Assembly (NCBI GenBank): GCA_017456015.1
Contig: JAFTLL010000004.1
Coordinates: 124,001-188,000, forward strand
DNA from: Clostridia bacterium
GTDB taxonomy: Bacteria; Bacillota_A; Clostridia; Oscillospirales; Acutalibacteraceae
Direction of reading: 5' to 3'
DNA length: 64,000 nucleotides
The notes under the pieces are model-generated. The model saw only the letters and a list, made by a program, of their open reading frames with translations. It ran no database searches and was not told the origin of the DNA. This document shows, in pieces, positions 1 through 64,000 of the stretch. How positions within the stretch are numbered: position 1 is the stretch's first letter; each line of letters begins with the position of its first letter. The translations under genes and the position numbers were made by a program.

Positions 1-167
1 CGGTTGCCAATGCCATCATCCGCGGCGACCGACAGGAATGTGTCCGCCGTCTTTCCTGGTTAAACCCTGTGCTTTTAGAGGTTTTACCCCTTTCCTTAGA
101 AGAGGTCTTTACCTACGAAATGGAAGCCTTGGGCTATGTTTTTGATGTGAAGGAGGAGCAGGCATGA
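1..167 (+). CDS. ABC transporter ATP-binding protein, C-terminal end (partial)
   Basis: The open frame enters from the left edge and stops with TGA at 165-167. Its last residues (SLEEVFTYEMEALGYVFD, then VKEEQA) resemble the tail of ATPases that energise ABC-2 type exporters. The stop overlaps the ATG of the following permease by 4 nt (ATGA), which indicates translational coupling and a two-component exporter. The Walker motifs lie outside the window, so the family call rests on the C-terminal motif and the neighbour. Substrate unknown. Confidence 0.75.
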   Translation, partial: VANAIIRGDRQECVRRLSWLNPVLLEVLPLSLEEVFTYEMEALGYVFDVKEEQA

Positions 168-2290
168 GAAAGAGCGTTTTCAGTCCTCGCCTATTTTGGG
201 AAAGTTTTAAGCAAATGCGTATCATCGGCATTATGTCTACCGTGATTCTTGGCGCCTTTGCCGCGATTATTCCCTTAGGCAATTATATAAGCGGCTATAA
301 AAGCACCGAGATTGTAAACGGTGTAGTAAAAACGGTCTACAATACCACCGTGGTTACCGCACTGGAAATACAGCCCTTGATAATTCTGACCTATACGGTG
401 ATTGCGCCTTTGTTGGTGTTGTTTGCGTTTCAGTTTTTAAACAATCGCAATTCAAGCGATTTTTACCATTCCATTCCGCAAACACGCACCTGCTTGTTTT
501 TAAGCCGGTATGCCGCCTGCATCGCATGGATTGCGGGGATTTTGCTTTCGAGCACTGCCGTTTCTTTATTGACTACCGCGATTTTGCACAATTACTTTAC
601 GGTAAATTACAGCACGGTCTTTACTTCACTGTTTACGGTCTTTTGTGCCAACATACTGGTTGGTTCGGCGGTGGCCATTGCCATGACCATTACCGGCACC
701 CTTTTCAACAATGTTTTTGTCAGTGTTGCTATACTGTTTGTGCCGCGCGGTATTCTCTTTACGATTTATACACTTGTAACCGAAAGCATTCCTTTTTTAT
801 CGAGCGGTACACTTGAAAATTTCTTGGTGTCCCCCGATATCAACCTTGCATTCGGTACACTCGCTACCCTCCTCGGCGCGGTCAACTATGAAGATATGCT
901 CTACAATCTTGGCTCCGGTGCATATTCGCTGGTGATGGGTCTGTTGTTTGCCGCCATTGCGCTGTATGGCTTCAACCGCAGAAAAAGCGAAGTGGCCGGG
1001 AATGCAGCTGCCAGCCGCCGACTTTCGGCAGTCTACCGCATCACGCTGGCCAGCGTACTGAGCCTGCTGCCCTGCGCCTATATTTTTTCCCAGATTGTAT
1101 ATGACTACAATATCACAGGTGACACAGTCTTTTTGATCGTTGTCTATTATTTCATCGTTGTGCTGGCTTATGCCCTATACGAGCTGATTACGAGCAAAAA
1201 GCTTTCCGCCATGCTCCGTTCCCTGCCGGGGCTGTTGTATGTGGTGCTGGTTAATGTGCTGATTTTGTTCGCTCTGTTCGGCTATCGCAGCCAACTCTTG
1301 AACTTCACCCCTACGAGCAATCAAATCACCTCCATCAATATGATACAAACCGAAAGCTTATACCGCTACGGCGACAACTATGTGCTCGACCAAGCAGCCG
1401 AAATCGATATTACCGATAAAAAAGCCATACAGATTGTCAGCAACAGTCTTGCCAAGGCCACCCAAATGTTCAAGGAAGACGACTTTGCTTTTGACAAGTT
1501 TTTTTACGCCGATTCCAATCAACGCCTTTATTTCCGGCTGAACACCAAACAGCAAAGCGGCGTGCGTCAAATTGTACTCACAGCCGATGAATACGATTAT
1601 CTCATGCGGGCGCTCGAAGAAAATCAGGAATACAAGGCCCTTTTCTACAACCTGCCCCAGAAAAATGTCAGTATTGAATATTATTCCGATGCTGCGAATC
1701 ATCTTTCGCTGTCCGACGCCGAAAGAGAGGAGCTTTATGCACTGTATTTACAGGATATACAAGAAATTCCTTTTGAAGAGCAGATGGACTGCGTCTCCGG
1801 CAATGCCGAGGCGAACTGTGGTATATTTCTGATTGAATTCTCGAAAGGCTCTTCAAAATACACCTTGGAGCTGTCCGTGACCGATGCACACACTCGCGTG
1901 GCCGAATATTTAAATAACCGCATATATAAAACCCAAGCAAAAGACCGTTCTGCAATTATAGATAACCTCAAAACTATGGAGGATTTCAAATTTATTTATA
2001 TTGCTCCCCATAATATTGTAAACGCTTCGGGTGCACAGGCGACATTTTTCAACGAATCGGGAGACGATGTGACTGCCGATGCGCGCAAGGCGGCGCTGTC
2101 AGAATTGGCCGAACTGCTGCAAAACAGTCCCGAAAAAGCCGACCCCAATGGTCCCTATCTGGATATTTCGGTTGATACCACGGTAGGCAAAGACGGGGAA
2201 ATTTATTATGGAACCTATTTTTACCGCTTTGCACTGACCGAAAACACATTGCCCGAACACCTGGCCTCCTTCTTCTATTACGAGAAATAA
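164..2290 (+). CDS. ABC-2 type transporter permease
   Basis: A 708-residue membrane protein, the likely channel-forming partner of the overlapping upstream ATPase. The N-terminal half (to about residue 375) has repeated hydrophobic segments and an early NRNSSDFYHSIPQTR motif typical of long Firmicute ABC-2 permeases. The C-terminal third is polar and probably extracytoplasmic. A GGAGG-like site precedes the ATG, which lies inside the end of the ATPase gene. Such pairs export peptides, antibiotics or lipids; the sequence does not say which. A strong hairpin follows directly. Confidence 0.8.
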   Translation: MRKSVFSPRLFWESFKQMRIIGIMSTVILGAFAAIIPLGNYISGYKSTEIVNGVVKTVYNTTVVTALEIQPLIILTYTVIAPLLVLFAFQFLNNRNSSDFYHSIPQTRTCLFLSRYAACIAWIAGILLSSTAVSLLTTAILHNYFTVNYSTVFTSLFTVFCANILVGSAVAIAMTITGTLFNNVFVSVAILFVPRGILFTIYTLVTESIPFLSSGTLENFLVSPDINLAFGTLATLLGAVNYEDMLYNLGSGAYSLVMGLLFAAIALYGFNRRKSEVAGNAAASRRLSAVYRITLASVLSLLPCAYIFSQIVYDYNITGDTVFLIVVYYFIVVLAYALYELITSKKLSAMLRSLPGLLYVVLVNVLILFALFGYRSQLLNFTPTSNQITSINMIQTESLYRYGDNYVLDQAAEIDITDKKAIQIVSNSLAKATQMFKEDDFAFDKFFYADSNQRLYFRLNTKQQSGVRQIVLTADEYDYLMRALEENQEYKALFYNLPQKNVSIEYYSDAANHLSLSDAEREELYALYLQDIQEIPFEEQMDCVSGNAEANCGIFLIEFSKGSSKYTLELSVTDAHTRVAEYLNNRIYKTQAKDRSAIIDNLKTMEDFKFIYIAPHNIVNASGAQATFFNESGDDVTADARKAALSELAELLQNSPEKADPNGPYLDISVDTTVGKDGEIYYGTYFYRFALTENTLPEHLASFFYYEK

Positions 2291-2300
2291 AAAAAGCAAA

Positions 2301-2330
2301 GCACCCTTTGCCCATATGGGCAAAGGGTGC
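2301..2330. terminator. Bidirectional hairpin terminator
   Basis: Perfect 15-bp self-complementary palindrome between the converging permease and fruK genes. On the minus strand it is followed by a T-rich run (TTTGCTTTTTTT), on the plus strand only by TTCTTA, so it should mainly stop fruK transcripts and more weakly the exporter operon. Confidence 0.8.
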
Positions 2331-2333
2331 TTC

Positions 2334-3227
2334 TTATAGTAATCGCTCGATTGCGGCGCGGTCGGCCAGGTCATCGGAAAAGACGGTTGCGGCACCTGCG
2401 GCGGCACCCAGCCGCAGAGCATAGGCCATATCTCCGGTTTGCAAAATACCGCAAAGGAAACCGGCCAACATAGAATCCCCCGCGCCTACGGTGTTGACAA
2501 CCGAGCCGGAAAACAGGGGTGCTTTCAGCACCTCTCCCGTTTCGGTCAATAAAAGTGCCCCTTTTTCTGCTCGGGAAACCAATACATTACGCGCACCTAA
2601 ATCCTGCGCCCGACGGGCAAGCGCCAATATTTCCTCCTCGCTTTCGGCTTTACAGCCAAACAGTTCACCCAGCTCTACATGATTGGGTTTAATAACAAAG
2701 GGCCGGTATTTTAAAATACGCAGCAGCTTATTACCTGTGGTATCGGCCGCGACCGTAACCGATTTTTCACCCAAAGCTTCCAAAAGCATTTCATAGGTGT
2801 TCTCCGGCAGACCGGCCGGCAAGCTTCCGGCCAAAATCAGCCAATCGCCGTCTTGCAGGGCCGAAATCCGGTCAAACAGCCGGTCAAGGCTTTCTTTGTC
2901 GATTTGCGGACCGGTGCAGTTGATATCGGTTTCGACACCACAACGGATTTTGACATTGATTCGCGTCATTCCCGAAGGCAGAACAACGAAATCGGTTGCA
3001 ATTCCCATATCGGCCATGGATTGCCGCACCGCTTCGCCCGTAAACCCGGCGATAAAGCCCAGAACGGTCGGTTCTGCGCCCAACTGTTTGAGCACACGCG
3101 CAACATTGATGCCCTTGCCGCCCGCATAAGCACGGTTCCAGTCACAGGAATTGATTTGTCCGACCGCAAACTGCACCGGCTTTACGCAATAATCGATTGC
3201 CGGGTTAAAGGTCAGCGTATAAATCAT
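2334..3227 (-). CDS. fruK: 1-phosphofructokinase (PfkB family)
   Basis: Phosphorylates fructose 1-phosphate (or tagatose 6-phosphate) to the bisphosphate, feeding glycolysis in the cytosol. The 297-residue protein begins MIYTLTFNPAIDY, characteristic of the FruK/LacC branch, with the PfkB motif GGKG at 36-39 and the C-terminal NTVGAGD motif whose Asp-251 is the expected catalytic base. The ATG at 3227 was chosen over an in-frame start further upstream because AGGGAGAG precedes it and family homology starts there. No fructose PTS genes sit beside it here. Tagatose-6-phosphate kinase activity is not excluded. Confidence 0.9.
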   Translation of the reverse strand: MIYTLTFNPAIDYCVKPVQFAVGQINSCDWNRAYAGGKGINVARVLKQLGAEPTVLGFIAGFTGEAVRQSMADMGIATDFVVLPSGMTRINVKIRCGVETDINCTGPQIDKESLDRLFDRISALQDGDWLILAGSLPAGLPENTYEMLLEALGEKSVTVAADTTGNKLLRILKYRPFVIKPNHVELGELFGCKAESEEEILALARRAQDLGARNVLVSRAEKGALLLTETGEVLKAPLFSGSVVNTVGAGDSMLAGFLCGILQTGDMAYALRLGAAAGAATVFSDDLADRAAIERLL

Positions 3228-3252
3228 AAACTCTCTCCCTTCGTTTATATTC

Positions 3253-3281
3253 AGTTTACCATATTTTACACGAATTTTCAA
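3253..3281 (-). promoter_or_regulatory. fruK promoter
   Basis: Minus strand TTGAAA (3281-3276), 17-nt spacer, TAAACT (3258-3253), 26 nt upstream of the fruK start. Sigma-A-like. No operator repeat seen. Confidence 0.6.
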
Positions 3282-3403
3282 TTTTCTATCCGCATGGCAA
3301 GGTAAAACCAATGTTTTTATTAAAAATTTAAGGATTCTTAACAACTCAACCAAAATTTGTGTTACCATAGAAAGCGTAATTGGAATTGTCTTGGAGGCAA
3401 AAT

Positions 3404-6379
3404 ATGTTAACTTTAAAAAACATTGTTAAAAATTATACCGTCGGCGACACCGAAGTCCCTGCCTTAAAGCAGGTCAGCATCGCGTTTCGCCAAAACGAAT
3501 TTGTTTCGATTTTGGGTCCGTCCGGCTGCGGAAAAACCACATTGCTGAACATCATCGGCGGACTGGACAACTACACCAGCGGTGACCTGTTTATCAACGG
3601 AAAATCTACCAAACAGTTTTCCGCCCGTGATTGGGACACCTACCGCAACCACTCGGTCGGGTTTGTCTTCCAGAGCTATAATTTGATTCCACACCAATCG
3701 GTACTGTCCAATGTGGAATTGGCGCTCACCCTTTCGGGTGTGTCCAAGGCCGAGCGCCGTGCACGCGCCATCGAGGCCTTGGAAAAGGTCGGCTTAAAGG
3801 ACCAAATCCATAAAAAGCCCAACCAGATGTCAGGCGGACAAATGCAACGGGTTGCCATTGCGCGCGCGCTGGTAAACGACCCCGATATCCTGCTGGCCGA
3901 CGAGCCGACCGGTGCATTGGACTCTGCCACCAGTATCCAAGTCATGGAGATTTTAAAGGAAATTTCCAAAGACCGGCTGATTATCATGGTAACCCACAAC
4001 CCCGAGCTTGCCGAAACCTATTCCTCCCGCATTATCCGTCTGCTCGACGGTGAAGTGCAATCCGACTCGGACCCCTTTGACGGCGCACCGCCCGAAGACC
4101 GGCAGGAAAAAACCGAAACGAAAAAGAAATCCTCTATGTCCTTCTTTACGGCACTTTCCCTCTCCTTTAACAATTTGCTGACCAAAAAGGTACGCACCTT
4201 TATGGTTAGTTTTGCCGGCTCCATCGGTATTATCGGTATTGCGCTGATTCTTTCGGTTTCAACCGGTGTGCAAACCTATATAGACCGCGTTCAACAGGAT
4301 ACTCTAACCAGTTATCCCATCACGCTGGAAGCCGAATCGGTCGATATGTCGGCCATGATTACCACCTTTATGGAAACCAACAATCCCGACGGCAAGCCCT
4401 CCCATGAGCTGGATAAGGTCTATGCCAACCCGGTGATTGAGGAGTTAATGACCTCCTTGAACAACATGGAAACCAACACCAACAATCTTACCGATTTTAA
4501 AGCCCACTTGGAATCCGATACCGCATTTGAGAGCTATACCTCGGCTGTACAGTACGCCTATGATTTGAATTTGAATATCTATACCAAAAACGACAAAGGC
4601 GAAATTGTAAAAAGCGATGTAAACGAGCTGATGAACAGCATGATGACCGGCAACACCGGTACCGAAAATACACAGCAAAGCCCCTTGATGGACAATGCCG
4701 AAACCATGCGCAATCAAATGATGGACGGCAACCGGTTCAATGTATGGGAGGAGTTGTTGCCCAACAATACCGGAAAGGGTGTCAACCCGATTTTAAAGGA
4801 CCAGTATGACCTAGTCTACGGCGAATGGCCGAAGGACTACAACGAAATCGTACTCATCGTCGACAAGCGCAACGAAATCAGCGACCTTGTTCTGTATGCC
4901 CTCGGTCTTCGCTCCAAGGAACAGATGATGGCGGCGGCCAACGGTGAAACCGAAACCGCAGACCAGGCAAAAAATGAAAGTTGGAGTTACGAAGAAATCT
5001 GCGATATGCGCTTCAAACTGATTCTCCCGGCCGATTGCTACCAGAAACAAAAGGACGGTAGCTATGTCGACCTGCGTGCAACCGATACCGGTATTTCCTA
5101 TCTGTACAACAATACCGATACCGCAACCGAACTAAAAATTTCCGGTATTATCCGGGCAAATGAAGACGCGGTTGCCTCCATGTTGGAGGGCTCCATCGGC
5201 TACACGGTTGCACTGACCGATTATATTATTGAAAAAACAGCCGAAAAGGAAATTGTAAAAGAACAGCTTGCTCAACCCGAAACCGATGTTTTAACCGGTC
5301 TTCCCTACCAGACCGAAGACGGTGAGCAACTGACCGACGAGCAGAAGCAGGAAAAGTTTAAGAGCTATATCGCCTCCCTGAGCTCTGCACAGAAAGCATC
5401 CCTTTACACCTCGATTGCCTCCCTGCCGGAGGAAACCTATATCCAACAAGCCGTGACGGCCCAGCTGTCGAATATGGGTCGAGAGGACATGGAGCAAATG
5501 CTAATCAAAGGTATGTCCGAGCAAATGAGCGTCGACAGTGAAACGGTAGAATCCTATGTAAATAAAATGAGCGACGAGGAATTACAGGACGCCGCTACTG
5601 AAATTCTGCGTGAAGCGGTCAAGGCGCAGTACGCCGCAGAAACTGCCGCAAAGCTCGGCGCACTGACCACTGACCAGCTGGCCGCCATGTTGGACAGCGC
5701 CGTCTTTACAACGGCGCAATACGCACGGTATTACGACAACTTTATGCCGGCAACCACCTCCGATTCCACCTTGGAGGAAAGGTTAGAAACCATCGGCTAT
5801 GTCGACAAAAACCAGCCCGCACAAATTCATATTTACGCCTCCACCTTTGAGGACAAGGAGGCCATTGCCGATTTGATAACGAAATACAATGACGGCGTGG
5901 AAGAGGCCGACAAAATCTCTTATACCGATTATGTTGAGCTGATGATGTCCTCGGTTTCTACCATTATCAATGCCATATCCTATGTGCTGATTGCCTTTGT
6001 GGCAATTTCGCTTGTGGTTTCTTCGATTATGATTGGTATTATTACCTATATCTCGGTATTGGAGCGCACTAAGGAAATCGGAATCTTGCGTGCCATCGGT
6101 GCCTCTAAAAAGGATATCTCCCGCGTATTTAATGCCGAAACCCTGATTGTCGGCTTTGTGGCCGGTGCCATCGGTATCGGTACCACCCTACTGCTCAATA
6201 TCCCCATTAATCTTATACTTCATAAACTGACCGGCATTGAAATTCTAAGTGCCAAACTTCCGGTCGGCGGAGCACTTATTTTGGTCGGCATCAGTATGCT
6301 GCTGACCTTTATTGCCGGTTTGATTCCCTCCGGCATTGCCGCAAAGAAAGACCCGGTTATTGCCCTACGCAGTGAATAG
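3404..6379 (+). CDS. Fused ABC transporter ATPase/permease (MacB-like, FtsX domain)
   Basis: A 991-residue half-transporter with an N-terminal ABC ATPase: Walker [10 protein letters not shown] at 38-46, signature SGGQ at 143-146, Walker B ILLADEP at 162-168, switch His-198. A linker leads to TM1 (about 266-288), a very large extracytoplasmic domain of about 550 residues rich in Thr/Asn/Glu, and three C-terminal TM segments of the FtsX type. The order is that of MacB, which works as a mechanotransmission dimer rather than a classic pump. The start at 3404 follows TTGGAGGC and matches the family N-terminus; an ATG 24 nt upstream lacks an SD. Substrate unknown; peptide or antibiotic export or envelope signalling are the options. 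Confidence 0.88.
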
Positions 6380-6435
6380 CAGCCGGCATCTTGACTTTTT
6401 TGTCCTTTTATTGTATTATCATATTGCAATAGAGT

Positions 6436-6476
6436 GTCCGCAGAGGTTTCCTTTCAATATCTGCGGACTTTCTTTT
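6436..6476 (+). terminator. Intrinsic terminator after the MacB-like gene
   Basis: Nine-bp stem (6436-6444 with 6460-6468), 15-nt loop, then TTTCTTTT. Lies in the 146-nt gap before the flavoprotein gene. Confidence 0.65.
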
Positions 6477-6525
6477 GCCATTTTAGTTGCGGAGAAGGTC
6501 TTCCGTAGCAGAACGGAGAATATAA

Positions 6526-7926
6526 ATGCATAAGAATGTTGTCATTATCGGCGCAGGCCCTGCCGGTATTTTTACCGCTTTGGAAATGCTGCGCAAGGGT
6601 AGCAAACAAAGTATTCTTATATTGGAAAAGGGTGTTGCGATTGAAAAGCGCCGTTGTCCCAAACAGTCCACTAAACAATGCGTCAATTGTAAGCCGTTTT
6701 GCCATATTACAACCGGCTTTTCGGGCGCAGGTGCCTTTTCGGACGGAAAACTGTCGCTGAGCTATGAGGTCGGCGGCGATTTACCCTCGTTAATTGGAGA
6801 GGAAAAGGCCCAGGAAACCATTGATTATGTCGACAGTATTTATCTTGAATTCGGTGCGGACACAAAGGTCGAAGGCGTCGGCAACTCCAACGAGGTCAAG
6901 GAAATCCGCAAACGCGCAATTCAGGCCGGTTTAAAATTGGTGGACTGTCCGATTCGCCATCTCGGCACCGAGAAAGCACAAGATATTTATTATGCCATTG
7001 AGCAGTACCTGCTGAATCACGGTGTGGAAATCCTGTTTGGTACCGAATGTACCGATATGATTTTAGAAGGTGACTGCTGCAAGGGGGTCTACGCAACCGA
7101 CGGTAAAAAGGATATGGTCATTTATGCCGATCATACCGTTATCGCTACCGGCCGCCGCGGTGCAGACTGGTTAGAAAAGCTTTGCGCGGAGCACAATATC
7201 GCCCATCAGCCCGGCACAGTTGATATCGGCGTGCGGGTCGAGGTCCGCAATGAGATTATGGAAAAGGTTAATGAGGTGCTGTACGAATCCAAGCTCATCG
7301 GCTATCCGCTGCCCTTTAAGAATAAGGTGCGTACCTTCTGCCAAAACCCCGGCGGTTTTGTAAGCCAGGAAAATTACGACAATGATTTAGCGGTTGTAAA
7401 CGGCCACTCCTATAAAGAACTGAAATCCAATAACACCAATTTGGCTATTTTATGTTCGCATAATTTCAGCGTGCCCTTTAATCAACCGATTGAATATGCC
7501 CAAAAGGTCGGCGAGCTGACCAATATGCTGGGTGCAGGGCATATATTGGTGCAACGGTTCGGTGATATTTTGAACGGCAAGCGCACCTGGGCAAAAGAGC
7601 TTTCCCAATCTAACCTCCGCCCCACCCTTCCGGACGCCGTAGCCGGAGATATAACCGCTGCCATGCCCTACCGTGCCATGGTGAACATCATTAACTTTAT
7701 TCAAGCGGTAGACCATGTTGTGCCGGGATTCGCCTCCACCGAAACTCTGCTCTATTCTCCCGAGCTTAAATTTTACAGCAACCGTGTCAAGATGGACGAA
7801 AATTTAACCACCAGTATTCACGGTCTGCATTGTTTGGGTGATTCGAGCGGCTGGACCCGCGGCTTAATGATGGCCTCGGTTATGGGAACCTTGATGGGAA
7901 GAATTATTGCCGAAGAAAAAAATTAA
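6526..7926 (+). CDS. FAD-dependent dehydrogenase, COG2509 family
   Basis: A 466-residue flavoprotein. The N-terminal dinucleotide fold GAGPAG at 9-14 and a second ATGRRGADW motif near residue 206 indicate FAD binding. Four cysteines at 44, 52, 55 and 59 (C-X7-C-X2-C-X3-C), followed by a GFSGAGAFSDGKLS segment, are hallmarks of COG2509; the cysteines could hold an iron-sulfur centre or act as redox thiols. Biological substrate is not established for the family. Preceded by CGGAGAA seven nt before the ATG and transcribed alone between two terminators. Confidence 0.85.
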   Translation: MHKNVVIIGAGPAGIFTALEMLRKGSKQSILILEKGVAIEKRRCPKQSTKQCVNCKPFCHITTGFSGAGAFSDGKLSLSYEVGGDLPSLIGEEKAQETIDYVDSIYLEFGADTKVEGVGNSNEVKEIRKRAIQAGLKLVDCPIRHLGTEKAQDIYYAIEQYLLNHGVEILFGTECTDMILEGDCCKGVYATDGKKDMVIYADHTVIATGRRGADWLEKLCAEHNIAHQPGTVDIGVRVEVRNEIMEKVNEVLYESKLIGYPLPFKNKVRTFCQNPGGFVSQENYDNDLAVVNGHSYKELKSNNTNLAILCSHNFSVPFNQPIEYAQKVGELTNMLGAGHILVQRFGDILNGKRTWAKELSQSNLRPTLPDAVAGDITAAMPYRAMVNIINFIQAVDHVVPGFASTETLLYSPELKFYSNRVKMDENLTTSIHGLHCLGDSSGWTRGLMMASVMGTLMGRIIAEEKN

Positions 7927-7942
7927 ATTTTTGAATAAAAAA

Positions 7943-7978
7943 GACCGATAGGGCAAGATTGCCTATCGGTCTTTTTTT
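7943..7978. terminator. Bidirectional intrinsic terminator
   Basis: Ten-bp stem (7943-7952 with 7962-7971) flanked by AAAAAA on the left and TTTTTTT on the right, so it can end both the flavoprotein transcript and the converging DUF1836 transcript. Confidence 0.9.
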
Positions 7979-7989
7979 ATTCAGATACA

Positions 7990-8598
7990 TTATTCTTTAT
8001 CCGCTTTTTTAACTTCCTTTTTTGTTTCCTTCTTGGCCACAGCTTCTTTTTGCACTTTTAAACTTTCGGTCTTTAAGGCAATCAGTTTTTTGGATATGGC
8101 ACTGCCCGAAACCGCAAAAAGCGACACAAAAAGACTCAAATTTATGATATTATCAGGAGCGTCACGGTCATCACACAAAGTATCAATCATGCGCATCATG
8201 CTTTGGTAAGAATCCAGCCGCGTTTCGCAAAAATAATTGTAAATCTTGGGCAGTGTTTCCTCGGTAATCCCGAAGGAAAACAATTCTTTGATTTCTTGAA
8301 TAGAAAGGGATTGTTTTAAGACACAAATCATCAACAAGGTTGCAACATGTGTACGGGTATATTTCTTTTTGACCGGAGGGGCAATCAAGCCCATTTTGAC
8401 ATAGTTGTTTATCATAGAAGGTGTAATCTGCTTTTCGGCACCGTTTTGTTCTTCCTTTTCTCCGTACAAGCTCTTGAAAAGCAGACTGATGACCTGGTCC
8501 ATATACAATTCTAAATCCGGCAAATTCTCCCAAAGCGGAAGCGCACGGATACTGAATTCCCCGACCCAGCGGTTCATTCTGCCCTTGGCATTGCTCAA
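7990..8598 (-). CDS. DUF1836 domain protein, putative DNA-binding regulator
   Basis: A 202-residue protein with the DUF1836 core (ITPSMINNYVKMGLI, then KKKYTRTHVATLLMICVLK), which looks like a winged-helix/MerR-like DNA-binding domain, and a Lys/Glu-rich C-terminal tail. The TTG at 8598 was chosen because AGAGGTG lies 6 nt upstream; a GTG at 8607 is in frame but falls inside that SD. It is divergent from a DegV gene, and both promoters carry copies of one half-site, ATGTTATAY, suggesting this protein represses itself and its neighbour. The family is uncharacterised, so the regulatory role is inferred. Confidence 0.8.
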   Translation of the reverse strand: MSNAKGRMNRWVGEFSIRALPLWENLPDLELYMDQVISLLFKSLYGEKEEQNGAEKQITPSMINNYVKMGLIAPPVKKKYTRTHVATLLMICVLKQSLSIQEIKELFSFGITEETLPKIYNYFCETRLDSYQSMMRMIDTLCDDRDAPDNIINLSLFVSLFAVSGSAISKKLIALKTESLKVQKEAVAKKETKKEVKKADKE

Positions 8599-8616
8599 AA
8601 CCGTCACCTCTTTCTA

Positions 8617-8637
8617 ATGTTACACCCAGTATAACAT
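8617..8637. promoter_or_regulatory. Palindromic operator overlapping the DUF1836 promoter
   Basis: ATGTTACAC-CCA-GTATAACAT, a 9-bp inverted repeat with one mismatch. The right arm contains the -10 box of the minus-strand promoter. The same half-site recurs twice at 8694-8726. Confidence 0.75.
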
Positions 8638-8656
8638 AGAATAAAAAACTTTTCAA
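8628..8656 (-). promoter_or_regulatory. DUF1836 gene promoter
   Basis: Minus strand TTGAAA (8656-8651), 17-nt spacer, TATACT (8633-8628): near-consensus sigma-A. The -10 sits inside the palindrome at 8617-8637, a layout expected for autorepression. Confidence 0.75.
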
Positions 8657-8673
8657 TAGAATTATAATAACGC

Positions 8674-8702
8674 TTGACAAAATCATCGTTATGATATAAC
8701 AT
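8674..8702 (+). promoter_or_regulatory. degV promoter
   Basis: TTGACA at 8674-8679, 17-nt spacer, TAACAT at 8697-8702. A TATAAC at 8695 with a 15-nt spacer is an alternative. Either -10 overlaps the left arm of the operator at 8694-8726. Confidence 0.6.
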
Positions 8703-8726
8703 AGTATTAAATACTAGATGTTATAT
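8694..8726. promoter_or_regulatory. Palindromic operator overlapping the degV promoter
   Basis: Left arm ATATAACAT + AGTAT (8694-8707), loop TAA, right arm ATACT + AG + ATGTTATAT (8711-8726): 14 paired positions with a 2-nt bulge. Outer half-sites match those at 8617-8637. Confidence 0.75.
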
Positions 8727-8750
8727 TTTTTTATACATGGAGGTCTGTTT

Positions 8751-9620
8751 ATGTCTTTTCAAATTATAACCGACAGCTGCGCAAACTTAACCAAAGAAAT
8801 AGTTAAGCAATACAACATTGAAGTTCTGCCTTTGGAATATCTGATGAACGGTGTTTCCTATCCTATCACAGTAGATTGTAAAGAGGCCGATATGAAAGAC
8901 TTTTACAATCAAATGCGTGCCGGTACGGTCGTGAAAACCTCCATGGTGAACGGAGAGGCTGTGCGCCCGATTTTTCAGCGCATTCTCGAAGCAGGACAGG
9001 ATATTTTATATATTGGTTTCAGCTCGGCATTGAGCGGTACATTTCAATCGGTTAAAACCATGATGGACAATTTGGCCGGAGACTACCCCGAACGCAAGTG
9101 CATCGCGATGGACAGTCTTGCAGCATCTATGGGTGAAGGTCTATTGGTAACCTATGCCGCGATTTTGCAAAAAGAAGGCAAAACCATTGACGCGGTTGCC
9201 GAATGGTTGGAAGCCAATAAAATGCGTATGCAGCATCTGTTTACGGTAGACGATTTAAAATATCTCCGCCGCGGTGGCCGCATTTCGGGTGCCACCGCAT
9301 TGATTGGCTCTGTTTTGCAAATCAAGCCCTTGATGCACGTTGACAGTACAGGACACCTGGTTGCTTACGGCAAGGTGCGCGGTAGAAAGAATTCTATCAA
9401 AGCTACCCTCAACCGTATGGCCGAATTGATTGAGAATCCAAAGGAGCAGATGATTTACATCGTTCACGGTGACTGTCCCGACGAGACCGCTGAAATTGTA
9501 AAGGAGATAAAGAGCCGCTTTGGCCCGAAATCGGTTACGATAAATTTTGTCGACCAGGTCATCGGCGCACATTCCGGTCCCGGTACGCTGGCCGTCTTTT
9601 TCCTCGGCAAATCGAGATAA
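8751..9620 (+). CDS. DegV family fatty-acid-binding protein
   Basis: A 289-residue DegV protein, a family known to hold a fatty acid chain and, in some Firmicutes, to hand it to fatty acid kinase FakA (FakB role). Family features seen: FQIITDSCANL at the N-terminus, GFSSALSGTFQS near 100, and LKYLRRGGRISG near 170 which forms the lipid pocket. The ATG at 8751 follows ATGGAGGT with normal spacing; an in-frame ATG 33 nt upstream falls within the operator and has no SD. No fakA is present in the window. The divergent DUF1836 gene probably controls it. Confidence 0.9.
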   Translation: MSFQIITDSCANLTKEIVKQYNIEVLPLEYLMNGVSYPITVDCKEADMKDFYNQMRAGTVVKTSMVNGEAVRPIFQRILEAGQDILYIGFSSALSGTFQSVKTMMDNLAGDYPERKCIAMDSLAASMGEGLLVTYAAILQKEGKTIDAVAEWLEANKMRMQHLFTVDDLKYLRRGGRISGATALIGSVLQIKPLMHVDSTGHLVAYGKVRGRKNSIKATLNRMAELIENPKEQMIYIVHGDCPDETAEIVKEIKSRFGPKSVTINFVDQVIGAHSGPGTLAVFFLGKSR

Positions 9621-9642
9621 CAGAAATTCTATATATAAAAAA

Positions 9643-9666
9643 CCTCGCCATAAGGCGAGGTTTTTT
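9643..9666. terminator. Bidirectional intrinsic terminator
   Basis: Seven-bp GC-rich stem (CCTCGCC/GGCGAGG), 4-nt loop, A-run before and TTTTTT after; serves degV and the converging deaminase gene. Confidence 0.9.
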
Positions 9667-10147
9667 ATAGTTTAATTTCAATCGTTCGTTTGGTGGTGCT
9701 GTATTGACGGTAGGCGACACCGGCAAAATCAAACATTTTTTTGGCCGCCATAACCGTCTCGGAATCGGCATATTTGTCTGACAAAAAGACAACCTCTTTT
9801 ATTCCGCTTTGGATAATGGCCTTGGCACATTCATTGCAGGGGAAAAGGGTGGTGTACACACGGCAACCCTTTAAATCGCCGCCCTTAAAGCTCAAAATGG
9901 CATTGAGCTCTGCGTGGCAAACAAAAGCATATTTGCTTTCCATTACCTTGCCGTCCTTATCCCATGGAAAGACATCATCACTGCAACCAAAGGGCATACC
10001 GTTATACCCAACCGACATAATGCGGTTTTCATCGTTAACAATACAGGCGCCTACCTGCGTCCCCGGGTCTTTGCTTCGTTGCGAAGACATAAGTGCGATT
10101 CCCATAAAGTATTCATCCCAACTTAAATAGTCGCGTCTTTTTTCCAT
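9665..10147 (-). CDS. dCMP deaminase (ComEB-like)
   Basis: Deaminates dCMP to dUMP for thymidylate synthesis. The 160-residue protein has the zinc site of the cytidine/deoxycytidylate deaminase fold: CHAE at 77-80 (His-78 ligand, Glu-80 proton shuttle) and PCNEC with Cys-104 and Cys-107. [14 protein letters not shown] near residue 21 is typical of the ComEB/dCMP deaminase branch. It shares the dUMP theme with dut further right (46.1 kb). Reported dCMP deaminases are often regulated by dCTP/dTTP; nothing in the sequence settles that here. Confidence 0.9.
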
Positions 10148-10249
10148 AGAACTCCCCTCTTTTCGATTGTTTTTCTTATTTTACAACATTTTAGAAAAAA
10201 TTTCAACGCTTTTTCGTATAATAGTCTATCTCTTTCATTCTATGCGCTG

Positions 10250-10915
10250 TTACTTGCAGGTATGATTCTCTTTTGCAACAATATCCAAAATCTCACGCGG
10301 GTCGGACACAAGATATTCCGCACCCTGTCGCGCCAGTTCCTCGCGTGAACGGAAACCCCAAAGCACGCCGACCGCTTTGCAGCCGAATTGATGCGCCGTT
10401 ATGATATCGACATCCGAATCCCCGACAAATAAACATTCCTCCGGGCGTACACCCAGGTCGGCGGCCGCCATGTTGGGCAAGGCCGGGTCGGGCTTGGTCG
10501 GATAGGGGTCGCGCTGCCCTTGCACTGTTGAAAACTTGCCGGCAAAGAGAAGCTCTGCCAGGTGCTCGGACATATACTGGATTTTATTGGTGACAACCCC
10601 CAGCTTCATCCCCTGCGCATACAGCGCATCGACCGTTTCGGCAATCCCCGGATAGGGCTTGGTGCGGTCGTGAAAATGCGCCTTATAATAATCCTGAAAG
10701 GCGCTTAAAGCCTCCTCTATCGGGCAGGGGCGCGGTTCATCTCCCCATGCGCGCTCCAACATTTTTCTCGCGCCGCTTCCGGCATACCTTTTAAAATTTT
10801 CTGCCGGCCGCGGCTCTAATCCGTAGGACGCAAAAACATGATTGACGGCTACGGCCAAATCTTCAACGGTATCGGCCAGCGTGCCGTCCATATCAAATAA
10901 AACTGCTTTTATCAT
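10250..10915 (-). CDS. HAD-superfamily phosphatase (phosphoglycolate phosphatase-like)
   Basis: A 221-residue HAD hydrolase with motif I DMDGT at 8-12 (nucleophile Asp-8), a helical cap, motif II VVTNK near 113 and the motif IV region GDSDVDIITA near 167. It resembles Gph/PpaX-type phosphatases, but HAD substrate ranges are broad. Its start lies 15 nt after the stop of the aldose-epimerase gene upstream, so the two likely form an operon acting on sugar metabolites. Confidence 0.8.
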   Translation of the reverse strand: MIKAVLFDMDGTLADTVEDLAVAVNHVFASYGLEPRPAENFKRYAGSGARKMLERAWGDEPRPCPIEEALSAFQDYYKAHFHDRTKPYPGIAETVDALYAQGMKLGVVTNKIQYMSEHLAELLFAGKFSTVQGQRDPYPTKPDPALPNMAAADLGVRPEECLFVGDSDVDIITAHQFGCKAVGVLWGFRSREELARQGAEYLVSDPREILDIVAKENHTCK

Positions 10916-10930
10916 TTTATCTTTCCTTTA

Positions 10931-11809
10931 TCATAAAATCGTTACGGTGTATTGAATTTCATAGGCATCACCGGGCGGCAACAATTTCATGCCGCGCTTG
11001 TCTTCCAGTCGGTCACCCTCATTGGTCAGGGTGCCGGTGCCGGTCCAGGGCTCCAAGCAAACAAAGGGCACGCCCTCCTTATAGGGCTGCCAAATGCCGA
11101 AATAATCAAAGCCATCAAAATCCATACGCACACCGCGCCCGGTCACCGTGGAATACATTTCAACCGAACGGGATTTCAGTTCATCAAAAACCAACGCATC
11201 GACCGAAAACTGCTCGTGATTGAGCACGAAGCTGTCCTGCTCGCACAAAAACGGGGTGCGAACCTCGGCATCGATAAGACAATCCTTGGTTACAGCGGCA
11301 CAGCTTGCCGTTTCCTTTTGACTGAATTTCACGCGATAATCGGTCAGCGCCTCGCCTTCCTCCATGGGAATACGAAACGCCGGATGGGCGCCAATCGTAA
11401 AGGGCATGGCCTCGCCGCCGCGGTTTTCCACCCGGAACTTGACCGTCATAGATTCATCATGCAGCGCATAGCTGATATAGAGTGCAAAATCAAAGGGATA
11501 TTGTTTTTTGGTTTCCTCGTTGGCGCACAGGCAAAAGGTGACCGCGTCGGTACGGCCCGAAACCTTTTTAAATTCCATTTTTCTGGCAAAGCCGTGCTGC
11601 CGCATGGTATACTGCTTGCCGCCATATGTATAGGTATGGTTGCGCAATGCACCGACAATCGGGAACAGCACCGGAGAAGAACCGGACCAATAGGTGTCGT
11701 CCCCCGGCCAAATGTATTCCATACCGTGCAAATCGCGCAAGCCCTTGACCTCGGCACCCAAAGAATCGATGGTTACATACAGTTTGCTGTTGTTAATTTC
11801 GGTTTTCAT
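10931..11809 (-). CDS. Aldose 1-epimerase family protein (galactose mutarotase-like)
   Basis: A 292-residue beta-sandwich enzyme of the galactose mutarotase superfamily (LacX-like branch). Supporting segments: YIWPGDDTYW, SSPVLFPIVGALRN, QHGFAR near 84, and IGAHPAFRIP near 155, where the catalytic His lies. ATG at 11809 preceded by TGGAGGTTGCC; an in-frame start 57 nt upstream has no SD. Likely interconverts anomers of a sugar; the exact sugar cannot be told. First gene of a two-gene unit with the HAD phosphatase. Confidence 0.82.
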   Translation of the reverse strand: MKTEINNSKLYVTIDSLGAEVKGLRDLHGMEYIWPGDDTYWSGSSPVLFPIVGALRNHTYTYGGKQYTMRQHGFARKMEFKKVSGRTDAVTFCLCANEETKKQYPFDFALYISYALHDESMTVKFRVENRGGEAMPFTIGAHPAFRIPMEEGEALTDYRVKFSQKETASCAAVTKDCLIDAEVRTPFLCEQDSFVLNHEQFSVDALVFDELKSRSVEMYSTVTGRGVRMDFDGFDYFGIWQPYKEGVPFVCLEPWTGTGTLTNEGDRLEDKRGMKLLPPGDAYEIQYTVTIL

Positions 11810-11894
11810 GGCAACCTCCAAGAAATTTACTTGATATAAGTATAGCACAAACCGAAGAAATTTCAATCGAAAATAAAAAGAATAAAAAAAATAC

Positions 11895-11923
11895 TTGCAT
11901 ATTCAGCGGTTTTCTGCTATGAT
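11895..11923 (+). promoter_or_regulatory. rpmB promoter
   Basis: TTGCAT, 17-nt spacer, TATGAT; 33 nt before the rpmB ATG. Strong sigma-A-like promoter. Confidence 0.75.
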
Positions 11924-11956
11924 TATATCGTTAACGAGAAAAAGGAGGTGCAGCAT

Positions 11957-12145
11957 ATGGCTAAATGTGATATTTGCAGCAAAGAGATTACTTTCGGTAT
12001 TAAAGTTTCCCACTCTCACAGACGCTCTAACCGTACTTGGAAACCTAACGTTAAACGTGTTAAAGCAATTGTGAACGGTACCCCTTGCAGAATAAACGTC
12101 TGCACCCGTTGCCTCCGCTCCGGTAAGGTAACCCGCGCCGTTTAA
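11957..12145 (+). CDS. rpmB: 50S ribosomal protein L28 (bL28)
   Basis: A 62-residue large-subunit protein. MAKCDICSKE at the start and CTRC near the end provide the four zinc ligands Cys-4, Cys-7, Cys-49 and Cys-52, the zinc-containing paralogue type. HSHRRSNRTWKPN is the conserved RNA-binding core. The ATG at 11957 was chosen over one 9 nt upstream because AAGGAGGTG is ideally spaced and homology begins at MAKC. Converges with rpsI, which originally lay just downstream; the integrated element now separates them. Confidence 0.97.
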   Translation: MAKCDICSKEITFGIKVSHSHRRSNRTWKPNVKRVKAIVNGTPCRINVCTRCLRSGKVTRAV

Positions 12146-12168
12146 TCCTTTAATCAACAATAAGTAAA

Positions 12169-12205
12169 GGGCTGTCCTGCTTTATGCCGGACAGCCCGTT
12201 CTCTT
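12169..12205 (+). terminator. rpmB terminator
   Basis: Nine-bp stem GGGCTGTCC/GGACAGCCC (12169-12177, 12189-12197) followed by GTTCTCTTTTT. Confidence 0.85.
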
Positions 12206-12214
12206 TTTATATAA

Positions 12215-12244
12215 TAAAAAAGCACCCGGAAAATTCCAGGTGCT
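12215..12244 (-). terminator. Original rpsI terminator, displaced by the element
   Basis: Stem AGCACC/GGTGCT plus GGA/TCC around one mismatch, read on the minus strand with TTTTTTATTAT after it. It lies directly beyond the left att repeat (12262-12278) in the orientation expected for the end of rpsI before insertion; the working copy of rpsI is now 6.2 kb to the right. Confidence 0.7.
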
Positions 12245-12261
12245 TTTGTTTCGCCCAAAGG

Positions 12262-12278
12262 CAGATTATCTCTTTGAG
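12262..12278. repeat. Left attachment repeat
   Basis: CAGATTATCTCTTTGAG, identical to 18428-18444. On the minus strand it spells the Ser-Lys-Arg-stop end of rpsI, but here it is detached from the gene. Confidence 0.88.
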
Positions 12279-12297
12279 TTTTCGGTGTACCGTTTAT

Positions 12298-12367
12298 ATC
12301 GTGTAATATCGTTGTAAATCGTGTATATTGTGCGGTTTTGTTTTGCCAAAATTGGATATCGTTGCAA
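12298..12367 (+). repeat. Helically phased ATCGTKGYA-type repeats
   Basis: ATCGTGTAA (12298), ATCGTTGTA (12308), ATCGTGTAT (12318) and ATCGTTGCA (12358): starts separated by 10, 10 and 40 nt, so all lie on one helix face. Only at the left end; candidate excisionase or accessory-protein sites. Confidence 0.5.
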
Positions 12368-12391
12368 AAAGTTTATGGTGTTTCATAAAGT

Positions 12392-12412
12392 TTTGCACCA
12401 AATTTGCACCAA
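12392..12412 (+). repeat. Paired TTTGCACCAA repeats, left end
   Basis: Two copies of TTTGCACCAA, 11 nt apart start to start, 114 nt inside the left att core. The same pair with the same pitch occurs at the right end, as expected for arm-type sites of a Tn916/lambda-like integrase. Confidence 0.75.
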
Positions 12413-12416
12413 GATT

Positions 12417-13238
12417 TTATATCAATCCTACCAATGTACTATCTTTTACAACAGCAGACGGATTGTACTTTTCTACGAGATTTTGAACAATGATTTTGTT
12501 GCCTGCACTTATTTTAGGACTCAATGTGATTTCCATTTCGCAATAAGCATTGTCATCTATACTCATATCGTAAAATGGGAACGGTTGCTTTTCTAAACCT
12601 TGAAGTATCTTGTTACCCATAATTTGAGCGGCTTGTGCCAATGTTTCTACGGGTTGATTTAAATTTAAAGGAAATAACATAAGTATATATCTCCATTCGT
12701 TTTGGAAAGACCAGTGTGTGTTTTTATATTTACCCAATCTTCCTAATGCAATTGAAAATTTATCTCCATCAAAATCAACTAATTTTGGATATAATTTATC
12801 ATGGTCTGCTGAATATTTAACCTTATGTAATATATTTTCTGGTGTTGCGCCTGCTGATATATAGTTTCTTCGGAACATATCTGCAAAAGGAATTAAAGAT
12901 TTTAAGGGAGTGCCGTTTGTATTATCAGTAATAGGTGCATTAATTACTTGCCGTAACTCATCAGCGGTGTTTTCATGTAACTTGAAAGGGTTTTTCTTTA
13001 ATCGTATTCTAACACCTGAATTGATAGAAGTATACATATTCCACATAGGTATACTTTCAGCAACATCATCTGTCCAAGAACTTATATAACAAAACTGACC
13101 TGCATTTTTTAAATCGGCTGTTTCTTGTTCTTGTAAATCATCCATTTTATCTAAAGAATTAAAACGGAAAGTATGGTTTTGTAAAATAAGTGCAAGAGTC
13201 TCAATGTTAGTGTAGTGATATAAATATTCATTTTCCAT
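12417..13238 (-). CDS. DUF2971 domain protein
   Basis: A 273-residue soluble protein with the DUF2971 signature: YLYHYTNIETLALIL at the N-terminus, FRFNSLDKMDDLQE near 28, then CYISSWTDD and PMWNMY motifs. The biochemical function is unknown; members are common in mobile islands and have been suggested as defence or abortive-infection components, which is only an inference here. The second ATG (13238) is preferred, 6 nt after AGAGGT; an ATG 6 nt upstream is too close. It is the leftmost gene of the element and its stop lies 5 nt from the arm repeats. Confidence 0.8.
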   Translation of the reverse strand: MENEYLYHYTNIETLALILQNHTFRFNSLDKMDDLQEQETADLKNAGQFCYISSWTDDVAESIPMWNMYTSINSGVRIRLKKNPFKLHENTADELRQVINAPITDNTNGTPLKSLIPFADMFRRNYISAGATPENILHKVKYSADHDKLYPKLVDFDGDKFSIALGRLGKYKNTHWSFQNEWRYILMLFPLNLNQPVETLAQAAQIMGNKILQGLEKQPFPFYDMSIDDNAYCEMEITLSPKISAGNKIIVQNLVEKYNPSAVVKDSTLVGLI

Positions 13239-13313
13239 ATACATACCTCTAATATTGTTTTGTAGTTTCGGTTGATTATCCGCATAAATTATATCATAAA
13301 CAGTAAAATTTGT

Positions 13314-13355
13314 CCATAAAAAATAGCAGTGTGATTTTTTGATTCACACTGCTAT
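13314..13355 (-). terminator. Terminator of the integrase operon
   Basis: Twelve-bp perfect stem (13323-13334 with 13344-13355); read leftward it is followed by TTTTTTATGG. Ends the recombination gene cluster. Confidence 0.88.
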
Positions 13356-13363
13356 CTTCGTAT

Positions 13364-14384
13364 TTAAGAAATGAGTTCATCTTCAAGACACTTTGCTATT
13401 CTCGCCTTGTATTCCTCAAAAATGTGGGAATAAATATCTCCCGTGATTGCAATATTGCAATGGCCTAAATGCTCGGAAACCGCTTTAACATCAATGCCGT
13501 TATTTATCATAAGACTTGCATTGCTATGTCGGAGCCCGTGTGCACTTATAATGGGCATATCGTTGCTTGAAAGGATTTTTTTGAGTTCCTTGTTCACATA
13601 TGACCTGTCATAGAAGTTACCTATTACAGAGGTAAATACAATGTCAGGGTGTGCCCAATTATTGCCTACAATCTCTTTTAACTTGTCTTGCTCTCGTTTA
13701 TGTCTTAACAACAATTCCTTTGTGTATGTGCCGAGTTTGAGTGTTCTGTAACTTGTATTGGTCTTTGGTGCTGCCAAAAACCACTTATCATCTGCAAAAC
13801 ATAAGGTGTTTTCTATTGTTATTGTGTTGAGGGTACTGTATTCGCTTGTTAGTTGCATAAGTTTTTGACATTGTTGCTTGTTTAGATATTTAATTTTTTT
13901 CTTATTGACATTATCTTTCTTATGCAATGCACCAACACACGGATTCTCTTTTATGTACCCTTGCTTGACTCCGTATGCAAAAACACTTGATACAATCGTC
14001 TTTAATTTACGAGTGGTTTCAGGTGCTTTGTCAAGACCTAAAAAGAATTTAGTTAACGATTGAGTGGTTATATCTTTGATTTTTTTATTCGCAAACACAG
14101 GCAAAATATGAATTTCCAAGTCACGTTTATAATTGTATGTGGTGACGGGTTTTAATTCGTTTTCTGCATATTGTTTAATGAATATTTCCACCAATTCTTT
14201 AAATCTCATATTCTCATTAAGGTCTTGTGAATATTTGCACTTGTTAGCAAATTCTATATACGCTTGCATAACAAGTTTTTCCGCTTTTGTGGGCGGTGTG
14301 CCTTCTGGCACCTTGAAAGTCATAGTTTGAAACTGTAAAACGATAGGTATTCGGACCTCGTTGTACTACACCTTTTATATCCAT
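13364..14384 (-). pseudogene. Tn916-type tyrosine integrase, broken
   Basis: The original start is the ATG at 14384 after GAAAGGAAG; it encodes an arm-DNA-binding N-terminus (MDIKGVVQRGPNTYRF) but runs out of frame with the body, which reads from about 14323 (MTFKVPEG). The body keeps Lys-187, HGLRH with His-262/Arg-265, LGH with His-288 and Tyr-298 (numbered from MTFK). The segment that should carry the first catalytic Arg (family pattern TGMRxGE...LxWxDI) is absent: YSTLNT runs straight into ITIENTL, a loss of about 30 residues at a repeated ACAATA. Two independent lesions make it very unlikely to recombine DNA. It most probably created the rpsI insertion. Confidence 0.82.
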
Positions 14385-14399
14385 ATTTTACTTCCTTTC

Positions 14400-14609
14400 T
14401 TAACTAACATAATCTAAATTTGATAGTTCTTTACACAATAAATCAAAGTTAATAAATGCTTTTTTGCCCGAATATATGGCAGGGATTTTATTTTCCCTTA
14501 ACATATTTCTTATAGCACTTTCAGGCAAAATTCCTGTTGCTGCCACTTGACGAACTGTCATCATTCGTGGTAAGTGAGGAGTATTGTTTTTATTTGCCAT
14601 ATTACTCAT
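14400..14609 (-). CDS. Excisionase-like small DNA-binding protein
   Basis: A 69-residue protein whose core, LPRMMTVRQVAATGILPE followed by SAIRNMLRENKIPAI and a YSGKKAFINFD wing, fits the winged-helix fold of Xis/MerR-like excisionases found next to Tn916-family integrases. The start overlaps the stop of the upstream gene (ATGAGTAA), implying translational coupling; an ATG 9 nt further in (14600) is an alternative. It would normally direct integrase toward excision, but its partner is broken. Confidence 0.7.
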   Translation of the reverse strand: MSNMANKNNTPHLPRMMTVRQVAATGILPESAIRNMLRENKIPAIYSGKKAFINFDLLCKELSNLDYVS

Positions 14610-15015
14610 CCTTTCCCACTTCATCATTGACAAAATCAAATGAAAGTTGCTCATACTCGTCAAAATCGGGTTGAGCATCCATATCGTCAATAGGATGTGT
14701 TTCTTCCTTAAATTCTTTTGGTGCAATAGATACACCGATTGCTTTGTAACTCTTTTTGCCGTCTTTATATCTAACCTCGGCAACGATAGTAACAAAGCGA
14801 CCTTTGGTGTGTTCGGTTAGTTTTTTGTAATCTATACCTGTATCATTTTCAAAACACATGGCCGATACGAGAGGAGCCTTATTGCCACGAATATCCGTGT
14901 TAGCAAGGAAAGATACAGAGTTATAACTACCTCTATCTGTAACCGAACGAACATAATCTCTAAATAAAACAAATTCTTTTTCTGTGCCTGTATATAGGCG
15001 GGTGGGATTTAACAT
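14602..15015 (-). CDS. Element-encoded protein of unknown function
   Basis: A 137-residue acidic-tailed protein that I do not recognise. It starts MLNPTRLYTGTEKEF after AAAGGAGAC, with a beta-rich middle (GRFVTIVAEVRYKDGKKSYKA reading as alternating strands) and an Asp/Glu-rich tail. A single-stranded DNA-binding OB fold is conceivable from the beta-strand pattern and acidic tail but not demonstrated. It precedes and overlaps the excisionase-like gene, so it belongs to the recombination module. A terminator-like hairpin sits in its leader. Confidence 0.7.
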   Translation of the reverse strand: MLNPTRLYTGTEKEFVLFRDYVRSVTDRGSYNSVSFLANTDIRGNKAPLVSAMCFENDTGIDYKKLTEHTKGRFVTIVAEVRYKDGKKSYKAIGVSIAPKEFKEETHPIDDMDAQPDFDEYEQLSFDFVNDEVGKDE

Positions 15016-15057
15016 AATAATGTCTCCTTTTTTAAAAATATTTTTGAGGGAAACAAA

Positions 15058-15105
15058 CAGATAAAGAAAAAGACAGAATACACCGAGGCAATCCTCGGTG
15101 TATTC
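15058..15105 (-). terminator. Attenuator/terminator hairpin in the leader of the 137-residue gene
   Basis: Perfect 13-bp stem (15076-15088 with 15093-15105), 4-nt loop, followed leftward by TGTCTTTTTCTTT. It lies between the second recombinase gene and the next gene, so it either separates them or attenuates read-through. An in-frame AUG at its foot (15114) would allow a 33-codon leader continuous with the gene. Confidence 0.7.
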
Positions 15106-15220
15106 CGCCTTCATATATTAAATTCCACCAATTAAAAAATTAAAATAAAAACCTAAAAAATCTATGTGTAAGTAACCCTACAATATTAAGTTTAACTATA
15201 GTTTTTCATTTGTCAAGAAT

Positions 15221-16234
15221 TTATAAGAATTTTTTTATTTTTTTTGCACCGAGATAGATTTGTATGATATCGGACCTGTTTTCCGAGCCGTGCGAAAGAC
15301 GAACACAACAATCGCTTTTTGCCGTTTTATCGGCTTTTTCGGGGGAAAGTCCCAACTCAAGATAATGTTGATATTGCTTGTTATAATAGGTTTGTATTGC
15401 CGCCTTACGTATTGAATGATTGCCACTTTTCAAGACCGTCTTTGTGCCGATAGTCTTTGCTTGTGGGGTTGTGATTGAAAGGGCGGCAAGTTTTCTATTT
15501 AACCAACGATTCGCAGAATTAGGTTTGATGTTGCCAAATAAGGAATCATTATCTCCTTTGCCCGATGTGAGTAAACGGCAGAAAGAATAAAATTCCTTGT
15601 CAGTGACCTCAATTAAATTTTGACGGCCACCCTTATCCTTTTCGAGTAACACACTAACCGTTTGCCCGTCATCGCCAAAGGTGATGTGTTTTTTCTGCAA
15701 AACTGAAATCTGATTGATTCTGCAGCAAGTGTAAGACGAGAAAATGAAGAAATTGCTTGAATGACAGGGTTTGTCAATAGAGTCTTTTACCTTTTGTACC
15801 TCATCAGGTGTCAAGGCAAATTCTCTTGGACTTGTTCTGTCATAAATAAATTCTGCATTTACCTTTGTTTCAAAATTTGTATGCACCCCAAAATGATGAT
15901 TAATAACCTTTGACAATTTCATTAAATTGCTTTTATAGGTCTCTATTGTGTTGAGCGAACATCCGTCTTTTGATTTACTGTCAAGCCACTCTTGACAATA
16001 TGATTGTTTAATTTGTCGTACCATTTCAATATCGGGGTAATGCTCTTTGATGTATTCGCAGAAGTTGTGTGCCGTATCGAGCAAGTTTGACTTAGCAGAG
16101 AAGCTACACACTCTCCACCCCTGCTCTGCTTGACCGCATTGGTGTTTTGCAGAATGTTTATCATATTTATATGAGAAACATCCTTCTATTGCGGTCAGAC
16201 TCTGCACAAAAAGTGAACGCTGTTTTTTTGACAT
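15221..16234 (-). CDS. Second tyrosine recombinase/integrase
   Basis: A 337-residue tyrosine recombinase with a core-binding N-terminal half and a complete catalytic set: Arg-172 (TCCRINQISVL), Lys-199 in a predicted beta-hairpin, HSIR with His-273/Arg-276, LSH with His-315, and Tyr-327. It is unlike the Tn916-type integrase nearby and belongs to a less familiar group; LSHGSENRSDI replaces the usual LGH-x-x. It could move the element, resolve dimers, or act at another site. AAGGAGTGACAGGGA precedes the ATG. Just upstream is a cluster of hairpins that may be its target or an origin. Confidence 0.82.
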   Translation of the reverse strand: MSKKQRSLFVQSLTAIEGCFSYKYDKHSAKHQCGQAEQGWRVCSFSAKSNLLDTAHNFCEYIKEHYPDIEMVRQIKQSYCQEWLDSKSKDGCSLNTIETYKSNLMKLSKVINHHFGVHTNFETKVNAEFIYDRTSPREFALTPDEVQKVKDSIDKPCHSSNFFIFSSYTCCRINQISVLQKKHITFGDDGQTVSVLLEKDKGGRQNLIEVTDKEFYSFCRLLTSGKGDNDSLFGNIKPNSANRWLNRKLAALSITTPQAKTIGTKTVLKSGNHSIRKAAIQTYYNKQYQHYLELGLSPEKADKTAKSDCCVRLSHGSENRSDIIQIYLGAKKIKKFL

Positions 16235-16860
16235 TCCCTGTCACTCCTTTCTTAAATGTTGTCTGTCGGCATTGTCGGTTTGTTGTCACAAACCGTTAAT
16301 GCCAACAGAAATACCGCTATTTATTGTTCAGATGAAGACAAGGGACACCCCTTGCCAAATGTATAGTGGTGCAATTTCCACCATACCAAAGGTCACCGCA
16401 TTGGTGACAAGTCAACCAACCCTACATAGCACTCGGATTAAGATTGACGGTACCTCCGTTTTTCGTTTGGACATTTCCATTCACTTCAAAACGGTGATAC
16501 AGGTTTGACCTCATTAGGTCAAATGTTTCTTTTGTAATTCCACCTTCATATAACTTTAATATGTGTGTATTTATTTAATTCCTCCTTCTTAAATTTAAAA
16601 GTAACATGTAAACAATATATAGATTTGTTTTTTATTTCAAGTAATCTTCTTATAACTCTAAAAAATCTAAAGGATTCTTTGTTCTTTTAACAATCTTCAT
16701 AACCCTAATTACTCTATGTTTAAGATAAAGACTCATAATGCTTATATTAATCATGATGATTAATAAGAGTCTTATATAAAGAAAAAGAGTCATAACGATT
16801 CTATAAAGAATCATCATGACTCATAAGGATTGCGGAAATTGTCGTAAATTTTTATAAAAA
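16235..16860. other. Non-coding hairpin and iteron-like region of the element
   Basis: About 620 nt without a convincing gene. Seen: an imperfect 18-bp-arm hairpin (16265-16282 with 16289-16306); GTCACC/GGTGAC (16392-16408); an 8-bp hairpin TTTGACCT/AGGTCAAA (16504-16523); a 10-bp-arm palindrome around G16755 (16745-16765) flanked by GACTC/GAGTC; and three copies of ASTCATAANGMTT (16731, 16788, 16819). Successive hairpins plus short direct repeats in AT-rich DNA suggest an origin (transfer or replication) or a recombinase target. A 78-codon open frame at 16272-16508 has no SD and was not accepted. Confidence 0.5.
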
Positions 16861-16862
16861 CA

Positions 16863-16891
16863 TTGATAATATACAGGGCTTGTGGTATAAT
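16863..16891 (+). promoter_or_regulatory. Promoter of the structured RNA
   Basis: TTGATA, 17-nt spacer, TATAAT. Predicted start near G16898, the first base of the long stem. Confidence 0.8.
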
Positions 16892-16897
16892 ATCGGT

Positions 16898-17037
16898 GCT
16901 ACACATTTTGAATATGCCTAATTAGAGGGAATACTATTTGGTAAAAATGTATTCTCTCCCCTTTGATTAGGCAAAATGTGTAGCAACATTGAGGGAAGCA
17001 TTTTTCGGTGCGTCTCTTAATGGGACGCACTTTTTTA
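16898..17037 (+). ncRNA. Structured RNA, about 140 nt, unknown class
   Basis: Begins at the predicted transcription start. An extended hairpin covers 16898-16984: stem 1 of 13 bp (16898-16910 with 16972-16984), a 5-nt one-sided bulge, stem 2 of 7 bp (16916-16922 with 16966-16972, sharing one base), stem 3 of 10 bp with one mismatch (16925-16934 with 16949-16958) and a 14-nt loop. A purine-rich linker leads to a strong intrinsic terminator (17008-17036). It is either a small RNA made on its own or an attenuating leader of the next gene, whose ATG is 19 nt past the terminator. It does not match TPP, T-box or 6S RNA as I know them. Confidence 0.65.
17008..17036 (+). terminator. Terminator/attenuator of the structured RNA
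   Basis: Nine-bp stem (17008-17016 with 17022-17030, one G-T pair), 5-nt loop, TTTTTT. Lies before the zinc-ribbon gene. Confidence 0.88.
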
Positions 17038-17055
17038 TAAAGATAGGGGGTTCTT

Positions 17056-17922
17056 ATGGAGTTAAACAGATTTATACCCTTGTATGTGACTTATCGTTGT
17101 TCTAAATGCGGCAACACAGTTGTTACTAACCATATTGTTCGTGAAACCACTACTGCAACAAATAACGATACTGTTGTTTGGCAGGGGACCAAAGAAGATT
17201 TCAACAATATGGATGGCAAAAAAGAATTAGAACCTGGCAGGAGAATTAAAAAAATATTTGCCGAAGAAGAAAAAGGATTATATCGTTTAGCTGAGTTCAA
17301 CTGCAAATGTGGTCATTGTAACCATAAGGAATCTTGGTCAAAAATGCGATATTATGTTTTTGATGCAGTTTTTGGCACACTTCTACCACTTGCGATTCTG
17401 CTTACCATTGTTGCCTTTCCCATTGGAATATGGCTATTAGGCGTTGAAGCAATTTATCTATCCATAAAGCATTTACATAGAGCATTTATGGAAAAAAGAA
17501 TAAAAAAGTTACCTAAATTAAGTTTACCTTGTATTTCTTTGTTGCCGCAGGAATCGGTTCAACTTTTTAAAAACAAATTGGCAGATGAAAAAGCCGAACA
17601 AAAGGCAACACCAGAACCCGTTGAAGAAAAGATTACATCTAACGAATATTTATCAGAAAACGAAAAGGCTAAATCTTTTGCGAAAAACGAATATGATGTA
17701 ATAATTAAATATTGGGCTCAAATCTATACTGTTTCACAAAGCAATGATTTAGATGAAAGTATTAGGGAACAAGTTGTTTCGGGTTTATGGAACAAGATAA
17801 GGGTAGAAAAAGACGAATCTTTTATTAGAAAGTTAAAAGTTTTCAGGTCATATATTAACGAAGATGTTTTGGCTTCTGAATTAAATATAGTTGCTCGTTT
17901 TTATGATGGAGAATTCAAATAA
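17056..17922 (+). CDS. Split zinc-ribbon membrane protein of unknown function
   Basis: A 288-residue protein not recognised. C15-x-x-C18 and C85-x-x-C88 (with Cys-83) look like two halves of a zinc ribbon separated by a 66-residue insert. One or two hydrophobic segments follow (about 104-135, FGTLLPLAILLTIVAFPIGI and onward), then a charged cytoplasmic-type tail with a Lys/Glu-rich linker (170-205) and a helical C-terminal domain. GGGGG lies 5 nt before the ATG. Codon use is AT-rich like the rest of the element. It follows the structured RNA and precedes a small membrane protein, so the three may act together. Confidence 0.75.
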   Translation: MELNRFIPLYVTYRCSKCGNTVVTNHIVRETTTATNNDTVVWQGTKEDFNNMDGKKELEPGRRIKKIFAEEEKGLYRLAEFNCKCGHCNHKESWSKMRYYVFDAVFGTLLPLAILLTIVAFPIGIWLLGVEAIYLSIKHLHRAFMEKRIKKLPKLSLPCISLLPQESVQLFKNKLADEKAEQKATPEPVEEKITSNEYLSENEKAKSFAKNEYDVIIKYWAQIYTVSQSNDLDESIREQVVSGLWNKIRVEKDESFIRKLKVFRSYINEDVLASELNIVARFYDGEFK

Positions 17923-17941
17923 ATTGTGAGGAGAAAAAGAA

Positions 17942-18277
17942 ATGGCATTTTTTATTATTTTATTATTCTTAATTCCCGTGGTTATCTATTTTGTTCGTTA
18001 TAGTTTTAGCAGGATTAATATGGACAACTGTTCGAGATTAGACCCCAATGCTACGATTGTTGGTGTTCGTAGCGAGAATGACAATTGGGGTAAATACAAA
18101 CATATTAAGACAATAGTGCAATTTTCTGATGGTTCTGAATACCATACATATTATACCCGACAGGAGCCTGGCTTTGGATATACAAGAATTATTGTAGATG
18201 CCGAAGTAATTGAAGAAATTAAAGAAAAGGCAATTATTGCACACAAGAAAAAGGTAGAAAAAGAAAGCAGCAACTAA
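17942..18277 (+). CDS. Small membrane-anchored protein of unknown function
   Basis: A 111-residue protein with an N-terminal membrane helix (about 2-19), then a small beta-rich domain (ATIVGVRSEND, KTIVQFSDGSEYHTYY) and a Lys-rich helical tail. The strand pattern is like small domains of unknown function found in many membrane proteins. GAGGAG precedes the ATG; the gene is 19 nt after the zinc-ribbon gene, so both are translated from one message. No function can be assigned. Confidence 0.72.
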   Translation: MAFFIILLFLIPVVIYFVRYSFSRINMDNCSRLDPNATIVGVRSENDNWGKYKHIKTIVQFSDGSEYHTYYTRQEPGFGYTRIIVDAEVIEEIKEKAIIAHKKKVEKESSN

Positions 18278-18290
18278 TGTATCACAAAAA

Positions 18291-18327
18291 GACACTCTGC
18301 GACTTTAATGGTCGTAGAGTGTCTTTT
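18291..18327 (+). terminator. Terminator of the cargo operon
   Basis: Thirteen-position stem with one mismatch (18291-18303 with 18311-18323), 7-nt loop, then TTTTAAT. Confidence 0.82.
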
Positions 18328-18332
18328 AATAA

Positions 18333-18353
18333 TTTGCACCAAGTTTGCACCAA
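18333..18353 (+). repeat. Paired TTTGCACCAA repeats, right end
   Basis: TTTGCACCAA at 18333-18342 and 18344-18353, 11 nt apart as at the left end, 75 nt inside the right att core. Same orientation on the plus strand as the left pair. Confidence 0.75.
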
Positions 18354-18375
18354 AGTTAAATTTTGAGCAAAAGTA

Positions 18376-18408
18376 AAACCCCGAAAACCGTGATGGTTTC
18401 GGGGTTTT
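18376..18408 (-). terminator. Element-borne terminator now serving rpsI
   Basis: Long stem AAACCCCGAAAACC / GGTTTCGGGGTTT (one bulged base), placed about 25 nt past the rpsI stop on the element side. It replaces the host terminator left behind at 12215-12244. The plus-strand TTTTTG tail suggests it can also act rightward. Confidence 0.75.
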
Positions 18409-18427
18409 TGATGTTCTTGAAAGATAA

Positions 18428-18444
18428 CAGATTATCTCTTTGAG
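18428..18444. repeat. Right attachment repeat (within rpsI 3' end)
   Basis: CAGATTATCTCTTTGAG, identical to 12262-12278. Contains the rpsI stop codon and the codons for Lys and Arg plus most of Ser, so insertion leaves S9 intact. Confidence 0.88.
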
Positions 18445-18830
18445 AACTGGGGTGCGCGACGGGCGCCTTTAAGACCGTATTTCTTACGCTCTTTCATTCT
18501 CGGGTCACGGGTCAAGAAGCCGGCTTTCTTCAAAGCAGGACGCAACTCTGCATCATATTGAAGCAGGGCACGGGCAACACCGTGACGGATGGCACCGGCC
18601 TGGCCGGTAACACCGCCGCCGCCAACGCGGCAAACAATGTCAAACTTATCGCTTGTACCGGTAAGGGCCAGCGGCTGACGAACAATCAGCTTTAAGGTTT
18701 CAAGGCCGAAATAATCGTCGATATCTCTATCGTTAATGGTTACTTTACCGGTTCCGTTATAGATACGAACTCTGGCAACCGAGCTTTTTCTTCTGCCGGT
18801 GCCGTAAAAATAAGGCTTGCTTTCAAACAT
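18432..18830 (-). CDS. rpsI: 30S ribosomal protein S9 (uS9)
   Basis: A 132-residue small-subunit protein whose C-terminal tail reaches the P-site tRNA. Seen: [15 protein letters not shown] near 10, [20 protein letters not shown] near 72, and the invariant C-terminal QFSKR. GGGAGGAT precedes the ATG. Second gene of the rplM-rpsI operon (18-nt gap). The gene end is the attachment site of the element, which regenerates the last codons exactly. Confidence 0.98.
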
Positions 18831-18848
18831 GATTGTATCCTCCCTTTA

Positions 18849-19274
18849 TCAGTCAAGCTTTTCGGGCTTTTGAGCCGCGTGCTTGTGTTCCTCACCCTTG
18901 TAAATACGCAGACGGGTGAGCGCTTCTCTGCCGATTGTGGTGTCCGGAATCATGCCTTTAACAGCCAATTCCATTGCCAGCTCGGGACGAGTGTTCATCA
19001 GGATACGATATTTGGTTTCTTTCAAACCGCCGATATAACCGGTGTGGCGGCGGTAATACTTATTTTCCAGCTTGTTGCCGGTAAGTACTGCCTTTTCCGC
19101 ATTGATGATGATTACAAAATCACCGCAATCCACGTTCGGTGTAAATTCCGGCTTCAATTTTCCGCGAAGAATATTGGCGGCCTTAACCGCGGTTCTTCCC
19201 AGAGGCTTGCCGGCAGCGTCTAAAATATACCATTTGCGGACGATTTCGCCCTTTTTTGCCATATAAGTAGACAT
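18849..19274 (-). CDS. rplM: 50S ribosomal protein L13 (uL13)
   Basis: A 141-residue early-assembling large-subunit protein. Seen: [32 protein letters not shown] and the [11 protein letters not shown] stretch, all conserved. GGAGGTAG lies 10 nt before the ATG at 19274; a Met four codons in (MAKKGE) is an alternative. First gene of the L13-S9 operon, driven by a near-consensus promoter with phased A-tracts upstream. In many Firmicutes L13 controls this operon through a leader RNA; I see only a short leader of about 35 nt here. Confidence 0.98.
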
Positions 19275-19317
19275 ACTTCTACTACCTCCATAAAAATTCT
19301 TAATTTACAGCCTTTGT

Positions 19318-19346
19318 ATTGTATCACATTCGACTTTGGCTGTCAA
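19318..19346 (-). promoter_or_regulatory. rplM-rpsI promoter
   Basis: Minus strand TTGACA (19346-19341), 17-nt spacer, TACAAT (19323-19318): near-perfect sigma-A promoter. Confidence 0.85.
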
Positions 19347-19380
19347 CACTTTTTGTTTCATTTTTTAAATATCAAGGGTG

Positions 19381-19431
19381 CTATCTCGCTTTTTCTCATT
19401 TTTTCTCAATTTTACTCGTTTTATCTCATTT
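19381..19431. repeat. Five 10-bp phased A-tract repeats upstream of the rplM promoter
   Basis: CTC trinucleotides at 19385, 19395, 19405, 19415 and 19425, each separated by a T-rich tract: on the coding strand five units of GAG(A/T)AAAA with exact 10-bp period, about 40 to 80 bp upstream of the -35 box. Expected to bend DNA and act like an extended UP element, or to bind a protein on one face. Confidence 0.65.
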
Positions 19432-19450
19432 ATGAATTTTACTTTTTATT

Positions 19451-19486
19451 CAAAAAAAATCGACCTTTCCGCAAAAGGAAAGGTCG
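19451..19486 (-). terminator. Terminator of the CarD-family gene
   Basis: Ten-bp stem CGACCTTTCC/GGAAAGGTCG, 6-nt loop; leftward it is followed by ATTTTTTTT. Confidence 0.9.
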
Positions 19487-19492
19487 TAAAGT

Positions 19493-20008
19493 TTATTTGG
19501 ATACTTCCGGTTCGAGCGCCTGCATAATCATGGGCACAACTTCTGACGGTTGAATGTCCAAAACAAAGGCAAATTCATCGTACAAGACCTTTTGGGCGAT
19601 TTTGTACATTTTCTCGTCGGCAATGTGGAGCTTTTTGCCCTTGGCATGCAGCTCTTTTTCCTGCAAATACATAGCCTTTATCAGCTTGATAATCTCGGCA
19701 CGGTCGCCGCGTTGCAAAAGCGAGCGAAAGGCCGTCTGCCGTTCCTGCTTATCTTCTATCCAAATGTCCTCATCGTCCCGGATGCTTTGTATCAGCGCGT
19801 GAATTTCCTCGGCGTTGAGCACCGGACGCATTTTGGACAGCAAATCTGCATTATCGGTCGGCACATAAATCGTCGAGTTCTTTTCAAACATAGGTTGCAG
19901 AACATAATATTCCTTTTCCTGCTGCAATATCTGCTTTTTTTCTGTTCTTACAATTTTACAAATACCGGCGGCACTGTATTGTACCATCGCATTGACTTTG
20001 TATTCCAT
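19493..20008 (-). CDS. CarD family transcriptional regulator
   Basis: A 171-residue protein with an N-terminal CarD/TRCF RNA-polymerase-interaction domain (VNAMVQYSAAGICKI, then YYVLQPMFEKNSTIYVPT) and an all-helical C-terminal DNA-contacting domain (SLLQRGDRAEIIKLIKAMY). CarD proteins bind the RNAP beta subunit and stabilise open complexes, often at rRNA and ribosomal-protein promoters. It stands alone beside the rplM operon. Binding to that promoter is possible but not shown. Confidence 0.88.
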   Translation of the reverse strand: MEYKVNAMVQYSAAGICKIVRTEKKQILQQEKEYYVLQPMFEKNSTIYVPTDNADLLSKMRPVLNAEEIHALIQSIRDDEDIWIEDKQERQTAFRSLLQRGDRAEIIKLIKAMYLQEKELHAKGKKLHIADEKMYKIAQKVLYDEFAFVLDIQPSEVVPMIMQALEPEVSK

Positions 20009-20131
20009 GTTTGTCCCCCTATGCCGATAATATTTGCTATAACAAATTATACCTTATTTTGGGGAAAATTGTCATGGGCAAAATCAACAAAAATAGTGAG
20101 GAAGAAAAGCCTGTATTTTGCCAAGCCGAAA

Positions 20132-20866
20132 TTAGATTTGTTTTACCGGATTGCAGTTGAATATTTCGGTTTCGATTCCCGCAAACGCCGCTTTCAGCCG
20201 TTGCTCTAACACCGGCAAAATAATTTGCTCGGTTTCAAAATGCCCGGCGTCAATCAAATTGATTCCCCGTTCTGTCGCATCGAGAAAACCCGAGTATTTG
20301 ACATCGCCGGTCAAAAGCGTGTCGCACCCGAGCCGGGCGGCCTGCTCTAAATAACTGCCGCCGGAACCGGAGCAAACCGCCATGTGGTGTACCGGTTGTT
20401 TCCCTTCTGTAAAGCGAGGCCGGCAGCCAAGCGTTTTACCCACCTCGGCCGCAAAGTCGGCCGCCGATTTCGGCGCCGTATTGCCTACGCGAAGCCCCTC
20501 CTCAGCCACCGTGACCTGTTCCAGTCCGACCAAGGCACAGAGGGTGTCGCACACGCCGCCCTTTGCAAAGTCGAGATTGGTATGCGCCGAGATGACGGTT
20601 ATGCCGCTTTGTATCAGCTCCCAAACCACCGAGCCGGCCATGACCTTTTTGAGCGGATTAAAAATCACAGGATGGTGGGTTAAAATCACCCTTGCGCCGA
20701 TTTCTTTGGCGCGCTGCACCGCCGGAACGGTACAATCCAGTGAAAGCAAAACCTTTCCGGCATCGGCTTCGGGATCACCGACCAGCAGGCCGGGATTGTC
20801 AAATTCCAGCGCCGTTTCAAAAGGCGCAATCTCATTTAAAAAGCGATACAACTCTTGTGCTGTCAC
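20132..20866 (-). CDS. Nif3-like dinuclear metal centre protein
   Basis: A 244-residue NIF3/YqfO family protein, annotated historically as GTP cyclohydrolase 1 type 2 homologue; members form hexamers with a di-metal site. Metal-ligand motifs seen: ILTHHPVIF near 59, SAHTNLDFA near 94 and DAGHFETE near 211. This is the short form without the central PII-like insert. The second GTG (20866) is preferred since it is 9 nt after GAGG and gives the family start MTAQELYRFL; the GTG at 20872 is an alternative. It lies 11 nt after glnS. Cellular role not established. Confidence 0.85.
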   Translation of the reverse strand: MTAQELYRFLNEIAPFETALEFDNPGLLVGDPEADAGKVLLSLDCTVPAVQRAKEIGARVILTHHPVIFNPLKKVMAGSVVWELIQSGITVISAHTNLDFAKGGVCDTLCALVGLEQVTVAEEGLRVGNTAPKSAADFAAEVGKTLGCRPRFTEGKQPVHHMAVCSGSGGSYLEQAARLGCDTLLTGDVKYSGFLDATERGINLIDAGHFETEQIILPVLEQRLKAAFAGIETEIFNCNPVKQI

Positions 20867-20877
20867 AGTCACTCACC

Positions 20878-22548
20878 TCATTTTTTGGGTGTAAAAGAAT
20901 CTTTTAATGCCACCGTTCGATTGATAATCAATTTGCCCGGCTTCGAATCCTTATCGACGCAGAAATAGCCCTGACGCATAAACTGGAAGGTATCTCCGGC
21001 CTTTGCGTCGGCCATAAAGGCCTCACATTTTGCATTTTCCAAAACAACCAGGGAATCGGGGTTGAGATTTTCCTTAAAATCGGATACACCCTCCTCGTCT
21101 GACGGATTGGGTACATTAAACAGTCGGTCATACAAGCGGATGGTTGCATCGACGGCATGGGCGGCACTTACCCAATGGATTGTGCCCTTGACCTTACGGC
21201 CGTCGGCCGCGTTTCCACCCTTGGTTTGGGGGTCGTAGGTGACATGAACCGACGTAATGTTGCCCTCGGCATCGGTTTCGTGCGATGCGTATTTTACAAA
21301 ATACGCACCCTTCAAGCGCACCTCTTTTTCAGGGCAAAGGCGGAAATATTTCGGCGGCGGTACCAGGGCAAAGTCGTCCTGCTCGATATACAGCTCTCTG
21401 GAAAAGGTGATGGTTTTGGTTCCTTTTTCGGGCTGATTCGGATTGATTTCCACCGTGATTTCCTCGGTTTGGCCTTCGGGATAATTGTCTACGATTACCT
21501 TTAAGGGGCGCAAAACCGTCATGGCGCGCTCGGCGTTCTGGTTTAAATAATCCCGAACGCAGGATTCGAGCAGGGCATAGTCAACCACGCTGTACGCCTT
21601 GGAAACGCCGACCCGTTCAATAAAATCGCGAACGGCCTCGGCCGGGAAGCCTCTGCGGCGCATACCGCTGATGGTGGCCATACGCGGGTCATCCCAACCC
21701 GAAACAATACCGTCCTGCACCAGCTTCAAGCATTTGCGTTTGCTGGTCAGACAGTAGTTCAGGTTCAAACGGGCAAACTCAATCTGGCGCGGCGGCTCTA
21801 CCGTAAGTTCGGCGGCCTGCAACACCCAGTTGTAAAGCGGGCGGTGATTTTCAAACTCCAAGGAGCAGAGCGAATGGGTTACACGCTCACGCGCATCCGA
21901 AAGCGGATGGGCGAAATCGTACATAGGATAGACGCACCACTTGTCCCCCGTGCGGTGGTGGGTTGCCTTCATGACGCGGTAAATGACCGGGTCACGCATA
22001 TTGAGATTGGGCGAAGCCATATCGATTTTGGCACGCAAAACCAGACTGCCATTTTCAAACTCGCCCTCTGTCATACGCCGGAACAAATCGCGGTTTTCGG
22101 CAATCGGACGGTTGCGGAAGGGACTTTCCTTGCCCGGCTCGGTCAAGGTGCCGCGGTATTCGCGGATTTCATCGGCCGAGAGTTCATCGACATAGGCCAA
22201 GCCCTTATCGATTAATTTTAATGCGCACTCATAAATAAAATCAAAATAATCCGACGCATAGTAAACATCGTTCCATTTAAAGCCCAACCACTGAATATCC
22301 TCTTTAATGGCATCGACATACTCGGTGTCCTCTTTTGTTGGATTGGTGTCATCCAGGCGCAGATTGCACACACCGCCGTATTTTTTAGCAGTGCCGAAAT
22401 TGATACAAATGGCTTTGACATGGCCGATATGCAGATAACCGTTGGGCTCGGGCGGAAAACGGGTCTGCAACCGCGAATATACGCCCTCTTCCAAATCGGC
22501 ATCTATAAAATCATGAATAAAATTGGAGGTTTCTTTTCTTTCTTCCAT
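20878..22548 (-). CDS. glnS: Glutaminyl-tRNA synthetase
   Basis: Charges tRNA-Gln directly with glutamine. The 556-residue class I enzyme has PPEPNGYLHIGH with HIGH at 40-43, the LRLDDTNP motif, LTSKRK as the KMSKS-equivalent loop near 270, and the two beta-barrel anticodon domains at the C-terminus. Many Firmicutes lack GlnRS and use GatCAB; its presence here fits Oscillospiraceae-type Clostridia. It lies 14 nt after gltX, in the same orientation. Confidence 0.97.
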   Translation of the reverse strand: MEERKETSNFIHDFIDADLEEGVYSRLQTRFPPEPNGYLHIGHVKAICINFGTAKKYGGVCNLRLDDTNPTKEDTEYVDAIKEDIQWLGFKWNDVYYASDYFDFIYECALKLIDKGLAYVDELSADEIREYRGTLTEPGKESPFRNRPIAENRDLFRRMTEGEFENGSLVLRAKIDMASPNLNMRDPVIYRVMKATHHRTGDKWCVYPMYDFAHPLSDARERVTHSLCSLEFENHRPLYNWVLQAAELTVEPPRQIEFARLNLNYCLTSKRKCLKLVQDGIVSGWDDPRMATISGMRRRGFPAEAVRDFIERVGVSKAYSVVDYALLESCVRDYLNQNAERAMTVLRPLKVIVDNYPEGQTEEITVEINPNQPEKGTKTITFSRELYIEQDDFALVPPPKYFRLCPEKEVRLKGAYFVKYASHETDAEGNITSVHVTYDPQTKGGNAADGRKVKGTIHWVSAAHAVDATIRLYDRLFNVPNPSDEEGVSDFKENLNPDSLVVLENAKCEAFMADAKAGDTFQFMRQGYFCVDKDSKPGKLIINRTVALKDSFTPKK

Positions 22549-22562
22549 TACGCAAACCCTTT

Positions 22563-24224
22563 CTAAACCTTTTCATAATGCCGCTGTGCAGCCGACAGAC
22601 GTGCGCGGCAGGTTTCCTCTCCCAGCAGGTACATAATACTACACAAATCCGGTGTATTTCGGCGACCGGTTATGGCAATTCGAATCACCGTACTGATATC
22701 ACCGGCATGGCCTTTATATAAATCCGGATTTTGTTTGAATTCCTTGGTTTCGGCCGCAAAGCCCAATTCGGGGCAGATGCTTTTTATAGTTTCAAACCAT
22801 GCTTGACGGTCGGTTTCCGGACGATAGACCTTTGCATAGGCCTGCAAAGCCGCTGCTGCATCGGCAGGCGTTATGTTCTCGGGCAAATCGTAGCATGGCG
22901 TATATAATTCCTCAAAAAAATAGGCAGCATACGCTTTGGCGTCGCTCCATTTCACAATATCCTTACGCGGCTTGGGCACATCGCGGTCGATGGCAAAAAC
23001 ACGACGGGTATAGTCCGTATCACGGGCCAAAATGGCATAAAACTCGGGGTCAAATTCCTTGGCCCAATCCAGCAGACGCTCGGTCACCTGCTCGGAATTT
23101 AAGGTGCTGACGACATTTTTGGAAACATCGCAGAGCTTATCGGTATCAAACAGCGCACCCGAAACACTCATCTTTTTGAGCTGGAAGGGGAATTTTTTAT
23201 AGTTGACGCCGGGGTTGGCTCTCCGCCATGCTTCAAAATCGCTTGAAAGAATGGTCATTAAATATTCCATGACGCTTTCGGGCGCAAATCCCTCTTCAAT
23301 AAAATAGCGCACCGCCGCTTCGGGATCCTTGCGCTTGGAAATCTTGCGCTTTGCCCCATTATCCAATTTCATAATCGGCGCGGCATGGGCATATTTCGGC
23401 GGCTTAAAGCCAAGCAACCGGAACAGCTGCAAATGCTTGGGTGTGGAGGAAATCCATTCGTCGCCGCGAATGACATGGGTCGTATGCATTAAATGGTCAT
23501 CAATTGCATGAGCAAAATGGTAGGTCGGAATGCCGTCGGATTTCAGCAGAACAAAATCTTCATCATTTTCCGGCATTTCAATTTTACCCTTAATGCAATC
23601 CTCAAACCGAATCCGGTTCTCCTCATTGCCGGGGCTTTTTAAACGAACAACAAATGGTTTGCCTGCGGCAATTTCTTCTGCCGCCTGCTCTACCGTAATA
23701 TTACGGTGGGTTGCCCATTCGCCATGATAGCCGGTGCGGATTTTCTGTGCCTCCTGCTTTTCGCGAACGGCGGCCAAATCCTCGGCTGTACAAAAACAGG
23801 GGTAGGCCAAGCCTTGCCGCAACAGGGATTTCACATAGGTTTGGTAAATCTCGGCGCGGTCACTCTGCTGATAAGGGCCATAGGCACCGGTTTGGGTGTC
23901 GCCACCGGTAAAGCCCTCATCAATGGTTATGCCAAAGCGCTTTAAGCCTTCCACAATATCGGCAATACCGCCCTCGACCTCGCGTTTTTTATCGGTGTCC
24001 TCAATACGGACATAGAATAATCCGCCGGCACTTTCGACCGCCATGCGATTGACGAGTGCCATAAACAGCACACCCAAATGCAAATATCCGGTCGGGCTGG
24101 GGGCAACACGCACCACCCGTGCGCCTTCCGGCAGAACGCGTGCGGCATAGAGCGCCTCATAGTCCTCCGGTGTTTTTGTGATATGCGGCAGAAGCAGTTC
24201 CGCCATTCTTTCGTTTTGGTTCAT
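22563..24224 (-). CDS. gltX: Glutamyl-tRNA synthetase
   Basis: Charges tRNA-Glu. A 553-residue class I synthetase: APSPTGYLHLGV (HIGH variant HLGV at 49-52), VRIEDTDKKREVEGG, HVIRGDEWISSTPKH and the KISKRKD activation loop. It has a short N-terminal extension before the Rossmann fold and is slightly longer than the E. coli enzyme. Since glnS is the next gene, this GluRS is presumably discriminating for tRNA-Glu; that is inference. Starts 27 nt after queT. Confidence 0.97.
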   Translation of the reverse strand: MNQNERMAELLLPHITKTPEDYEALYAARVLPEGARVVRVAPSPTGYLHLGVLFMALVNRMAVESAGGLFYVRIEDTDKKREVEGGIADIVEGLKRFGITIDEGFTGGDTQTGAYGPYQQSDRAEIYQTYVKSLLRQGLAYPCFCTAEDLAAVREKQEAQKIRTGYHGEWATHRNITVEQAAEEIAAGKPFVVRLKSPGNEENRIRFEDCIKGKIEMPENDEDFVLLKSDGIPTYHFAHAIDDHLMHTTHVIRGDEWISSTPKHLQLFRLLGFKPPKYAHAAPIMKLDNGAKRKISKRKDPEAAVRYFIEEGFAPESVMEYLMTILSSDFEAWRRANPGVNYKKFPFQLKKMSVSGALFDTDKLCDVSKNVVSTLNSEQVTERLLDWAKEFDPEFYAILARDTDYTRRVFAIDRDVPKPRKDIVKWSDAKAYAAYFFEELYTPCYDLPENITPADAAAALQAYAKVYRPETDRQAWFETIKSICPELGFAAETKEFKQNPDLYKGHAGDISTVIRIAITGRRNTPDLCSIMYLLGEETCRARLSAAQRHYEKV

Positions 24225-24251
24225 ATTTCACTCCATAAGGGTTATTTTTGT

Positions 24252-24764
24252 TTACTTTAAAATATTCTGCAACTGTATCTTTCGCAGAAGAAAATAAAAA
24301 GGTACGCCCAACAAGAAGCAGACGGCGGCCTCGCCCAGACCGACCTGCCATGCAGAGGTCAAAAAACCGAGCCACCGTGCACCCTCGGGCAAAAATGCGG
24401 CAATCTCGGCACCGATAATCAAAGCATTAAAAAGGGTTGGGAAAAAGGCTGCCAGATAGGGCGCCCCCTTTTTTAAGGGGCGGGCAAAAAAATAAATACA
24501 AAGCGCCGAGAGCAACGTCGCCAGCGAGCCCAACAGCATATCGACCAAACCGTACGGACTGGCGATGTTGGCAATCAGACAACCCACCGTAAGGCCGGGT
24601 ATGGCAGCCGGTGTAAAAAGTGCCAACAGATTCAGCGCCTCGGAAAAGCGAAACTGAATCTGTCCGTAGGCAAGGTTAAGTAGAACCGCTATGTATGTTG
24701 AAACGGCATAAACAGCCGCTATGAGTGCCGAAAGCACAATAAACTTTATATTATTTTTTCTCAT
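24252..24764 (-). CDS. queT: QueT family queuosine-precursor transporter (ECF S-component)
   Basis: A 170-residue membrane protein with five to six hydrophobic segments, of the QueT family of substrate-binding ECF subunits thought to import preQ precursors. Supporting segments: RFSEALNLLALFTPAAIPGLTVG and IANIASPYGLVDMLLGSLAT. The ATG at 24764 shares its A with the pflA stop (TGATG), which sets the start and shows translational coupling. It would rely on a shared EcfAT module encoded elsewhere. Why it sits with pfl genes is unclear; no preQ1 riboswitch is present as there is no leader. Confidence 0.85.
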   Translation of the reverse strand: MRKNNIKFIVLSALIAAVYAVSTYIAVLLNLAYGQIQFRFSEALNLLALFTPAAIPGLTVGCLIANIASPYGLVDMLLGSLATLLSALCIYFFARPLKKGAPYLAAFFPTLFNALIIGAEIAAFLPEGARWLGFLTSAWQVGLGEAAVCFLLGVPFYFLLRKIQLQNILK

Positions 24765-25486
24765 CAATAGCGCACCGTAATTCCCTTTTCGGCAAAAATA
24801 CCGGCCGCCCATTGCATTTCCTCGTCGGTTGGCGGTTGGGTATCCTTTAACGTATAGTTCAGCCGCAGGTTCTCCCATTTATACTGTCCCAACTGATGGA
24901 AGGGCAGCAAATCGACCCGTTCAATACAGGAAAAGTCTTTTAAATACGCGGCCATGCGCGAAAGGTTGTCCTCTTCCAAAGTGAGACCGGGTACAACCAC
25001 GTGGCGAATCCAAACTGGTTTGTTTATCTCTTCCCTAAATTGCAGAATTTCCAAGGCATGTTCGTTGCCCTGCCCCGTAATACGCTTGCAAAGTCCGGTG
25101 TCCATCGCCTTAATATCCAAAAGCAACAGGTCGGCCTCGGCAATCAACGAGCGGCAGAGTGACAACGGCACCGCACCCGAGGTGTCGACCGCGACCGAGA
25201 TGCCCTGCGCGTGCAGCTCTTTACACACCGCTTCACAAAATTCCCACTGCATCAGCGGTTCACCCCCCGAAAAAGTGACACCGCCGTTTTTTATGAAGTA
25301 CTTATATTTGAGAATATCGTCCAGCAGCTCCTGCTCGGTCATGGCTGTGCCGCCGCTTTCCTCCCATGTGTCGGGATTGTGGCAATAGGCACACCGCAGC
25401 GGACAGCCTTTAAAGAATACGACATACCGTATTCCCGGTCCGTCCGCTGCGCCCAGCGTTTCTACTGAATGAATATATCCTGTCAT
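24764..25486 (-). CDS. pflA: Pyruvate formate-lyase activating enzyme
   Basis: A 240-residue radical-SAM enzyme that abstracts a hydrogen from the PFL glycine to make the active radical. The 4Fe-4S motif C28-x3-C32-x2-C35 (KGCPLRCAYCHNPDT) is intact, followed by FSGGEPL near 76 for SAM binding. The ATG shares its A with the pflB stop (TAATG). Anaerobic enzyme; works in pair with pflB. Confidence 0.97.
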   Translation of the reverse strand: MTGYIHSVETLGAADGPGIRYVVFFKGCPLRCAYCHNPDTWEESGGTAMTEQELLDDILKYKYFIKNGGVTFSGGEPLMQWEFCEAVCKELHAQGISVAVDTSGAVPLSLCRSLIAEADLLLLDIKAMDTGLCKRITGQGNEHALEILQFREEINKPVWIRHVVVPGLTLEEDNLSRMAAYLKDFSCIERVDLLPFHQLGQYKWENLRLNYTLKDTQPPTDEEMQWAAGIFAEKGITVRY

Positions 25487-27669
25487 TAGAAGCGAGAGTG
25501 GAAGGTGCGGTGAATGACATCGAGCTGCTGCTCGCGCGTCAGTTTAATAAAGTTCACCGCATAACCCGAAACGCGAATAGTCAGCTGCGGATATTTTTCG
25601 GGGTGGTCCATTGCATCCAGCAGCGTATCGCGATTTAATACATTGATATTGATATGATGGCCCTCTTCGGCAAAATAGCCATCCATCAGGTTGACCAAAT
25701 TTTCGGTCTGCTCATCGTTGCCCTTGCCCAATGCGTTCGGCACAATCGAGAAGGTATAGGAAATCCCGTCCTCGCTATCGTCATAAGGCAGCTTTGCAAC
25801 CGAAAGCATCGACGCAACCGCGCCCTTGGTATCCCGTCCGTGCATCGGATTTGCGCCCGGTGCAAAAGGTTCTCCGGCTTTACGGCCGTCGGGCGTAGAG
25901 CCGGTTTTCTTACCGTAAACAACATTTGAGGTGATGGTAAGGATGGAAAGGGTGTGAACCGCGTTACGATAGGCGATGTTCTGACGGAGCTTGCTCATGA
26001 ACATCCGAACCACTTCAACGGCAATAGAGTCTACGCGCTCATCGTTATTACCGAATTTCGGGAAATCTCCCTCTACAACGAAATCGACCGCGATGTTGTC
26101 CTTTTCCACTGTTTTGACCTTGGCATATTTGATGGCCGCAAGGCTGTCGGCCACGACCGAAAGTCCGGCAATGCCGCAAGCCAGTGTGCGGTAGACCTCT
26201 TTATCGTGCAATGCCATTTGCAGGCTTTCGTAGCAATATTTGTCGTGCATAAAATGAATGACATTCAGCGTGTTCACATACAGCTTTGCCAGCCATTCGC
26301 ACATGGTTTCAAAACGGGTATATACCGTTTCATAATCCAGCACACCGCGCAAGGGGGCTTCCTTGGGACCGACCTGCTCGCCCGAAACCTCATCTATACC
26401 GCCGTTAATGGCATAAAGCAGTGCCTTTGCCAAATTGGCGCGCGCACCGAAGAACTGCATCTGCTTGCCAATGCGCATAGCCGAAACACAGCAGGCAATA
26501 CCATAGTCGCTGCCGAATTTTGCGCGCATTAAATCGTCCGATTCATATTGAATCGCGCTGGTTTCGGCACTGACCTGGGCACAGAACTTTTTAAAGCCAT
26601 CGGGCAGTTTGGGTGTGTAGAGTACCGTCAAATTCGGCTCGGGTGCCGGGCCGAGGTTGCGCAGCGTATGCAGAAAACGGAAGCTCATTTTTGTAACCAG
26701 AGAATGGGTATCGTCCAGCATACCGGCAATCGATTCGGTTACCCAGGTCGGGTCGCCCGAAAAGAGCGCGTCATAAGACGGGGTACGCAGGAAGCGCACC
26801 AGACGCAGCTTCATGACCAAATGGTCAACAATCTCCTGCACCTGCGCTTCGGTAAGAGTGCCGGCTTTGAGCTCCTGCTCGGCATAAATATCCAGGAAGG
26901 TGGAAATTCTGCCGATGGACATGGCGGCACCGTTCTGCTCCTTAATGGCGGCAAGATAGCCGAAATAAATCCATTGTGCTGCCTCTTTCAGGCCTTCGGC
27001 TTTACGGCCGATGTCAAAACCGTAGGACTGAGCCATGGCCTTCAATTCGTGCAGTGCGCGAATCTGCTCAGCGGTTTCCTCTATGCGGCGAATGGTGTCT
27101 TCATCCATAGCGCTCTCGTAATAGCTGACCTTTTCTTCCTGCTTTTGTTCGATAAGGTAATCTACGCCGTACAGCGCAACACGGCGGTAATCCCCGATAA
27201 TACGGCCGCGGCCGTAAGCATCCGGCAAACCGGTGATAATGCCGGAATGGCGCGCCTTGCGCATTTCTTCGGAGTAAACATCAAAAACGCCGTCGTTATG
27301 GGTTTTGCGGTAGGTAAACACCTTTTCCACATTCTCGTCCATCGGGCGCTCGTATGCCTTCAAGGAGGAGCGCACCATACGGATACCGCCAAAGGGCATA
27401 ATGGCGCGTTTCAGCGGTGCGTCGGTCTGCAAGCCGACAATCTGCTCCAACTCTTTGTTGATATAACCGGGCGCATGCGAGGTGATGGTCGAAACGGTCT
27501 GATTATCAATATCATAAACACCGCCGCGGCGGGTTTCTTCCAAAAGCAGATTATGGGTTTGCTCCCACAAACGTTTTGTTTTTTCGGTCGGTCCTTGCAG
27601 GAAACTGCCGTCCCCTCTATATTCAGTGTAGTTTTTCGCGATAAATTCTGCTACGTTGATTGTTTTCAT
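25486..27669 (-). CDS. pflB: Formate C-acetyltransferase (pyruvate formate-lyase)
   Basis: Converts pyruvate and CoA to acetyl-CoA and formate in mixed-acid fermentation. A 727-residue glycyl-radical enzyme: catalytic Cys pair in [13 protein letters not shown] near the middle, and C-terminal RVSGYAVNF with the radical Gly at about 702. The ATG at 27669 follows AAAGGAGT; the start 24 nt upstream runs into the MATE gene boundary and lacks homology. Only 29 nt separate it from the MATE gene, so there is little room for its own promoter. Oxygen sensitive, hence evidence for an anaerobe. Confidence 0.98.
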
Positions 27670-27698
27670 TTTTCTACTCCTTTGTTTATTCAACTATA

Positions 27699-29057
27699 TC
27701 AATCTATCTTTTTTAAAGATTTTTTAAAAAAAATTAAACAGAGCACTGCCGAAACCGTTTCTGCAATTGGAAAGGCAATCCAGACCAGGTCAATGTTGCC
27801 GAACAGGGACAGCAGATAGGCAACCGGCACCAAAATACCCAGCTGCCGCGCCAGAGAAACAATTAGGCTGTATACACCGTTGCCCAACGCCTGGAAAACC
27901 GAAGAGGCAACGATACAAAAGCCGGCAATAATAAAGTTTAGGCTGATGATGCGGAAAGCACGGCAGCCATAACGCACCAGCTCGCCGGAATCGGAATTGA
28001 ATATGCTGAATAAAAACTCAGGGAAAATCTGGAAAATCAGCAATCCTACCAACATAATGCCAACGGCATAGAACATACTCAAACGAATGGTTTTTGTGAC
28101 ACGCGCCCGGCACTTTGCACCGTAATTGTAGGCGACAATCGGTACCATGCCGTTGTTAAGTCCAAATACCGGCATAAAGATAAAGCTTTGAATTTTAAAA
28201 TAAATACCAAAAATATTGATAGCAATGTTTTCGATTTCCTTAAAGGAACCGAGAATTTTGTTCATGCAGAAGGTCATGACCGAGCCGATGGAAGCCATTA
28301 AAATGGAGGGCAATCCAACCGCATAAATCTGTTTTATGATGTGCAATGAGGGGGAAAATATACGTTTGAAAGAAAGTTTAACCTCACGGTTGCATTTTAT
28401 GTTTAAAATGGCGGCCAAAATCATTTCGGCAATCTGCCCGATAACGGTGGCAATCGCCGCACCGGACACGCCCATACTCGGCACACCCAAAAGTCCGAAA
28501 ATAAAGATGGGGTCTAATATAATATTGGTAATTGCACCGGTGAGCTGACAGACCATGGTCAGCACCGTTTTTCCGGTCGATACCAACAGCCGCTCGAAGC
28601 AAATCGCGCCGAAGACACCGAAAGAAAAGACAGAGCAAATCCAAAAGTAATCGGCACCGTAACGGATAATGGTTTCGTCTTGAATTTGCAGACGGAAAAA
28701 GGGTTCAGCCGTTGTCAGACCAAGCAGGACAAATACAACAAAACTGACAATCGCTAAAAATATTGCGTTATTGGCAACCTTTGTCGCTTTTTCGAATTTT
28801 TTCTCTCCCAGACTTTTGGATAGAAGAGCGTTGACACCGACACCTGTACCGGTTGCCACAGCAATCATCAGATTCTGATAGGGAAAAGCGAGGGTAACGG
28901 CGGTAAGTGCGTCACTGCTGTATCGCGAAACAAAAATACTGTCGACTACATTGTAAAGCGCCATAACCAGCATCGAGGCCATCATCGGCAACGACATGGT
29001 AAGCAGAAGCTTATTGATCGGCATGACGCCCATTTTATTTTCTTTTTGAAGTCCCAT
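27699..29057 (-). CDS. MATE family multidrug/Na+ antiporter
   Basis: A 452-residue integral membrane protein with about 12 TM helices in two similar halves, as in MATE exporters. N-terminal LLLTMSLPMMASMLVMALYN and VDSIFVSRYSSDALTAV are the usual MATE opening; the second-half equivalent is GLPSILMASIGSVMTFCMNK. It exports cationic compounds in exchange for Na+ or H+; the substrate is not predictable. The ATG lies 23 nt inside the end of the rqcH gene and has only a weak SD; an internal Met at 29033 is possible. Confidence 0.92.
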   Translation of the reverse strand: MGLQKENKMGVMPINKLLLTMSLPMMASMLVMALYNVVDSIFVSRYSSDALTAVTLAFPYQNLMIAVATGTGVGVNALLSKSLGEKKFEKATKVANNAIFLAIVSFVVFVLLGLTTAEPFFRLQIQDETIIRYGADYFWICSVFSFGVFGAICFERLLVSTGKTVLTMVCQLTGAITNIILDPIFIFGLLGVPSMGVSGAAIATVIGQIAEMILAAILNIKCNREVKLSFKRIFSPSLHIIKQIYAVGLPSILMASIGSVMTFCMNKILGSFKEIENIAINIFGIYFKIQSFIFMPVFGLNNGMVPIVAYNYGAKCRARVTKTIRLSMFYAVGIMLVGLLIFQIFPEFLFSIFNSDSGELVRYGCRAFRIISLNFIIAGFCIVASSVFQALGNGVYSLIVSLARQLGILVPVAYLLSLFGNIDLVWIAFPIAETVSAVLCLIFFKKSLKKID

Positions 29058-30777
29058 TTTGTGAAGTTTGCGTTCCTTTCATAGGGTTTACAAATACGGT
29101 GGTTTGATTTTTGAAAATCACCATACCGGGACGTGCGCCGGCCGGTTTTTTTACATACCGCGCCTGCACCATATCGACCGGCACAAGTTCGGACTCTGCG
29201 GCCTTGGAATAGCCGGCAGCCAGCTGTGCGGCCTGCTCTAAATCGGCGTCGGCCGGTTGCCGACCGTTGCAAATCAGCAGGGTGTGTGCGCCGGGAATAT
29301 CCTTGGTGTGAAACCAGTAATCCTCCTTGGTGGCCATACGGGTGGTGATGCGGTCGTTTTGGGTGTTGTTTTTCCCGACCAAAACAGTAAAACCGCCGTC
29401 GGTCATAAAGCGCAAGGGTTCAGATTCCGCCTTTTTGCGCCGCATGGCGTTGTTTTTTCTATATAAGCCCGCGTCTGCCAATTCGGCACGGATTTCCTCC
29501 AATTCCGCCGGCTTTTGGGCTCTGGAAAGACAGTCAAACACCGAATCAATATATTGCATCTCTCGCTCGCTGTCGGCAATCAGTTCTTGGAGCATGCCGG
29601 CCGCGTTGGAAAGTTTTTTGTAATCTTTAAAATATTTTGCCGCATTCTGCGCCGGAGAAAGCGCCGGGTTGAGCGGAATCGAAATTTCTTTGAAATCCGG
29701 TTCGTAATAATTTTGCACCCGAACGGCAGAAGCACCCTTTTCAACCAAATGCAAATTGGCTTTCAAAAGCTCGCCGTAAATGCGCAGCCGTTCCCGATTT
29801 TCACAGCGTTGCAAATCGGCGCGGCGCGCCTGGATTTTTTTTGCTGTGCGATTACTGAGGGTGCGCAGCAGTTTGAGTATATCGGCTGCGCGAGCAGCCT
29901 TGTCCTGCTTTTCGGCTTTCTCTTTATAGAACAAATCCAACAGGAAACTATATGACTCGACCTTTTTCGACTCTATACGCGCACCGTACTGCATAATCGG
30001 CATAAAGGTAAAATCGGTCGGTGTGCCTTTGTCGAGCAAAAGGGTGGGCGTTCCACCCTTTAAAAGGGTGTCCTTTATCATCAAAAGGGTTGAATGCAGA
30101 GCCTCGCGGTTTTTCGGGGAGAAGAAACCGGTTTCTCCTCCGGCGCGGTAGGCAATCTCTCTGGCAATCAGTGGCGACACGCCGTCCAGCGTGGTTTGCA
30201 CCGCACCGACTGCGTCGGTATCCTTTTGCAAAATCCGGTCGGTCAGTTCCTGCAAAGGTTCGGCCGAAAGGTCGGCCTTGTCCTGCTTTTCGGGCGGTGT
30301 ATAGACCGCACCGGGCTGAATCATACGTGCACCCGATTCAATATCCGAACGGCGAACCGCATCGACAATCCGGCCGGTCGGGTTGACAAGAATGAGGTTG
30401 CTTTTGGAGCCAATCAGTTCACAAACCACCCGGTAGACCACCCGGTCACCCATTTCGTTGTTGGTTTCGACCGTTAGGGTGAGCACCCGTTCAAAACGGT
30501 CGGTTGTAAAGGATAAAATTTTGCCGCCACAAAGGGTTTTGCGCAACAACATACACAACATGGGTGGCTTGTCCGGATTGGGGAAGTCCAATTCGGTAAA
30601 CTGCACACGGGCACTGCCGGGTTGCAGACAAAACAGAAGTTTTTTATGAAAACCGGCACGACGTAGAAAAAAGACCAACGCATCCTTTTGCGGCTGGTAA
30701 ATTTTTTCTATGCGGGAATCGGCGGCCTGCGCCAGTTCCGATGCCAAAAGTTTTAAAAATATACCGTCTAACGCCAT
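29035..30777 (-). CDS. rqcH: RqcH/NFACT ribosome quality-control factor
   Basis: A 580-residue NFACT protein, the bacterial Rqc2 homologue that recruits tRNA-Ala to stalled 50S subunits and adds C-terminal alanine tails; older annotation calls it fibronectin-binding protein FbpA. Seen: NFACT-N opening MALDGIFLKLLASELAQ, a coiled-coil middle (about 270-430) and the NFACT-R domain with DYWFHTKDIPGAHTLL near 510. It overlaps trmK by 10 nt upstream and the MATE gene downstream. Confidence 0.92.
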   Translation of the reverse strand: MALDGIFLKLLASELAQAADSRIEKIYQPQKDALVFFLRRAGFHKKLLFCLQPGSARVQFTELDFPNPDKPPMLCMLLRKTLCGGKILSFTTDRFERVLTLTVETNNEMGDRVVYRVVCELIGSKSNLILVNPTGRIVDAVRRSDIESGARMIQPGAVYTPPEKQDKADLSAEPLQELTDRILQKDTDAVGAVQTTLDGVSPLIAREIAYRAGGETGFFSPKNREALHSTLLMIKDTLLKGGTPTLLLDKGTPTDFTFMPIMQYGARIESKKVESYSFLLDLFYKEKAEKQDKAARAADILKLLRTLSNRTAKKIQARRADLQRCENRERLRIYGELLKANLHLVEKGASAVRVQNYYEPDFKEISIPLNPALSPAQNAAKYFKDYKKLSNAAGMLQELIADSEREMQYIDSVFDCLSRAQKPAELEEIRAELADAGLYRKNNAMRRKKAESEPLRFMTDGGFTVLVGKNNTQNDRITTRMATKEDYWFHTKDIPGAHTLLICNGRQPADADLEQAAQLAAGYSKAAESELVPVDMVQARYVKKPAGARPGMVIFKNQTTVFVNPMKGTQTSQNGTSKRK

Positions 30778-31424
30778 TCGTGTTCCAGTATCTCCTTTAA
30801 AATGCGTGCTTTTTCCTCGGTACCGCCGCAGCGCTCAATTTGCTGCAAGCAGGCCGCCGCGTTTCGCTTAATACGGGCAATATATGCTGCCGCGTCGGGC
30901 TCTTCTGGCTGCAATGCACCGAAGGCGCAAAAGGCGCTGTCTGGTACACAGGGCTTACCTGTATAGCCCACCTGCAAAACGGTATAAAGCCGCTTATCGC
31001 GTACAGCAAGCTCCCGTACAATCGAAAACCCGTGTTGAGCCAAATAACGGCGCAGTTCATAGGCGCGCGACATCGGTTGTAAAAGCAGGGTGTATTCCCG
31101 GCTTTGTAAAAAGGGGGCAGCTTCAATAATCTGCGCAATCAGCTCACCGCCCATACCGGCAATAATCACCGTTTGCACCTCGCCAGGCTCGATTCTGGAA
31201 AGACCGTCGCCCAGGCGCAGTTCAATCCCCTTGCATCCGAACCGCTTAATGTTGCGTTCGGCCACCTGCAAAGGGCCTTCATTGATATCGCAGGCCACAA
31301 CGCCGGCGGCTTTCCCGGTTTGCATTAAATGAATACTAAGCAATCCGTGGTCACAGCCGATATCGGCAACCTTGGTCCCCGGCTCCACCAAATCACAAAG
31401 CGCAAGCAGTCGTTTAGAAAGCAA
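30768..31424 (-). CDS. trmK: tRNA (adenine22-N1)-methyltransferase
   Basis: A 218-residue class I SAM methyltransferase of the TrmK family, which methylates A22 in the D-loop of tRNA. Seen: VADIGCDHGLLSIHL (SAM motif I, about 19-33), GDGLSRI, and IAGMGGELIAQII near 89, the family signature. C-terminal helical coiled region as in B. subtilis YqfN. It starts 2 nt after the DUF1858 gene and overlaps rqcH; in many Firmicutes trmK neighbours a nif3 gene, which here lies 10 kb downstream in the same series. Confidence 0.92.
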   Translation of the reverse strand: MLSKRLLALCDLVEPGTKVADIGCDHGLLSIHLMQTGKAAGVVACDINEGPLQVAERNIKRFGCKGIELRLGDGLSRIEPGEVQTVIIAGMGGELIAQIIEAAPFLQSREYTLLLQPMSRAYELRRYLAQHGFSIVRELAVRDKRLYTVLQVGYTGKPCVPDSAFCAFGALQPEEPDAAAYIARIKRNAAACLQQIERCGGTEEKARILKEILEHEWR

Positions 31425-31426
31425 AA

Positions 31427-31624
31427 TTACGCTTCCAATGCGGCGTTGAGTTTTTCCAACAGCTCATCGGCGTCCTCACCGTGTACGGCACAGGCCTGTT
31501 CAATGGTTTCGCCCCTCGCAGAAGGACAGCCCAAACAGTGCATGCCAATTTCTAAAAAGTATTTGCTGAGTGCAGGCTCCATATCCAAAACCTCGCCGAC
31601 AAACATATCCTTTGTAATTTTCAT
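31427..31624 (-). CDS. DUF1858 domain protein
   Basis: A 65-residue protein made of one DUF1858 domain (MKITKDMFVGEVLD, then CLGCPSARGETIEQAC). Cys-30 and Cys-33 form a CxxC-type pair within the HCLGCP motif, as in hybrid-cluster-associated and ScdA-like N-terminal domains implicated in iron-sulfur repair or metal handling. The role of stand-alone members is unknown. It sits between proA and trmK with gaps of 12 and 2 nt. Confidence 0.88.
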   Translation of the reverse strand: MKITKDMFVGEVLDMEPALSKYFLEIGMHCLGCPSARGETIEQACAVHGEDADELLEKLNAALEA

Positions 31625-31636
31625 GATTTTTTCTCC

Positions 31637-32875
31637 TTATCTAATTTGTCCATCCCCGCGGATGGTATATTTGTAACTGGTCAGTGCTCGCAGACCCATC
31701 GGGCCGCGCGCATGCATTTTTTGGGTGGAAATCCCGATTTCCGCACCAAATCCGAAGCAGCCACCGTCGGTAAAGCGGGTGGAGGCGTTCACATAGACCG
31801 CCGCCGAATCGACACTGCGCAAAAACCGTTCGGCATTCTGCTTGTCCTCGGTAAGAATACCGTCCGAATGGTGGGTCGAATAGCGGTGAATGTGTGCCAA
31901 TGCTTCATCCATATCCGCAAGGATTTTAATTGAAATTTTCTTGCTTAAAAACTCGGTAGCGTAATCCTGCTCGGTTGCGGCCGAAAGCGCCGGCATGAGG
32001 GTGCGGCTTTTTTCGCAAGCCACGATTTCGACACCCTGCTTTTGCAATGCCTCGACAATGCGCGGCAGAAATTCCGCCGCAATGTCCTTATGAATCAGCA
32101 GACTTTCCAGCGCGTTGCAGACCGAAACGCGGGAGCATTTTGCATTGATAATAATGCGTTCGGCTTTATCCATATCGGCCGCCGCGTCTACAAACAGATG
32201 GCAGTTGCCAACACCGGTTTCCACCACCGGGACCTTTGCATTTTCCACCACAGAGCGAATCAAACCTGCGCCGCCGCGCGGAATTAAAAGGTCAAGATAA
32301 TCGGTCAGCTGCATCAGTGCGGTCGCCGAAGCGCGGCTCGTATCCTCCACCAACCCGATGCTGTCGACCGGCAAAGCGCTGTTTTCCAAAGCGGCACGCA
32401 TAGAGCGCACAATTGCCCGATTGGAGCAGATGGCCTCCTTGCCGCCGCGCAAAATGCAGGCATTACCCGATTTTAAGCAGAGTGCTGCCGCATCGGCCGT
32501 AACATTGGGGCGTGCTTCATAGATGATACCGATAACCCCCAGCGGCACGCTGATTTTTTCAATTTGAATGCCCTGTTCCCCGGTAAACCGTTCCAAAACG
32601 CGGCCGACCGGGTCGGGCAGTTCAGCCACCTGTTCACAGCCCTTTGCTATGGCTTCAATACGCGCCTCGTTCAGCATCAGCCGGTCAAGCAGCCCGTCAT
32701 GCAGTCCTGCGGCGCGGCCGTTTTCCAAATCCTCGGCATTGGCCGCCATGATTTCGGCACAATCTGCACGCAGACCGGCCGCAATGCAGCATAACGCCTC
32801 GTTCTTTTCCTGTTCAGAGGCCAAGCCCAGCCGCTGTGCCGCCGTCTTGGCTCTTTTTCCCAATTCTGTTAACAT
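31637..32875 (-). CDS. proA: Glutamate-5-semialdehyde dehydrogenase
   Basis: Second step of proline synthesis: NADPH reduction of glutamyl-5-phosphate. A 412-residue aldehyde-dehydrogenase-fold protein; VPLGVIGIIYEARPNVT, LKSGNACILRGGKEA and the catalytic-Cys region NAKCSRVSVCNALES are conserved. It overlaps the end of proB by 7 nt, so kinase and reductase are co-translated as suits their unstable intermediate. Confidence 0.97.
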   Translation of the reverse strand: MLTELGKRAKTAAQRLGLASEQEKNEALCCIAAGLRADCAEIMAANAEDLENGRAAGLHDGLLDRLMLNEARIEAIAKGCEQVAELPDPVGRVLERFTGEQGIQIEKISVPLGVIGIIYEARPNVTADAAALCLKSGNACILRGGKEAICSNRAIVRSMRAALENSALPVDSIGLVEDTSRASATALMQLTDYLDLLIPRGGAGLIRSVVENAKVPVVETGVGNCHLFVDAAADMDKAERIIINAKCSRVSVCNALESLLIHKDIAAEFLPRIVEALQKQGVEIVACEKSRTLMPALSAATEQDYATEFLSKKISIKILADMDEALAHIHRYSTHHSDGILTEDKQNAERFLRSVDSAAVYVNASTRFTDGGCFGFGAEIGISTQKMHARGPMGLRALTSYKYTIRGDGQIR

Positions 32876-33672
32876 TTATTATTCTCCGTTTTGGGTGCGA
32901 AATAGGTGCCGACGGTATGCCCGTCCAATAAATCGTAAATTTTTTGCACCCGCTCGCCCGACATAACCACCGTGGCAATGCCGTTTTGCGCCGCATAGGC
33001 TGCCGCTTCCAGCTTGGTACGCATACCGCCGGTGCCGCGCGCCGTACCGCTGCCGCCGGCTGCTTGTATCATTTCTTCTGTAATCTTCTCTACCCGTGCC
33101 AGCATATGCGCATCGGGGTTTTCGACCGGATTGTCATCATAGTATCCGTCAATATCGGTCAGAATAATCAGCAATTCGGCGCCTATCAGCGAAGCAACAA
33201 TGGCCGAAAGGTTATCGTTGTCGCCAAACAGGATTTCCTCTACTGCAACCGAGTCATTTTCATTGACAATCGGAATGGCGCGCATATCCAGCAAGGCGTT
33301 GAAGGTGTTCACCACATTGGTTTTTAAATTTTCATGGTCGGTTATATCCCGATTGAGCAATATCTGTGCCGTGACATAACCGTATTCGGCAAAGGCACGG
33401 TCATAAATGCTCATCAAATCACATTGGCCTACCGCGGCAGCCGCCTGCTTTCCGGGCGTATCCTTCGGCCGTTCCTCTAACCCCAGACGATTGACACCAA
33501 TGCTGATTGCACCCGAGCTGACCAGTACGACCTGGCGGCCGCTGTTTTGAATATCACTCAGCACCATGGCGAGCTTTTCTATTTTTCTTAAATTGGGCTT
33601 TCCGTTGGCATAGGTCAAGGTGGAGGTTCCCACCTTAATTACAATGCGCTTTGCCTCTTTTACCGTTTCCAC
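32869..33672 (-). CDS. proB: Glutamate 5-kinase (short form without PUA domain)
   Basis: First step of proline synthesis. A 267-residue amino-acid-kinase fold protein: RIVIKVGTSTL, VSSGAISIGVNRLG, NENDSVAVEE and GTGGMRTKLEAA (phosphate-binding) are conserved. It lacks the C-terminal PUA domain of E. coli ProB, as in many Firmicutes. GTG start at 33672 with GGGAGTG upstream, 13 nt after secA. Feedback inhibition by proline is usual for the family. Confidence 0.96.
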   Translation of the reverse strand: METVKEAKRIVIKVGTSTLTYANGKPNLRKIEKLAMVLSDIQNSGRQVVLVSSGAISIGVNRLGLEERPKDTPGKQAAAAVGQCDLMSIYDRAFAEYGYVTAQILLNRDITDHENLKTNVVNTFNALLDMRAIPIVNENDSVAVEEILFGDNDNLSAIVASLIGAELLIILTDIDGYYDDNPVENPDAHMLARVEKITEEMIQAAGGSGTARGTGGMRTKLEAAAYAAQNGIATVVMSGERVQKIYDLLDGHTVGTYFAPKTENNKC

Positions 33673-33685
33673 CCGGTTTCACTCC

Positions 33686-36412
33686 CTACTCTATATCCTT
33701 GCCGCAACAACGCTTGTATTTTTTTCCGCTTCCACATGGACAAAGTGCGTTTTTACCGACAACACCCTTGCCTCTTACCGTCCGCGTTTCACCGGTGCCG
33801 GTTTCCTCGGCCACCTTTTCGCGCTTAACTTCCTCCTCGCGCCGGACACGAACCGACAGGCACAGACGGGAGGTGTTTTCCCGAATGGCGTCGGTCATGG
33901 CGCTGAACATATCATAGCTTTCGTTTCGGTATTCCACAACCGGGTCGTGCTGACCGTAGGCGCGCAAACCGATACCGCGCTTTAATTCATCCATATTGTC
34001 AATATGGTCCATCCAATAGGTGTCAACCGAGCGCAACAGCATAACCCGTTCGATTTCACGCATCAGTTCGGCGCCATACTGTTCTTCCCGCTCGGCATAG
34101 ACAGCATCGGCCTTTTCTTTGAGCATATCGGCCACCTGTTCACGGGAAGTGTTGGCCAATTGTTCGGTCGTAAAGTCCAAGTCATCGCCAACCGGAACCC
34201 AACCCGTCAGATATTCTTTTAAACCGGCAAGGTTCCAATTGTCATGCACCACATCATCGGCCAGGAACCGCGCCGCCGCCGAATCAATGGTTTCGTAAAT
34301 CATTTTGTGTATGGATTCTTGGATATCGTCACCATCCAGCACGCGGTTGCGTTGGGCATAAATCAACTCGCGCTGTTTGTTCATAACATCGTCATATTCC
34401 AGCACACTCTTACGAATGGCAAAGTTGCGGCTCTCGACCTTCTGCTGTGCGCCTTCAATCGATTTCGAAAGAATGGCCACTTCCAGCGGCATATCCTCTT
34501 CCACTTTCAGGGTGTCCATCAAGTGGTAAATGCGCTCGCCGCCGAACAGACGCATTAAATCGTCTTCCAGCGAGATAAAGAACCGGCTTTCACCCGGGTC
34601 ACCCTGGCGGCCGGCACGGCCGCGGAGCTGGTTATCGATGCGGCGGGATTCGTGCCGCTCTGTGCCCAAAATATAAAGTCCGCCGGCCGCGCGTACTGCT
34701 TCGGCATCCGGCTCGATTTCGGCCTTATATTTTTCCATATATTTGCGAAATTTTTCTCTGGCAGAAAGAATGTCAGCATTTTCGGTTTCGGAATAGCCCA
34801 CCGCCTCGGAAATGATTTCCTCGGAAATTTCCTCTTTACGCAGCTGTGCCTTCGCAAGGTATTCCGCATTACCGCCCAGCATAATATCGGTGCCGCGCCC
34901 GGCCATATTGGTGGCAATGGTAACGGCATAGGGCTTACCGGCCTGCGCAATGATTTCGGCCTCTTTTTCATGGTGTTTGGCGTTCAGCACATTATGCTTA
35001 ATGCCGCGCTTTTTGAGCATAGAGCTCAACAGCTCGGATTTTTCAATCGTAATGGTGCCGACCAGAACCGGTTGGCCCTTGGCGTGGCATTGCTCGACCG
35101 TATCAATGACCGCGTTGAATTTTGCCTTTTCCGATTTGTAAATCACATCGGGGTTGTCCTTACGGAGTAAAGGCTTGTTGGTCGGGATTTCGACAACATC
35201 CAGCTTATAAATCTCGCGGAATTCCAATTCCTCGGTCATGGCCGTACCGGTCATGCCCGACAGTTTGCTGTACAAGCGGAAAAAGTTTTGGAAGGTTATG
35301 GTTGCCAGCGTCTTGGATTCGTGGGCAACCTTGACCCCCTCCTTGGCCTCAATGGCTTGGTGCAGGCCTTCGTTATAACGGCGGCCAATCATCAAACGGC
35401 CGGTAAACTCATCGACAATAATAATTTCCCCGTCTTTTACAACATAATCCACATCGCGCTTCATAATACCGTAGGCACGAATGGCTTGGTTGATATGATG
35501 GGCAATGGTAATATTGTCCACATCGTTTAAATTCTCAATGCCGAAATATTCTTCGGCCTTTTTTACACCCTGCGGCGTAAGCACACAGGTTTTGGCCTTT
35601 TCGTCTACGACATAATCCCCGTCAAAGGCCTGCTGTTCATCGGTCTGCTTAGAATCGGTTTCGCGCACCTTGTTCATGGTCAAGGAGCGGGCAAAGCGGT
35701 TGGCCTTTAAATACAAATCACTCGATTTGTCCCCTTGCCCCGAAATAATCAGCGGCGTTCTGGCCTCGTCAATCAAAATGGAGTCGACCTCGTCGACAAT
35801 GGCAAAATTATGTCCGCGCTGCACACGGTCTTCCTTATGAATCACCATGTTGTCCCGCAGATAATCAAAGCCTAACTCGTTATTGGTGCAATAGGTGATA
35901 TCGGCCGCGTAGGCGGCGCGCTTTTCCTCGTTGTTCATACCCGGAACAATCAAGCCGACCGAAAGGCCGAGAAAACGGTAAACCTTTCCCATCCACTCAC
36001 TGTCACGCCGGGCAAGGTAATCGTTGACCGTAACGATATGCACGCCCAAGCCCGACAAGGCATTCAAATAGGCCGGCAGGGTGGCAACCAGGGTTTTTCC
36101 TTCACCGGTTTTCATTTCGCTGATGCGCCCCTGATGCAGCACAATGCCACCCAGAATCTGCACCGGAAAATGCTTCATTCCCAGCACGCGCCAGCTTGCC
36201 TCGCGGCAAACGGCAAAGGCCTCGGGCAAAAGCGAGTCCAAAGAAGCGCCTTGGGCAATCCGCTGTTTGAACTCGGCCGTTTTGGCACAAAGTTCTTCGT
36301 CACTCAAACCGGAAATTTCCGGCTCTAAATCCAAAACCGCCTGCTTGATCGGTTCGATACGTTTGATTTCTTTTTCGCTGTAATTTCCGAAAAGTTTTTT
36401 GAGCAAACCCAT
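33686..36412 (-). CDS. secA: Preprotein translocase ATPase SecA
   Basis: Motor of Sec-dependent protein export at the membrane. A 908-residue DEAD-like ATPase: GEGKT Walker A at 103-107, [13 protein letters not shown] near 208, the preprotein cross-linking domain, the second nucleotide-binding fold with [14 protein letters not shown], and a C-terminal zinc/SecB motif [21 protein letters not shown] at 36412 after TAGGAGTT. First gene of the long leftward series that runs to the nif3-like gene. Confidence 0.99.
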
Positions 36413-36547
36413 TCTATAAACTCCTAAAAATAAAAAGTTTCCACCACATTATCGTATACAAAGTTATTATACTATATTTTCATAGAAAAGAAAAGCCTTT
36501 TTTTCAAATAATTCCAAGGGATTTTGCGGTTTTTTCTGCGAAAATTA

Positions 36548-36579
36548 CAAAAAAACACGCCCTGCAAAAACAGGGCGTG
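36548..36579 (-). terminator. spoIIE terminator
   Basis: Nine-bp stem CACGCCCTG/CAGGGCGTG (36556-36564, 36571-36579), leftward followed by TTTTTTTG. Confidence 0.9.
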
Positions 36580-36588
36580 CAAAAGCAT

Positions 36589-38889
36589 TTATATCGCGTG
36601 TTCCACCATAAGGGCAATGACCGTAATATCGTCCTCGTGTCCGTCGTTTCGTCGGCGGCGCGCCGTTTCGGCAATATGCTCGGCCAGCTTTTGAGCCGAG
36701 CGCCCGGTATAGGCCAAAAGCTCGCTTGTCACCCAGTCGTCCTGCTCAACCATCACGCCGTCCGACATCATCAGCAGAATATCGCCGGCCTTCAACTGAA
36801 TGCTTGCTTTGTCAAAGGCGGCATCCCGTAAAATGCCAATCGGCAAACAGTTGCAGCGGGCAATGCCGACCCGTCCGCTGCGCAATGCGTAGGTCGGTCC
36901 GGCACCGGCCTTTCTCAATTCGCAGACACCGCTGAACAAATCCAAGCAGGAGATGTCAAGTGTGGCCAAGGATTCATCGGTCGAACGGAACATCATGGCC
37001 GAATTGACGATTTTCAGCGAACAGTCATATCCGAAGCCCGACCGCAGCAGCCGCGACATTAAAGCAGAAGCCATGGCCGAATCGACCGCCGCGCGGCCGC
37101 CGGTACCCATACCGTCACTCAACACCGTAATAAACCGTCCGCGCCCGTCGTAAAAGTTTTCGCTTGTATCGCCGCAGACAAGATTGTTTTTGTAATTGAT
37201 ATGTGCCACGCCGCAATCGACCGAGAGCCGCGCCTTTTCGGTCACCGTGACAAAAAAGGCCTCGCCCACCCGGTTTACGGCCGGCGGCTCCATCTCGCGA
37301 CCGCATACCCCCGAAATAACCGTCATGATTTTGGCGCGGTTAATGGGCATTTGCGGCGGCTCGGCCAGCTTGATTTCGACCGTAATCCGGCCGTATTTGT
37401 CGGTTACACAGCCACAGTACTCCGCCGAAATGCCGATTTGCCGAAGTGCGCCGGCAATTTCATCGGCCTTGGCGATATCGTAGGATTGCGAGGTGTTGAT
37501 TTCCTCCTCCAAATCGCGTAGCATATCCGAAATCCCGTTGAACTGGTCGGCGACAATCTGCCGCATTTCCTCCACCCGCTGTTCGGCCGCACGTTTGTTT
37601 AAAAAACGGCGGTAATTGCGGTATAGGGAGTTTTCAACCTTTTCCCGGCGAATGCAATGCTCATTAAAGCTGACCGGCATATCCTCAAAGCTGATGCTGC
37701 GATTGTGTTTTACCGCCTCACTCATAGAAACCAGGGCGGCCACCGTATCGGCCTTATTGCGCTCCCAGCAATAGGTGCACATATTGCAACCGCGGCAAGC
37801 CTCCTTTTCCACCCGATTTAATACCGCTTCAAAGGTCATGCTGTTTTTTTCGGTCAGTTTTTGCCCTACATCCTCCACCGTACGGGAAACCCCATTTAAA
37901 GAGGCGGCGGCAAACCCTAAGCGCATGACAATCGACTTGCGCAATCCGTCCAGCTCGGGCAATTGTACCGGCGGTGCGAAAACCACCGCGATTTTGGCCG
38001 TAATATTTCTGGGAATCACAATGAAAATAAAGGCCGCGGCCGCCGCTTCGGTCAACAGAACAAGGTAAATGGTATGGAACTGATTCAAGGCGCCGCCGAC
38101 CGCAACGCTTAAAACAAAAAAGCCCGCAACCGCCAGGTTCCCGACCGGCGCACTCAACGCGGCAAGCAAGCCACCAACGGCAACCACAAAGGAAATGTCC
38201 GGACTGCCGCTGACCCACATCGAAACGCCGACCACCACCGCGCAAATGGTACCGTAGCCGGTTTTTCCGAAGCGGGCGGCGTACAGCACCGTAAGCATGG
38301 CCGCAATCCGGCCGACCGAAATCAGCGAAATCTGCACCGGATAAAGCCCCAGCAAGCAGATATTCAGCGTAAACAAAAAGGAGATGACCCCTTCATTGTC
38401 CTTAAAGGCTTGTCCCTGCCCCAAATAGCGGAAAAAGGAAAAGACAAAAAAGGCGAAAACCGCCGTAATAACCGCCTCGCTTGCCGCCTTTAAAACACCA
38501 GGAAAAGAGTTCTCAGTCGTGACCAGATTGGTCATGAGCACCGTAGCAAAAGAGGTAAACATCATGGCATATGCATTTTGCGAGGCTTTTATGTTCTTAA
38601 TGATAAAACGAATCAGCACCGTAGAAGTCAGCGCCGCCAAGTATTTAAACTGGCCGCCGAAAATCGTGCCGATAAAATAGCAGACAAAGGCGCCTGTACC
38701 GGTGGCAAACATACACTCATAGGGTACGCCGGCCGCCAAAACCACCCCCAGAGGTGACATTTGCTCCATCAACTGTACATCGGCACACAAAAAACCCAAT
38801 GCAAGAAACGCCATCTGCCGCGCAACGCTGAGCACCAGTTGTCCCACCTCTGCCATCCCTGCCCTGCTTTGTTTTACACTTTCTCTCAT
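36589..38889 (-). CDS. spoIIE: Stage II sporulation protein E (PP2C phosphatase)
   Basis: Dephosphorylates SpoIIAA to release sigma-F in the forespore, and takes part in polar septation. A 766-residue protein: about ten N-terminal TM helices (20-310), a Cys cluster CRGCNMCTYCW near 365 seen in clostridial SpoIIE, a coiled regulatory segment, then the PP2C domain with VLSDGMGTGGRAA (metal-binding Asp) near 580 and EDDITVIAL at the end. The ATG at 38889 has GTAGG 8 nt upstream; one 9 nt further upstream is too close to it. Diagnostic of an endospore former. Confidence 0.96.
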   Translation of the reverse strand: MRESVKQSRAGMAEVGQLVLSVARQMAFLALGFLCADVQLMEQMSPLGVVLAAGVPYECMFATGTGAFVCYFIGTIFGGQFKYLAALTSTVLIRFIIKNIKASQNAYAMMFTSFATVLMTNLVTTENSFPGVLKAASEAVITAVFAFFVFSFFRYLGQGQAFKDNEGVISFLFTLNICLLGLYPVQISLISVGRIAAMLTVLYAARFGKTGYGTICAVVVGVSMWVSGSPDISFVVAVGGLLAALSAPVGNLAVAGFFVLSVAVGGALNQFHTIYLVLLTEAAAAAFIFIVIPRNITAKIAVVFAPPVQLPELDGLRKSIVMRLGFAAASLNGVSRTVEDVGQKLTEKNSMTFEAVLNRVEKEACRGCNMCTYCWERNKADTVAALVSMSEAVKHNRSISFEDMPVSFNEHCIRREKVENSLYRNYRRFLNKRAAEQRVEEMRQIVADQFNGISDMLRDLEEEINTSQSYDIAKADEIAGALRQIGISAEYCGCVTDKYGRITVEIKLAEPPQMPINRAKIMTVISGVCGREMEPPAVNRVGEAFFVTVTEKARLSVDCGVAHINYKNNLVCGDTSENFYDGRGRFITVLSDGMGTGGRAAVDSAMASALMSRLLRSGFGYDCSLKIVNSAMMFRSTDESLATLDISCLDLFSGVCELRKAGAGPTYALRSGRVGIARCNCLPIGILRDAAFDKASIQLKAGDILLMMSDGVMVEQDDWVTSELLAYTGRSAQKLAEHIAETARRRRNDGHEDDITVIALMVEHAI

Positions 38890-39016
38890 TTTTTGCATCC
38901 TACCTTTTTATTTCCGTGCAGATTTTTTCTTTCATTATAATGCAATTGAAAGATGGTTTTTGTCGCTTTGGGCAGGGCGGTTTTGGCAATATTTTAAAAT
39001 ATCGAGGCGGTAAGTA

Positions 39017-39044
39017 TTGAAAAAAGACGATTTTGGTATATAAT
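39017..39044 (+). promoter_or_regulatory. Promoter of the Mrp-type ATPase gene
   Basis: TTGAAA, 16-nt spacer, TATAAT; 32 nt before the ATG. Confidence 0.75.
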
Positions 39045-39075
39045 AAATACATAAATTTTCGGAGGCATCAAAGTT

Positions 39076-39894
39076 ATGAGTGAGTGTACCCACGATTGCA
39101 GCTCCTGTTCGCAGGACTGTGCATCCAGAAAACCCCAAAAAGCCGCCTTGAATCCAAGCAGCCGGGTAAAGAAAGTCATCGGTGTCGTCAGCGGCAAAGG
39201 CGGCGTAGGAAAATCAACCGTTACCGCCATGCTGGCCGTTTTAATGCATCGAAAGGGCTATAAGGTCGGTATTTTAGATGCCGATATTACCGGTCCTTCC
39301 ATTCCCAAACTGTTCGGTATCAAGCCGGGTGCGCAGCAGACCGAAGCCGGCATTTTACCTGCTGTAACTGCACAAGGTATAAAAATTATGTCCATTAACC
39401 TGCTTTTGCAGGATGAGGAATCGCCGGTTGTATGGCGCGGTCCGGTTATCGGCGGTGCGGTTTCCCAGTTTTGGACCGACGTTTGCTGGGGCGAGCTGGA
39501 TTATATGTTTATCGATATGCCGCCCGGCACCGGTGATGTGCCGCTGACGGTTTATCAATCTCTGCCGCTCGACGGCATTGTGATTGTCACCTCGCCGCAG
39601 GATTTGGTCTCGCTGATTGTAAAAAAGGCCTACAACATGGCCGCCATGATGGAGATTCCCGTATTGGGAATTGTAGAAAACATGAGTTATTTTGTTTGTC
39701 CCGATTGCGGCAAGCCGCATGAGATTTTCGGCAAGAGCCGCAGTCATGAACTGGCAGGCGAACTGCAAACCCTTCTGTTGGGTAAAATGCCGATTGACCC
39801 GGCGCTCACCGCCTTGGCCGACGACGGCCGTTTTGAGGAAACCGAAGCCGATTATCTGCTCGGCGCGGCCGACCTCATCGAAACCCTGCAATAA
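39076..39894 (+). CDS. Mrp/NBP35 family iron-sulfur carrier ATPase
   Basis: A 272-residue P-loop protein of the Mrp/ApbC/NBP35 family that scaffolds or delivers Fe-S clusters. The N-terminal cysteines 4, 8, 11 and 15 (CTHDCSSCSQDC) resemble the NBP35 cluster site; the deviant Walker A SGKGGVGKST is at 40-49; DMPPGTGD follows near 155; and a C-terminal CPDC gives the bridging CxxC. Cys-rich N-termini of this type are common in anaerobic Clostridia. CGGAGG precedes the ATG. Likely serves the many Fe-S enzymes of this anaerobe (PflA, NrdG). Confidence 0.92.
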   Translation: MSECTHDCSSCSQDCASRKPQKAALNPSSRVKKVIGVVSGKGGVGKSTVTAMLAVLMHRKGYKVGILDADITGPSIPKLFGIKPGAQQTEAGILPAVTAQGIKIMSINLLLQDEESPVVWRGPVIGGAVSQFWTDVCWGELDYMFIDMPPGTGDVPLTVYQSLPLDGIVIVTSPQDLVSLIVKKAYNMAAMMEIPVLGIVENMSYFVCPDCGKPHEIFGKSRSHELAGELQTLLLGKMPIDPALTALADDGRFEETEADYLLGAADLIETLQ

Positions 39895-39896
39895 AA

Positions 39897-39936
39897 AAAG
39901 GAGAATTTGCTTTTTTCGAGCAATTTCTCCTTTTTT
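39897..39936. terminator. Terminator after the Mrp-type gene
   Basis: Stem AAAGGAGAAxTTGCT/AGCAAxTTCTCCTTT with one mismatch, TTTTTT after it; A-run on the left lets it serve the converging HD gene. Confidence 0.9.
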
Positions 39937-39961
39937 ATATAAGATAATAGCAAAAGACTCT

Positions 39962-40537
39962 TTATCCTTTGGTTTGGCTGTCCAGCGGGAGAGAAAAGCT
40001 GGGCAAAAACTCCTCTAAAAACACCCGAACCGCCGGTAGGTCTATTTCACGGATGGTCGCCTCTGTTGCTTTTTTTGCTTCGGCAAACTCCCGGTTTCCG
40101 AGGCTGATTTCATCGTTGCACTTGATGAGCGCTTGAATTTTATCTGCCGCGTGTATTAAGGGCTGTAAGGCCGGGTCGGGCTCAAAAATATCGGTAAATT
40201 CGCCGCACAAATCCTCCGGCAAAAGGGCAAGCAGATTGTCCTGGGCCTCCCTTTCAATTTGCCGGTAAGCGGCCTTGATTTGCGGATTGCAGTATTTGAC
40301 CGGTGTCGGCAAATCACCGGTGATGATTTCGGGAGCATCATGGAACATAGCGGCCACCGCAACTTTTTCCGCGTTGTAATTCGCACCGAACCGCCGGTTG
40401 GAAATCACGGCCAGCGCGTGTGCGATAAAGGCAACCTCCAAGGAATGTTCGGCAAGGTTTTCACTGAACATATTGCGCATCAGCGACCAACGCTCAATAT
40501 TGCGCATTCTGAAAAGCATCGCATAAAAATGGCTCAT
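39962..40537 (-). CDS. HD-domain 5'-deoxynucleotidase (YfbR-like)
   Basis: A 191-residue HD-domain phosphohydrolase resembling E. coli YfbR, which dephosphorylates deoxynucleoside 5'-monophosphates. Metal ligands: His in ENLAEHSLEVAFIAH, the HD pair in AAMFHDAPEIITGDLPTPVK, and the distal Asp in IHAADKIQAL. The ATG at 40537 is 8 nt after GAGGG; the ATG 15 nt upstream overlaps that SD. It fits with the other dNMP enzymes of the window (dCMP deaminase, dUTPase). Confidence 0.87.
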   Translation of the reverse strand: MSHFYAMLFRMRNIERWSLMRNMFSENLAEHSLEVAFIAHALAVISNRRFGANYNAEKVAVAAMFHDAPEIITGDLPTPVKYCNPQIKAAYRQIEREAQDNLLALLPEDLCGEFTDIFEPDPALQPLIHAADKIQALIKCNDEISLGNREFAEAKKATEATIREIDLPAVRVFLEEFLPSFSLPLDSQTKG

Positions 40538-40567
40538 TGTTTCATCCCTCATATTTTAAATCTATCA

Positions 40568-40601
40568 TTGAATATTATAACACGAACTGCTATAATAGCA
40601 A
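40568..40601. promoter_or_regulatory. Overlapping divergent promoters (yfhO and HD gene)
   Basis: Plus strand TTGAAT-N17-TATAAT (40568-40596). Minus strand TTGCTA (40601-40596)-N16-TATAAT (40579-40574). The two occupy the same DNA face to face, so RNA polymerase can serve only one at a time. Confidence 0.75.
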
Positions 40602-40630
40602 TAGGAAAATTAAGATAGGAAGTGTAGCGC

Positions 40631-43297
40631 ATGGAACCGACCGTCGTCTTAAAACCGAAAAAAGAATTGCATTGGCAAACCTTTTTAACGGCCTTGGGCG
40701 TTGCCGCCCTAATTTTTCTGCCCTTTGTTATTAAGGACCGCGGCTATTTCCTTTTCTACGGGGATTTCAATGTGCAGCAAATCCCGTTCTATCAAATGTG
40801 CCATGCGGCGGTACGCAACGGCGATATTTTCTGGAACTGGGGCACCGACCTCGGTGTGAACTTTATCGGCTCTTACAGCTTTTATCTGTTGGGCAGTCCC
40901 TTTTTCTGGTTTACCTTACTTTTCCCCAACGCGGCTGTGCCCTACCTGATGGCGCCCCTGCTGGTTTTAAAATTCGCGCTGGCCGCCTTTACCGCCTATT
41001 TTTATATTCGCCGATTTACCCACAAGCCGCAAACCGCCATGCTGGCGGCCTTGCTTTATGCCTTTTCGGGTTTCTCGGTCTACAACGTATTTTTCAATCA
41101 CTTCCACGAGGCCATCATTTTCTTCCCTTTGCTTTTGCTGGGACTGGAAATGCTGATTACCGAAAACCGCAAGGGCGTTTTCGCACTCTGTGTTTTTATA
41201 TGCGCTCTTTCCAATTATTTCTTTTTCTTCGGCATGGTGGTCTTTACCGTTATTTACTGGATTGTACGCACCTGCGGACGCTGCTACAAGCAGAGCGTCG
41301 GCCGCTTCTTCCTCATGCTGTTTGAAGCGCTGTTGGGTGTGGCCATGGCTGCGGTCATTTTATTGCCCTCTTTTTACGCTGTCATTCAGAATTCCCGTGT
41401 CGGTAGTATTTCCTATGGGTGGAATGCCTGGGTATATGGCAAAGAACAAATTTACCTTAACATTTTGCAATGCTTTTTCTTCCCACCGGACATTCCGGCG
41501 CGTCCCGTCTTTTTCCCCGGTGCAGAGGTAAAATGGGCGAGCCTGGGCGGCTGGTTGCCCTTGTTCGGCATGACCGGCGTCATTGCCTTTATGCAGGCGA
41601 AAAAAGGACATTGGGCGCGGCGCATCATTTGCATTTCAGCCTTTATGGCGCTTGTCCCGATTCTCAATAGCGCCTTTTATATGTTTAACTCGGCCTATTA
41701 TGCCCGGTGGTTTTATATGCCGATTTTGATTATGTGCGTAGCAACCGCTCTGGCAATCGATGACCGTTCTATCGAATGGGACAGTGCCTTCCGCTGGACC
41801 TTTATCATCACCTTTGCCGCCGCGGCCATCATCGGTATCTTCCCCAGCGAAGTGACCGACGGCAAAGTGACAAAGTGGGGGCTTTTTACCGAGCCCGAAA
41901 ACCAAACCTATCTGCTGCGCTTTTGGATAACCTGCGCCATCGCATTACTGTGTTTAATTATTCTGAAAAGCCTGCTGGGATTTTTGCGCGAGCGAAAAAG
42001 ACAGTTTCTTACCTCGGCGCTCTGTCTTGTTTGCATGGTTTCGGTTGTGTATAGCGTGTATTTTATCGCCTGCGGCAAACAGCACTCCCATACGAATTCG
42101 GTTATGCTCGACCAGCTGGTTGAGGGCGAACTGGATTTGGGACAGGACGAGGAGACCTTCCGGATTGATGTGTATGACGGGGTCGACAACACCGGAATGT
42201 ACCTCGGCTTATACAGCATCAATACCTTCCATTCGATTGTACCGGGTTCGGTGATTGAGTTTTACGAATATGTGGGCGAGGAGCGTAATGTCGCAAGCCG
42301 CCCCTCAACCGATACGGTTGCTATCCGCAGTCTGCTTTCGGTAAAATACCTTTTGAACAACACCCTGACCGGCGAGGCCTTTGAAGACGAAAACGGCGAA
42401 ACCGAAATGCCGGGGTTCAGCTATTATAAAACCGACAATCAGTTTAAAATTTACAGCAACGAAAACTATATTCCGCTCGGCTTTGTTTACGACTATTATA
42501 TGACCAAGGAACAATGCGAGCGTTTTGGCGAAAGTTACCGCGATGATATGATGCTTAAAGCCCTGCTGCTGGACCAAGAACAGATTGAAGCTTATAAAAA
42601 CATTTTGACCTGCGTCGACGAGAGCGATGCATTCAACAACATTTACAACGAAGGTGACGAAGCCGACTATTATTCGATAGACGAGTATTTCAGCGCAGAT
42701 ACCGTACGCGAGGATTGCGCCGAACTGCGGCAAAACGCTTCCTATAACTTTGTTCACAGCAGTCGCGGTTTCAGTTGTACCATGGATTTAAAGAACAAAA
42801 ACCTGGTCTTTTTCTCGGTCCCCTATGAAGAGGGCTGGACCGCCTATGTCAACGGCAAACCGGCAAAAATCGAAAAGGTGAATGTCGGCTTTATGGCAGT
42901 GCTGGCCGATGCCGGTGTAAATGAAATCGAGTTTGTTTACACAACACCGGGATTGAAGATCGGTGTCTGTATTTCGATTGCGGCCTTTGTGCTTTTCCTT
43001 TTGTATGCGACCATCGGTTATTTTTACGGCAAAAAGCATCCCCGGCACCCCGACTATCCGGAAGGCGAAGCATTGCAAGCGCTGTGGGCGGCATATGACG
43101 CCGCCGATACCGAAGCGCAGGAATTGGAGGATTTGCAGGAGGACCTGTATTTCGGTACCAAGCAGTCCGAGCAAGATGACGAGAGCGAGGAATTTTCTCT
43201 TAAATACCGCACCCATCTGGGCGGCTTTACGATTGACGATTCCTTTTTAAAAGATTTGAACAAACCGGAAAAAAATGACGAGCCGGAGGAAGAATAA
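40631..43297 (+). CDS. YfhO family membrane protein (GT-C-like glycosyltransferase)
   Basis: An 888-residue protein with about 12-13 TM helices in the N-terminal 500 residues, a soluble extracytoplasmic domain (about 480-750), a last TM near 780 and an acidic cytoplasmic tail. GYFLFYGDFNVQQIPFYQ and LGVNFIGSYSFYLLGSPFFW are the YfhO signature. In B. subtilis YfhO acts with a CsbB-type enzyme to decorate lipoteichoic acid with GlcNAc; a similar wall-polymer role is plausible. The stop shares its A with the rsmE ATG (TAATG), so the two are co-translated. Confidence 0.88.
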   Translation: MEPTVVLKPKKELHWQTFLTALGVAALIFLPFVIKDRGYFLFYGDFNVQQIPFYQMCHAAVRNGDIFWNWGTDLGVNFIGSYSFYLLGSPFFWFTLLFPNAAVPYLMAPLLVLKFALAAFTAYFYIRRFTHKPQTAMLAALLYAFSGFSVYNVFFNHFHEAIIFFPLLLLGLEMLITENRKGVFALCVFICALSNYFFFFGMVVFTVIYWIVRTCGRCYKQSVGRFFLMLFEALLGVAMAAVILLPSFYAVIQNSRVGSISYGWNAWVYGKEQIYLNILQCFFFPPDIPARPVFFPGAEVKWASLGGWLPLFGMTGVIAFMQAKKGHWARRIICISAFMALVPILNSAFYMFNSAYYARWFYMPILIMCVATALAIDDRSIEWDSAFRWTFIITFAAAAIIGIFPSEVTDGKVTKWGLFTEPENQTYLLRFWITCAIALLCLIILKSLLGFLRERKRQFLTSALCLVCMVSVVYSVYFIACGKQHSHTNSVMLDQLVEGELDLGQDEETFRIDVYDGVDNTGMYLGLYSINTFHSIVPGSVIEFYEYVGEERNVASRPSTDTVAIRSLLSVKYLLNNTLTGEAFEDENGETEMPGFSYYKTDNQFKIYSNENYIPLGFVYDYYMTKEQCERFGESYRDDMMLKALLLDQEQIEAYKNILTCVDESDAFNNIYNEGDEADYYSIDEYFSADTVREDCAELRQNASYNFVHSSRGFSCTMDLKNKNLVFFSVPYEEGWTAYVNGKPAKIEKVNVGFMAVLADAGVNEIEFVYTTPGLKIGVCISIAAFVLFLLYATIGYFYGKKHPRHPDYPEGEALQALWAAYDAADTEAQELEDLQEDLYFGTKQSEQDDESEEFSLKYRTHLGGFTIDDSFLKDLNKPEKNDEPEEE

Positions 43298-44022
43298 TGC
43301 CGCGATTTTTCAAAGAAAATTTTGAATCAGAGCCCATCATCACCGGCGCAGATGCCGCACATATTGCAAAATCCCTGCGCATGAAGCCGGGTGAAGAGGT
43401 GGTGGTCTGCGACACCCATGGGGTTGACTACCTCTGCAAAATTTCCTCTCTCTCCCCAGAAGAGGTCGCGCTGGAAATCCGGCAAAAAACCGAAACGGTC
43501 AGCGAGCCGACCGTGTTTACAACCCTTTTTGTCTGCCTGCCGAAGGGGGATAAAATGGACGGCATCATAAAGCAGGCGGTAGAATTGGGTGTCTGTGAAA
43601 TCGTGCCGATGCTGTCCACCCGTTGTGTGGCAAGGCCGGATGCGCGTGCGGCAGTCAAAAAGCAGGAGCGGTATCAAAAAATCGCAAATGAGGCGGCCGG
43701 ACAAAGTGGCCGCGGCATTTTGCCGACAGTACGCCCCTTTGTTTCGCTGAAAGATTGTGCCGCCGCTATAAAAAATTTTGACCGTGCACTCTTCTTTTAT
43801 GAAAAGGGCGGCGCACCGATAGATAGCCTTCCGATGCAAGCCGGAGAGCGCATTGCTCTGATTACCGGCTGCGAGGGCGGCTTTGACCCGGCCGAGGCGG
43901 CACTGTTACAAAACAACGGTGCGGTTGCGCTGACTTTGGGGCCTCGCATTTTGCGCGCTGAAACGGCGCCGGCTGCCGCGTTGAGCGCTGTCATGCTGCT
44001 GACCGGAAATTTCGGTGCTTGA
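43297..44022 (+). CDS. rsmE: 16S rRNA (uracil1498-N3)-methyltransferase
   Basis: Methylates U1498 of 16S rRNA. A 241-residue SPOUT-fold protein with an N-terminal PUA-like domain (MPRFFKENF) and C-terminal knot: LPKGDKMDGIIKQAVELGV, IANEAAGQSGR and the SAM-binding ITGCEGGFDPAE plus LGPRILRAETAP. Coupled to yfhO. Its TGA stop lies inside the -35 box of the thiT riboswitch promoter. Confidence 0.95.
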   Translation: MPRFFKENFESEPIITGADAAHIAKSLRMKPGEEVVVCDTHGVDYLCKISSLSPEEVALEIRQKTETVSEPTVFTTLFVCLPKGDKMDGIIKQAVELGVCEIVPMLSTRCVARPDARAAVKKQERYQKIANEAAGQSGRGILPTVRPFVSLKDCAAAIKNFDRALFFYEKGGAPIDSLPMQAGERIALITGCEGGFDPAEAALLQNNGAVALTLGPRILRAETAPAAALSAVMLLTGNFGA

Positions 44023-44048
44023 CAAAGTCTTTTTGTTTGTGCTATACT
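44019..44048 (+). promoter_or_regulatory. thiT promoter
   Basis: TTGACA (44019-44024), 18-nt spacer, TATACT (44043-44048). The -35 overlaps the rsmE stop codon. Confidence 0.75.
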
Positions 44049-44077
44049 TTTTAAAACTGCATAAGTGAGCATATGAT

Positions 44078-44180
44078 GCTTGCGATAGGGGAGCTGGTAA
44101 TTCAGCCGGCTGAGATGGTGCGTTGTCGCATCGGACCCTTGAACCTGATTCGGATAATGCCGACGTAGGGAGTGTACCGT
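44078..44180 (+). promoter_or_regulatory. TPP riboswitch (THI element)
   Basis: Contains the conserved aptamer pieces in order: GGGGAGCTGG, CCGGCTGAGATGG with CTGAGA of the pyrimidine-sensor loop, ACCCTTGAACCTGATTCGG, and GATAATGCCGACGTAGGGA. Binding of thiamine pyrophosphate should favour the terminator hairpin just downstream and switch off thiT. Confidence 0.96.
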
Positions 44181-44188
44181 AAAGTAGA

Positions 44189-44224
44189 ACCGCTGCGCGT
44201 ATTGTCCGCAGCGGTTATTTTTTA
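44189..44224 (+). terminator. Riboswitch-controlled terminator
   Basis: Ten-bp stem AACCGCTGCG/CGCAGCGGTT followed by ATTTTTTAC, 9 nt after the aptamer and ahead of the thiT SD: the expression platform. Confidence 0.88.
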
Positions 44225-44239
44225 CAGGAGATGAAGAAA

Positions 44240-44800
44240 ATGAAATCAAAACACATTCAAAAGTTAACCTTTACCGCCGTGATGCTGGCTCTCTCTACGG
44301 TACTGAGCGTTATTCCGGCCATTCAGCTGCCCTTCGGCGGTAAAACCACCTTTGCCAGTATGCTGCCGGTCATGCTGGTCGTACTGAAATACGATTGGAA
44401 ATGGGGTTTTTTTACCCCCTTTGTCTATTCGGTGATTCAGCTGGGGCTTAGCCTTGCCAAGGTGCTGAGCTGGGGGCTGTCCCCGATTGTATTGGTCGGG
44501 TGTTTGCTTTTGGACTATATTCTGGCCTATACCGTTCTGGTCTTTGCCGGCAGTTTTAAAAAGCGGGGCAAGACCGGCGTCATCGCCGGTGTTTCGCTGG
44601 CACTGGTATCACGGTACATCATGCATTTGCTGTCGGGTATGCTGCTCTGGGATTATATCACCGAAATGGGATTTTGGGACGCGCTTTGGTATTCCATTAC
44701 CTACAACGCCACCTACATGCTCCCCGAACTCATCATCACCTTATTGATTTTAACGGCTTTGCTTTCGACCAAGGCATACAAAAAAATTATGGAATATTAA
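44240..44800 (+). CDS. thiT: Energy-coupled thiamine transporter ThiT
   Basis: A 186-residue substrate-binding S-component of an ECF transporter for thiamine. Six TM helices; the C-terminal half keeps the aromatic-rich thiamine pocket (ALVSRYIMHLLSGMLLWDY and YSITYNATYMLPEL). CAGGAG is 9 nt before the ATG at 44240, which is preferred over the ATG at 44231 adjoining it. Regulated by the upstream TPP riboswitch, which supports the substrate. EcfA/EcfT would come from elsewhere. Confidence 0.95.
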   Translation: MKSKHIQKLTFTAVMLALSTVLSVIPAIQLPFGGKTTFASMLPVMLVVLKYDWKWGFFTPFVYSVIQLGLSLAKVLSWGLSPIVLVGCLLLDYILAYTVLVFAGSFKKRGKTGVIAGVSLALVSRYIMHLLSGMLLWDYITEMGFWDALWYSITYNATYMLPELIITLLILTALLSTKAYKKIMEY

Positions 44801-44803
44801 ACA

Positions 44804-44838
44804 AGCACCCATAGATACTATATCTATGGGTGCTTTTT
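44804..44838 (+). terminator. thiT terminator fused to the next start codon
   Basis: Perfect 14-bp stem (44804-44817 with 44821-44834), 3-nt loop and TTTTT (44834-44838), with an ATG starting at 44839. The only SD-like bases of the next gene (GGGTG, 44828-44832) are in the 3' arm. Confidence 0.85.
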
Positions 44839-45399
44839 ATGCTGATTGAATTAAACAATGTGTCTATCCATTTGGGGCAACGCCAAATTTTTGATGATTT
44901 TTGTTTGCAGATCGAAAAGAACGACCGCATTTTGCTTTTGGGTGAAAACGGCAGCGGCAAAACCACCCTGCTCAACTATATTTGCCGGCATTTTAAAAAA
45001 ATCTGCCGCATTTCTTATTTGCGGCAAAACGATATGCTGCTGCCCTACAATACGGTTTTTCAAAATCTGCGGCTTGCGGGCGGTGAAGCGCGCGCCACAC
45101 AATTTTTAGAGCGTTTGCAACTCGAAGAATACAAAAACGATTATCCCTATCAGCTCAGCGGCGGTATTCATCGGCAGCTGCTGATTCTGCGTGCCTTGCT
45201 TTTTCCGTATGATTTATTGCTTTTGGATGAGCCGCTGGCCAATTTAGATGCCGCTGCCATTCCGGCGGTTTGCGAAATGATGGAAAAAGAAACCGAAAAC
45301 CGCGCGCTACTTGTTTCTGCTCACCAAAATGCAGAAGCTCTTGCATTTACAAACAAAACTGTAATAGTTTACAAGAAAAGGGGGAAAATAGTTTCATAG
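44839..45399 (+). CDS. Small ABC transporter ATP-binding protein
   Basis: A 187-residue stand-alone ABC ATPase: Walker A GENGSGKTT at 35-43, signature LSGGIHRQ near 111, Walker B LLLLDEPLANLD and a switch His in SAHQNAEA. It is about 30-40 residues shorter than most. Placement after riboswitch-thiT invites a role in thiamine or precursor uptake, but no permease is adjacent. The start at 44839 (or GTG at 44830) is unusual because the preceding terminator hairpin holds the presumed SD. Confidence 0.8.
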   Translation: MLIELNNVSIHLGQRQIFDDFCLQIEKNDRILLLGENGSGKTTLLNYICRHFKKICRISYLRQNDMLLPYNTVFQNLRLAGGEARATQFLERLQLEEYKNDYPYQLSGGIHRQLLILRALLFPYDLLLLDEPLANLDAAAIPAVCEMMEKETENRALLVSAHQNAEALAFTNKTVIVYKKRGKIVS

Positions 45400-45410
45400 G
45401 AGTGATTTCC

Positions 45411-46073
45411 ATGAAACGAAAACTGAAAACTTTTTGCAGTCTTTGCCTTTGCCTGTTGCTCTGCCTCGGTACAAGCTTACAGGCCGCCGCGCTCTCCAAA
45501 ATGGGTTCGCGCGGAACCGAGGTGCGCAACATTCAAACCCGCTTAAAAAGCTGGGGCTATTATAAGGGCGGTGTTGACGGTATTTACGGCACCAAAACAC
45601 GCGATGCCGTTATCCGTTTTCAAAAAGCGCACAATTTAAAGGCCGACGGCATTGCTGGGCCGGCCACGCTGGAAAAAATCGGCCTGCCCACCGGCATCGA
45701 TACCTCCGGCGGAGGTTATTCCTCCTCCGATTACAATTTGTTGGCGCGCCTGATTTCAGCCGAGGCACGCGGCGAGCCCTATACCGGACAGGTTGCCGTG
45801 GGTGCTGTGGTGCTTAACCGCGTGGAGCACCCTTCTTTCCCCGACAGCATTTCGGGTGTGATTTACCAGAACGGCGCGTTCAGCTGTTTGTATGACGGGC
45901 AATTTAATCAGCCAGTCGCTGACAGCGCCTACCAAGCCGCGCGCGATGCCCTCAACGGCATGGACCCCAGCGGCGGTGCCATTTATTACTTTAACCCGTC
46001 CACCGCAACCAGCAGTTGGATTTGGAGCCGCCCTTTAATCAAGGTCATTGGTAAGCATCGATTTTGTTCTTAA
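45411..46073 (+). CDS. SleB-like cell wall/spore cortex hydrolase
   Basis: A 220-residue exported protein: Lys-Arg signal peptide with a Leu/Cys-rich core (1-26), a peptidoglycan-binding domain (about 31-90; GSRGTEVRNIQTRLKSWGYY and DGIYGTKTRDAVIRFQ), a Gly/Ser linker and a Hydrolase_2 domain (SleB/CwlJ; LLARLISAEARGEPYTGQ with the catalytic Glu, and VAVGAVVLNRV). SleB is a lytic transglycosylase that degrades spore cortex during germination, but related proteins act in vegetative cells. AGGAGTGA precedes the ATG; 11 nt after the ABC gene. C-terminus ends KHRFCS, slightly different from the usual end. Confidence 0.85.
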   Translation: MKRKLKTFCSLCLCLLLCLGTSLQAAALSKMGSRGTEVRNIQTRLKSWGYYKGGVDGIYGTKTRDAVIRFQKAHNLKADGIAGPATLEKIGLPTGIDTSGGGYSSSDYNLLARLISAEARGEPYTGQVAVGAVVLNRVEHPSFPDSISGVIYQNGAFSCLYDGQFNQPVADSAYQAARDALNGMDPSGGAIYYFNPSTATSSWIWSRPLIKVIGKHRFCS

Positions 46074-46082
46074 TATCATAAA

Positions 46083-46115
46083 AACCGCAGCTGCATAGGC
46101 AGCTGCGGTTTTTTC
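46083..46115. terminator. Bidirectional terminator
   Basis: Twelve-bp stem AACCGCAGCTGC/GCAGCTGCGGTT, 4-nt loop, A-run left and TTTTTTC right; between sleB-like and dut. Confidence 0.92.
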
Positions 46116-46117
46116 TT

Positions 46118-46561
46118 TTATTTTGTTCCGGTAGAGCCAAAGCCACCGGCGCCGCGCGCCGTTTCATTCAGCTCATCCACCGTGTTAAAGTCGGCCTGCA
46201 AAAAGGGCGCAATCACAAGCTGTGCAATACGCTCTCCGCTTTCGACCGTTGCCGCACAGTTGGAATGGTTGTGCAAAGCCACCATGACCTCGCCGCGGTA
46301 ATCGGCGTCGACAACGCCCACCTTGTTGGCCGGTGCAAGTCCTTTTTTGCTGGCCAAGCCGCTGCGGGCATAAATCAGTCCGGCATAGCCTTCCGGAATC
46401 TCCATGGCCAGTCCGGTTGGAATCAGTTTGGTTTCACCCGGCTCTAAAACCACCGATGCTTCAAGCACCGCATACAAATCGGCTCCGGCCGAAAACTGGG
46501 AGCCGTAGGTCGGAATCACCGCATTCGGATGTAATTTTTTAATATTTACTTTGGTTGCCAT
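46118..46561 (-). CDS. dut: dUTP diphosphatase
   Basis: Hydrolyses dUTP to dUMP, keeping uracil out of DNA. The 147-residue trimeric dUTPase has all five motifs: AGADLYA (I), RSGLA (III region), GVVDADYRGE (III), GERIAQLV (IV) and the C-terminal RGAGGFGSTG (V). It lies 68 nt after nrdG in the same direction, so nucleotide reduction and dUTP removal may be co-expressed. Confidence 0.97.
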   Translation of the reverse strand: MATKVNIKKLHPNAVIPTYGSQFSAGADLYAVLEASVVLEPGETKLIPTGLAMEIPEGYAGLIYARSGLASKKGLAPANKVGVVDADYRGEVMVALHNHSNCAATVESGERIAQLVIAPFLQADFNTVDELNETARGAGGFGSTGTK

Positions 46562-46629
46562 TTTGAATACGCCTCTCTTTAATCAAAGGCGCATCTGCTT
46601 CGGCAGGTGCGCCCCAAATTGTTTTGCCG

Positions 46630-47166
46630 TTACGGCTGGATTTCATTGTCCGCAATGGTGATGACTTTGTGCTGTTTCAAAGATTTTTGTACATCGATAA
46701 TGCGTTGGTTGGAGGAGCCGCGAAAGCGTATCGAAAGGTTTTTCAGCTCCTCTACAAATCGGCCGTCGACCAGCACATCGATATAGGAAAGCATTTCATC
46801 GGTTACATCACACCGCGCACGGCTCTCTTCCCAAAGCTCTTTATCGAGCATATAGCCGCTGTAACACCAAATGTTTTTTTGCGGAAACCGTTGCCGGATT
46901 TCCCGAAGCAAAGGCATCAGTACCTGCTGGTTCTGCGGCTCAAAGGGCTCGCCGCCCAGCAAGGAAAACCCTTGAATAAAGTCATTGTCCAGTGCGGTAA
47001 AAATCTCCTGCTTTACCTGTTCGGTAAAGGGGTTGCCATAGGAAAAATCCCAGGCCTCTTTGTTAAAGCAATTCTTGCAACCGTGTGTGCAACCGCTGAC
47101 AAAGAGCGAAACGCGCACGCCCGGTCCGTTTGCCACATCAAATTTTTTAATGGTTGCGTAATTCAT
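46630..47166 (-). CDS. nrdG: Anaerobic ribonucleotide reductase activating protein
   Basis: A 178-residue radical-SAM protein that makes the glycyl radical on NrdD. Fe-S motif C26-x3-C30-x2-C33 (SGCTHGCKNCFN) and the following LLGGEPF (SAM) are present. Its ATG shares the A of the nrdD stop (TAATG), implying coupled translation. Confidence 0.97.
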   Translation of the reverse strand: MNYATIKKFDVANGPGVRVSLFVSGCTHGCKNCFNKEAWDFSYGNPFTEQVKQEIFTALDNDFIQGFSLLGGEPFEPQNQQVLMPLLREIRQRFPQKNIWCYSGYMLDKELWEESRARCDVTDEMLSYIDVLVDGRFVEELKNLSIRFRGSSNQRIIDVQKSLKQHKVITIADNEIQP

Positions 47167-49292
47167 TACAGGTGCAGCACCCTTGCCTTAATTTCCTTGG
47201 TTTTGCCGACATTCCAGAAATTCTCGCCCAAGTAACCGCAGGTTCTGCGGGTTACATTCATTTTGTTGTGGTCCTTGTTTCCGCAGGCAGGACATTCCCA
47301 CTCGTTGTCGTCATTGATGGTGATTTCTCCATCGAAACCGCAGACATGGCAATAGTCCGATTTGGTATTGAACTCGGCGTACTGAATATTGTCATAAATA
47401 AACTTAACGACCTGCTCCAATGCGGCCAAATTATGACGCATATTGGGAATTTCAACATAGGAAATCGCACCACCGGAGGAAATCTTTTGGAACTGGCTTT
47501 CAAACTTGAATTTTTCAAACGCGTCAATATCCTCACGGACATCGACATGATAGGAGTTGGTGTAGTATCCCTTGTCGGTTATATCCTCAATTGTACCGAA
47601 ACGCTCTTTATCAATTCTTGCAAAGCGGTAGCAAAGCGATTCGGCCGGTGTACCGTAAAGTGCAAAACCGATATTGGTTTCGGCACGCCAATCGTCACAC
47701 GCCTTGCGCAGACGGTTCATAACCTTCAAGGCAAATGCCGCACCTTCTTCGGTGGTGTGGCTGACGCCCTTCATCAGCTTGGTGACCTCGTATAAGCCAA
47801 TGTAGCCAAGCGAAATGGAAGAATAACCGCCGTAGAGCAATTTTTCAATGCTCTCGCCCTTGCCGAGCCGCGCCAGAGCACCGTACTGCCAATGCACCGG
47901 ACTGACATCCGAGGTGACCTTTTTCAGCGCGTTATGGCGACACATCAGCGCCTCATAACAAAGCTCCAAGCGCTTGTCCATTTCCTGCCAGAAGACCTCT
48001 TCATCGCCCTTGGCAACAATACCGATTTGCGGCAGGTTCAAGCTGACAACGCCCTGGTTGAAGCGACCCTCAAATTTATAATTTCCCTTTTCGTCCTTCC
48101 AAGGAGAGAGGAAGGAACGGCAGCCCATCGGGCTGAATACATTACCCTCGTAATGCTCACGCATTTTTTTGGCCGAAATATAGTCGGGGTACATTCTCTT
48201 GGCCGAGCATTTGACCGCCATTTGGGTGATATAATCGTATTTGCCACCCTTTAAGCAGTTATGCTCATCCAGGACATACACAAGCTTGGGGAAAGCCGGG
48301 GTTACATATACGCCCTGCTCATTTTTAATGCCCTCCAAGCGCTGACGCAGAATCTCCTCGATAATCATGGCGTTTTCGGTAATATAGGGGTCATCCTTGT
48401 CCAAATTTAAGAACAAAGTAACAAAGGGAGACTGCCCGTTGGTGGTCATCAATGTATTGATTTGATACTGAATGGTTTGTACGCCCGAACGCAATTCATC
48501 CTTCAAGCGGCATTTGGCCAGCTTGTCAATGGTTTTAGCGGTTGCTTCACCGCCCAGTTCTTCTTTAAACTGCTTTTTGAATTTTTGATAGCTCTTGCGC
48601 AGGTATTTGCCAAGGTGGCGAATATCCACCGACTGGCCGCCGTACTGACTGCTGGCCACCGCCGCAATAATCTGGGTGACAATCGTACAAGCCACCTGGA
48701 AACTCTTGGGGCTTTCAATCAGTTTGCCGTTCATTACCGTGCCGTTATCCAGCATATTGCCAATGTCAATCAAGCAGCAGTTAAAAATCGGCTGAATAAA
48801 ATAATCGGCATCGTGAAAATGCAGTACACCCTCGTCGTGCGCCTTGGCGATATGCTCCGGCAACAGAACACGACGGGTCAAATCCTTGGAAACCTCTCCT
48901 GCAATCAAATCGCGCTGGGTGGAAGCCACCACGGCGTTTTTGTTGGAGTTTTCCTCCATAACATCTTTGTTGCTGCACTGAATCAAACTTAAAATAGAAT
49001 CGTCGGTCGTGTTGGCCTTACGCACCAATGCGCGGCTGTAACGATAAATAATATAGGCTTTCGAGAGGGTATATTTTCCGAAGGACATCAATTTGCTTTC
49101 TACAATATCTTGAATGTCCTCAACCAACATTCTCTTCCGGTTCTTACCCTCAATATAACAAATAATATCTTCGATTTGCTCGGGTGTGACACGCTCCGCC
49201 TCCTCAACGGCGGCATTTGCTTTGGAAATTGCGTTGAAAATCTTACTGCGGTCAAAATCTACCGCGCGCCCGTCACGCTTGACTACCTGCAT
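47166..49292 (-). CDS. nrdD: Anaerobic ribonucleoside-triphosphate reductase
   Basis: Reduces NTPs to dNTPs without oxygen. A 708-residue class III enzyme: N-terminal ATP-cone (1-95; MQVVKRDGRAVDFDRSKIF) for allosteric control, the ten-strand barrel, a C-terminal zinc site CHVC...CPAC, and RRTCGYLG with the radical Gly near 686. The ATG at 49292 follows AGGGATGGG; upstream in-frame codons have no family homology. A NrdR-like box lies in its leader and a dyad shared with a Crp/Fnr gene lies upstream of its promoter. Confidence 0.97.
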   Translation of the reverse strand: MQVVKRDGRAVDFDRSKIFNAISKANAAVEEAERVTPEQIEDIICYIEGKNRKRMLVEDIQDIVESKLMSFGKYTLSKAYIIYRYSRALVRKANTTDDSILSLIQCSNKDVMEENSNKNAVVASTQRDLIAGEVSKDLTRRVLLPEHIAKAHDEGVLHFHDADYFIQPIFNCCLIDIGNMLDNGTVMNGKLIESPKSFQVACTIVTQIIAAVASSQYGGQSVDIRHLGKYLRKSYQKFKKQFKEELGGEATAKTIDKLAKCRLKDELRSGVQTIQYQINTLMTTNGQSPFVTLFLNLDKDDPYITENAMIIEEILRQRLEGIKNEQGVYVTPAFPKLVYVLDEHNCLKGGKYDYITQMAVKCSAKRMYPDYISAKKMREHYEGNVFSPMGCRSFLSPWKDEKGNYKFEGRFNQGVVSLNLPQIGIVAKGDEEVFWQEMDKRLELCYEALMCRHNALKKVTSDVSPVHWQYGALARLGKGESIEKLLYGGYSSISLGYIGLYEVTKLMKGVSHTTEEGAAFALKVMNRLRKACDDWRAETNIGFALYGTPAESLCYRFARIDKERFGTIEDITDKGYYTNSYHVDVREDIDAFEKFKFESQFQKISSGGAISYVEIPNMRHNLAALEQVVKFIYDNIQYAEFNTKSDYCHVCGFDGEITINDDNEWECPACGNKDHNKMNVTRRTCGYLGENFWNVGKTKEIKARVLHL

Positions 49293-49320
49293 TTTTCCCA
49301 TCCCTTCCCAATTGATAAAA

Positions 49321-49336
49321 ACACAATATCTTGTGT
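49321..49336. promoter_or_regulatory. NrdR-like box
   Basis: ACACAATATCTTGTGT, a near-perfect palindrome close to the NrdR consensus (acaCwAtATaTwGtgt), between the nrdD promoter and ATG. A weaker relative (CAATATATTG) sits at 49450-49459 on the other side of the divergent promoters. Confidence 0.72.
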
Positions 49337-49378
49337 TTAAACGGTAGGCATACCCCCTACCGATTGACTGCAAATACC

Positions 49379-49406
49379 ATTATACAATAGAAAACAGATT
49401 TTTCAA
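49379..49406 (-). promoter_or_regulatory. nrdDG promoter
   Basis: Minus strand TTGAAA (49406-49401), 16-nt spacer, TATAAT (49384-49379). Confidence 0.78.
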
Positions 49407-49415
49407 GTACTTTTT

Positions 49416-49433
49416 TTGTTGCAAAAGCAACAA
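49416..49433. promoter_or_regulatory. TTGTTGC dyad between nrdD and the Crp/Fnr gene
   Basis: TTGTTGC-AAAA-GCAACAA, a perfect 7-bp inverted repeat with the 4-nt gap typical of Crp/Fnr-family operators. It overlaps the -35 of the regulator gene and is centred about 52 bp upstream of the predicted nrdD start. Confidence 0.68.
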
Positions 49434-49448
49434 TGCTTGTGATATAAT
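49419..49448 (+). promoter_or_regulatory. Promoter of the Crp/Fnr gene
   Basis: TTGCAA (49419-49424), 18-nt spacer, TATAAT (49443-49448). The -35 lies in the dyad. Confidence 0.6.
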
Positions 49449-49501
49449 ACAATATATTGAAGAAAAACTGGTAAAAACTCTGTGTATCTTGGGGTGATAC
49501 A

Positions 49502-50146
49502 ATGAAAACACCAACCTTATTTGCCGGTATGTCACGAGAGGAAATCCGCGAATTTACCCAATGTATGGGGGCTATGTGCAAAACCTTTACCCTCGGCCAG
49601 GAAATTTACGATTATGGCAAACAAACACAATATATTGGGGTACTGTTATCGGGTGAAGCCGAAATCATTTCCTACGACCTGTACGGCAAACGCACCGCAA
49701 CATTGCATTTTGTTCAAGCAGGCGGAAACTTCGGCGAAGAATATGTTTTTTTAAAAGAGCCGCAGCCGGTCAAGGTGCTGTGCACAAAAAACTGCGAAAT
49801 TCTCTTTTTGCACACCGGCACCCTTCTGTCGCCCTGCGGCAACAGTTGCCGGCCTCACAAGGTTTTTTTGAGCAACCTGGTGGCCCTTTACAACGAGAAG
49901 CTGCGGCTGGAACGCACCCATGTGTACATTTTAAGCCGTCCTACCATTCGCGAAAAGCTGTTGGCATTTTTTACCGAACTCTCCAAAACCCACGACAGCT
50001 TTGCCTTTGATATGCCCTTTAACCTGACCCGTCTGGCCGGGTATTTGAATGTAAACCGCAGCGCTATGACCCGTGAACTGGCAAAATTAAAAAAAGAGAG
50101 ATTGGTCGAATTGCAGGGCCGCCGGGTCACCATTTATTATATGTAA
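49502..50146 (+). CDS. Crp/Fnr family transcriptional regulator
   Basis: A 214-residue regulator: N-terminal cyclic-nucleotide-binding-type beta-roll (about 15-120; YIGVLLSGEAEIISYD and GGNFGEEYVF), dimerisation helix, and a C-terminal HTH (LTRLAGYLNVNRSAMTREL). The cysteines include C21, C26 and a CGNSC pair near the dimer helix; they do not form a clear Fnr 4Fe-4S pattern, so the effector is unknown. Divergent from nrdD with an Fnr-geometry dyad between them, so it probably regulates itself and anaerobic nucleotide reduction. GGGGTG precedes the ATG. Confidence 0.88.
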   Translation: MKTPTLFAGMSREEIREFTQCMGAMCKTFTLGQEIYDYGKQTQYIGVLLSGEAEIISYDLYGKRTATLHFVQAGGNFGEEYVFLKEPQPVKVLCTKNCEILFLHTGTLLSPCGNSCRPHKVFLSNLVALYNEKLRLERTHVYILSRPTIREKLLAFFTELSKTHDSFAFDMPFNLTRLAGYLNVNRSAMTRELAKLKKERLVELQGRRVTIYYM

Positions 50147-50148
50147 AA

Positions 50149-50178
50149 AACACGGACTGTTTTCAGTCCGTGTTTTGC
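50149..50178. terminator. Bidirectional terminator
   Basis: Eleven-bp stem AACACGGACTG/CAGTCCGTGTT with a 4-nt loop; A-run left, TTTTGCTT right; between the Crp/Fnr gene and galE. Confidence 0.9.
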
Positions 50179-51189
50179 TTATTCTGTATAACCGTTGGGG
50201 TTGTTTTTCTGCCAGCGCCAAGCATCGACACACATATCGTCAACCGTTTTTTCAGCTTTCCAATGCAGGACCATTTTGGCCTTTTCGGCATTGGCATAAA
50301 CTTCGTCCGGGTCACCCGGACGGCGCGGGTCAATTTGATAAGGGATTTCCTTTCCGCTGGCCTTTTCAAAGGCATCCTTCAACTGTAAAACGCTGCACCC
50401 GTTGCCGGTGCCGAGGTTAAAGGCTTCGCAGCCGGTATGGTGCAACGCCCAATCAACCGCGCGCACATGGCCCTTTGCCAAATCGACCACATGAATATAA
50501 TCCCGTACACCGGTGCCGTCCACCGTGTCATAATCGTTTCCGAAAACATGTAGTTTTTCCAGCCGGCCAACCGCCACCTGTGTGATGTAGGGCATAAGAT
50601 TGTTGGGAATTCCCTTCGGGTCCTCGCCAATGGTGCCGCTGGAATGCGCACCAATCGGATTAAAGTAGCGCAGTAGTGCGACACACCAATCCGGGTCAGA
50701 AACAAACAAATCCTTTAAAATATATTCAATGAACAATTTGGTGCGGCCGTAAGGGTTGATGGCACCCAAGGGCATGGTTTCGACCAACGGCATGGTTTTG
50801 GTTACACCGTAAACCGTAGCCGAGGAGGAAAATACAATTTTCTTGACCCCGTGCTTTCGCATAACATTGCAAAGGGTAAGGGTGGAGCCAATATTGTTTT
50901 CATAATAGGCCAACGGCTTGGCCACCGATTCACCCACCGCCTTATACCCGGCAAAGTGAATCACGCAATCGATTTTGTTTTCGCTGAAAATTTTATCCAG
51001 TACCGCCGCATCGCAGACATCGGCCTCATAAAATTTAATTTTCGCGCCGATAATGCTTTCTACCCGTTTGAGCACCTGCGGTTTGCTGTTATAAAAATTA
51101 TCTACGACAACAAATTCGTAGCCTGCCGCCGCCAATTCAATTAGGGTGTGACTGCCGATATAGCCGGCACCGCCTGTAATCAAAATCAT
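50179..51189 (-). CDS. galE: UDP-glucose 4-epimerase
   Basis: Interconverts UDP-glucose and UDP-galactose for galactose use and envelope sugars. A 336-residue extended SDR: NAD motif TGGAGYIGSH at 5-14, catalytic SSSATVYG with Ser/Thr, YGRTK with the catalytic Tyr-Lys, and RYFNPIGAH. The ATG at 51189 follows AAGGAGTG; upstream in-frame codons are hydrophobic junk without homology. Transcribed alone. Confidence 0.97.
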   Translation of the reverse strand: MILITGGAGYIGSHTLIELAAAGYEFVVVDNFYNSKPQVLKRVESIIGAKIKFYEADVCDAAVLDKIFSENKIDCVIHFAGYKAVGESVAKPLAYYENNIGSTLTLCNVMRKHGVKKIVFSSSATVYGVTKTMPLVETMPLGAINPYGRTKLFIEYILKDLFVSDPDWCVALLRYFNPIGAHSSGTIGEDPKGIPNNLMPYITQVAVGRLEKLHVFGNDYDTVDGTGVRDYIHVVDLAKGHVRAVDWALHHTGCEAFNLGTGNGCSVLQLKDAFEKASGKEIPYQIDPRRPGDPDEVYANAEKAKMVLHWKAEKTVDDMCVDAWRWQKNNPNGYTE

Positions 51190-51253
51190 ACTGCACGCAC
51201 TCCTTTTTAAATTGCTTATATTATACGCGAAAAAAAATAAAAAATCAACCGTC

Positions 51254-51282
51254 TTTACAGATTGGGTTTGATTTGATATAAT
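51254..51282 (+). promoter_or_regulatory. purB promoter
   Basis: TTTACA, 17-nt spacer, TATAAT; 33 nt before the ATG. No purine-box repeat was noticed. Confidence 0.75.
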
Positions 51283-51314
51283 AATGTAGAATAAACGCAT
51301 AAGGAGTAAATATC

Positions 51315-52745
51315 ATGCACACAACCTATGAAAGTCCGCTTTGCGCACGCTATGCCGGAAAGGAAATGCAGTATCTTTTCTCGGCCGATAAAAAATTCAC
51401 CACCTGGCGTAAGCTGTGGGTTGCGCTGGCCGAAGCCGAACAAGAGTTGGGCCTGCCGATTACCGACGAGCAAATTGCCGAACTGAAAGCGCATATCACC
51501 GATATCGATTATGAAATGGCCGCACAAAAGGAATCGGAAGTGCGGCATGATGTTATGGCACACGTGCTAACCTACGGCGCCGCCTGCCCGTCGGCCAAGG
51601 GTATCATTCACCTGGGTGCCACCTCCTGCTATGTCGGGGACAATACCGATATCATCATTATGACCGAGGCTTTGCAGCTGGTCAAAGCCAAATTGCTGAT
51701 TGCCATAGAAAAGTTAAAGTATTTTGCCGAGAAATATAAGGCACTGCCCACACTGGCCTTTACCCATTTTCAACCGGCACAGCCCACGACCGTCGGCAAA
51801 CGTGCCACCCTTTGGCTTTATGATTTGATTTTGGATTATGAGGAAATCTGTCACCGGATTGACAGCATGACCCTGCTCGGCTGTAAAGGTACGACCGGTA
51901 CCTCTGCCAGCTTCTTGGAGCTCTTTGAGGGCGACCATGAGAAGTGCCGCCAATTAGAGCGCCGCATTGCCGAAAAAATGGGCTTTTCACGGGTACAGCC
52001 GGTTTCGGGACAAACCTATGCCCGTAAGGTCGATATGCTTGTGTTGCAAGTGTTAAGCGACATTGCCCAAAGCGCCATGAAATTTTCGGGGGATATTCGG
52101 CTTTTGCAAAATCTAAAAGAAATTGAAGAGCCCTTCGAGAAAAAGCAAATCGGCTCCTCTGCCATGGCATACAAGCGCAACCCGATGCGTTGCGAGCGCA
52201 TTTCCTCTTTGGCGCGCTATGTTATCGCCGACACCATCAACCCTGCCATCACCGCCTCCATTCAATGGTTTGAGCGCACGCTGGACGATTCGGCCAACAA
52301 GCGCATCAGTATCCCCGAGGCTTTTCTGGCGGTTGACGCGATTCTCACCCTTTATATCAATGTAACCGACGGTTTGGTGGTCTATCCCAAGGTAATCGAA
52401 AAACACCTGCTGGCCGAATTGCCCTTTATGGCAACCGAAAACATTATGATGCAGGCGGTCAAAAAGGGCGGTGACCGTCAGGAGCTGCACGAAGCTATCC
52501 GCGTACATTCTATGGCCGCCGGTAGGGTTGTCAAAGAGCAGGGTCTGGAAAACGACCTGGTCGACCGTATCGCCGGTGACCCCCTGTTCCGCTTGACCCG
52601 CGCCGAGATTGAATCGGTTTTGCGTCCCGAGAACTTTGTCGGCCGCAGCCAACAGCAGGTCGAGGAATTTTTAGCCGATGTCGTTTGTCCCTTACTGGAA
52701 AACGAAAAGGTAGATTACACCCTCGCCGGTAATGTAACGGTATAA
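51315..52745 (+). CDS. purB: Adenylosuccinate lyase
   Basis: Cleaves SAICAR and adenylosuccinate in purine synthesis. A 476-residue member of the fumarase/aspartase superfamily: VRHDVMAHV near 76, LGATSCYVGDN near 96, the catalytic-loop signature GSSAMAYKRNPMRCE near 280. The longer C-terminal domain is like that of the human and clostridial type. TAAGGAGT precedes the ATG. Its terminator marks the edge of the prophage. Confidence 0.97.
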   Translation: MHTTYESPLCARYAGKEMQYLFSADKKFTTWRKLWVALAEAEQELGLPITDEQIAELKAHITDIDYEMAAQKESEVRHDVMAHVLTYGAACPSAKGIIHLGATSCYVGDNTDIIIMTEALQLVKAKLLIAIEKLKYFAEKYKALPTLAFTHFQPAQPTTVGKRATLWLYDLILDYEEICHRIDSMTLLGCKGTTGTSASFLELFEGDHEKCRQLERRIAEKMGFSRVQPVSGQTYARKVDMLVLQVLSDIAQSAMKFSGDIRLLQNLKEIEEPFEKKQIGSSAMAYKRNPMRCERISSLARYVIADTINPAITASIQWFERTLDDSANKRISIPEAFLAVDAILTLYINVTDGLVVYPKVIEKHLLAELPFMATENIMMQAVKKGGDRQELHEAIRVHSMAAGRVVKEQGLENDLVDRIAGDPLFRLTRAEIESVLRPENFVGRSQQQVEEFLADVVCPLLENEKVDYTLAGNVTV

Positions 52746-52752
52746 ACTTGAT

Positions 52753-52787
52753 GCCGACCGTATCTGAGATACGGTCGGCTTTTTTTA
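52753..52787 (+). terminator. purB terminator
   Basis: Twelve-bp perfect stem (52753-52764 with 52768-52779), 3-nt loop, TTTTTTT. The T-run overlaps the last bases of the prophage endolysin gene on the other strand. Confidence 0.92.
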
Positions 52788-53552
52788 TTCAATCTCTAAA
52801 TAGGCTTTCCAGCAGGCCGGACCGAATGCGCCGTCAACGGCGAGACCGTTGTTTGCCTGCCAGTTTTTAATGGCATTTGCGGTATTGTTTCCGCAGTAAC
52901 CATCAATCCGTGTGCCAACAATGCGTTGTACAATACGGGTCAGATTTTTATAACGGTAGACCAAGCGCTTTTTCACAACGCCGGTTTTGGCAGCATTTTC
53001 GCTCTCTGCACCCCACCAGCCGTTAGCACCCTTTTTCATTTTGATGCCGTCTTTGATGGCGGCGGCCTGGAATTCCTTTATGGCCTCGGAATATTTGTTA
53101 CTGCTTGCTTTCACAAAGGCCTTTTCGCCCTTCAAATAGGGCTTCGGGTCTATGTACTCGCCATTTATGCAAATATCAAAATGCAGGTGTGCGCCGGTCA
53201 CATTGCCGGTTGCACCCATATAACCCAATACCTGCCCTTTTTTTACAGCCTGTCCGGCCTTTACGGTCAGACTGCCTTTTTTCATGTGCATATATCGGGT
53301 GACATATCCGTTGCCGTGGTCGATTTGTACATAGTAGCCCATACTGCTTTGGTATTTTGCCGCCTTTACCGTACCGTCGGCAAAGGCAATCACATAATCC
53401 AAAGTATGTCCGCCCCCGACAAGGTCAACACCCTTATGTAATTTGGTTTGTGTTTTGCCGTTCACCGTCAAGGTGCGCATACCGTAGTCACTGGTCATAA
53501 TATGCTGTCCTTTGCTTAAAACGGGGACTTTACAATTTAAAGCAGTCGACAT
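52785..53552 (-). CDS. Phage endolysin, M23 peptidase with peptidoglycan-binding domain
   Basis: A 255-residue lysin that should cut peptide cross-bridges of the host wall at the end of infection. The M23 zinc ligands are His-39 and Asp-43 (KLHKGVD) with HLH at 122-124 (GAHLHFD). The C-terminal third (about 205-255; IDGYCGNNTANAIKNWQ, VDGAFGPACWKA) is a peptidoglycan-binding domain. AAAGGAGGAAT precedes the ATG. It follows holin, as in a lysis cassette, and ends 5 nt past the purB terminator stem. Confidence 0.9.
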   Translation of the reverse strand: MSTALNCKVPVLSKGQHIMTSDYGMRTLTVNGKTQTKLHKGVDLVGGGHTLDYVIAFADGTVKAAKYQSSMGYYVQIDHGNGYVTRYMHMKKGSLTVKAGQAVKKGQVLGYMGATGNVTGAHLHFDICINGEYIDPKPYLKGEKAFVKASSNKYSEAIKEFQAAAIKDGIKMKKGANGWWGAESENAAKTGVVKKRLVYRYKNLTRIVQRIVGTRIDGYCGNNTANAIKNWQANNGLAVDGAFGPACWKAYLEIE

Positions 53553-53566
53553 AAATTATTCCTCCT

Positions 53567-53758
53567 TTAAAGCCTTGTTCTCTCATTGGGGTTGTTAACA
53601 ACACCAAAAGCAACCAATACCGGCAGCAGAACATTCAGCAACCCGTCTACGGTTTCGCCGATATCTAAACCGGCAAACGCTTTAACACAGAACACGACCA
53701 ATGCGCCAAGTGCCAGCCATAACGGCCAGGATTTTAATTTTTCTAATATGTTTTTCAT
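53567..53758 (-). CDS. Phage holin
   Basis: A 63-residue membrane protein with two hydrophobic segments (about 11-28 and 39-53) and the C-terminal VVNNPNERT motif of phage_holin_1 (phi-LC3-like) holins. Forms membrane lesions that time lysis and release endolysin. GGAAGTAA precedes the ATG; 14 nt ahead of the endolysin gene. Confidence 0.85.
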   Translation of the reverse strand: MKNILEKLKSWPLWLALGALVVFCVKAFAGLDIGETVDGLLNVLLPVLVAFGVVNNPNERTRL

Positions 53759-53773
53759 TCTTTTACTTCCTTT

Positions 53774-54001
53774 CTATTTTGTGCGATGAAAGGATTCAAG
53801 AACCTTTATCCTTGCATCCATTCCTCTGATATGGTCCTCCACAACCGGAATACGTTCACCAAAGTTGTTGTGCCTTTCTACCTTTTCTTCTAACTGCTGA
53901 ATCCGGTAGTTGGTCAGCTTGTTTGCCGTCAGAATACCCCCAAAGGTGCCGCACATTGTACCGACCAAGGCCACCAAAGCAGTTATGACGCCCTCGCTCA
54001 T
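53774..54001 (-). CDS. XhlA-like phage membrane protein (lysis accessory)
   Basis: A 75-residue protein with an N-terminal membrane segment (about 4-25, VITALVALVGTMCGTFGGIL) followed by a coiled-coil/helical part (RIQQLEEKVERHN, IRGMDARIKVLE). This arrangement is that of XhlA/haemolysin-type holin partners in Firmicute phages. It overlaps the upstream gene by 4 nt and precedes holin. Confidence 0.75.
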   Translation of the reverse strand: MSEGVITALVALVGTMCGTFGGILTANKLTNYRIQQLEEKVERHNNFGERIPVVEDHIRGMDARIKVLESFHRTK

Positions 54002-54252
54002 AGCTCCGTCACCTCCTCCGGTATTTCCTGCACGGTATACTGCACATGGATTCTCCCATCCTTTACGGCATAACCTTCGGTTACATACTGATTTTCTCCA
54101 ATCGTCGGCATTACCGCACGCTCTAATTCCATATATCCCAATTGTAAAAGAATCTCTTTGCCCGGCCGCACATACATGGTATCGGTGCTTTCATCCTTGA
54201 TATATCTCCCGGTAAAGAGCTCTATTCTGTGTTCGTTGATGAATTTATACAT
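53998..54252 (-). CDS. Small phage protein of unknown function
   Basis: An 84-residue protein (MYKFINEHRIELFTGRYI) not recognised; positioned between the tail-fibre-like gene and lysis genes, as are XkdX-like small tail-associated proteins in other phages. Beta-rich with an acidic end (IPEEVTEL). ATG at 54252 follows GGGAGGAAAACCC; it overlaps the tail gene by 8 nt. Confidence 0.68.
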   Translation of the reverse strand: MYKFINEHRIELFTGRYIKDESTDTMYVRPGKEILLQLGYMELERAVMPTIGENQYVTEGYAVKDGRIHVQYTVQEIPEEVTEL

Positions 54253-55642
54253 TTGGGTTTTCCTCCCTGTAATCAAAGGAATGATACCCAATAGAGAGCG
54301 TTCCCGGTACGGCTGTATCTACCGAAAAGATATTGGTGCGGTTCGGCTCGTAACCCAGTACAAGCAAAGCTTGCCCTGCCTCGGTGTCGGTCATATCGGT
54401 GATATTGGGCTCGGACAGCAGAAGCGCTGTATTGTCTGCAATCGACGACGTGGTATTGCCGTCTATTTCACTCTTTACCCGCTGTACCCGTTGCACCTTG
54501 CCCTTTTCCATTTTCAGACTGTCCCGTGCAATCCAACCCCCTGCCGATGACGGAATACCGCGCAAAGGCTCATCAAGGAATACATTTACAGTCCGATTGA
54601 AATAGGGCTCGTAAGGAGTTGCGGTCTTGCTCTTTTCCAATTGAAAAAATGTAAAACGCTTTAATTCCCTACTTAAAGAATTTCCAACAGTATCGTCTTT
54701 AAATTTGGATAATCTGTATTTTGTGTTTTCTTTTGCGGTAAAGGTATAGGTTCTTTGGGTTTCTTTTTCCTTATTTGTGGTTAAATACACAAGCGTATTC
54801 CACGTCGTGGCATCCTGCGTCTGGTACTGAAAATAAAAAAAGTTTGGCAGCTCATCATAATCAAAGGAAATCGTATAGGTTTCCCCTGCAACTAAGTCTA
54901 AAAATATATCACCCCAATACGTGCTGCGATTCGTCCAATTGGCTGTGTTGAAAAAATCGACTAAATTCTTGCCTCGCACCGACACTGGCAGACGGTATTT
55001 ACCGTAGTTTACATCGGCTTCATCGGTAATCAAATCTCCGACACTTTCTACCTCTGCCGGATAGTCTGGGCTGGGAATAACTGTGCCGTAAGGCACGTAT
55101 TCGGTTGCGCTTTCTCCTTCTTCCAATTTAAATTGTATAGTAAAATTTTCACTGTCATAAGCGTTTTTTATTAAACATCGTAGCCTTATATTTGTTGTTT
55201 CTGAAACTGTAAATGTATAAGGACTTTCGCCTAAATTATCATTTGAATTATCATTGCAATAAAGTAGAACATCCGCATGGTTAATTCCGCTAACTGTATA
55301 TGAAAAGGTGTATGTTCCTGTTGGTAATGAAAATGTTGCAAATGAAAAATCATCACCTATTTCACCAACTCTGTGCGTATATTTTACATTGATTGTCCCG
55401 TCCATATTCTCGGTAGCTGTGATTAAAATTGTCGACGGCAAATCGTAGCCGGACGGTATTAAATTCGGTCTGACTTTGCTTTCCTGTTTGCTGTTGCCGA
55501 AGATATCAATTTCTATTGGTGTAATGCTTGGGTCTTGTAATACACAAGGATTTCCCTCTGCTTTGTAAGGGTAACCGGCGGTGCAATTCGGGTTGGGCAG
55601 CATATCCCGTATGCGGTCACGCATATAGCGCTTTACCATCAT
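54245..55642 (-). CDS. Phage tail fibre/receptor-binding-like protein with two carbohydrate-binding-type modules
   Basis: A 465-residue protein. Two similar beta-sandwich modules occupy about 55-195 and 225-350; each ends with a variant of QLEEGESATEYVPY (FKLEEGESATEYVPY; FQLEKSKTATPYEPY), the end motif of carbohydrate-binding modules common in Clostridia phage tails. The N-terminus is short and may dock on the baseplate protein encoded just upstream (4-nt overlap). Bases 54640-55420 are more AT-rich than neighbouring phage genes, suggesting exchange of the host-range module. Confidence 0.72.
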   Translation of the reverse strand: MMVKRYMRDRIRDMLPNPNCTAGYPYKAEGNPCVLQDPSITPIEIDIFGNSKQESKVRPNLIPSGYDLPSTILITATENMDGTINVKYTHRVGEIGDDFSFATFSLPTGTYTFSYTVSGINHADVLLYCNDNSNDNLGESPYTFTVSETTNIRLRCLIKNAYDSENFTIQFKLEEGESATEYVPYGTVIPSPDYPAEVESVGDLITDEADVNYGKYRLPVSVRGKNLVDFFNTANWTNRSTYWGDIFLDLVAGETYTISFDYDELPNFFYFQYQTQDATTWNTLVYLTTNKEKETQRTYTFTAKENTKYRLSKFKDDTVGNSLSRELKRFTFFQLEKSKTATPYEPYFNRTVNVFLDEPLRGIPSSAGGWIARDSLKMEKGKVQRVQRVKSEIDGNTTSSIADNTALLLSEPNITDMTDTEAGQALLVLGYEPNRTNIFSVDTAVPGTLSIGYHSFDYREENPNV

Positions 55643-56697
55643 AAGGCAACACCCCGTACAACCCCTTGGTATTTTCTCCCGTTCCAGTAGAGGGCAACAT
55701 CATAGCCCTTGTTGCGTATCGGGAGGAACACCCCGTCTTCGCAATCATCATTGCTGAAATCAATATCGGCCGTGGAATAGGAAAAAGCGATGTCGCTGTC
55801 GGCCGGTGTTTGAAAGCACAGCATGGCAGAGAACCGGTCGGCCGCGGTCAACCCGGCGGGCAGAGTAAGGGTCAACGCCGTCAAAGGATTTGTGTATCTG
55901 TATTCGTGATTGTCCTCGGCTGTTGCGGCTGCCTCGGTTTCACCGGAGGTGATAATTACTGCCGAAAACTCGTCCTTTACCTCCGCCACCACTGCTCTTT
56001 CCTCGGCTGCTTGTGCTGCGCTTTCCGCCGCGCTCTGTGCCGCATCGACAATGAAATCTGCCTTTTGAATGCAAACCTCTTTTGACGAAAGGCATTGTGC
56101 AACCGAATCCTCCATGCTGGCCGCTGACGCTTGTGCATCCACCTTTGCGGTTTGTGCGCCGATAAGAGATGCGTTGGCCGACTCGGCCGACGCAATCGCC
56201 TGCTCGGCATAGATTTTTGTCTGTTCATACAAACCGTTCATGTCCGACCAACTCTCCTCGGCATAGGTCGGTGAGGGTTCCAGTTGGAGCAACGCATAAG
56301 CGCTTTTAATCTTTTCCCATGTTTTGCTTTGGCCTTTTAAGAGCGAAAGCACCATACAGAGCTTCAATATGCCGCCGGCACGGGTTACCGCCTGCTCCAA
56401 ATCGTAATAAATGGTGCTGTACTCTGCAAAGCTGCCGGTAAATTCCAACGGCAGACTGCGGTGTACCACGCCGCTGCCGTCACATACATCAATGCGGCAA
56501 AAAATTTGCCCGATGGAAAGCATCTCGGTAAACCGCTGCTCCAACTCGGCATCCAGTTGAAATATTAACCGCGTCGCGCGGTGCTCACCCTGCACACCGC
56601 CGTGTTGTACCGTCGCCGGAATAAGCCCCTCGGCCGTGACCGTATAGGCCACCTCCCGCATCGCTTCCGGCTGATTTGTCTTGTCTGTAAATATCAT
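55639..56697 (-). CDS. BppU-like baseplate/tail protein
   Basis: A 352-residue protein: an N-terminal beta domain (MIFTDKTNQPEAMREV to about 110) resembling the BppU baseplate-attachment domain, a long Ala-rich coiled coil (about 160-240), and a C-terminal beta domain. It probably links the receptor-binding protein to the tail. BppU-type domains are mostly described from siphophages, so their presence with podovirus genes is worth noting. GGAGGAAG precedes the ATG at 56697; an ATG 18 nt upstream is inside the SD stretch. Confidence 0.7.
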   Translation of the reverse strand: MIFTDKTNQPEAMREVAYTVTAEGLIPATVQHGGVQGEHRATRLIFQLDAELEQRFTEMLSIGQIFCRIDVCDGSGVVHRSLPLEFTGSFAEYSTIYYDLEQAVTRAGGILKLCMVLSLLKGQSKTWEKIKSAYALLQLEPSPTYAEESWSDMNGLYEQTKIYAEQAIASAESANASLIGAQTAKVDAQASAASMEDSVAQCLSSKEVCIQKADFIVDAAQSAAESAAQAAEERAVVAEVKDEFSAVIITSGETEAAATAEDNHEYRYTNPLTALTLTLPAGLTAADRFSAMLCFQTPADSDIAFSYSTADIDFSNDDCEDGVFLPIRNKGYDVALYWNGRKYQGVVRGVAL

Positions 56698-56734
56698 TCT
56701 TCTTCCTCCTTGCATTTTTGTAATCCTTAGGTGC

Positions 56735-59008
56735 TTATTTTGCTCCTCCGGTTAATTTGTAATTTATAGAAATTGCATCTATCGCCATGTTTCCTTCGCA
56801 TTCAAGGCAAATCCCAAAACGGTTTGTGAGCCCCACACAAGGACGAAGCGGTTTGTTTCTAACATATCCCGCCGAATACTCAGTGGTATCGTTATGTCGT
56901 AATCTGATTAACTCTTGCGGATATTCTCCGTTTTCAGTTATATATTTTAAAAACATTGGCTTTCCTGCGTTGTTACCAAAGGAAATATTCACAAGGTTGA
57001 TTGATTTATTTTTGTGGGGTTCAGAAAAATCGAAAATTTTGGTTTGTGCTAATGTTGAAATTTCCTGTTCTTTTCCCGTTTGTATTTCGGGAGGGTTGTA
57101 ACGGCTAAGAGGTATGGTTTCGGTATCGAGCAAATAAATCTTATCCTTTTTGTAGTCAGGAAGAATAGCATACACCTCCTCATAATAAAACCGTACATTG
57201 CCGCTTTCCTCGGTTTCGGTTTCCAACATTTTGATTAAAGCCAAGGCCATGCTGTTATCCACTGCATAAAGCGCATAGATTTGGCTGTACTGATTTCCCT
57301 TGCCGGCATTAAAATCCGGAAGTTCCCAATACCACCATGGAATATGGATATTGCTGTCCTCTGTTTTGGAGTAAGAAGCGGCATATTGATACCCGTAAGA
57401 GTTGTAATCCATCAAATACACATGGTTTTTTACAAACAGACAGTACATTCCTTGCCAATCACAGGAAAAAGCGTCGACCAAATCTTCCGGTTGTTCTTGC
57501 TTTAATCGGCGTTCCACCATTCCGGAAATCTCATGGATATTGCGTTCGCTGTATTGACTGTTGGTTATTAAGGTGTAAACCTTGCCGTTTCTGTTTGTCC
57601 ATACAAGCCGGTTTCTGCAAAGTTGTATGCTGTTTGGGCAATCACAGCCGATGCTGCTATGAATCTGCACCAACGGAAAATAGGCAGATGTAGATGTTAC
57701 CTCTGCGTTACCCTCCGGAATCTCATCTGACGCATCATACTGCGTTCCCTCTTTGTAATAGGTGTAATAGCTCTCGCGCTCCTTAAAAATTACCAGCATT
57801 TCGTTTTGTCTGGCAAAACCTGTCACCAACTGTGCAGAATCTCCTACACGAAAATAGTTGTTTTCCGGAAAATATAAGGGATTGTTTAAATCACTCCACA
57901 AAACCAAATTTTTTTCCTTTTCGTCGGTGTTACCGCAGAGAAACAACCTAGTACCTCCGTTAATGCCCTCTGATGCACCGCCGAACCATATGCTTTTTGT
58001 CATGTTAAAGAGTTTTGCACGCGTAATTTCGGGTTCTTCATCCCAAAACGGAAGTTCCAGTTCAAAATTGTTTTTTAGATTTGTATAGCTTTCCGGCACC
58101 GGAAGCTCCGCTTTATTTTTGTCATAAAAGGTAATGTTTTTATCCCAAACGGCCATAAGTAAACCGTCTTCTCCCGCCGATTCCTCCCAACTTGGTATCT
58201 CTGCGGTCAGTTTTACGGTATGGGTAATGACATTGCCGTCTTTATCTGTCAGCCTTGCTATTACCGCTTGGCCTGTCAATTTATCACGATTTTCTTGTAA
58301 CTTGCGTGCAAAAACATAACGCATAACGGTCGGCTCAGCACTGTCGGCATGGAACTGCATGCGGTAACGGTTTCTCAAAATGTTATATCCTTCATATCTG
58401 GTTACGGTCGGGTCAGCAAAAACATGGTTCATGTTTCCGTTGATGGCTACCAAAGGAATATGATAATCTTCATCGGGTATCTCTACCCATTCGGATGCGT
58501 TTTTCTCTAATTTCCATCCAAATTGTCTTTTTGGCAAGTTTCTTCCTGCTGTAATCCAGCAATATAATACCTGTTGATGCTCAAAAACGATATAATTTCT
58601 AATGCCGCTGTCTTCTGCATGGTCCGGAGCAGTAAGCATCGGCAATTCTCTGACATCGGTTTCGGAGACCAGCCGGAATAGTATCCGCTCATCAAATCCT
58701 TCCCCGACAAAAGCGGTGAACAACCGATAAACCTTTCGGTCGATTTCGCGCCGTATATCGGTCGGCATCGATTTGGCAAAAGCATCTGTAAATTCTCCGT
58801 CCCTTGTATCGGCAAACAAATGTGTGGCCGACAATCCCTTCATACCCGGGCGGGTTTTTAATACCGCATCTTTATACCAAATATTTTTCCCGTCGGTCAA
58901 TTGGTTGTCCTGTATCATAGAAACCGAATCGCGTAGGTTAAGACCGCCGGCCAGTTCCGGCATGGTTACGGTACGCACCGTTTGTCGGCTCATTTTCGGA
59001 AAACCCAT
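56735..59008 (-). CDS. Phage tail hub/nozzle (stabilisation) protein
   Basis: A 757-residue beta-rich protein. The opening VTMPELAGGLNLRDSVSMIQDNQLTDGKNIWY is typical of podovirus nozzle/packaged-DNA stabilisation proteins (T7 gp12, P22 gp10 type beta-propeller), which plug the head and open the tail. ATG at 59008 after AAGGAGGGG. It follows the adaptor gene with an 11-nt gap. Confidence 0.75.
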   Translation of the reverse strand: MGFPKMSRQTVRTVTMPELAGGLNLRDSVSMIQDNQLTDGKNIWYKDAVLKTRPGMKGLSATHLFADTRDGEFTDAFAKSMPTDIRREIDRKVYRLFTAFVGEGFDERILFRLVSETDVRELPMLTAPDHAEDSGIRNYIVFEHQQVLYCWITAGRNLPKRQFGWKLEKNASEWVEIPDEDYHIPLVAINGNMNHVFADPTVTRYEGYNILRNRYRMQFHADSAEPTVMRYVFARKLQENRDKLTGQAVIARLTDKDGNVITHTVKLTAEIPSWEESAGEDGLLMAVWDKNITFYDKNKAELPVPESYTNLKNNFELELPFWDEEPEITRAKLFNMTKSIWFGGASEGINGGTRLFLCGNTDEKEKNLVLWSDLNNPLYFPENNYFRVGDSAQLVTGFARQNEMLVIFKERESYYTYYKEGTQYDASDEIPEGNAEVTSTSAYFPLVQIHSSIGCDCPNSIQLCRNRLVWTNRNGKVYTLITNSQYSERNIHEISGMVERRLKQEQPEDLVDAFSCDWQGMYCLFVKNHVYLMDYNSYGYQYAASYSKTEDSNIHIPWWYWELPDFNAGKGNQYSQIYALYAVDNSMALALIKMLETETEESGNVRFYYEEVYAILPDYKKDKIYLLDTETIPLSRYNPPEIQTGKEQEISTLAQTKIFDFSEPHKNKSINLVNISFGNNAGKPMFLKYITENGEYPQELIRLRHNDTTEYSAGYVRNKPLRPCVGLTNRFGICLECEGNMAIDAISINYKLTGGAK

Positions 59009-59019
59009 ATTTCCCCTCC

Positions 59020-59382
59020 TTACCAAACGGTAGGGATAACATCTTCGGTTACCGAGGTTCCTGCTATCCCCAGCCGCTTGCTGTTGTAAATCGACATAAA
59101 ATATTGCTGCTGGTCACCGTCGCTCTCACCCTGGGCAATAAAGGCGGCCACACCATAGGGCATCACATCATTTAAAATGCGCTCGGGCAAACAGATTTCG
59201 TCTGTAAGCATGCGTATGCCCTGAAAACCGGTGTCCTGCAAGAGATAATACAAATCACTGTACACGGCGTTGACCGCCGCAGCAGCGCGGCTTTGAATTC
59301 TGCCGGTCATTTCGGCAAGACCCAAGCTGTCGGTATAGCCCAACAGCCGGAGCGCTTTGTCTAAAATCTGGGCGCCTGTCAT
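59020..59382 (-). CDS. Phage head-tail adaptor
   Basis: A 120-residue helical protein (MTGAQILDKALRLLGY, AAAAVNAVYSDLYYLL, YGVAAFIAQGESDGDQQQYF) that looks like the portal-bound adaptor ring of podoviruses (T7 gp11/P22 gp4 type) or gp6-like connectors. It overlaps the portal gene by 4 nt, consistent with a connector role. Confidence 0.72.
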   Translation of the reverse strand: MTGAQILDKALRLLGYTDSLGLAEMTGRIQSRAAAAVNAVYSDLYYLLQDTGFQGIRMLTDEICLPERILNDVMPYGVAAFIAQGESDGDQQQYFMSIYNSKRLGIAGTSVTEDVIPTVW

Positions 59383-61205
59383 AGGTCAACCACTCCTTCC
59401 ACCTCTTGTGTCGACGCGGTATTTCCGCCGGCTTGCTGTTTTATTTGTGCCAAAATCTGTTGCTGTTCCTCTGCCGGCATCTGCAAAAAGGCATTGTACT
59501 GCTGCGGCGCGGTCTGTTGCAGATTCTGCAAGATTTCCTCATCGGTTATGCTCTCGCCCGCTGTCTGCTGTTTTTGCAAATCCTTTTTGAGACCGGTCAC
59601 ATCGGGAATCAAGCCACCCGGCAGACGGTCAAGATACTGTTCAAAGGTAATCAGTTGATTGGCAAGTAGATTGTCCAGTGTCGCAATAACCACACTCTCA
59701 CTCCACAGCGTTGCCGCACCGACATCGATTTTGGCGGTAATCGGCAGGTGCTTATAACGGTCGGCCTGCAAAGGCAGGTACCAAGTGCCGCTTTTGTCCT
59801 CGATTTTAATCGAACGGTCGCCGTATAGATTGAGCCAGAAATCGGCCCAAATCCGCGCAATATCCTCAATAAAGTCATAGAAGCGGTTCATATAGTTCTG
59901 CATCGGCGCAGTGGCCGCCTCACGCAGCTGAATGATGGCCGAAGCATTGTCCGGTCGCAGATTGCCCAGCGCGGCATCGTTTGCACCGGAATCAGATAAG
60001 GTATTGCTTGCCAGGTCGTTAATCATATTCTGATACTGTGCTTGGAATGCCGGCGGTTGCACATGGGCAATCGCATTGCTCAAAGGATACTCCCCGGCAC
60101 AAGCCACCTTGACAATTTGTCCCGGATTGTTGGAAATCTCTCCCTGTACAATGTCCGCATTGACCATGGTAATGGGCATACCCGACATCATCATGGCCCA
60201 AACCTCTGCCGTCAAAGCACGGTTAATGGCAATCTGGTTGGGAATCAAATAGGTGATTTCACTTTCACCGTATGCCGAGCCTCGGCGGCGTTCCCAATTC
60301 ATTTTTGCAATCGGGTACCTCTTAATTCCCATATCCCAAGGTTTGCGGATATAGGCCTTTTCGGTCACCCGTACGGCTTTTACGGTCACCTGCCCGCTTT
60401 TGTCATAAACCTTGTACAACTTGGTTAAAACGGTAACTCGCTGGGAATCGACCGGCTCATTTTCATCTCCCGAATATGCCACCATGCCATCCGGAACAAT
60501 CTGGCTGACCTCACTTTCCGGAAGGTTGTTTTTACGCGCCTCTCTGCGCACATCATTGACATCTCGGCGCTGGACGATCGTAATGTAGGGCTGGCTCTGT
60601 ACATCGTCATTGTTCGGGTCGCCGAAGTTTACATTTTCAACATCCAGAATCTCCAAGGCAATATCACCCCGAATCGGCATGGTGCGCCCGATGTCTGCAT
60701 AAAGTCCCGTTTCAATCGAGTCATCCCAATAGGTAAAGGCGATTCCGGTGCCGGTGATATAGGCATTTCGCAAAGCCTGTTCCTTTTTCATGTCGAATTT
60801 TATCCGTTCTGCCGTCACCCTAAAATAATTAGAAAGTGCCGACATAACGGCCGATATCTCGGCCGGCGTTTCGGGGCCTGCCATCACGGGTGTGTCCTGC
60901 ATAGCCTGTAAAACCGCTTCCCGGTTTTGTTGTAAATCGGCCGTGTTGGGTATGCCCTCGGCCGAATAATTGACCGCAATCGGAGCCGAATTAATCATTG
61001 ACATTTTATATTCCCCGATACGCTTAATGACATTTCGGCGCACCAGCGGCCGCGTGCTGCCGCACTTTGCCCCGTGCCATTGGTCACCGATATAAAAGCG
61101 TTCGTTCATTTTTGCCTGTTCATAGATGCCACGCGTTCCGATGCTCTCTTTATAGCTTACCGCGCGCCGATATTCCTCAAATACCTGCGCCGGTTGTGTT
61201 TTCAT
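59379..61205 (-). CDS. Phage portal protein (podovirus type)
   Basis: A 608-residue portal subunit forming the dodecameric DNA channel. Seen: FYIGDQWHG near 41, the long wing/stem region with GESEITYLIPNQIAINRALTA, and a Gln-rich C-terminal helix (QQTAPQQYNAFLQMPAEEQQQ), as in P22-like barrel portals. The ATG at 61205 with GAGTGG upstream is preferred to a GTG at 61214. Unusually it lies downstream of the capsid gene and is separated from it by a terminator. Confidence 0.85.
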   Translation of the reverse strand: MKTQPAQVFEEYRRAVSYKESIGTRGIYEQAKMNERFYIGDQWHGAKCGSTRPLVRRNVIKRIGEYKMSMINSAPIAVNYSAEGIPNTADLQQNREAVLQAMQDTPVMAGPETPAEISAVMSALSNYFRVTAERIKFDMKKEQALRNAYITGTGIAFTYWDDSIETGLYADIGRTMPIRGDIALEILDVENVNFGDPNNDDVQSQPYITIVQRRDVNDVRREARKNNLPESEVSQIVPDGMVAYSGDENEPVDSQRVTVLTKLYKVYDKSGQVTVKAVRVTEKAYIRKPWDMGIKRYPIAKMNWERRRGSAYGESEITYLIPNQIAINRALTAEVWAMMMSGMPITMVNADIVQGEISNNPGQIVKVACAGEYPLSNAIAHVQPPAFQAQYQNMINDLASNTLSDSGANDAALGNLRPDNASAIIQLREAATAPMQNYMNRFYDFIEDIARIWADFWLNLYGDRSIKIEDKSGTWYLPLQADRYKHLPITAKIDVGAATLWSESVVIATLDNLLANQLITFEQYLDRLPGGLIPDVTGLKKDLQKQQTAGESITDEEILQNLQQTAPQQYNAFLQMPAEEQQQILAQIKQQAGGNTASTQEVEGVVDL

Positions 61206-61311
61206 TTTTTCCACTCTTTGCTATCCTCGCTTTCTTCGGTTGTCCTAAAAATTGCAACCATACATTTCTCTTTGTGTTCAAGGATTTCTCTTTTTCATGC
61301 GATTTTTGAAC

Positions 61312-61336
61312 AAAGGGGCCGCCTATCGGTGGCCCC
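61312..61336 (-). terminator. Terminator between capsid and portal genes
   Basis: Nine-bp stem GGGGCCGCC/GGTGGCCCC (one G-T), 4-nt loop, followed leftward by TTTG. A weak T-run suggests partial termination, letting capsid mRNA exceed portal mRNA. The 61206-61408 gap holds nothing else recognisable. Confidence 0.65.
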
Positions 61337-61408
61337 TCCCTTTTTTTGGTTCCCCTTTTAGAACCGGTGCCTTGCATTCTGCAAAGCTATGTTGCTATCC
61401 GTTCGGCT

Positions 61409-62314
61409 TTATGCCGTTTGCAGAGCATAAATGTTGCCCAGCTCGGATTTTTTAACAAAGGTATCGTAATACAAACGATAGTCGAATTTGTAGGCGTCGG
61501 CCTTGACATTCTGCTCGGGCGCGAAAATGCGCAGGGTTTCGGATTTTTTGACCAAGCTTGCACCTTTCTTGGGCAGTACCAATGCGCGAATGCTCTGTGC
61601 ATCCTCGGTCGGTGCAAAGCCGCCGGCGGTGGTGGTTGTGCCGGCATCAAAGGTATAGGCCGACTTCATGCGGCTGTCCTGTACCGGAATCAAAGCCACA
61701 CCGTCCAAGGACTTGATGCGCAGATGGATGTCACCCTGTTTGAAATCACTGACAACAATCTGTTTGGAGATTTTTTCGTCGTTTTCAATGGCGGCCTTCA
61801 TGGTGTTGTCGATAAAGGCAACCAGCTCGGTATCATAGCCGACCGATGCCTGTAAAGCGTTAATCATAGAAAGCAGCTGGGTGAGCGCCTTGGCTTCATT
61901 GTAGGTTTCTACATGACCGTTGTCGGCAGCTACGCCGGCCAGCTTGGAAATGGTGTAAGCGTCAACCTCCGGCACAACTTCGGTGCGGATGAATTCGCTC
62001 AAAACCTGTCCGGCCAGACTCATTACACCGGTTTCGTCCATGTCCTCACGGTCAATCATGAAGGAACGGCCGCGGTCCTTGGTCAGGGTGTAGGCGGTTT
62101 GGGATACCGTAACCGCACCCTGGCTGAAACCGGTGTCGCGGTTGTAATCGGCCAAACCGACAAAATCGATGTCGGGCATAATGACCGTTTTTGCGCCCAC
62201 AAATCTGGAACGCAGGTTGTTGTCGGCCAAAAAGCCGACAGCGGATTTTTCTGTAAAGATTTTGTCCAGCTCACCTGTATAGCGGCTGGCAGTAGCTAAT
62301 GAATTGATAGACAT
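61409..62314 (-). CDS. Phage major capsid protein
   Basis: A 301-residue protein. Features of HK97-fold capsid proteins of this group: N-terminal arm SLATASRYTGELDKIFTEKS, RGRSFMIDREDMDET, VVPEVDAYTISKLAG and VAFIDNTMKAAI. It directly follows the scaffold-like gene (12-nt gap) and precedes a terminator, as expected for the most abundant late protein. AGGAGGAAAAATTT precedes the ATG. Confidence 0.85.
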   Translation of the reverse strand: MSINSLATASRYTGELDKIFTEKSAVGFLADNNLRSRFVGAKTVIMPDIDFVGLADYNRDTGFSQGAVTVSQTAYTLTKDRGRSFMIDREDMDETGVMSLAGQVLSEFIRTEVVPEVDAYTISKLAGVAADNGHVETYNEAKALTQLLSMINALQASVGYDTELVAFIDNTMKAAIENDEKISKQIVVSDFKQGDIHLRIKSLDGVALIPVQDSRMKSAYTFDAGTTTTAGGFAPTEDAQSIRALVLPKKGASLVKKSETLRIFAPEQNVKADAYKFDYRLYYDTFVKKSELGNIYALQTA

Positions 62315-62326
62315 AAATTTTTCCTC

Positions 62327-63133
62327 CTAATGTTTCATTGTCCGTACACCACGAATAAATGCGTCCACCGCATTGGCTTCGGCATTTTCGGCTGACTGTA
62401 CGGAGCCTGTGGTTTTTTTCGACTGCTCTGCGGCTCTTGCTTCGGCCGCCGCAATCCTTTTGTTTTCCTGATGCCTGTGTAGCAGATAGGCCGAGATTAA
62501 ATTTGTGTTTTCCCTTTCGGCAATTTGCAAAACCGCTGTGGGAAGCTCCTCCAAGCTTTTTATTTCGGGGAATTCCTTTTGTAATATGTCAAACTGTCCC
62601 GATAAACTGTTTTTTCGGCGTTCTTCGGCCTCTTGTTCGGCCTTTGCACGCTCAAATAGCTGTCGGTCGTATTTATCCTTGCTGCGTTGCCGATAAAGCT
62701 CCATCAGTTCATCAACCAACTGAGTGTCTTCACCCAGCTTTTCAGTTAATTTATCCCGATACGCCCTTTCGGCTGCCTCCTCCAACCCGTCGGCTAAACC
62801 GCTGATGTTGGTGTTCTGTTGCGCCGCCAGATAATCCAGCTTGTCATAAATAGGACGGTTTTTTTCATACAACAAGCCCTTTTGTGCAAATTCAATGGCC
62901 TCCTCCCGTGTCATATCGCGGTTCTGATGGTTGAACCGTACCGAAAGAAAGGGTGGGGCATTCTCCTCGTCTTCGGGGACTGCTGCATCCTCTGCCTCCT
63001 GCTGCTCTGTAACGTCATTTTGCGCTGTGTCCTCCTGTGGTAGGGATGGCACCTCGGCCACTTCGGTTGCAGATTCGGTGTTTTGACCTTCCGTCGATAT
63101 GGTGCTCTCTGTTGCGGTCATGTTTTCTTCCAT
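62327..63133 (-). CDS. Phage scaffolding-like protein
   Basis: A 268-residue, very acidic, Gln/Glu-rich protein: a disordered N-terminus (to about 70), a helical middle (MTREEAIEFAQKGLLYEK; AERAYRDKLTEKLGEDTQ) and a basic C-terminal helix near the capsid gene. Composition and position directly before the major capsid gene are those of a scaffolding protein. AAAGGAG precedes the ATG at 63133. Confidence 0.72.
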   Translation of the reverse strand: MEENMTATESTISTEGQNTESATEVAEVPSLPQEDTAQNDVTEQQEAEDAAVPEDEENAPPFLSVRFNHQNRDMTREEAIEFAQKGLLYEKNRPIYDKLDYLAAQQNTNISGLADGLEEAAERAYRDKLTEKLGEDTQLVDELMELYRQRSKDKYDRQLFERAKAEQEAEERRKNSLSGQFDILQKEFPEIKSLEELPTAVLQIAERENTNLISAYLLHRHQENKRIAAAEARAAEQSKKTTGSVQSAENAEANAVDAFIRGVRTMKH

Positions 63134-63174
63134 AAAAATCTCCTTTCCCATGGTGAGGGTGTATTTATTAACAC

Positions 63175-63393
63175 TTATTGTGTGTTAACCGAAATCGATT
63201 GCTCCGAGCCGTCATACGCGAAAAAGTTTTCCATTTCACGCATTTCCTGCGCAAAGCGTTTTTGTTCCTCGGCGCTCGGTTCTGGTAAAACCGCCGTTTT
63301 TTGTGTTTTGTGTTTTTGCGCCGTAAAAAAGCCGGCGACTGTGCATAAGCCACAGCTCACCAGCCAAAGCATAATCAAAATTGCTGTAATCAT
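63175..63393 (-). CDS. Small phage-encoded membrane protein
   Basis: A 72-residue protein with one N-terminal TM segment (about 2-23, ITAILIMLWLVSCGLCTVAGFF) and a charged helical tail. Function unknown. The ATG at 63393 overlaps the terminase stop (ATGA) and follows GGAGG, so it is real and translationally coupled. A membrane protein between terminase and scaffold is uncommon; immunity or superinfection exclusion is a guess. Confidence 0.7.
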   Translation of the reverse strand: MITAILIMLWLVSCGLCTVAGFFTAQKHKTQKTAVLPEPSAEEQKRFAQEMREMENFFAYDGSEQSISVNTQ

Positions 63394-64000
63394 TCCCAAC
63401 CTCCTGTAAAATCATCGGCGGTAACGCCGAACTGCATATTGTAGTATTCTGCATGGGTTGCCCGTTTCTTTACATCCGGATCCTCGGGCCGAAAGAATTG
63501 CACATCATAAAAGGCATACCGCAGAGCATCCATGAGATGGTTGTTGCGGTCCTCCGGCATGCCGGTCGGCCGACCGGTTTTGTCTTTTGCATAAACATAA
63601 CTGTTCAACTCCTTTACGGTGTTGCGGCAACGCGGATGCACCACCATTTTGTATTCCTGAATATTGGCAATTCCGTTGAGTACACTGTCCTTACCCTTGA
63701 CGCTGGGCTGTACCCTGGCAATGCCCAATCGCCGCAAATCGGCGTTGCTTTTCGGCTCGGCACAGTCGGCGCGAATACGCTCCTTGGCATACCCCCGCGC
63801 GCGGATTTCCTCGGCAATATCGCTGTTGGTCATTCCGGTATGGTAAAACTCATCGAAAATATAAAGGACTTTTTCTATCGGGTTAGCGGCAAAGGCAATA
63901 AAGGCGGTGGGGTCGGTTGCATAGCCGTAATCCAGACCGAAAAAGCACCGCCATTGCCAGGCGCGGTTTTCGGTGATTTCCCCCTGGGCGTCCCGCCGGA
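63390..64000 (-). CDS. Phage terminase large subunit, C-terminal part (partial)
   Basis: The frame is open to the right edge. The visible 203 residues are the RNase-H-like nuclease domain: FFGLDYGYATDPTAFIAF (first metal Asp), YIFDEFYHTGM, ADCAEPKSNADLRRLGI (second Asp), and the C-terminal EDRNNHLMDALRYA with the third acidic ligand. The pattern is that of PBSX-family terminases. The ATPase half lies beyond the window. It cuts concatemers while pumping DNA through the portal. Confidence 0.9.
   Translation of the reverse strand, partial: RRDAQGEITENRAWQWRCFFGLDYGYATDPTAFIAFAANPIEKVLYIFDEFYHTGMTNSDIAEEIRARGYAKERIRADCAEPKSNADLRRLGIARVQPSVKGKDSVLNGIANIQEYKMVVHPRCRNTVKELNSYVYAKDKTGRPTGMPEDRNNHLMDALRYAFYDVQFFRPEDPDVKKRATHAEYYNMQFGVTADDFTGGWE

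Follow-up and report, generated by a model that had tools for sequence, protein, structure and literature searches.

We propose that the DNA at 16863-17036 is the 5' leader of an operon of two genes, ORF1 and ORF2, and that this leader works as a bistable transcription attenuator, a reading based on model folding of its transcript to which we give a probability of about 0.55. A promoter, a long hairpin, an intrinsic terminator, an antiterminator of near-equal energy, the lack of any other promoter-like site before ORF1 and the location in an integrase island were all computed (Table 1). Positions are those of the window, which is the whole 64-kb stretch of DNA analysed.

In the proposed mechanism, the polymerase would start at 16898, make the long hairpin and then enter a stretch with two exclusive folds. 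Pairing of 16987-17002 with 17007-17022 (the antiterminator) would lead to read-through into ORF1, and pairing of 17007-17016 with 17022-17031 (the terminator) would release a stable RNA of ~139 nt. The 5' hairpin would serve as a cap for the 5' end of the RNA and shield the switch from upstream sequence, and it is the likely docking site of whatever sets the switch. In vivo, the switch would work under the control of a factor, and the operon would be a cargo whose product is kept low, possibly for defence. The ~139-nt RNA may act in trans as well.

Table 1. Positions of the leader unit, its operon and the other features of the island in the window.
Feature	Position	Strand	Basis or detail
Left 17-bp direct repeat of island	12262-12278	.	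repeat search
DUF2971 protein	12417-13244	-	PF11185, above its cut-off
Tyrosine integrase of island	13364-14323	-	PF00589, E 4.3e-15
Small excisionase-like protein	14400-14609	-	weak assignment
ORF without family assignment	14602-15114	-	
Second tyrosine-recombinase-like protein, divergent from the unit	15221-16234	-	PHROG 1, E 1.7e-11
Promoter, TTGATA-17-TATAAT, with TGG just before -10 (extended -10)	16863-16891	+	11/12 consensus positions
Long 5' hairpin	16897-16985	+	perfect 14-nt arms at the base, a 6-nt bulge on the 5' side, two competing registers in the upper stems
Antiterminator hairpin	16987-17022	+	predicted fold; 16987-16996/17013-17022 and 16998-17002/17007-17011, mismatch 16997/17012
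Intrinsic terminator	17007-17036	+	10-bp stem 17007-17016/17022-17031, then T5
Shine-Dalgarno of ORF1, AGGGGG	17045-17050	+	ATG at 17056
ORF1, 288 aa	17056-17922	+	paired Cys motifs; hydrophobic helices in the centre (by eye and model); C-terminal part helical
ORF2, 111 aa	17942-18277	+	an N- and a C-terminal helix, with a small beta part between them
Probable operon terminator after ORF2	18289-18325	+	inverted repeat then T
Right 17-bp direct repeat	18428-18444	.	repeat search; covers rpsI 3' end

Promoter, 5' hairpin and two exclusive predicted folds

The preliminary description saw a promoter, a structured RNA and a terminator at this place, with a near-consensus promoter starting transcription on the first base of the hairpin, and both observations were confirmed. 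The promoter has the top score among 11 promoter-like sites in 15000-18500 (3.5 kb), and it is one of four matches to a strict promoter pattern on both strands of the window. Since shuffled sequences average 13.5 such sites, the count of 11 is not above chance and only the quality and place of this promoter count. The predicted transcription start at 16898 lies 7 nt past the -10 element, at the foot of the hairpin. From the terminator to ORF1 the scan found no further promoter-like site.

The hairpin measures 87 nt from the predicted start. Its basal arms (16897-16910/16972-16985) are complementary at 14 of 14 nt, and a nested pair of 15 nt (16915-16929/16959-16973) is 87% complementary. The RNA of 16890-17040 folds at -58.8 kcal/mol compared with a shuffle mean of -29.4 (z -8.87), none of 200 shuffles being as good, and a perfect inverted repeat of at least 14 nt within 70 nt was found in 1 of 500 island shuffles. 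A three-part hairpin had been drawn at 16898-16984; it is confirmed, except that the apical part has competing registers, with 16954-16963 unpaired at 34-65%. The hairpin is strong, yet it is neither the strongest nor unique in the window: in a GC-corrected fold scan of overlapping 90-nt windows on both strands, the one at 16891 ranked 33rd of 8522.

The terminator was confirmed, with a 10-bp stem followed by T5, and the Shine-Dalgarno sequence does lie just beyond its end at 17036. The first five bases of this Shine-Dalgarno sequence are predicted to be mostly paired in both the terminator and the antiterminator state, which in these models is a possible second brake on ORF1.

Between hairpin and terminator, a purine-rich linker had been noted. 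The linker is present, but it appears to be more than that, as folding of the growing transcript showed that 16987-17002 can pair with 17007-17022 in 15 bp with one mismatch. These modelled folds make the linker a possible antiterminator arm, a point that the preliminary description missed. Because the antiterminator takes the terminator's whole 5' arm (17007-17016), the two folds are mutually exclusive, and the leader has, by prediction only, the alternative of antiterminator and terminator that marks an attenuator.

For the segment 16985-17036 the terminator was ahead by 1.1-2.5 kcal/mol at 25, 37 and 42°C. In a fold running to 17075 the antiterminator was ahead by 0.9 kcal/mol, and in one running to 17130 the terminator was ahead by 1.1 kcal/mol. 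The antiterminator is the minimum for transcripts ending at 17014-17026, before the 3' arm of the terminator is complete, and the terminator is the minimum for those ending at 17032-17050. Since the energy differences of 0.9-2.5 kcal/mol are within model error, we call the leader bistable.

The observed competitor energy was matched by 22 of 5000 dinucleotide-shuffled linkers, 21 of 5000 plainly shuffled linkers and 83 of 12322 22-mers from the island. The terminator at 17007-17036 has the lowest competitor energy (z -3.73) of the 21 terminator-like sites in the window; among the 15 of these 21 that are listed, the 14 others have competitor z values of -1.69 to +0.59. At three other terminator-like sites the competitor reaches 69-106% of the terminator energy, no more than composition gives. 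On these controls the antiterminator signal is moderate (~0.4%). The earlier idea that expression of the downstream genes requires the bypass of a regulatory RNA has gained evidence, both from the stretch free of promoter-like sites between terminator and ORF1 and from the predicted antiterminator of near-equal stability.

A trp-like third state, in which the pyrimidine strand of the hairpin pairs with the linker, was rejected. It folds at -43.3, compared with -61.3 and -62.2 for the other states, and since trapping the linker costs ~18-19 kcal/mol, such a state would need outside help. Pairing of the short RNA in trans with the start regions of seven island genes was also rejected, being no better than in shuffles (z -1.09 to +1.55).

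No Rfam family matched within the unit at gathering score, and seven matches in 16200-17100 (E 0.34-4.9) were all far below their gathering scores, in line with the preliminary description, which recognised no riboswitch or housekeeping RNA. A known riboswitch or T-box class was rejected, as no Rfam aptamer or T-box matched in the unit, and the suggestion of ligand sensing gained no evidence, with no riboswitch family matching the unit. The sole Rfam match at gathering score in the window is a TPP riboswitch at 44077-44188 (63 bits).

The operon and its island

The start of ORF1 at 17056 is backed by its homologues, eight of nine of which begin at the same column (P0009 has 10 extra residues), and the leader is therefore taken as non-coding up to 17055. 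These nine homologues came from a collection of 5.8 billion proteins. All nine share C15, C18, C83, C85 and C88 with ORF1, and four of the homologues, P0006-P0009 (181-197 aa), stop after the central hydrophobic part. Judging from sequence and model, the Cys motifs are probably zinc-binding and the hydrophobic part probably membrane-spanning. ORF2 has 17 homologues, all of them aligned. In the homologue pairs P0008/P0086 and P0005/P0083 the longest contigs of the ORF1 and ORF2 members are equal in size (20755 and 1531, respectively), which suggests that ORF1 and ORF2 travel together.

Neither protein matched a family at its cut-off in Pfam, NCBIfam, PADLOC or PHROGs. For ORF1, the only Pfam matches up to E 1 were SPESP1, DUF4197 and DUF7560, none of which reached its cut-off, and two CxxC families of NCBIfam (E 0.032 and 0.088) were far below theirs. 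A match of ORF1 to an anti-phage model (E 0.0034; 14.8 bits compared with a cut-off of 2000) was not taken as kinship. Fold searches with the structure models of ORF1 (pLDDT 74.9, pTM 0.47) and ORF2 (pLDDT 87.8, pTM 0.73) gave best E values of 2.3 and 0.97, respectively, and none at or below 0.001. Against solved structures, the ORF1 profile gave four chance-level matches (E 0.16-0.99), with its C-terminal helices aligned to clostridial neurotoxin light chains, from which no kinship was drawn, and the ORF2 profile gave two matches at E about 0.1.

The unit had been placed in an island, and this was confirmed by a perfect 17-bp direct repeat, its copies 6166 bp apart, and by a GC content of 34% inside compared with 47% and 49% on the flanks. 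The gene at the right copy is rpsI (PF00380, E 2.1e-51). The integrase island is 6.2 kb in size and has the make-up of an rpsI-site integrative element, a tyrosine integrase together with direct repeats where the target gene ends. Paired TTTGCACCAA repeats lie near both island ends (12392-12412 and 18333-18353), these four being all the exact copies in the window, and they are possible arm sites of the integrase. Distant relatives of the integrase were found on 49 plasmid records, all at less than 60% identity, and relatives of a homologue of the second recombinase on two. The scan of seven island proteins recognised neither a relaxase nor a Rep family. The DUF2971 protein, at the opposite end of the island from the unit, has a weak likeness to the PADLOC candidate defence protein PDC-S31 (E 2.2e-5), and a sequence search of the ORF at 14602 against solved structures gave no match.

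The second recombinase had no Pfam match above cut-off. It belongs to a coherent family of ~331 aa with 61 homologues, 27 of them aligned, which is distinct from the island integrase. The presumed leader of its gene (16235-16660, minus strand) is highly structured (z -6.64), so that folded RNA would stand at the head of both divergent transcripts. Ahead of the gene, at 16262-16309 in the minus-strand leader, lies a strong hairpin with GGCATTAACG in it. A relative of the family, 26% identical and located through homologue P0035 on the rat-gut plasmid pRGI00546 (3.6 kb), also has a hairpin with GGCATTAACG before its gene (L003 3017-3075); as a chance level, some shared 10-mer arose in 70 of 2000 shuffles. 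The GGCATTAACG hairpin is possibly a recombinase site or control element. Just upstream of the promoter of the unit, two palindromes with GACTC/GAGTC arms lie at 16728-16822 (DNA fold z -4.79), and one of them scores as a minus-strand terminator (16822-16787).

Searches of plasmids and phages by blastn with 16500-18300 and 16700-17055 and by tblastn with ORF1 turned up nothing related to the leader or to the two genes after it, and the single plasmid match, in Photobacterium (E 0.3, 14% of the query), was taken as chance. Relatives of these three were not found either when viral contigs were searched with ORF1, ORF2, the second recombinase, the integrase and alignments A1, A2 and A3, or with 23 nt from the hairpin region, nor when genome contigs were searched with alignment A1 and with a CarD-like protein of the host encoded nearby. 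Homologous leader DNA was thus seen in none of the plasmids, phages, viral contigs or genome contigs searched, and among the titles and abstracts that word searches of open-access papers listed for such units in mobile or defence settings, none described this one.

Alternative readings

By analogy, the unit may be an RNA-protein pair like RCd22-AbiF or the type III toxin-antitoxin systems, a reading to which we give a minor share and which is compatible with attenuation. An abundant short RNA would bind the ORF1 membrane protein and restrain it, leaky read-through would make a little protein, and loss of the RNA would free it. The preliminary description had also thought of an RNA antitoxin, an idea for which the layout speaks: like RCd22-abiF in the excerpted account, the unit has one promoter, a 139-nt RNA (there up to 132 nt), a terminator and a distance from start to ATG of 158 nt (there 168 nt). 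The stable hairpin at the extreme 5' end of the RNA and the DUF2971 protein, a mobile-island neighbour resembling a candidate defence protein, are consistent with such a pair. The identity of the partners does not agree with it, since neither RF03085 nor any other Rfam family matched the RNA, ORF1 has no Abi_2/HEPN or known toxin family, and no tandem RNA repeat occurs in the unit among direct-repeat families within 16235-17060.

A plain leader or small RNA is somewhat less probable still. Here the strong promoter, a protective hairpin and a leaky terminator would fix a low level of ORF1, and the antiterminator would be due to chance or be the relic of a duplication. The linker sequence GGGAAGCATTTTT resembles, by eye, GGGACGCACTTTTTT of the terminator's 3' half, and a duplication of this half could yield the linker pairing without any function; in addition, 0.4-0.7% of random linkers compete equally well. 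Against this stand the 15 bp that use the terminator's entire 5' arm and loop, with the lowest competitor energy of 21 sites.

It is improbable that the hairpin acts as DNA, as a site for the second recombinase, for replication or for transfer while in single-stranded form. Folded as DNA it is strong on the two strands (z -7.9 and -8.2), with the palindromes at 16728-16822 and the recombinase gene adjoining, but the predicted transcription start falls on the foot of the hairpin, and a terminator and a Shine-Dalgarno sequence come next on the same strand. Moreover, the nearest other copies of its arm in the window have 3 mismatches, and the motif common with the distant recombinase plasmid sits at 16294-16303, outside the hairpin. 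The arm copies in the window, with no target duplication seen by eye, also speak against an insertion-sequence or MITE remnant.

Just as little weight is given to a processive antitermination element like canT of Tn916, in which the hairpin RNA would modify the polymerase to pass the terminator. Excerpts of the canT study (PMC11658703) describe an antiterminator from an integrative element of Gram-positive bacteria that acts in cis, probably as RNA, and is placed between the promoter and the terminators. However, canT was studied there mainly as a 452-bp fragment, with 400 bp and some shorter fragments active too, and the large island ORFs after ORF2 are on the minus strand, so that there would be little gain from processive antitermination.

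The attenuator reading may be carried further, with the RNA as a possible partner of the ORF1 membrane protein. We offer the extended version as speculation: a single promoter would give the hairpin RNA and, via the antiterminator switch, a membrane protein with Cys motifs together with its small partner, and the RNA would throttle the operon in cis and restrain the protein in trans, as a membrane-acting counterpart of RCd22-AbiF. If the attenuator reading is right, promoter-RNA-terminator control as in RCd22-abiF would not be tied to HEPN nucleases and would guard probable membrane-protein cargo in integrative islands too. The unit would then be a compact natural switch, the arms of which simple base changes could test, and it would give access to two unannotated protein families (9 and 17 homologues).

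Comparison with known systems

Excerpts of PMC5357655 state that, in streptococci, integrative and mobilizable elements are known to target the 3' end of rpsI. The island has in common with the elements so described its tyrosine integrase and the direct repeats at this site; no relaxase was recognised among its seven proteins scanned. From type III toxin-antitoxin systems (ToxIN and kin) the unit differs in having no tandem repeat family and in that ORF1 belongs to no known endoribonuclease toxin family in Pfam, NCBIfam, PADLOC or PHROGs.

As in attenuators and terminator-type riboswitches, an exclusive antiterminator and terminator are predicted to share one arm between the promoter and the first gene, whereas no known aptamer or T-box of the riboswitch kind matched in the unit. 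IsrK of the Salmonella prophage Gifsy-1, in the excerpts of PMC4825925, is an element-borne RNA with a terminator read-through mRNA and two near-equal folds, and by this description the unit as proposed would be like it in all three respects; the folds of IsrK switch translation, whereas those of the unit are proposed to switch transcription. Tn916 canT, by its excerpted description (PMC11658703), resembles the proposed switch in RNA-based antitermination in an integrative element, and differs in being processive and larger.

RCd22-abiF of Clostridioides difficile phi027 is, on the excerpted text of PMC12373285, the closest described case. It has a SigA promoter, an RNA of up to 132 nt and a terminator with no predicted promoter between, and the ATG lies 168 nt from the start. 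Mostly the short RNA is made, with some read-through. Deletion of RCd22 raises abiF expression 17-fold, and the RNA also binds the AbiF protein in trans. The unit differs from it in three ways. Its RNA has no RF03085 match at gathering score, nor up to E 5 in 16200-17100; instead of an Abi_2 protein, ORF1 is a probable membrane protein that bears Cys motifs and has a small gene as partner; and an antiterminator is proposed here. The two have in common, within what the excerpts cover, one promoter, an RNA of similar length, a terminator, no predicted promoter in between, a similar distance from start to ATG and, taking the host class of the unit from its genes, a place in a mobile element of Clostridia.
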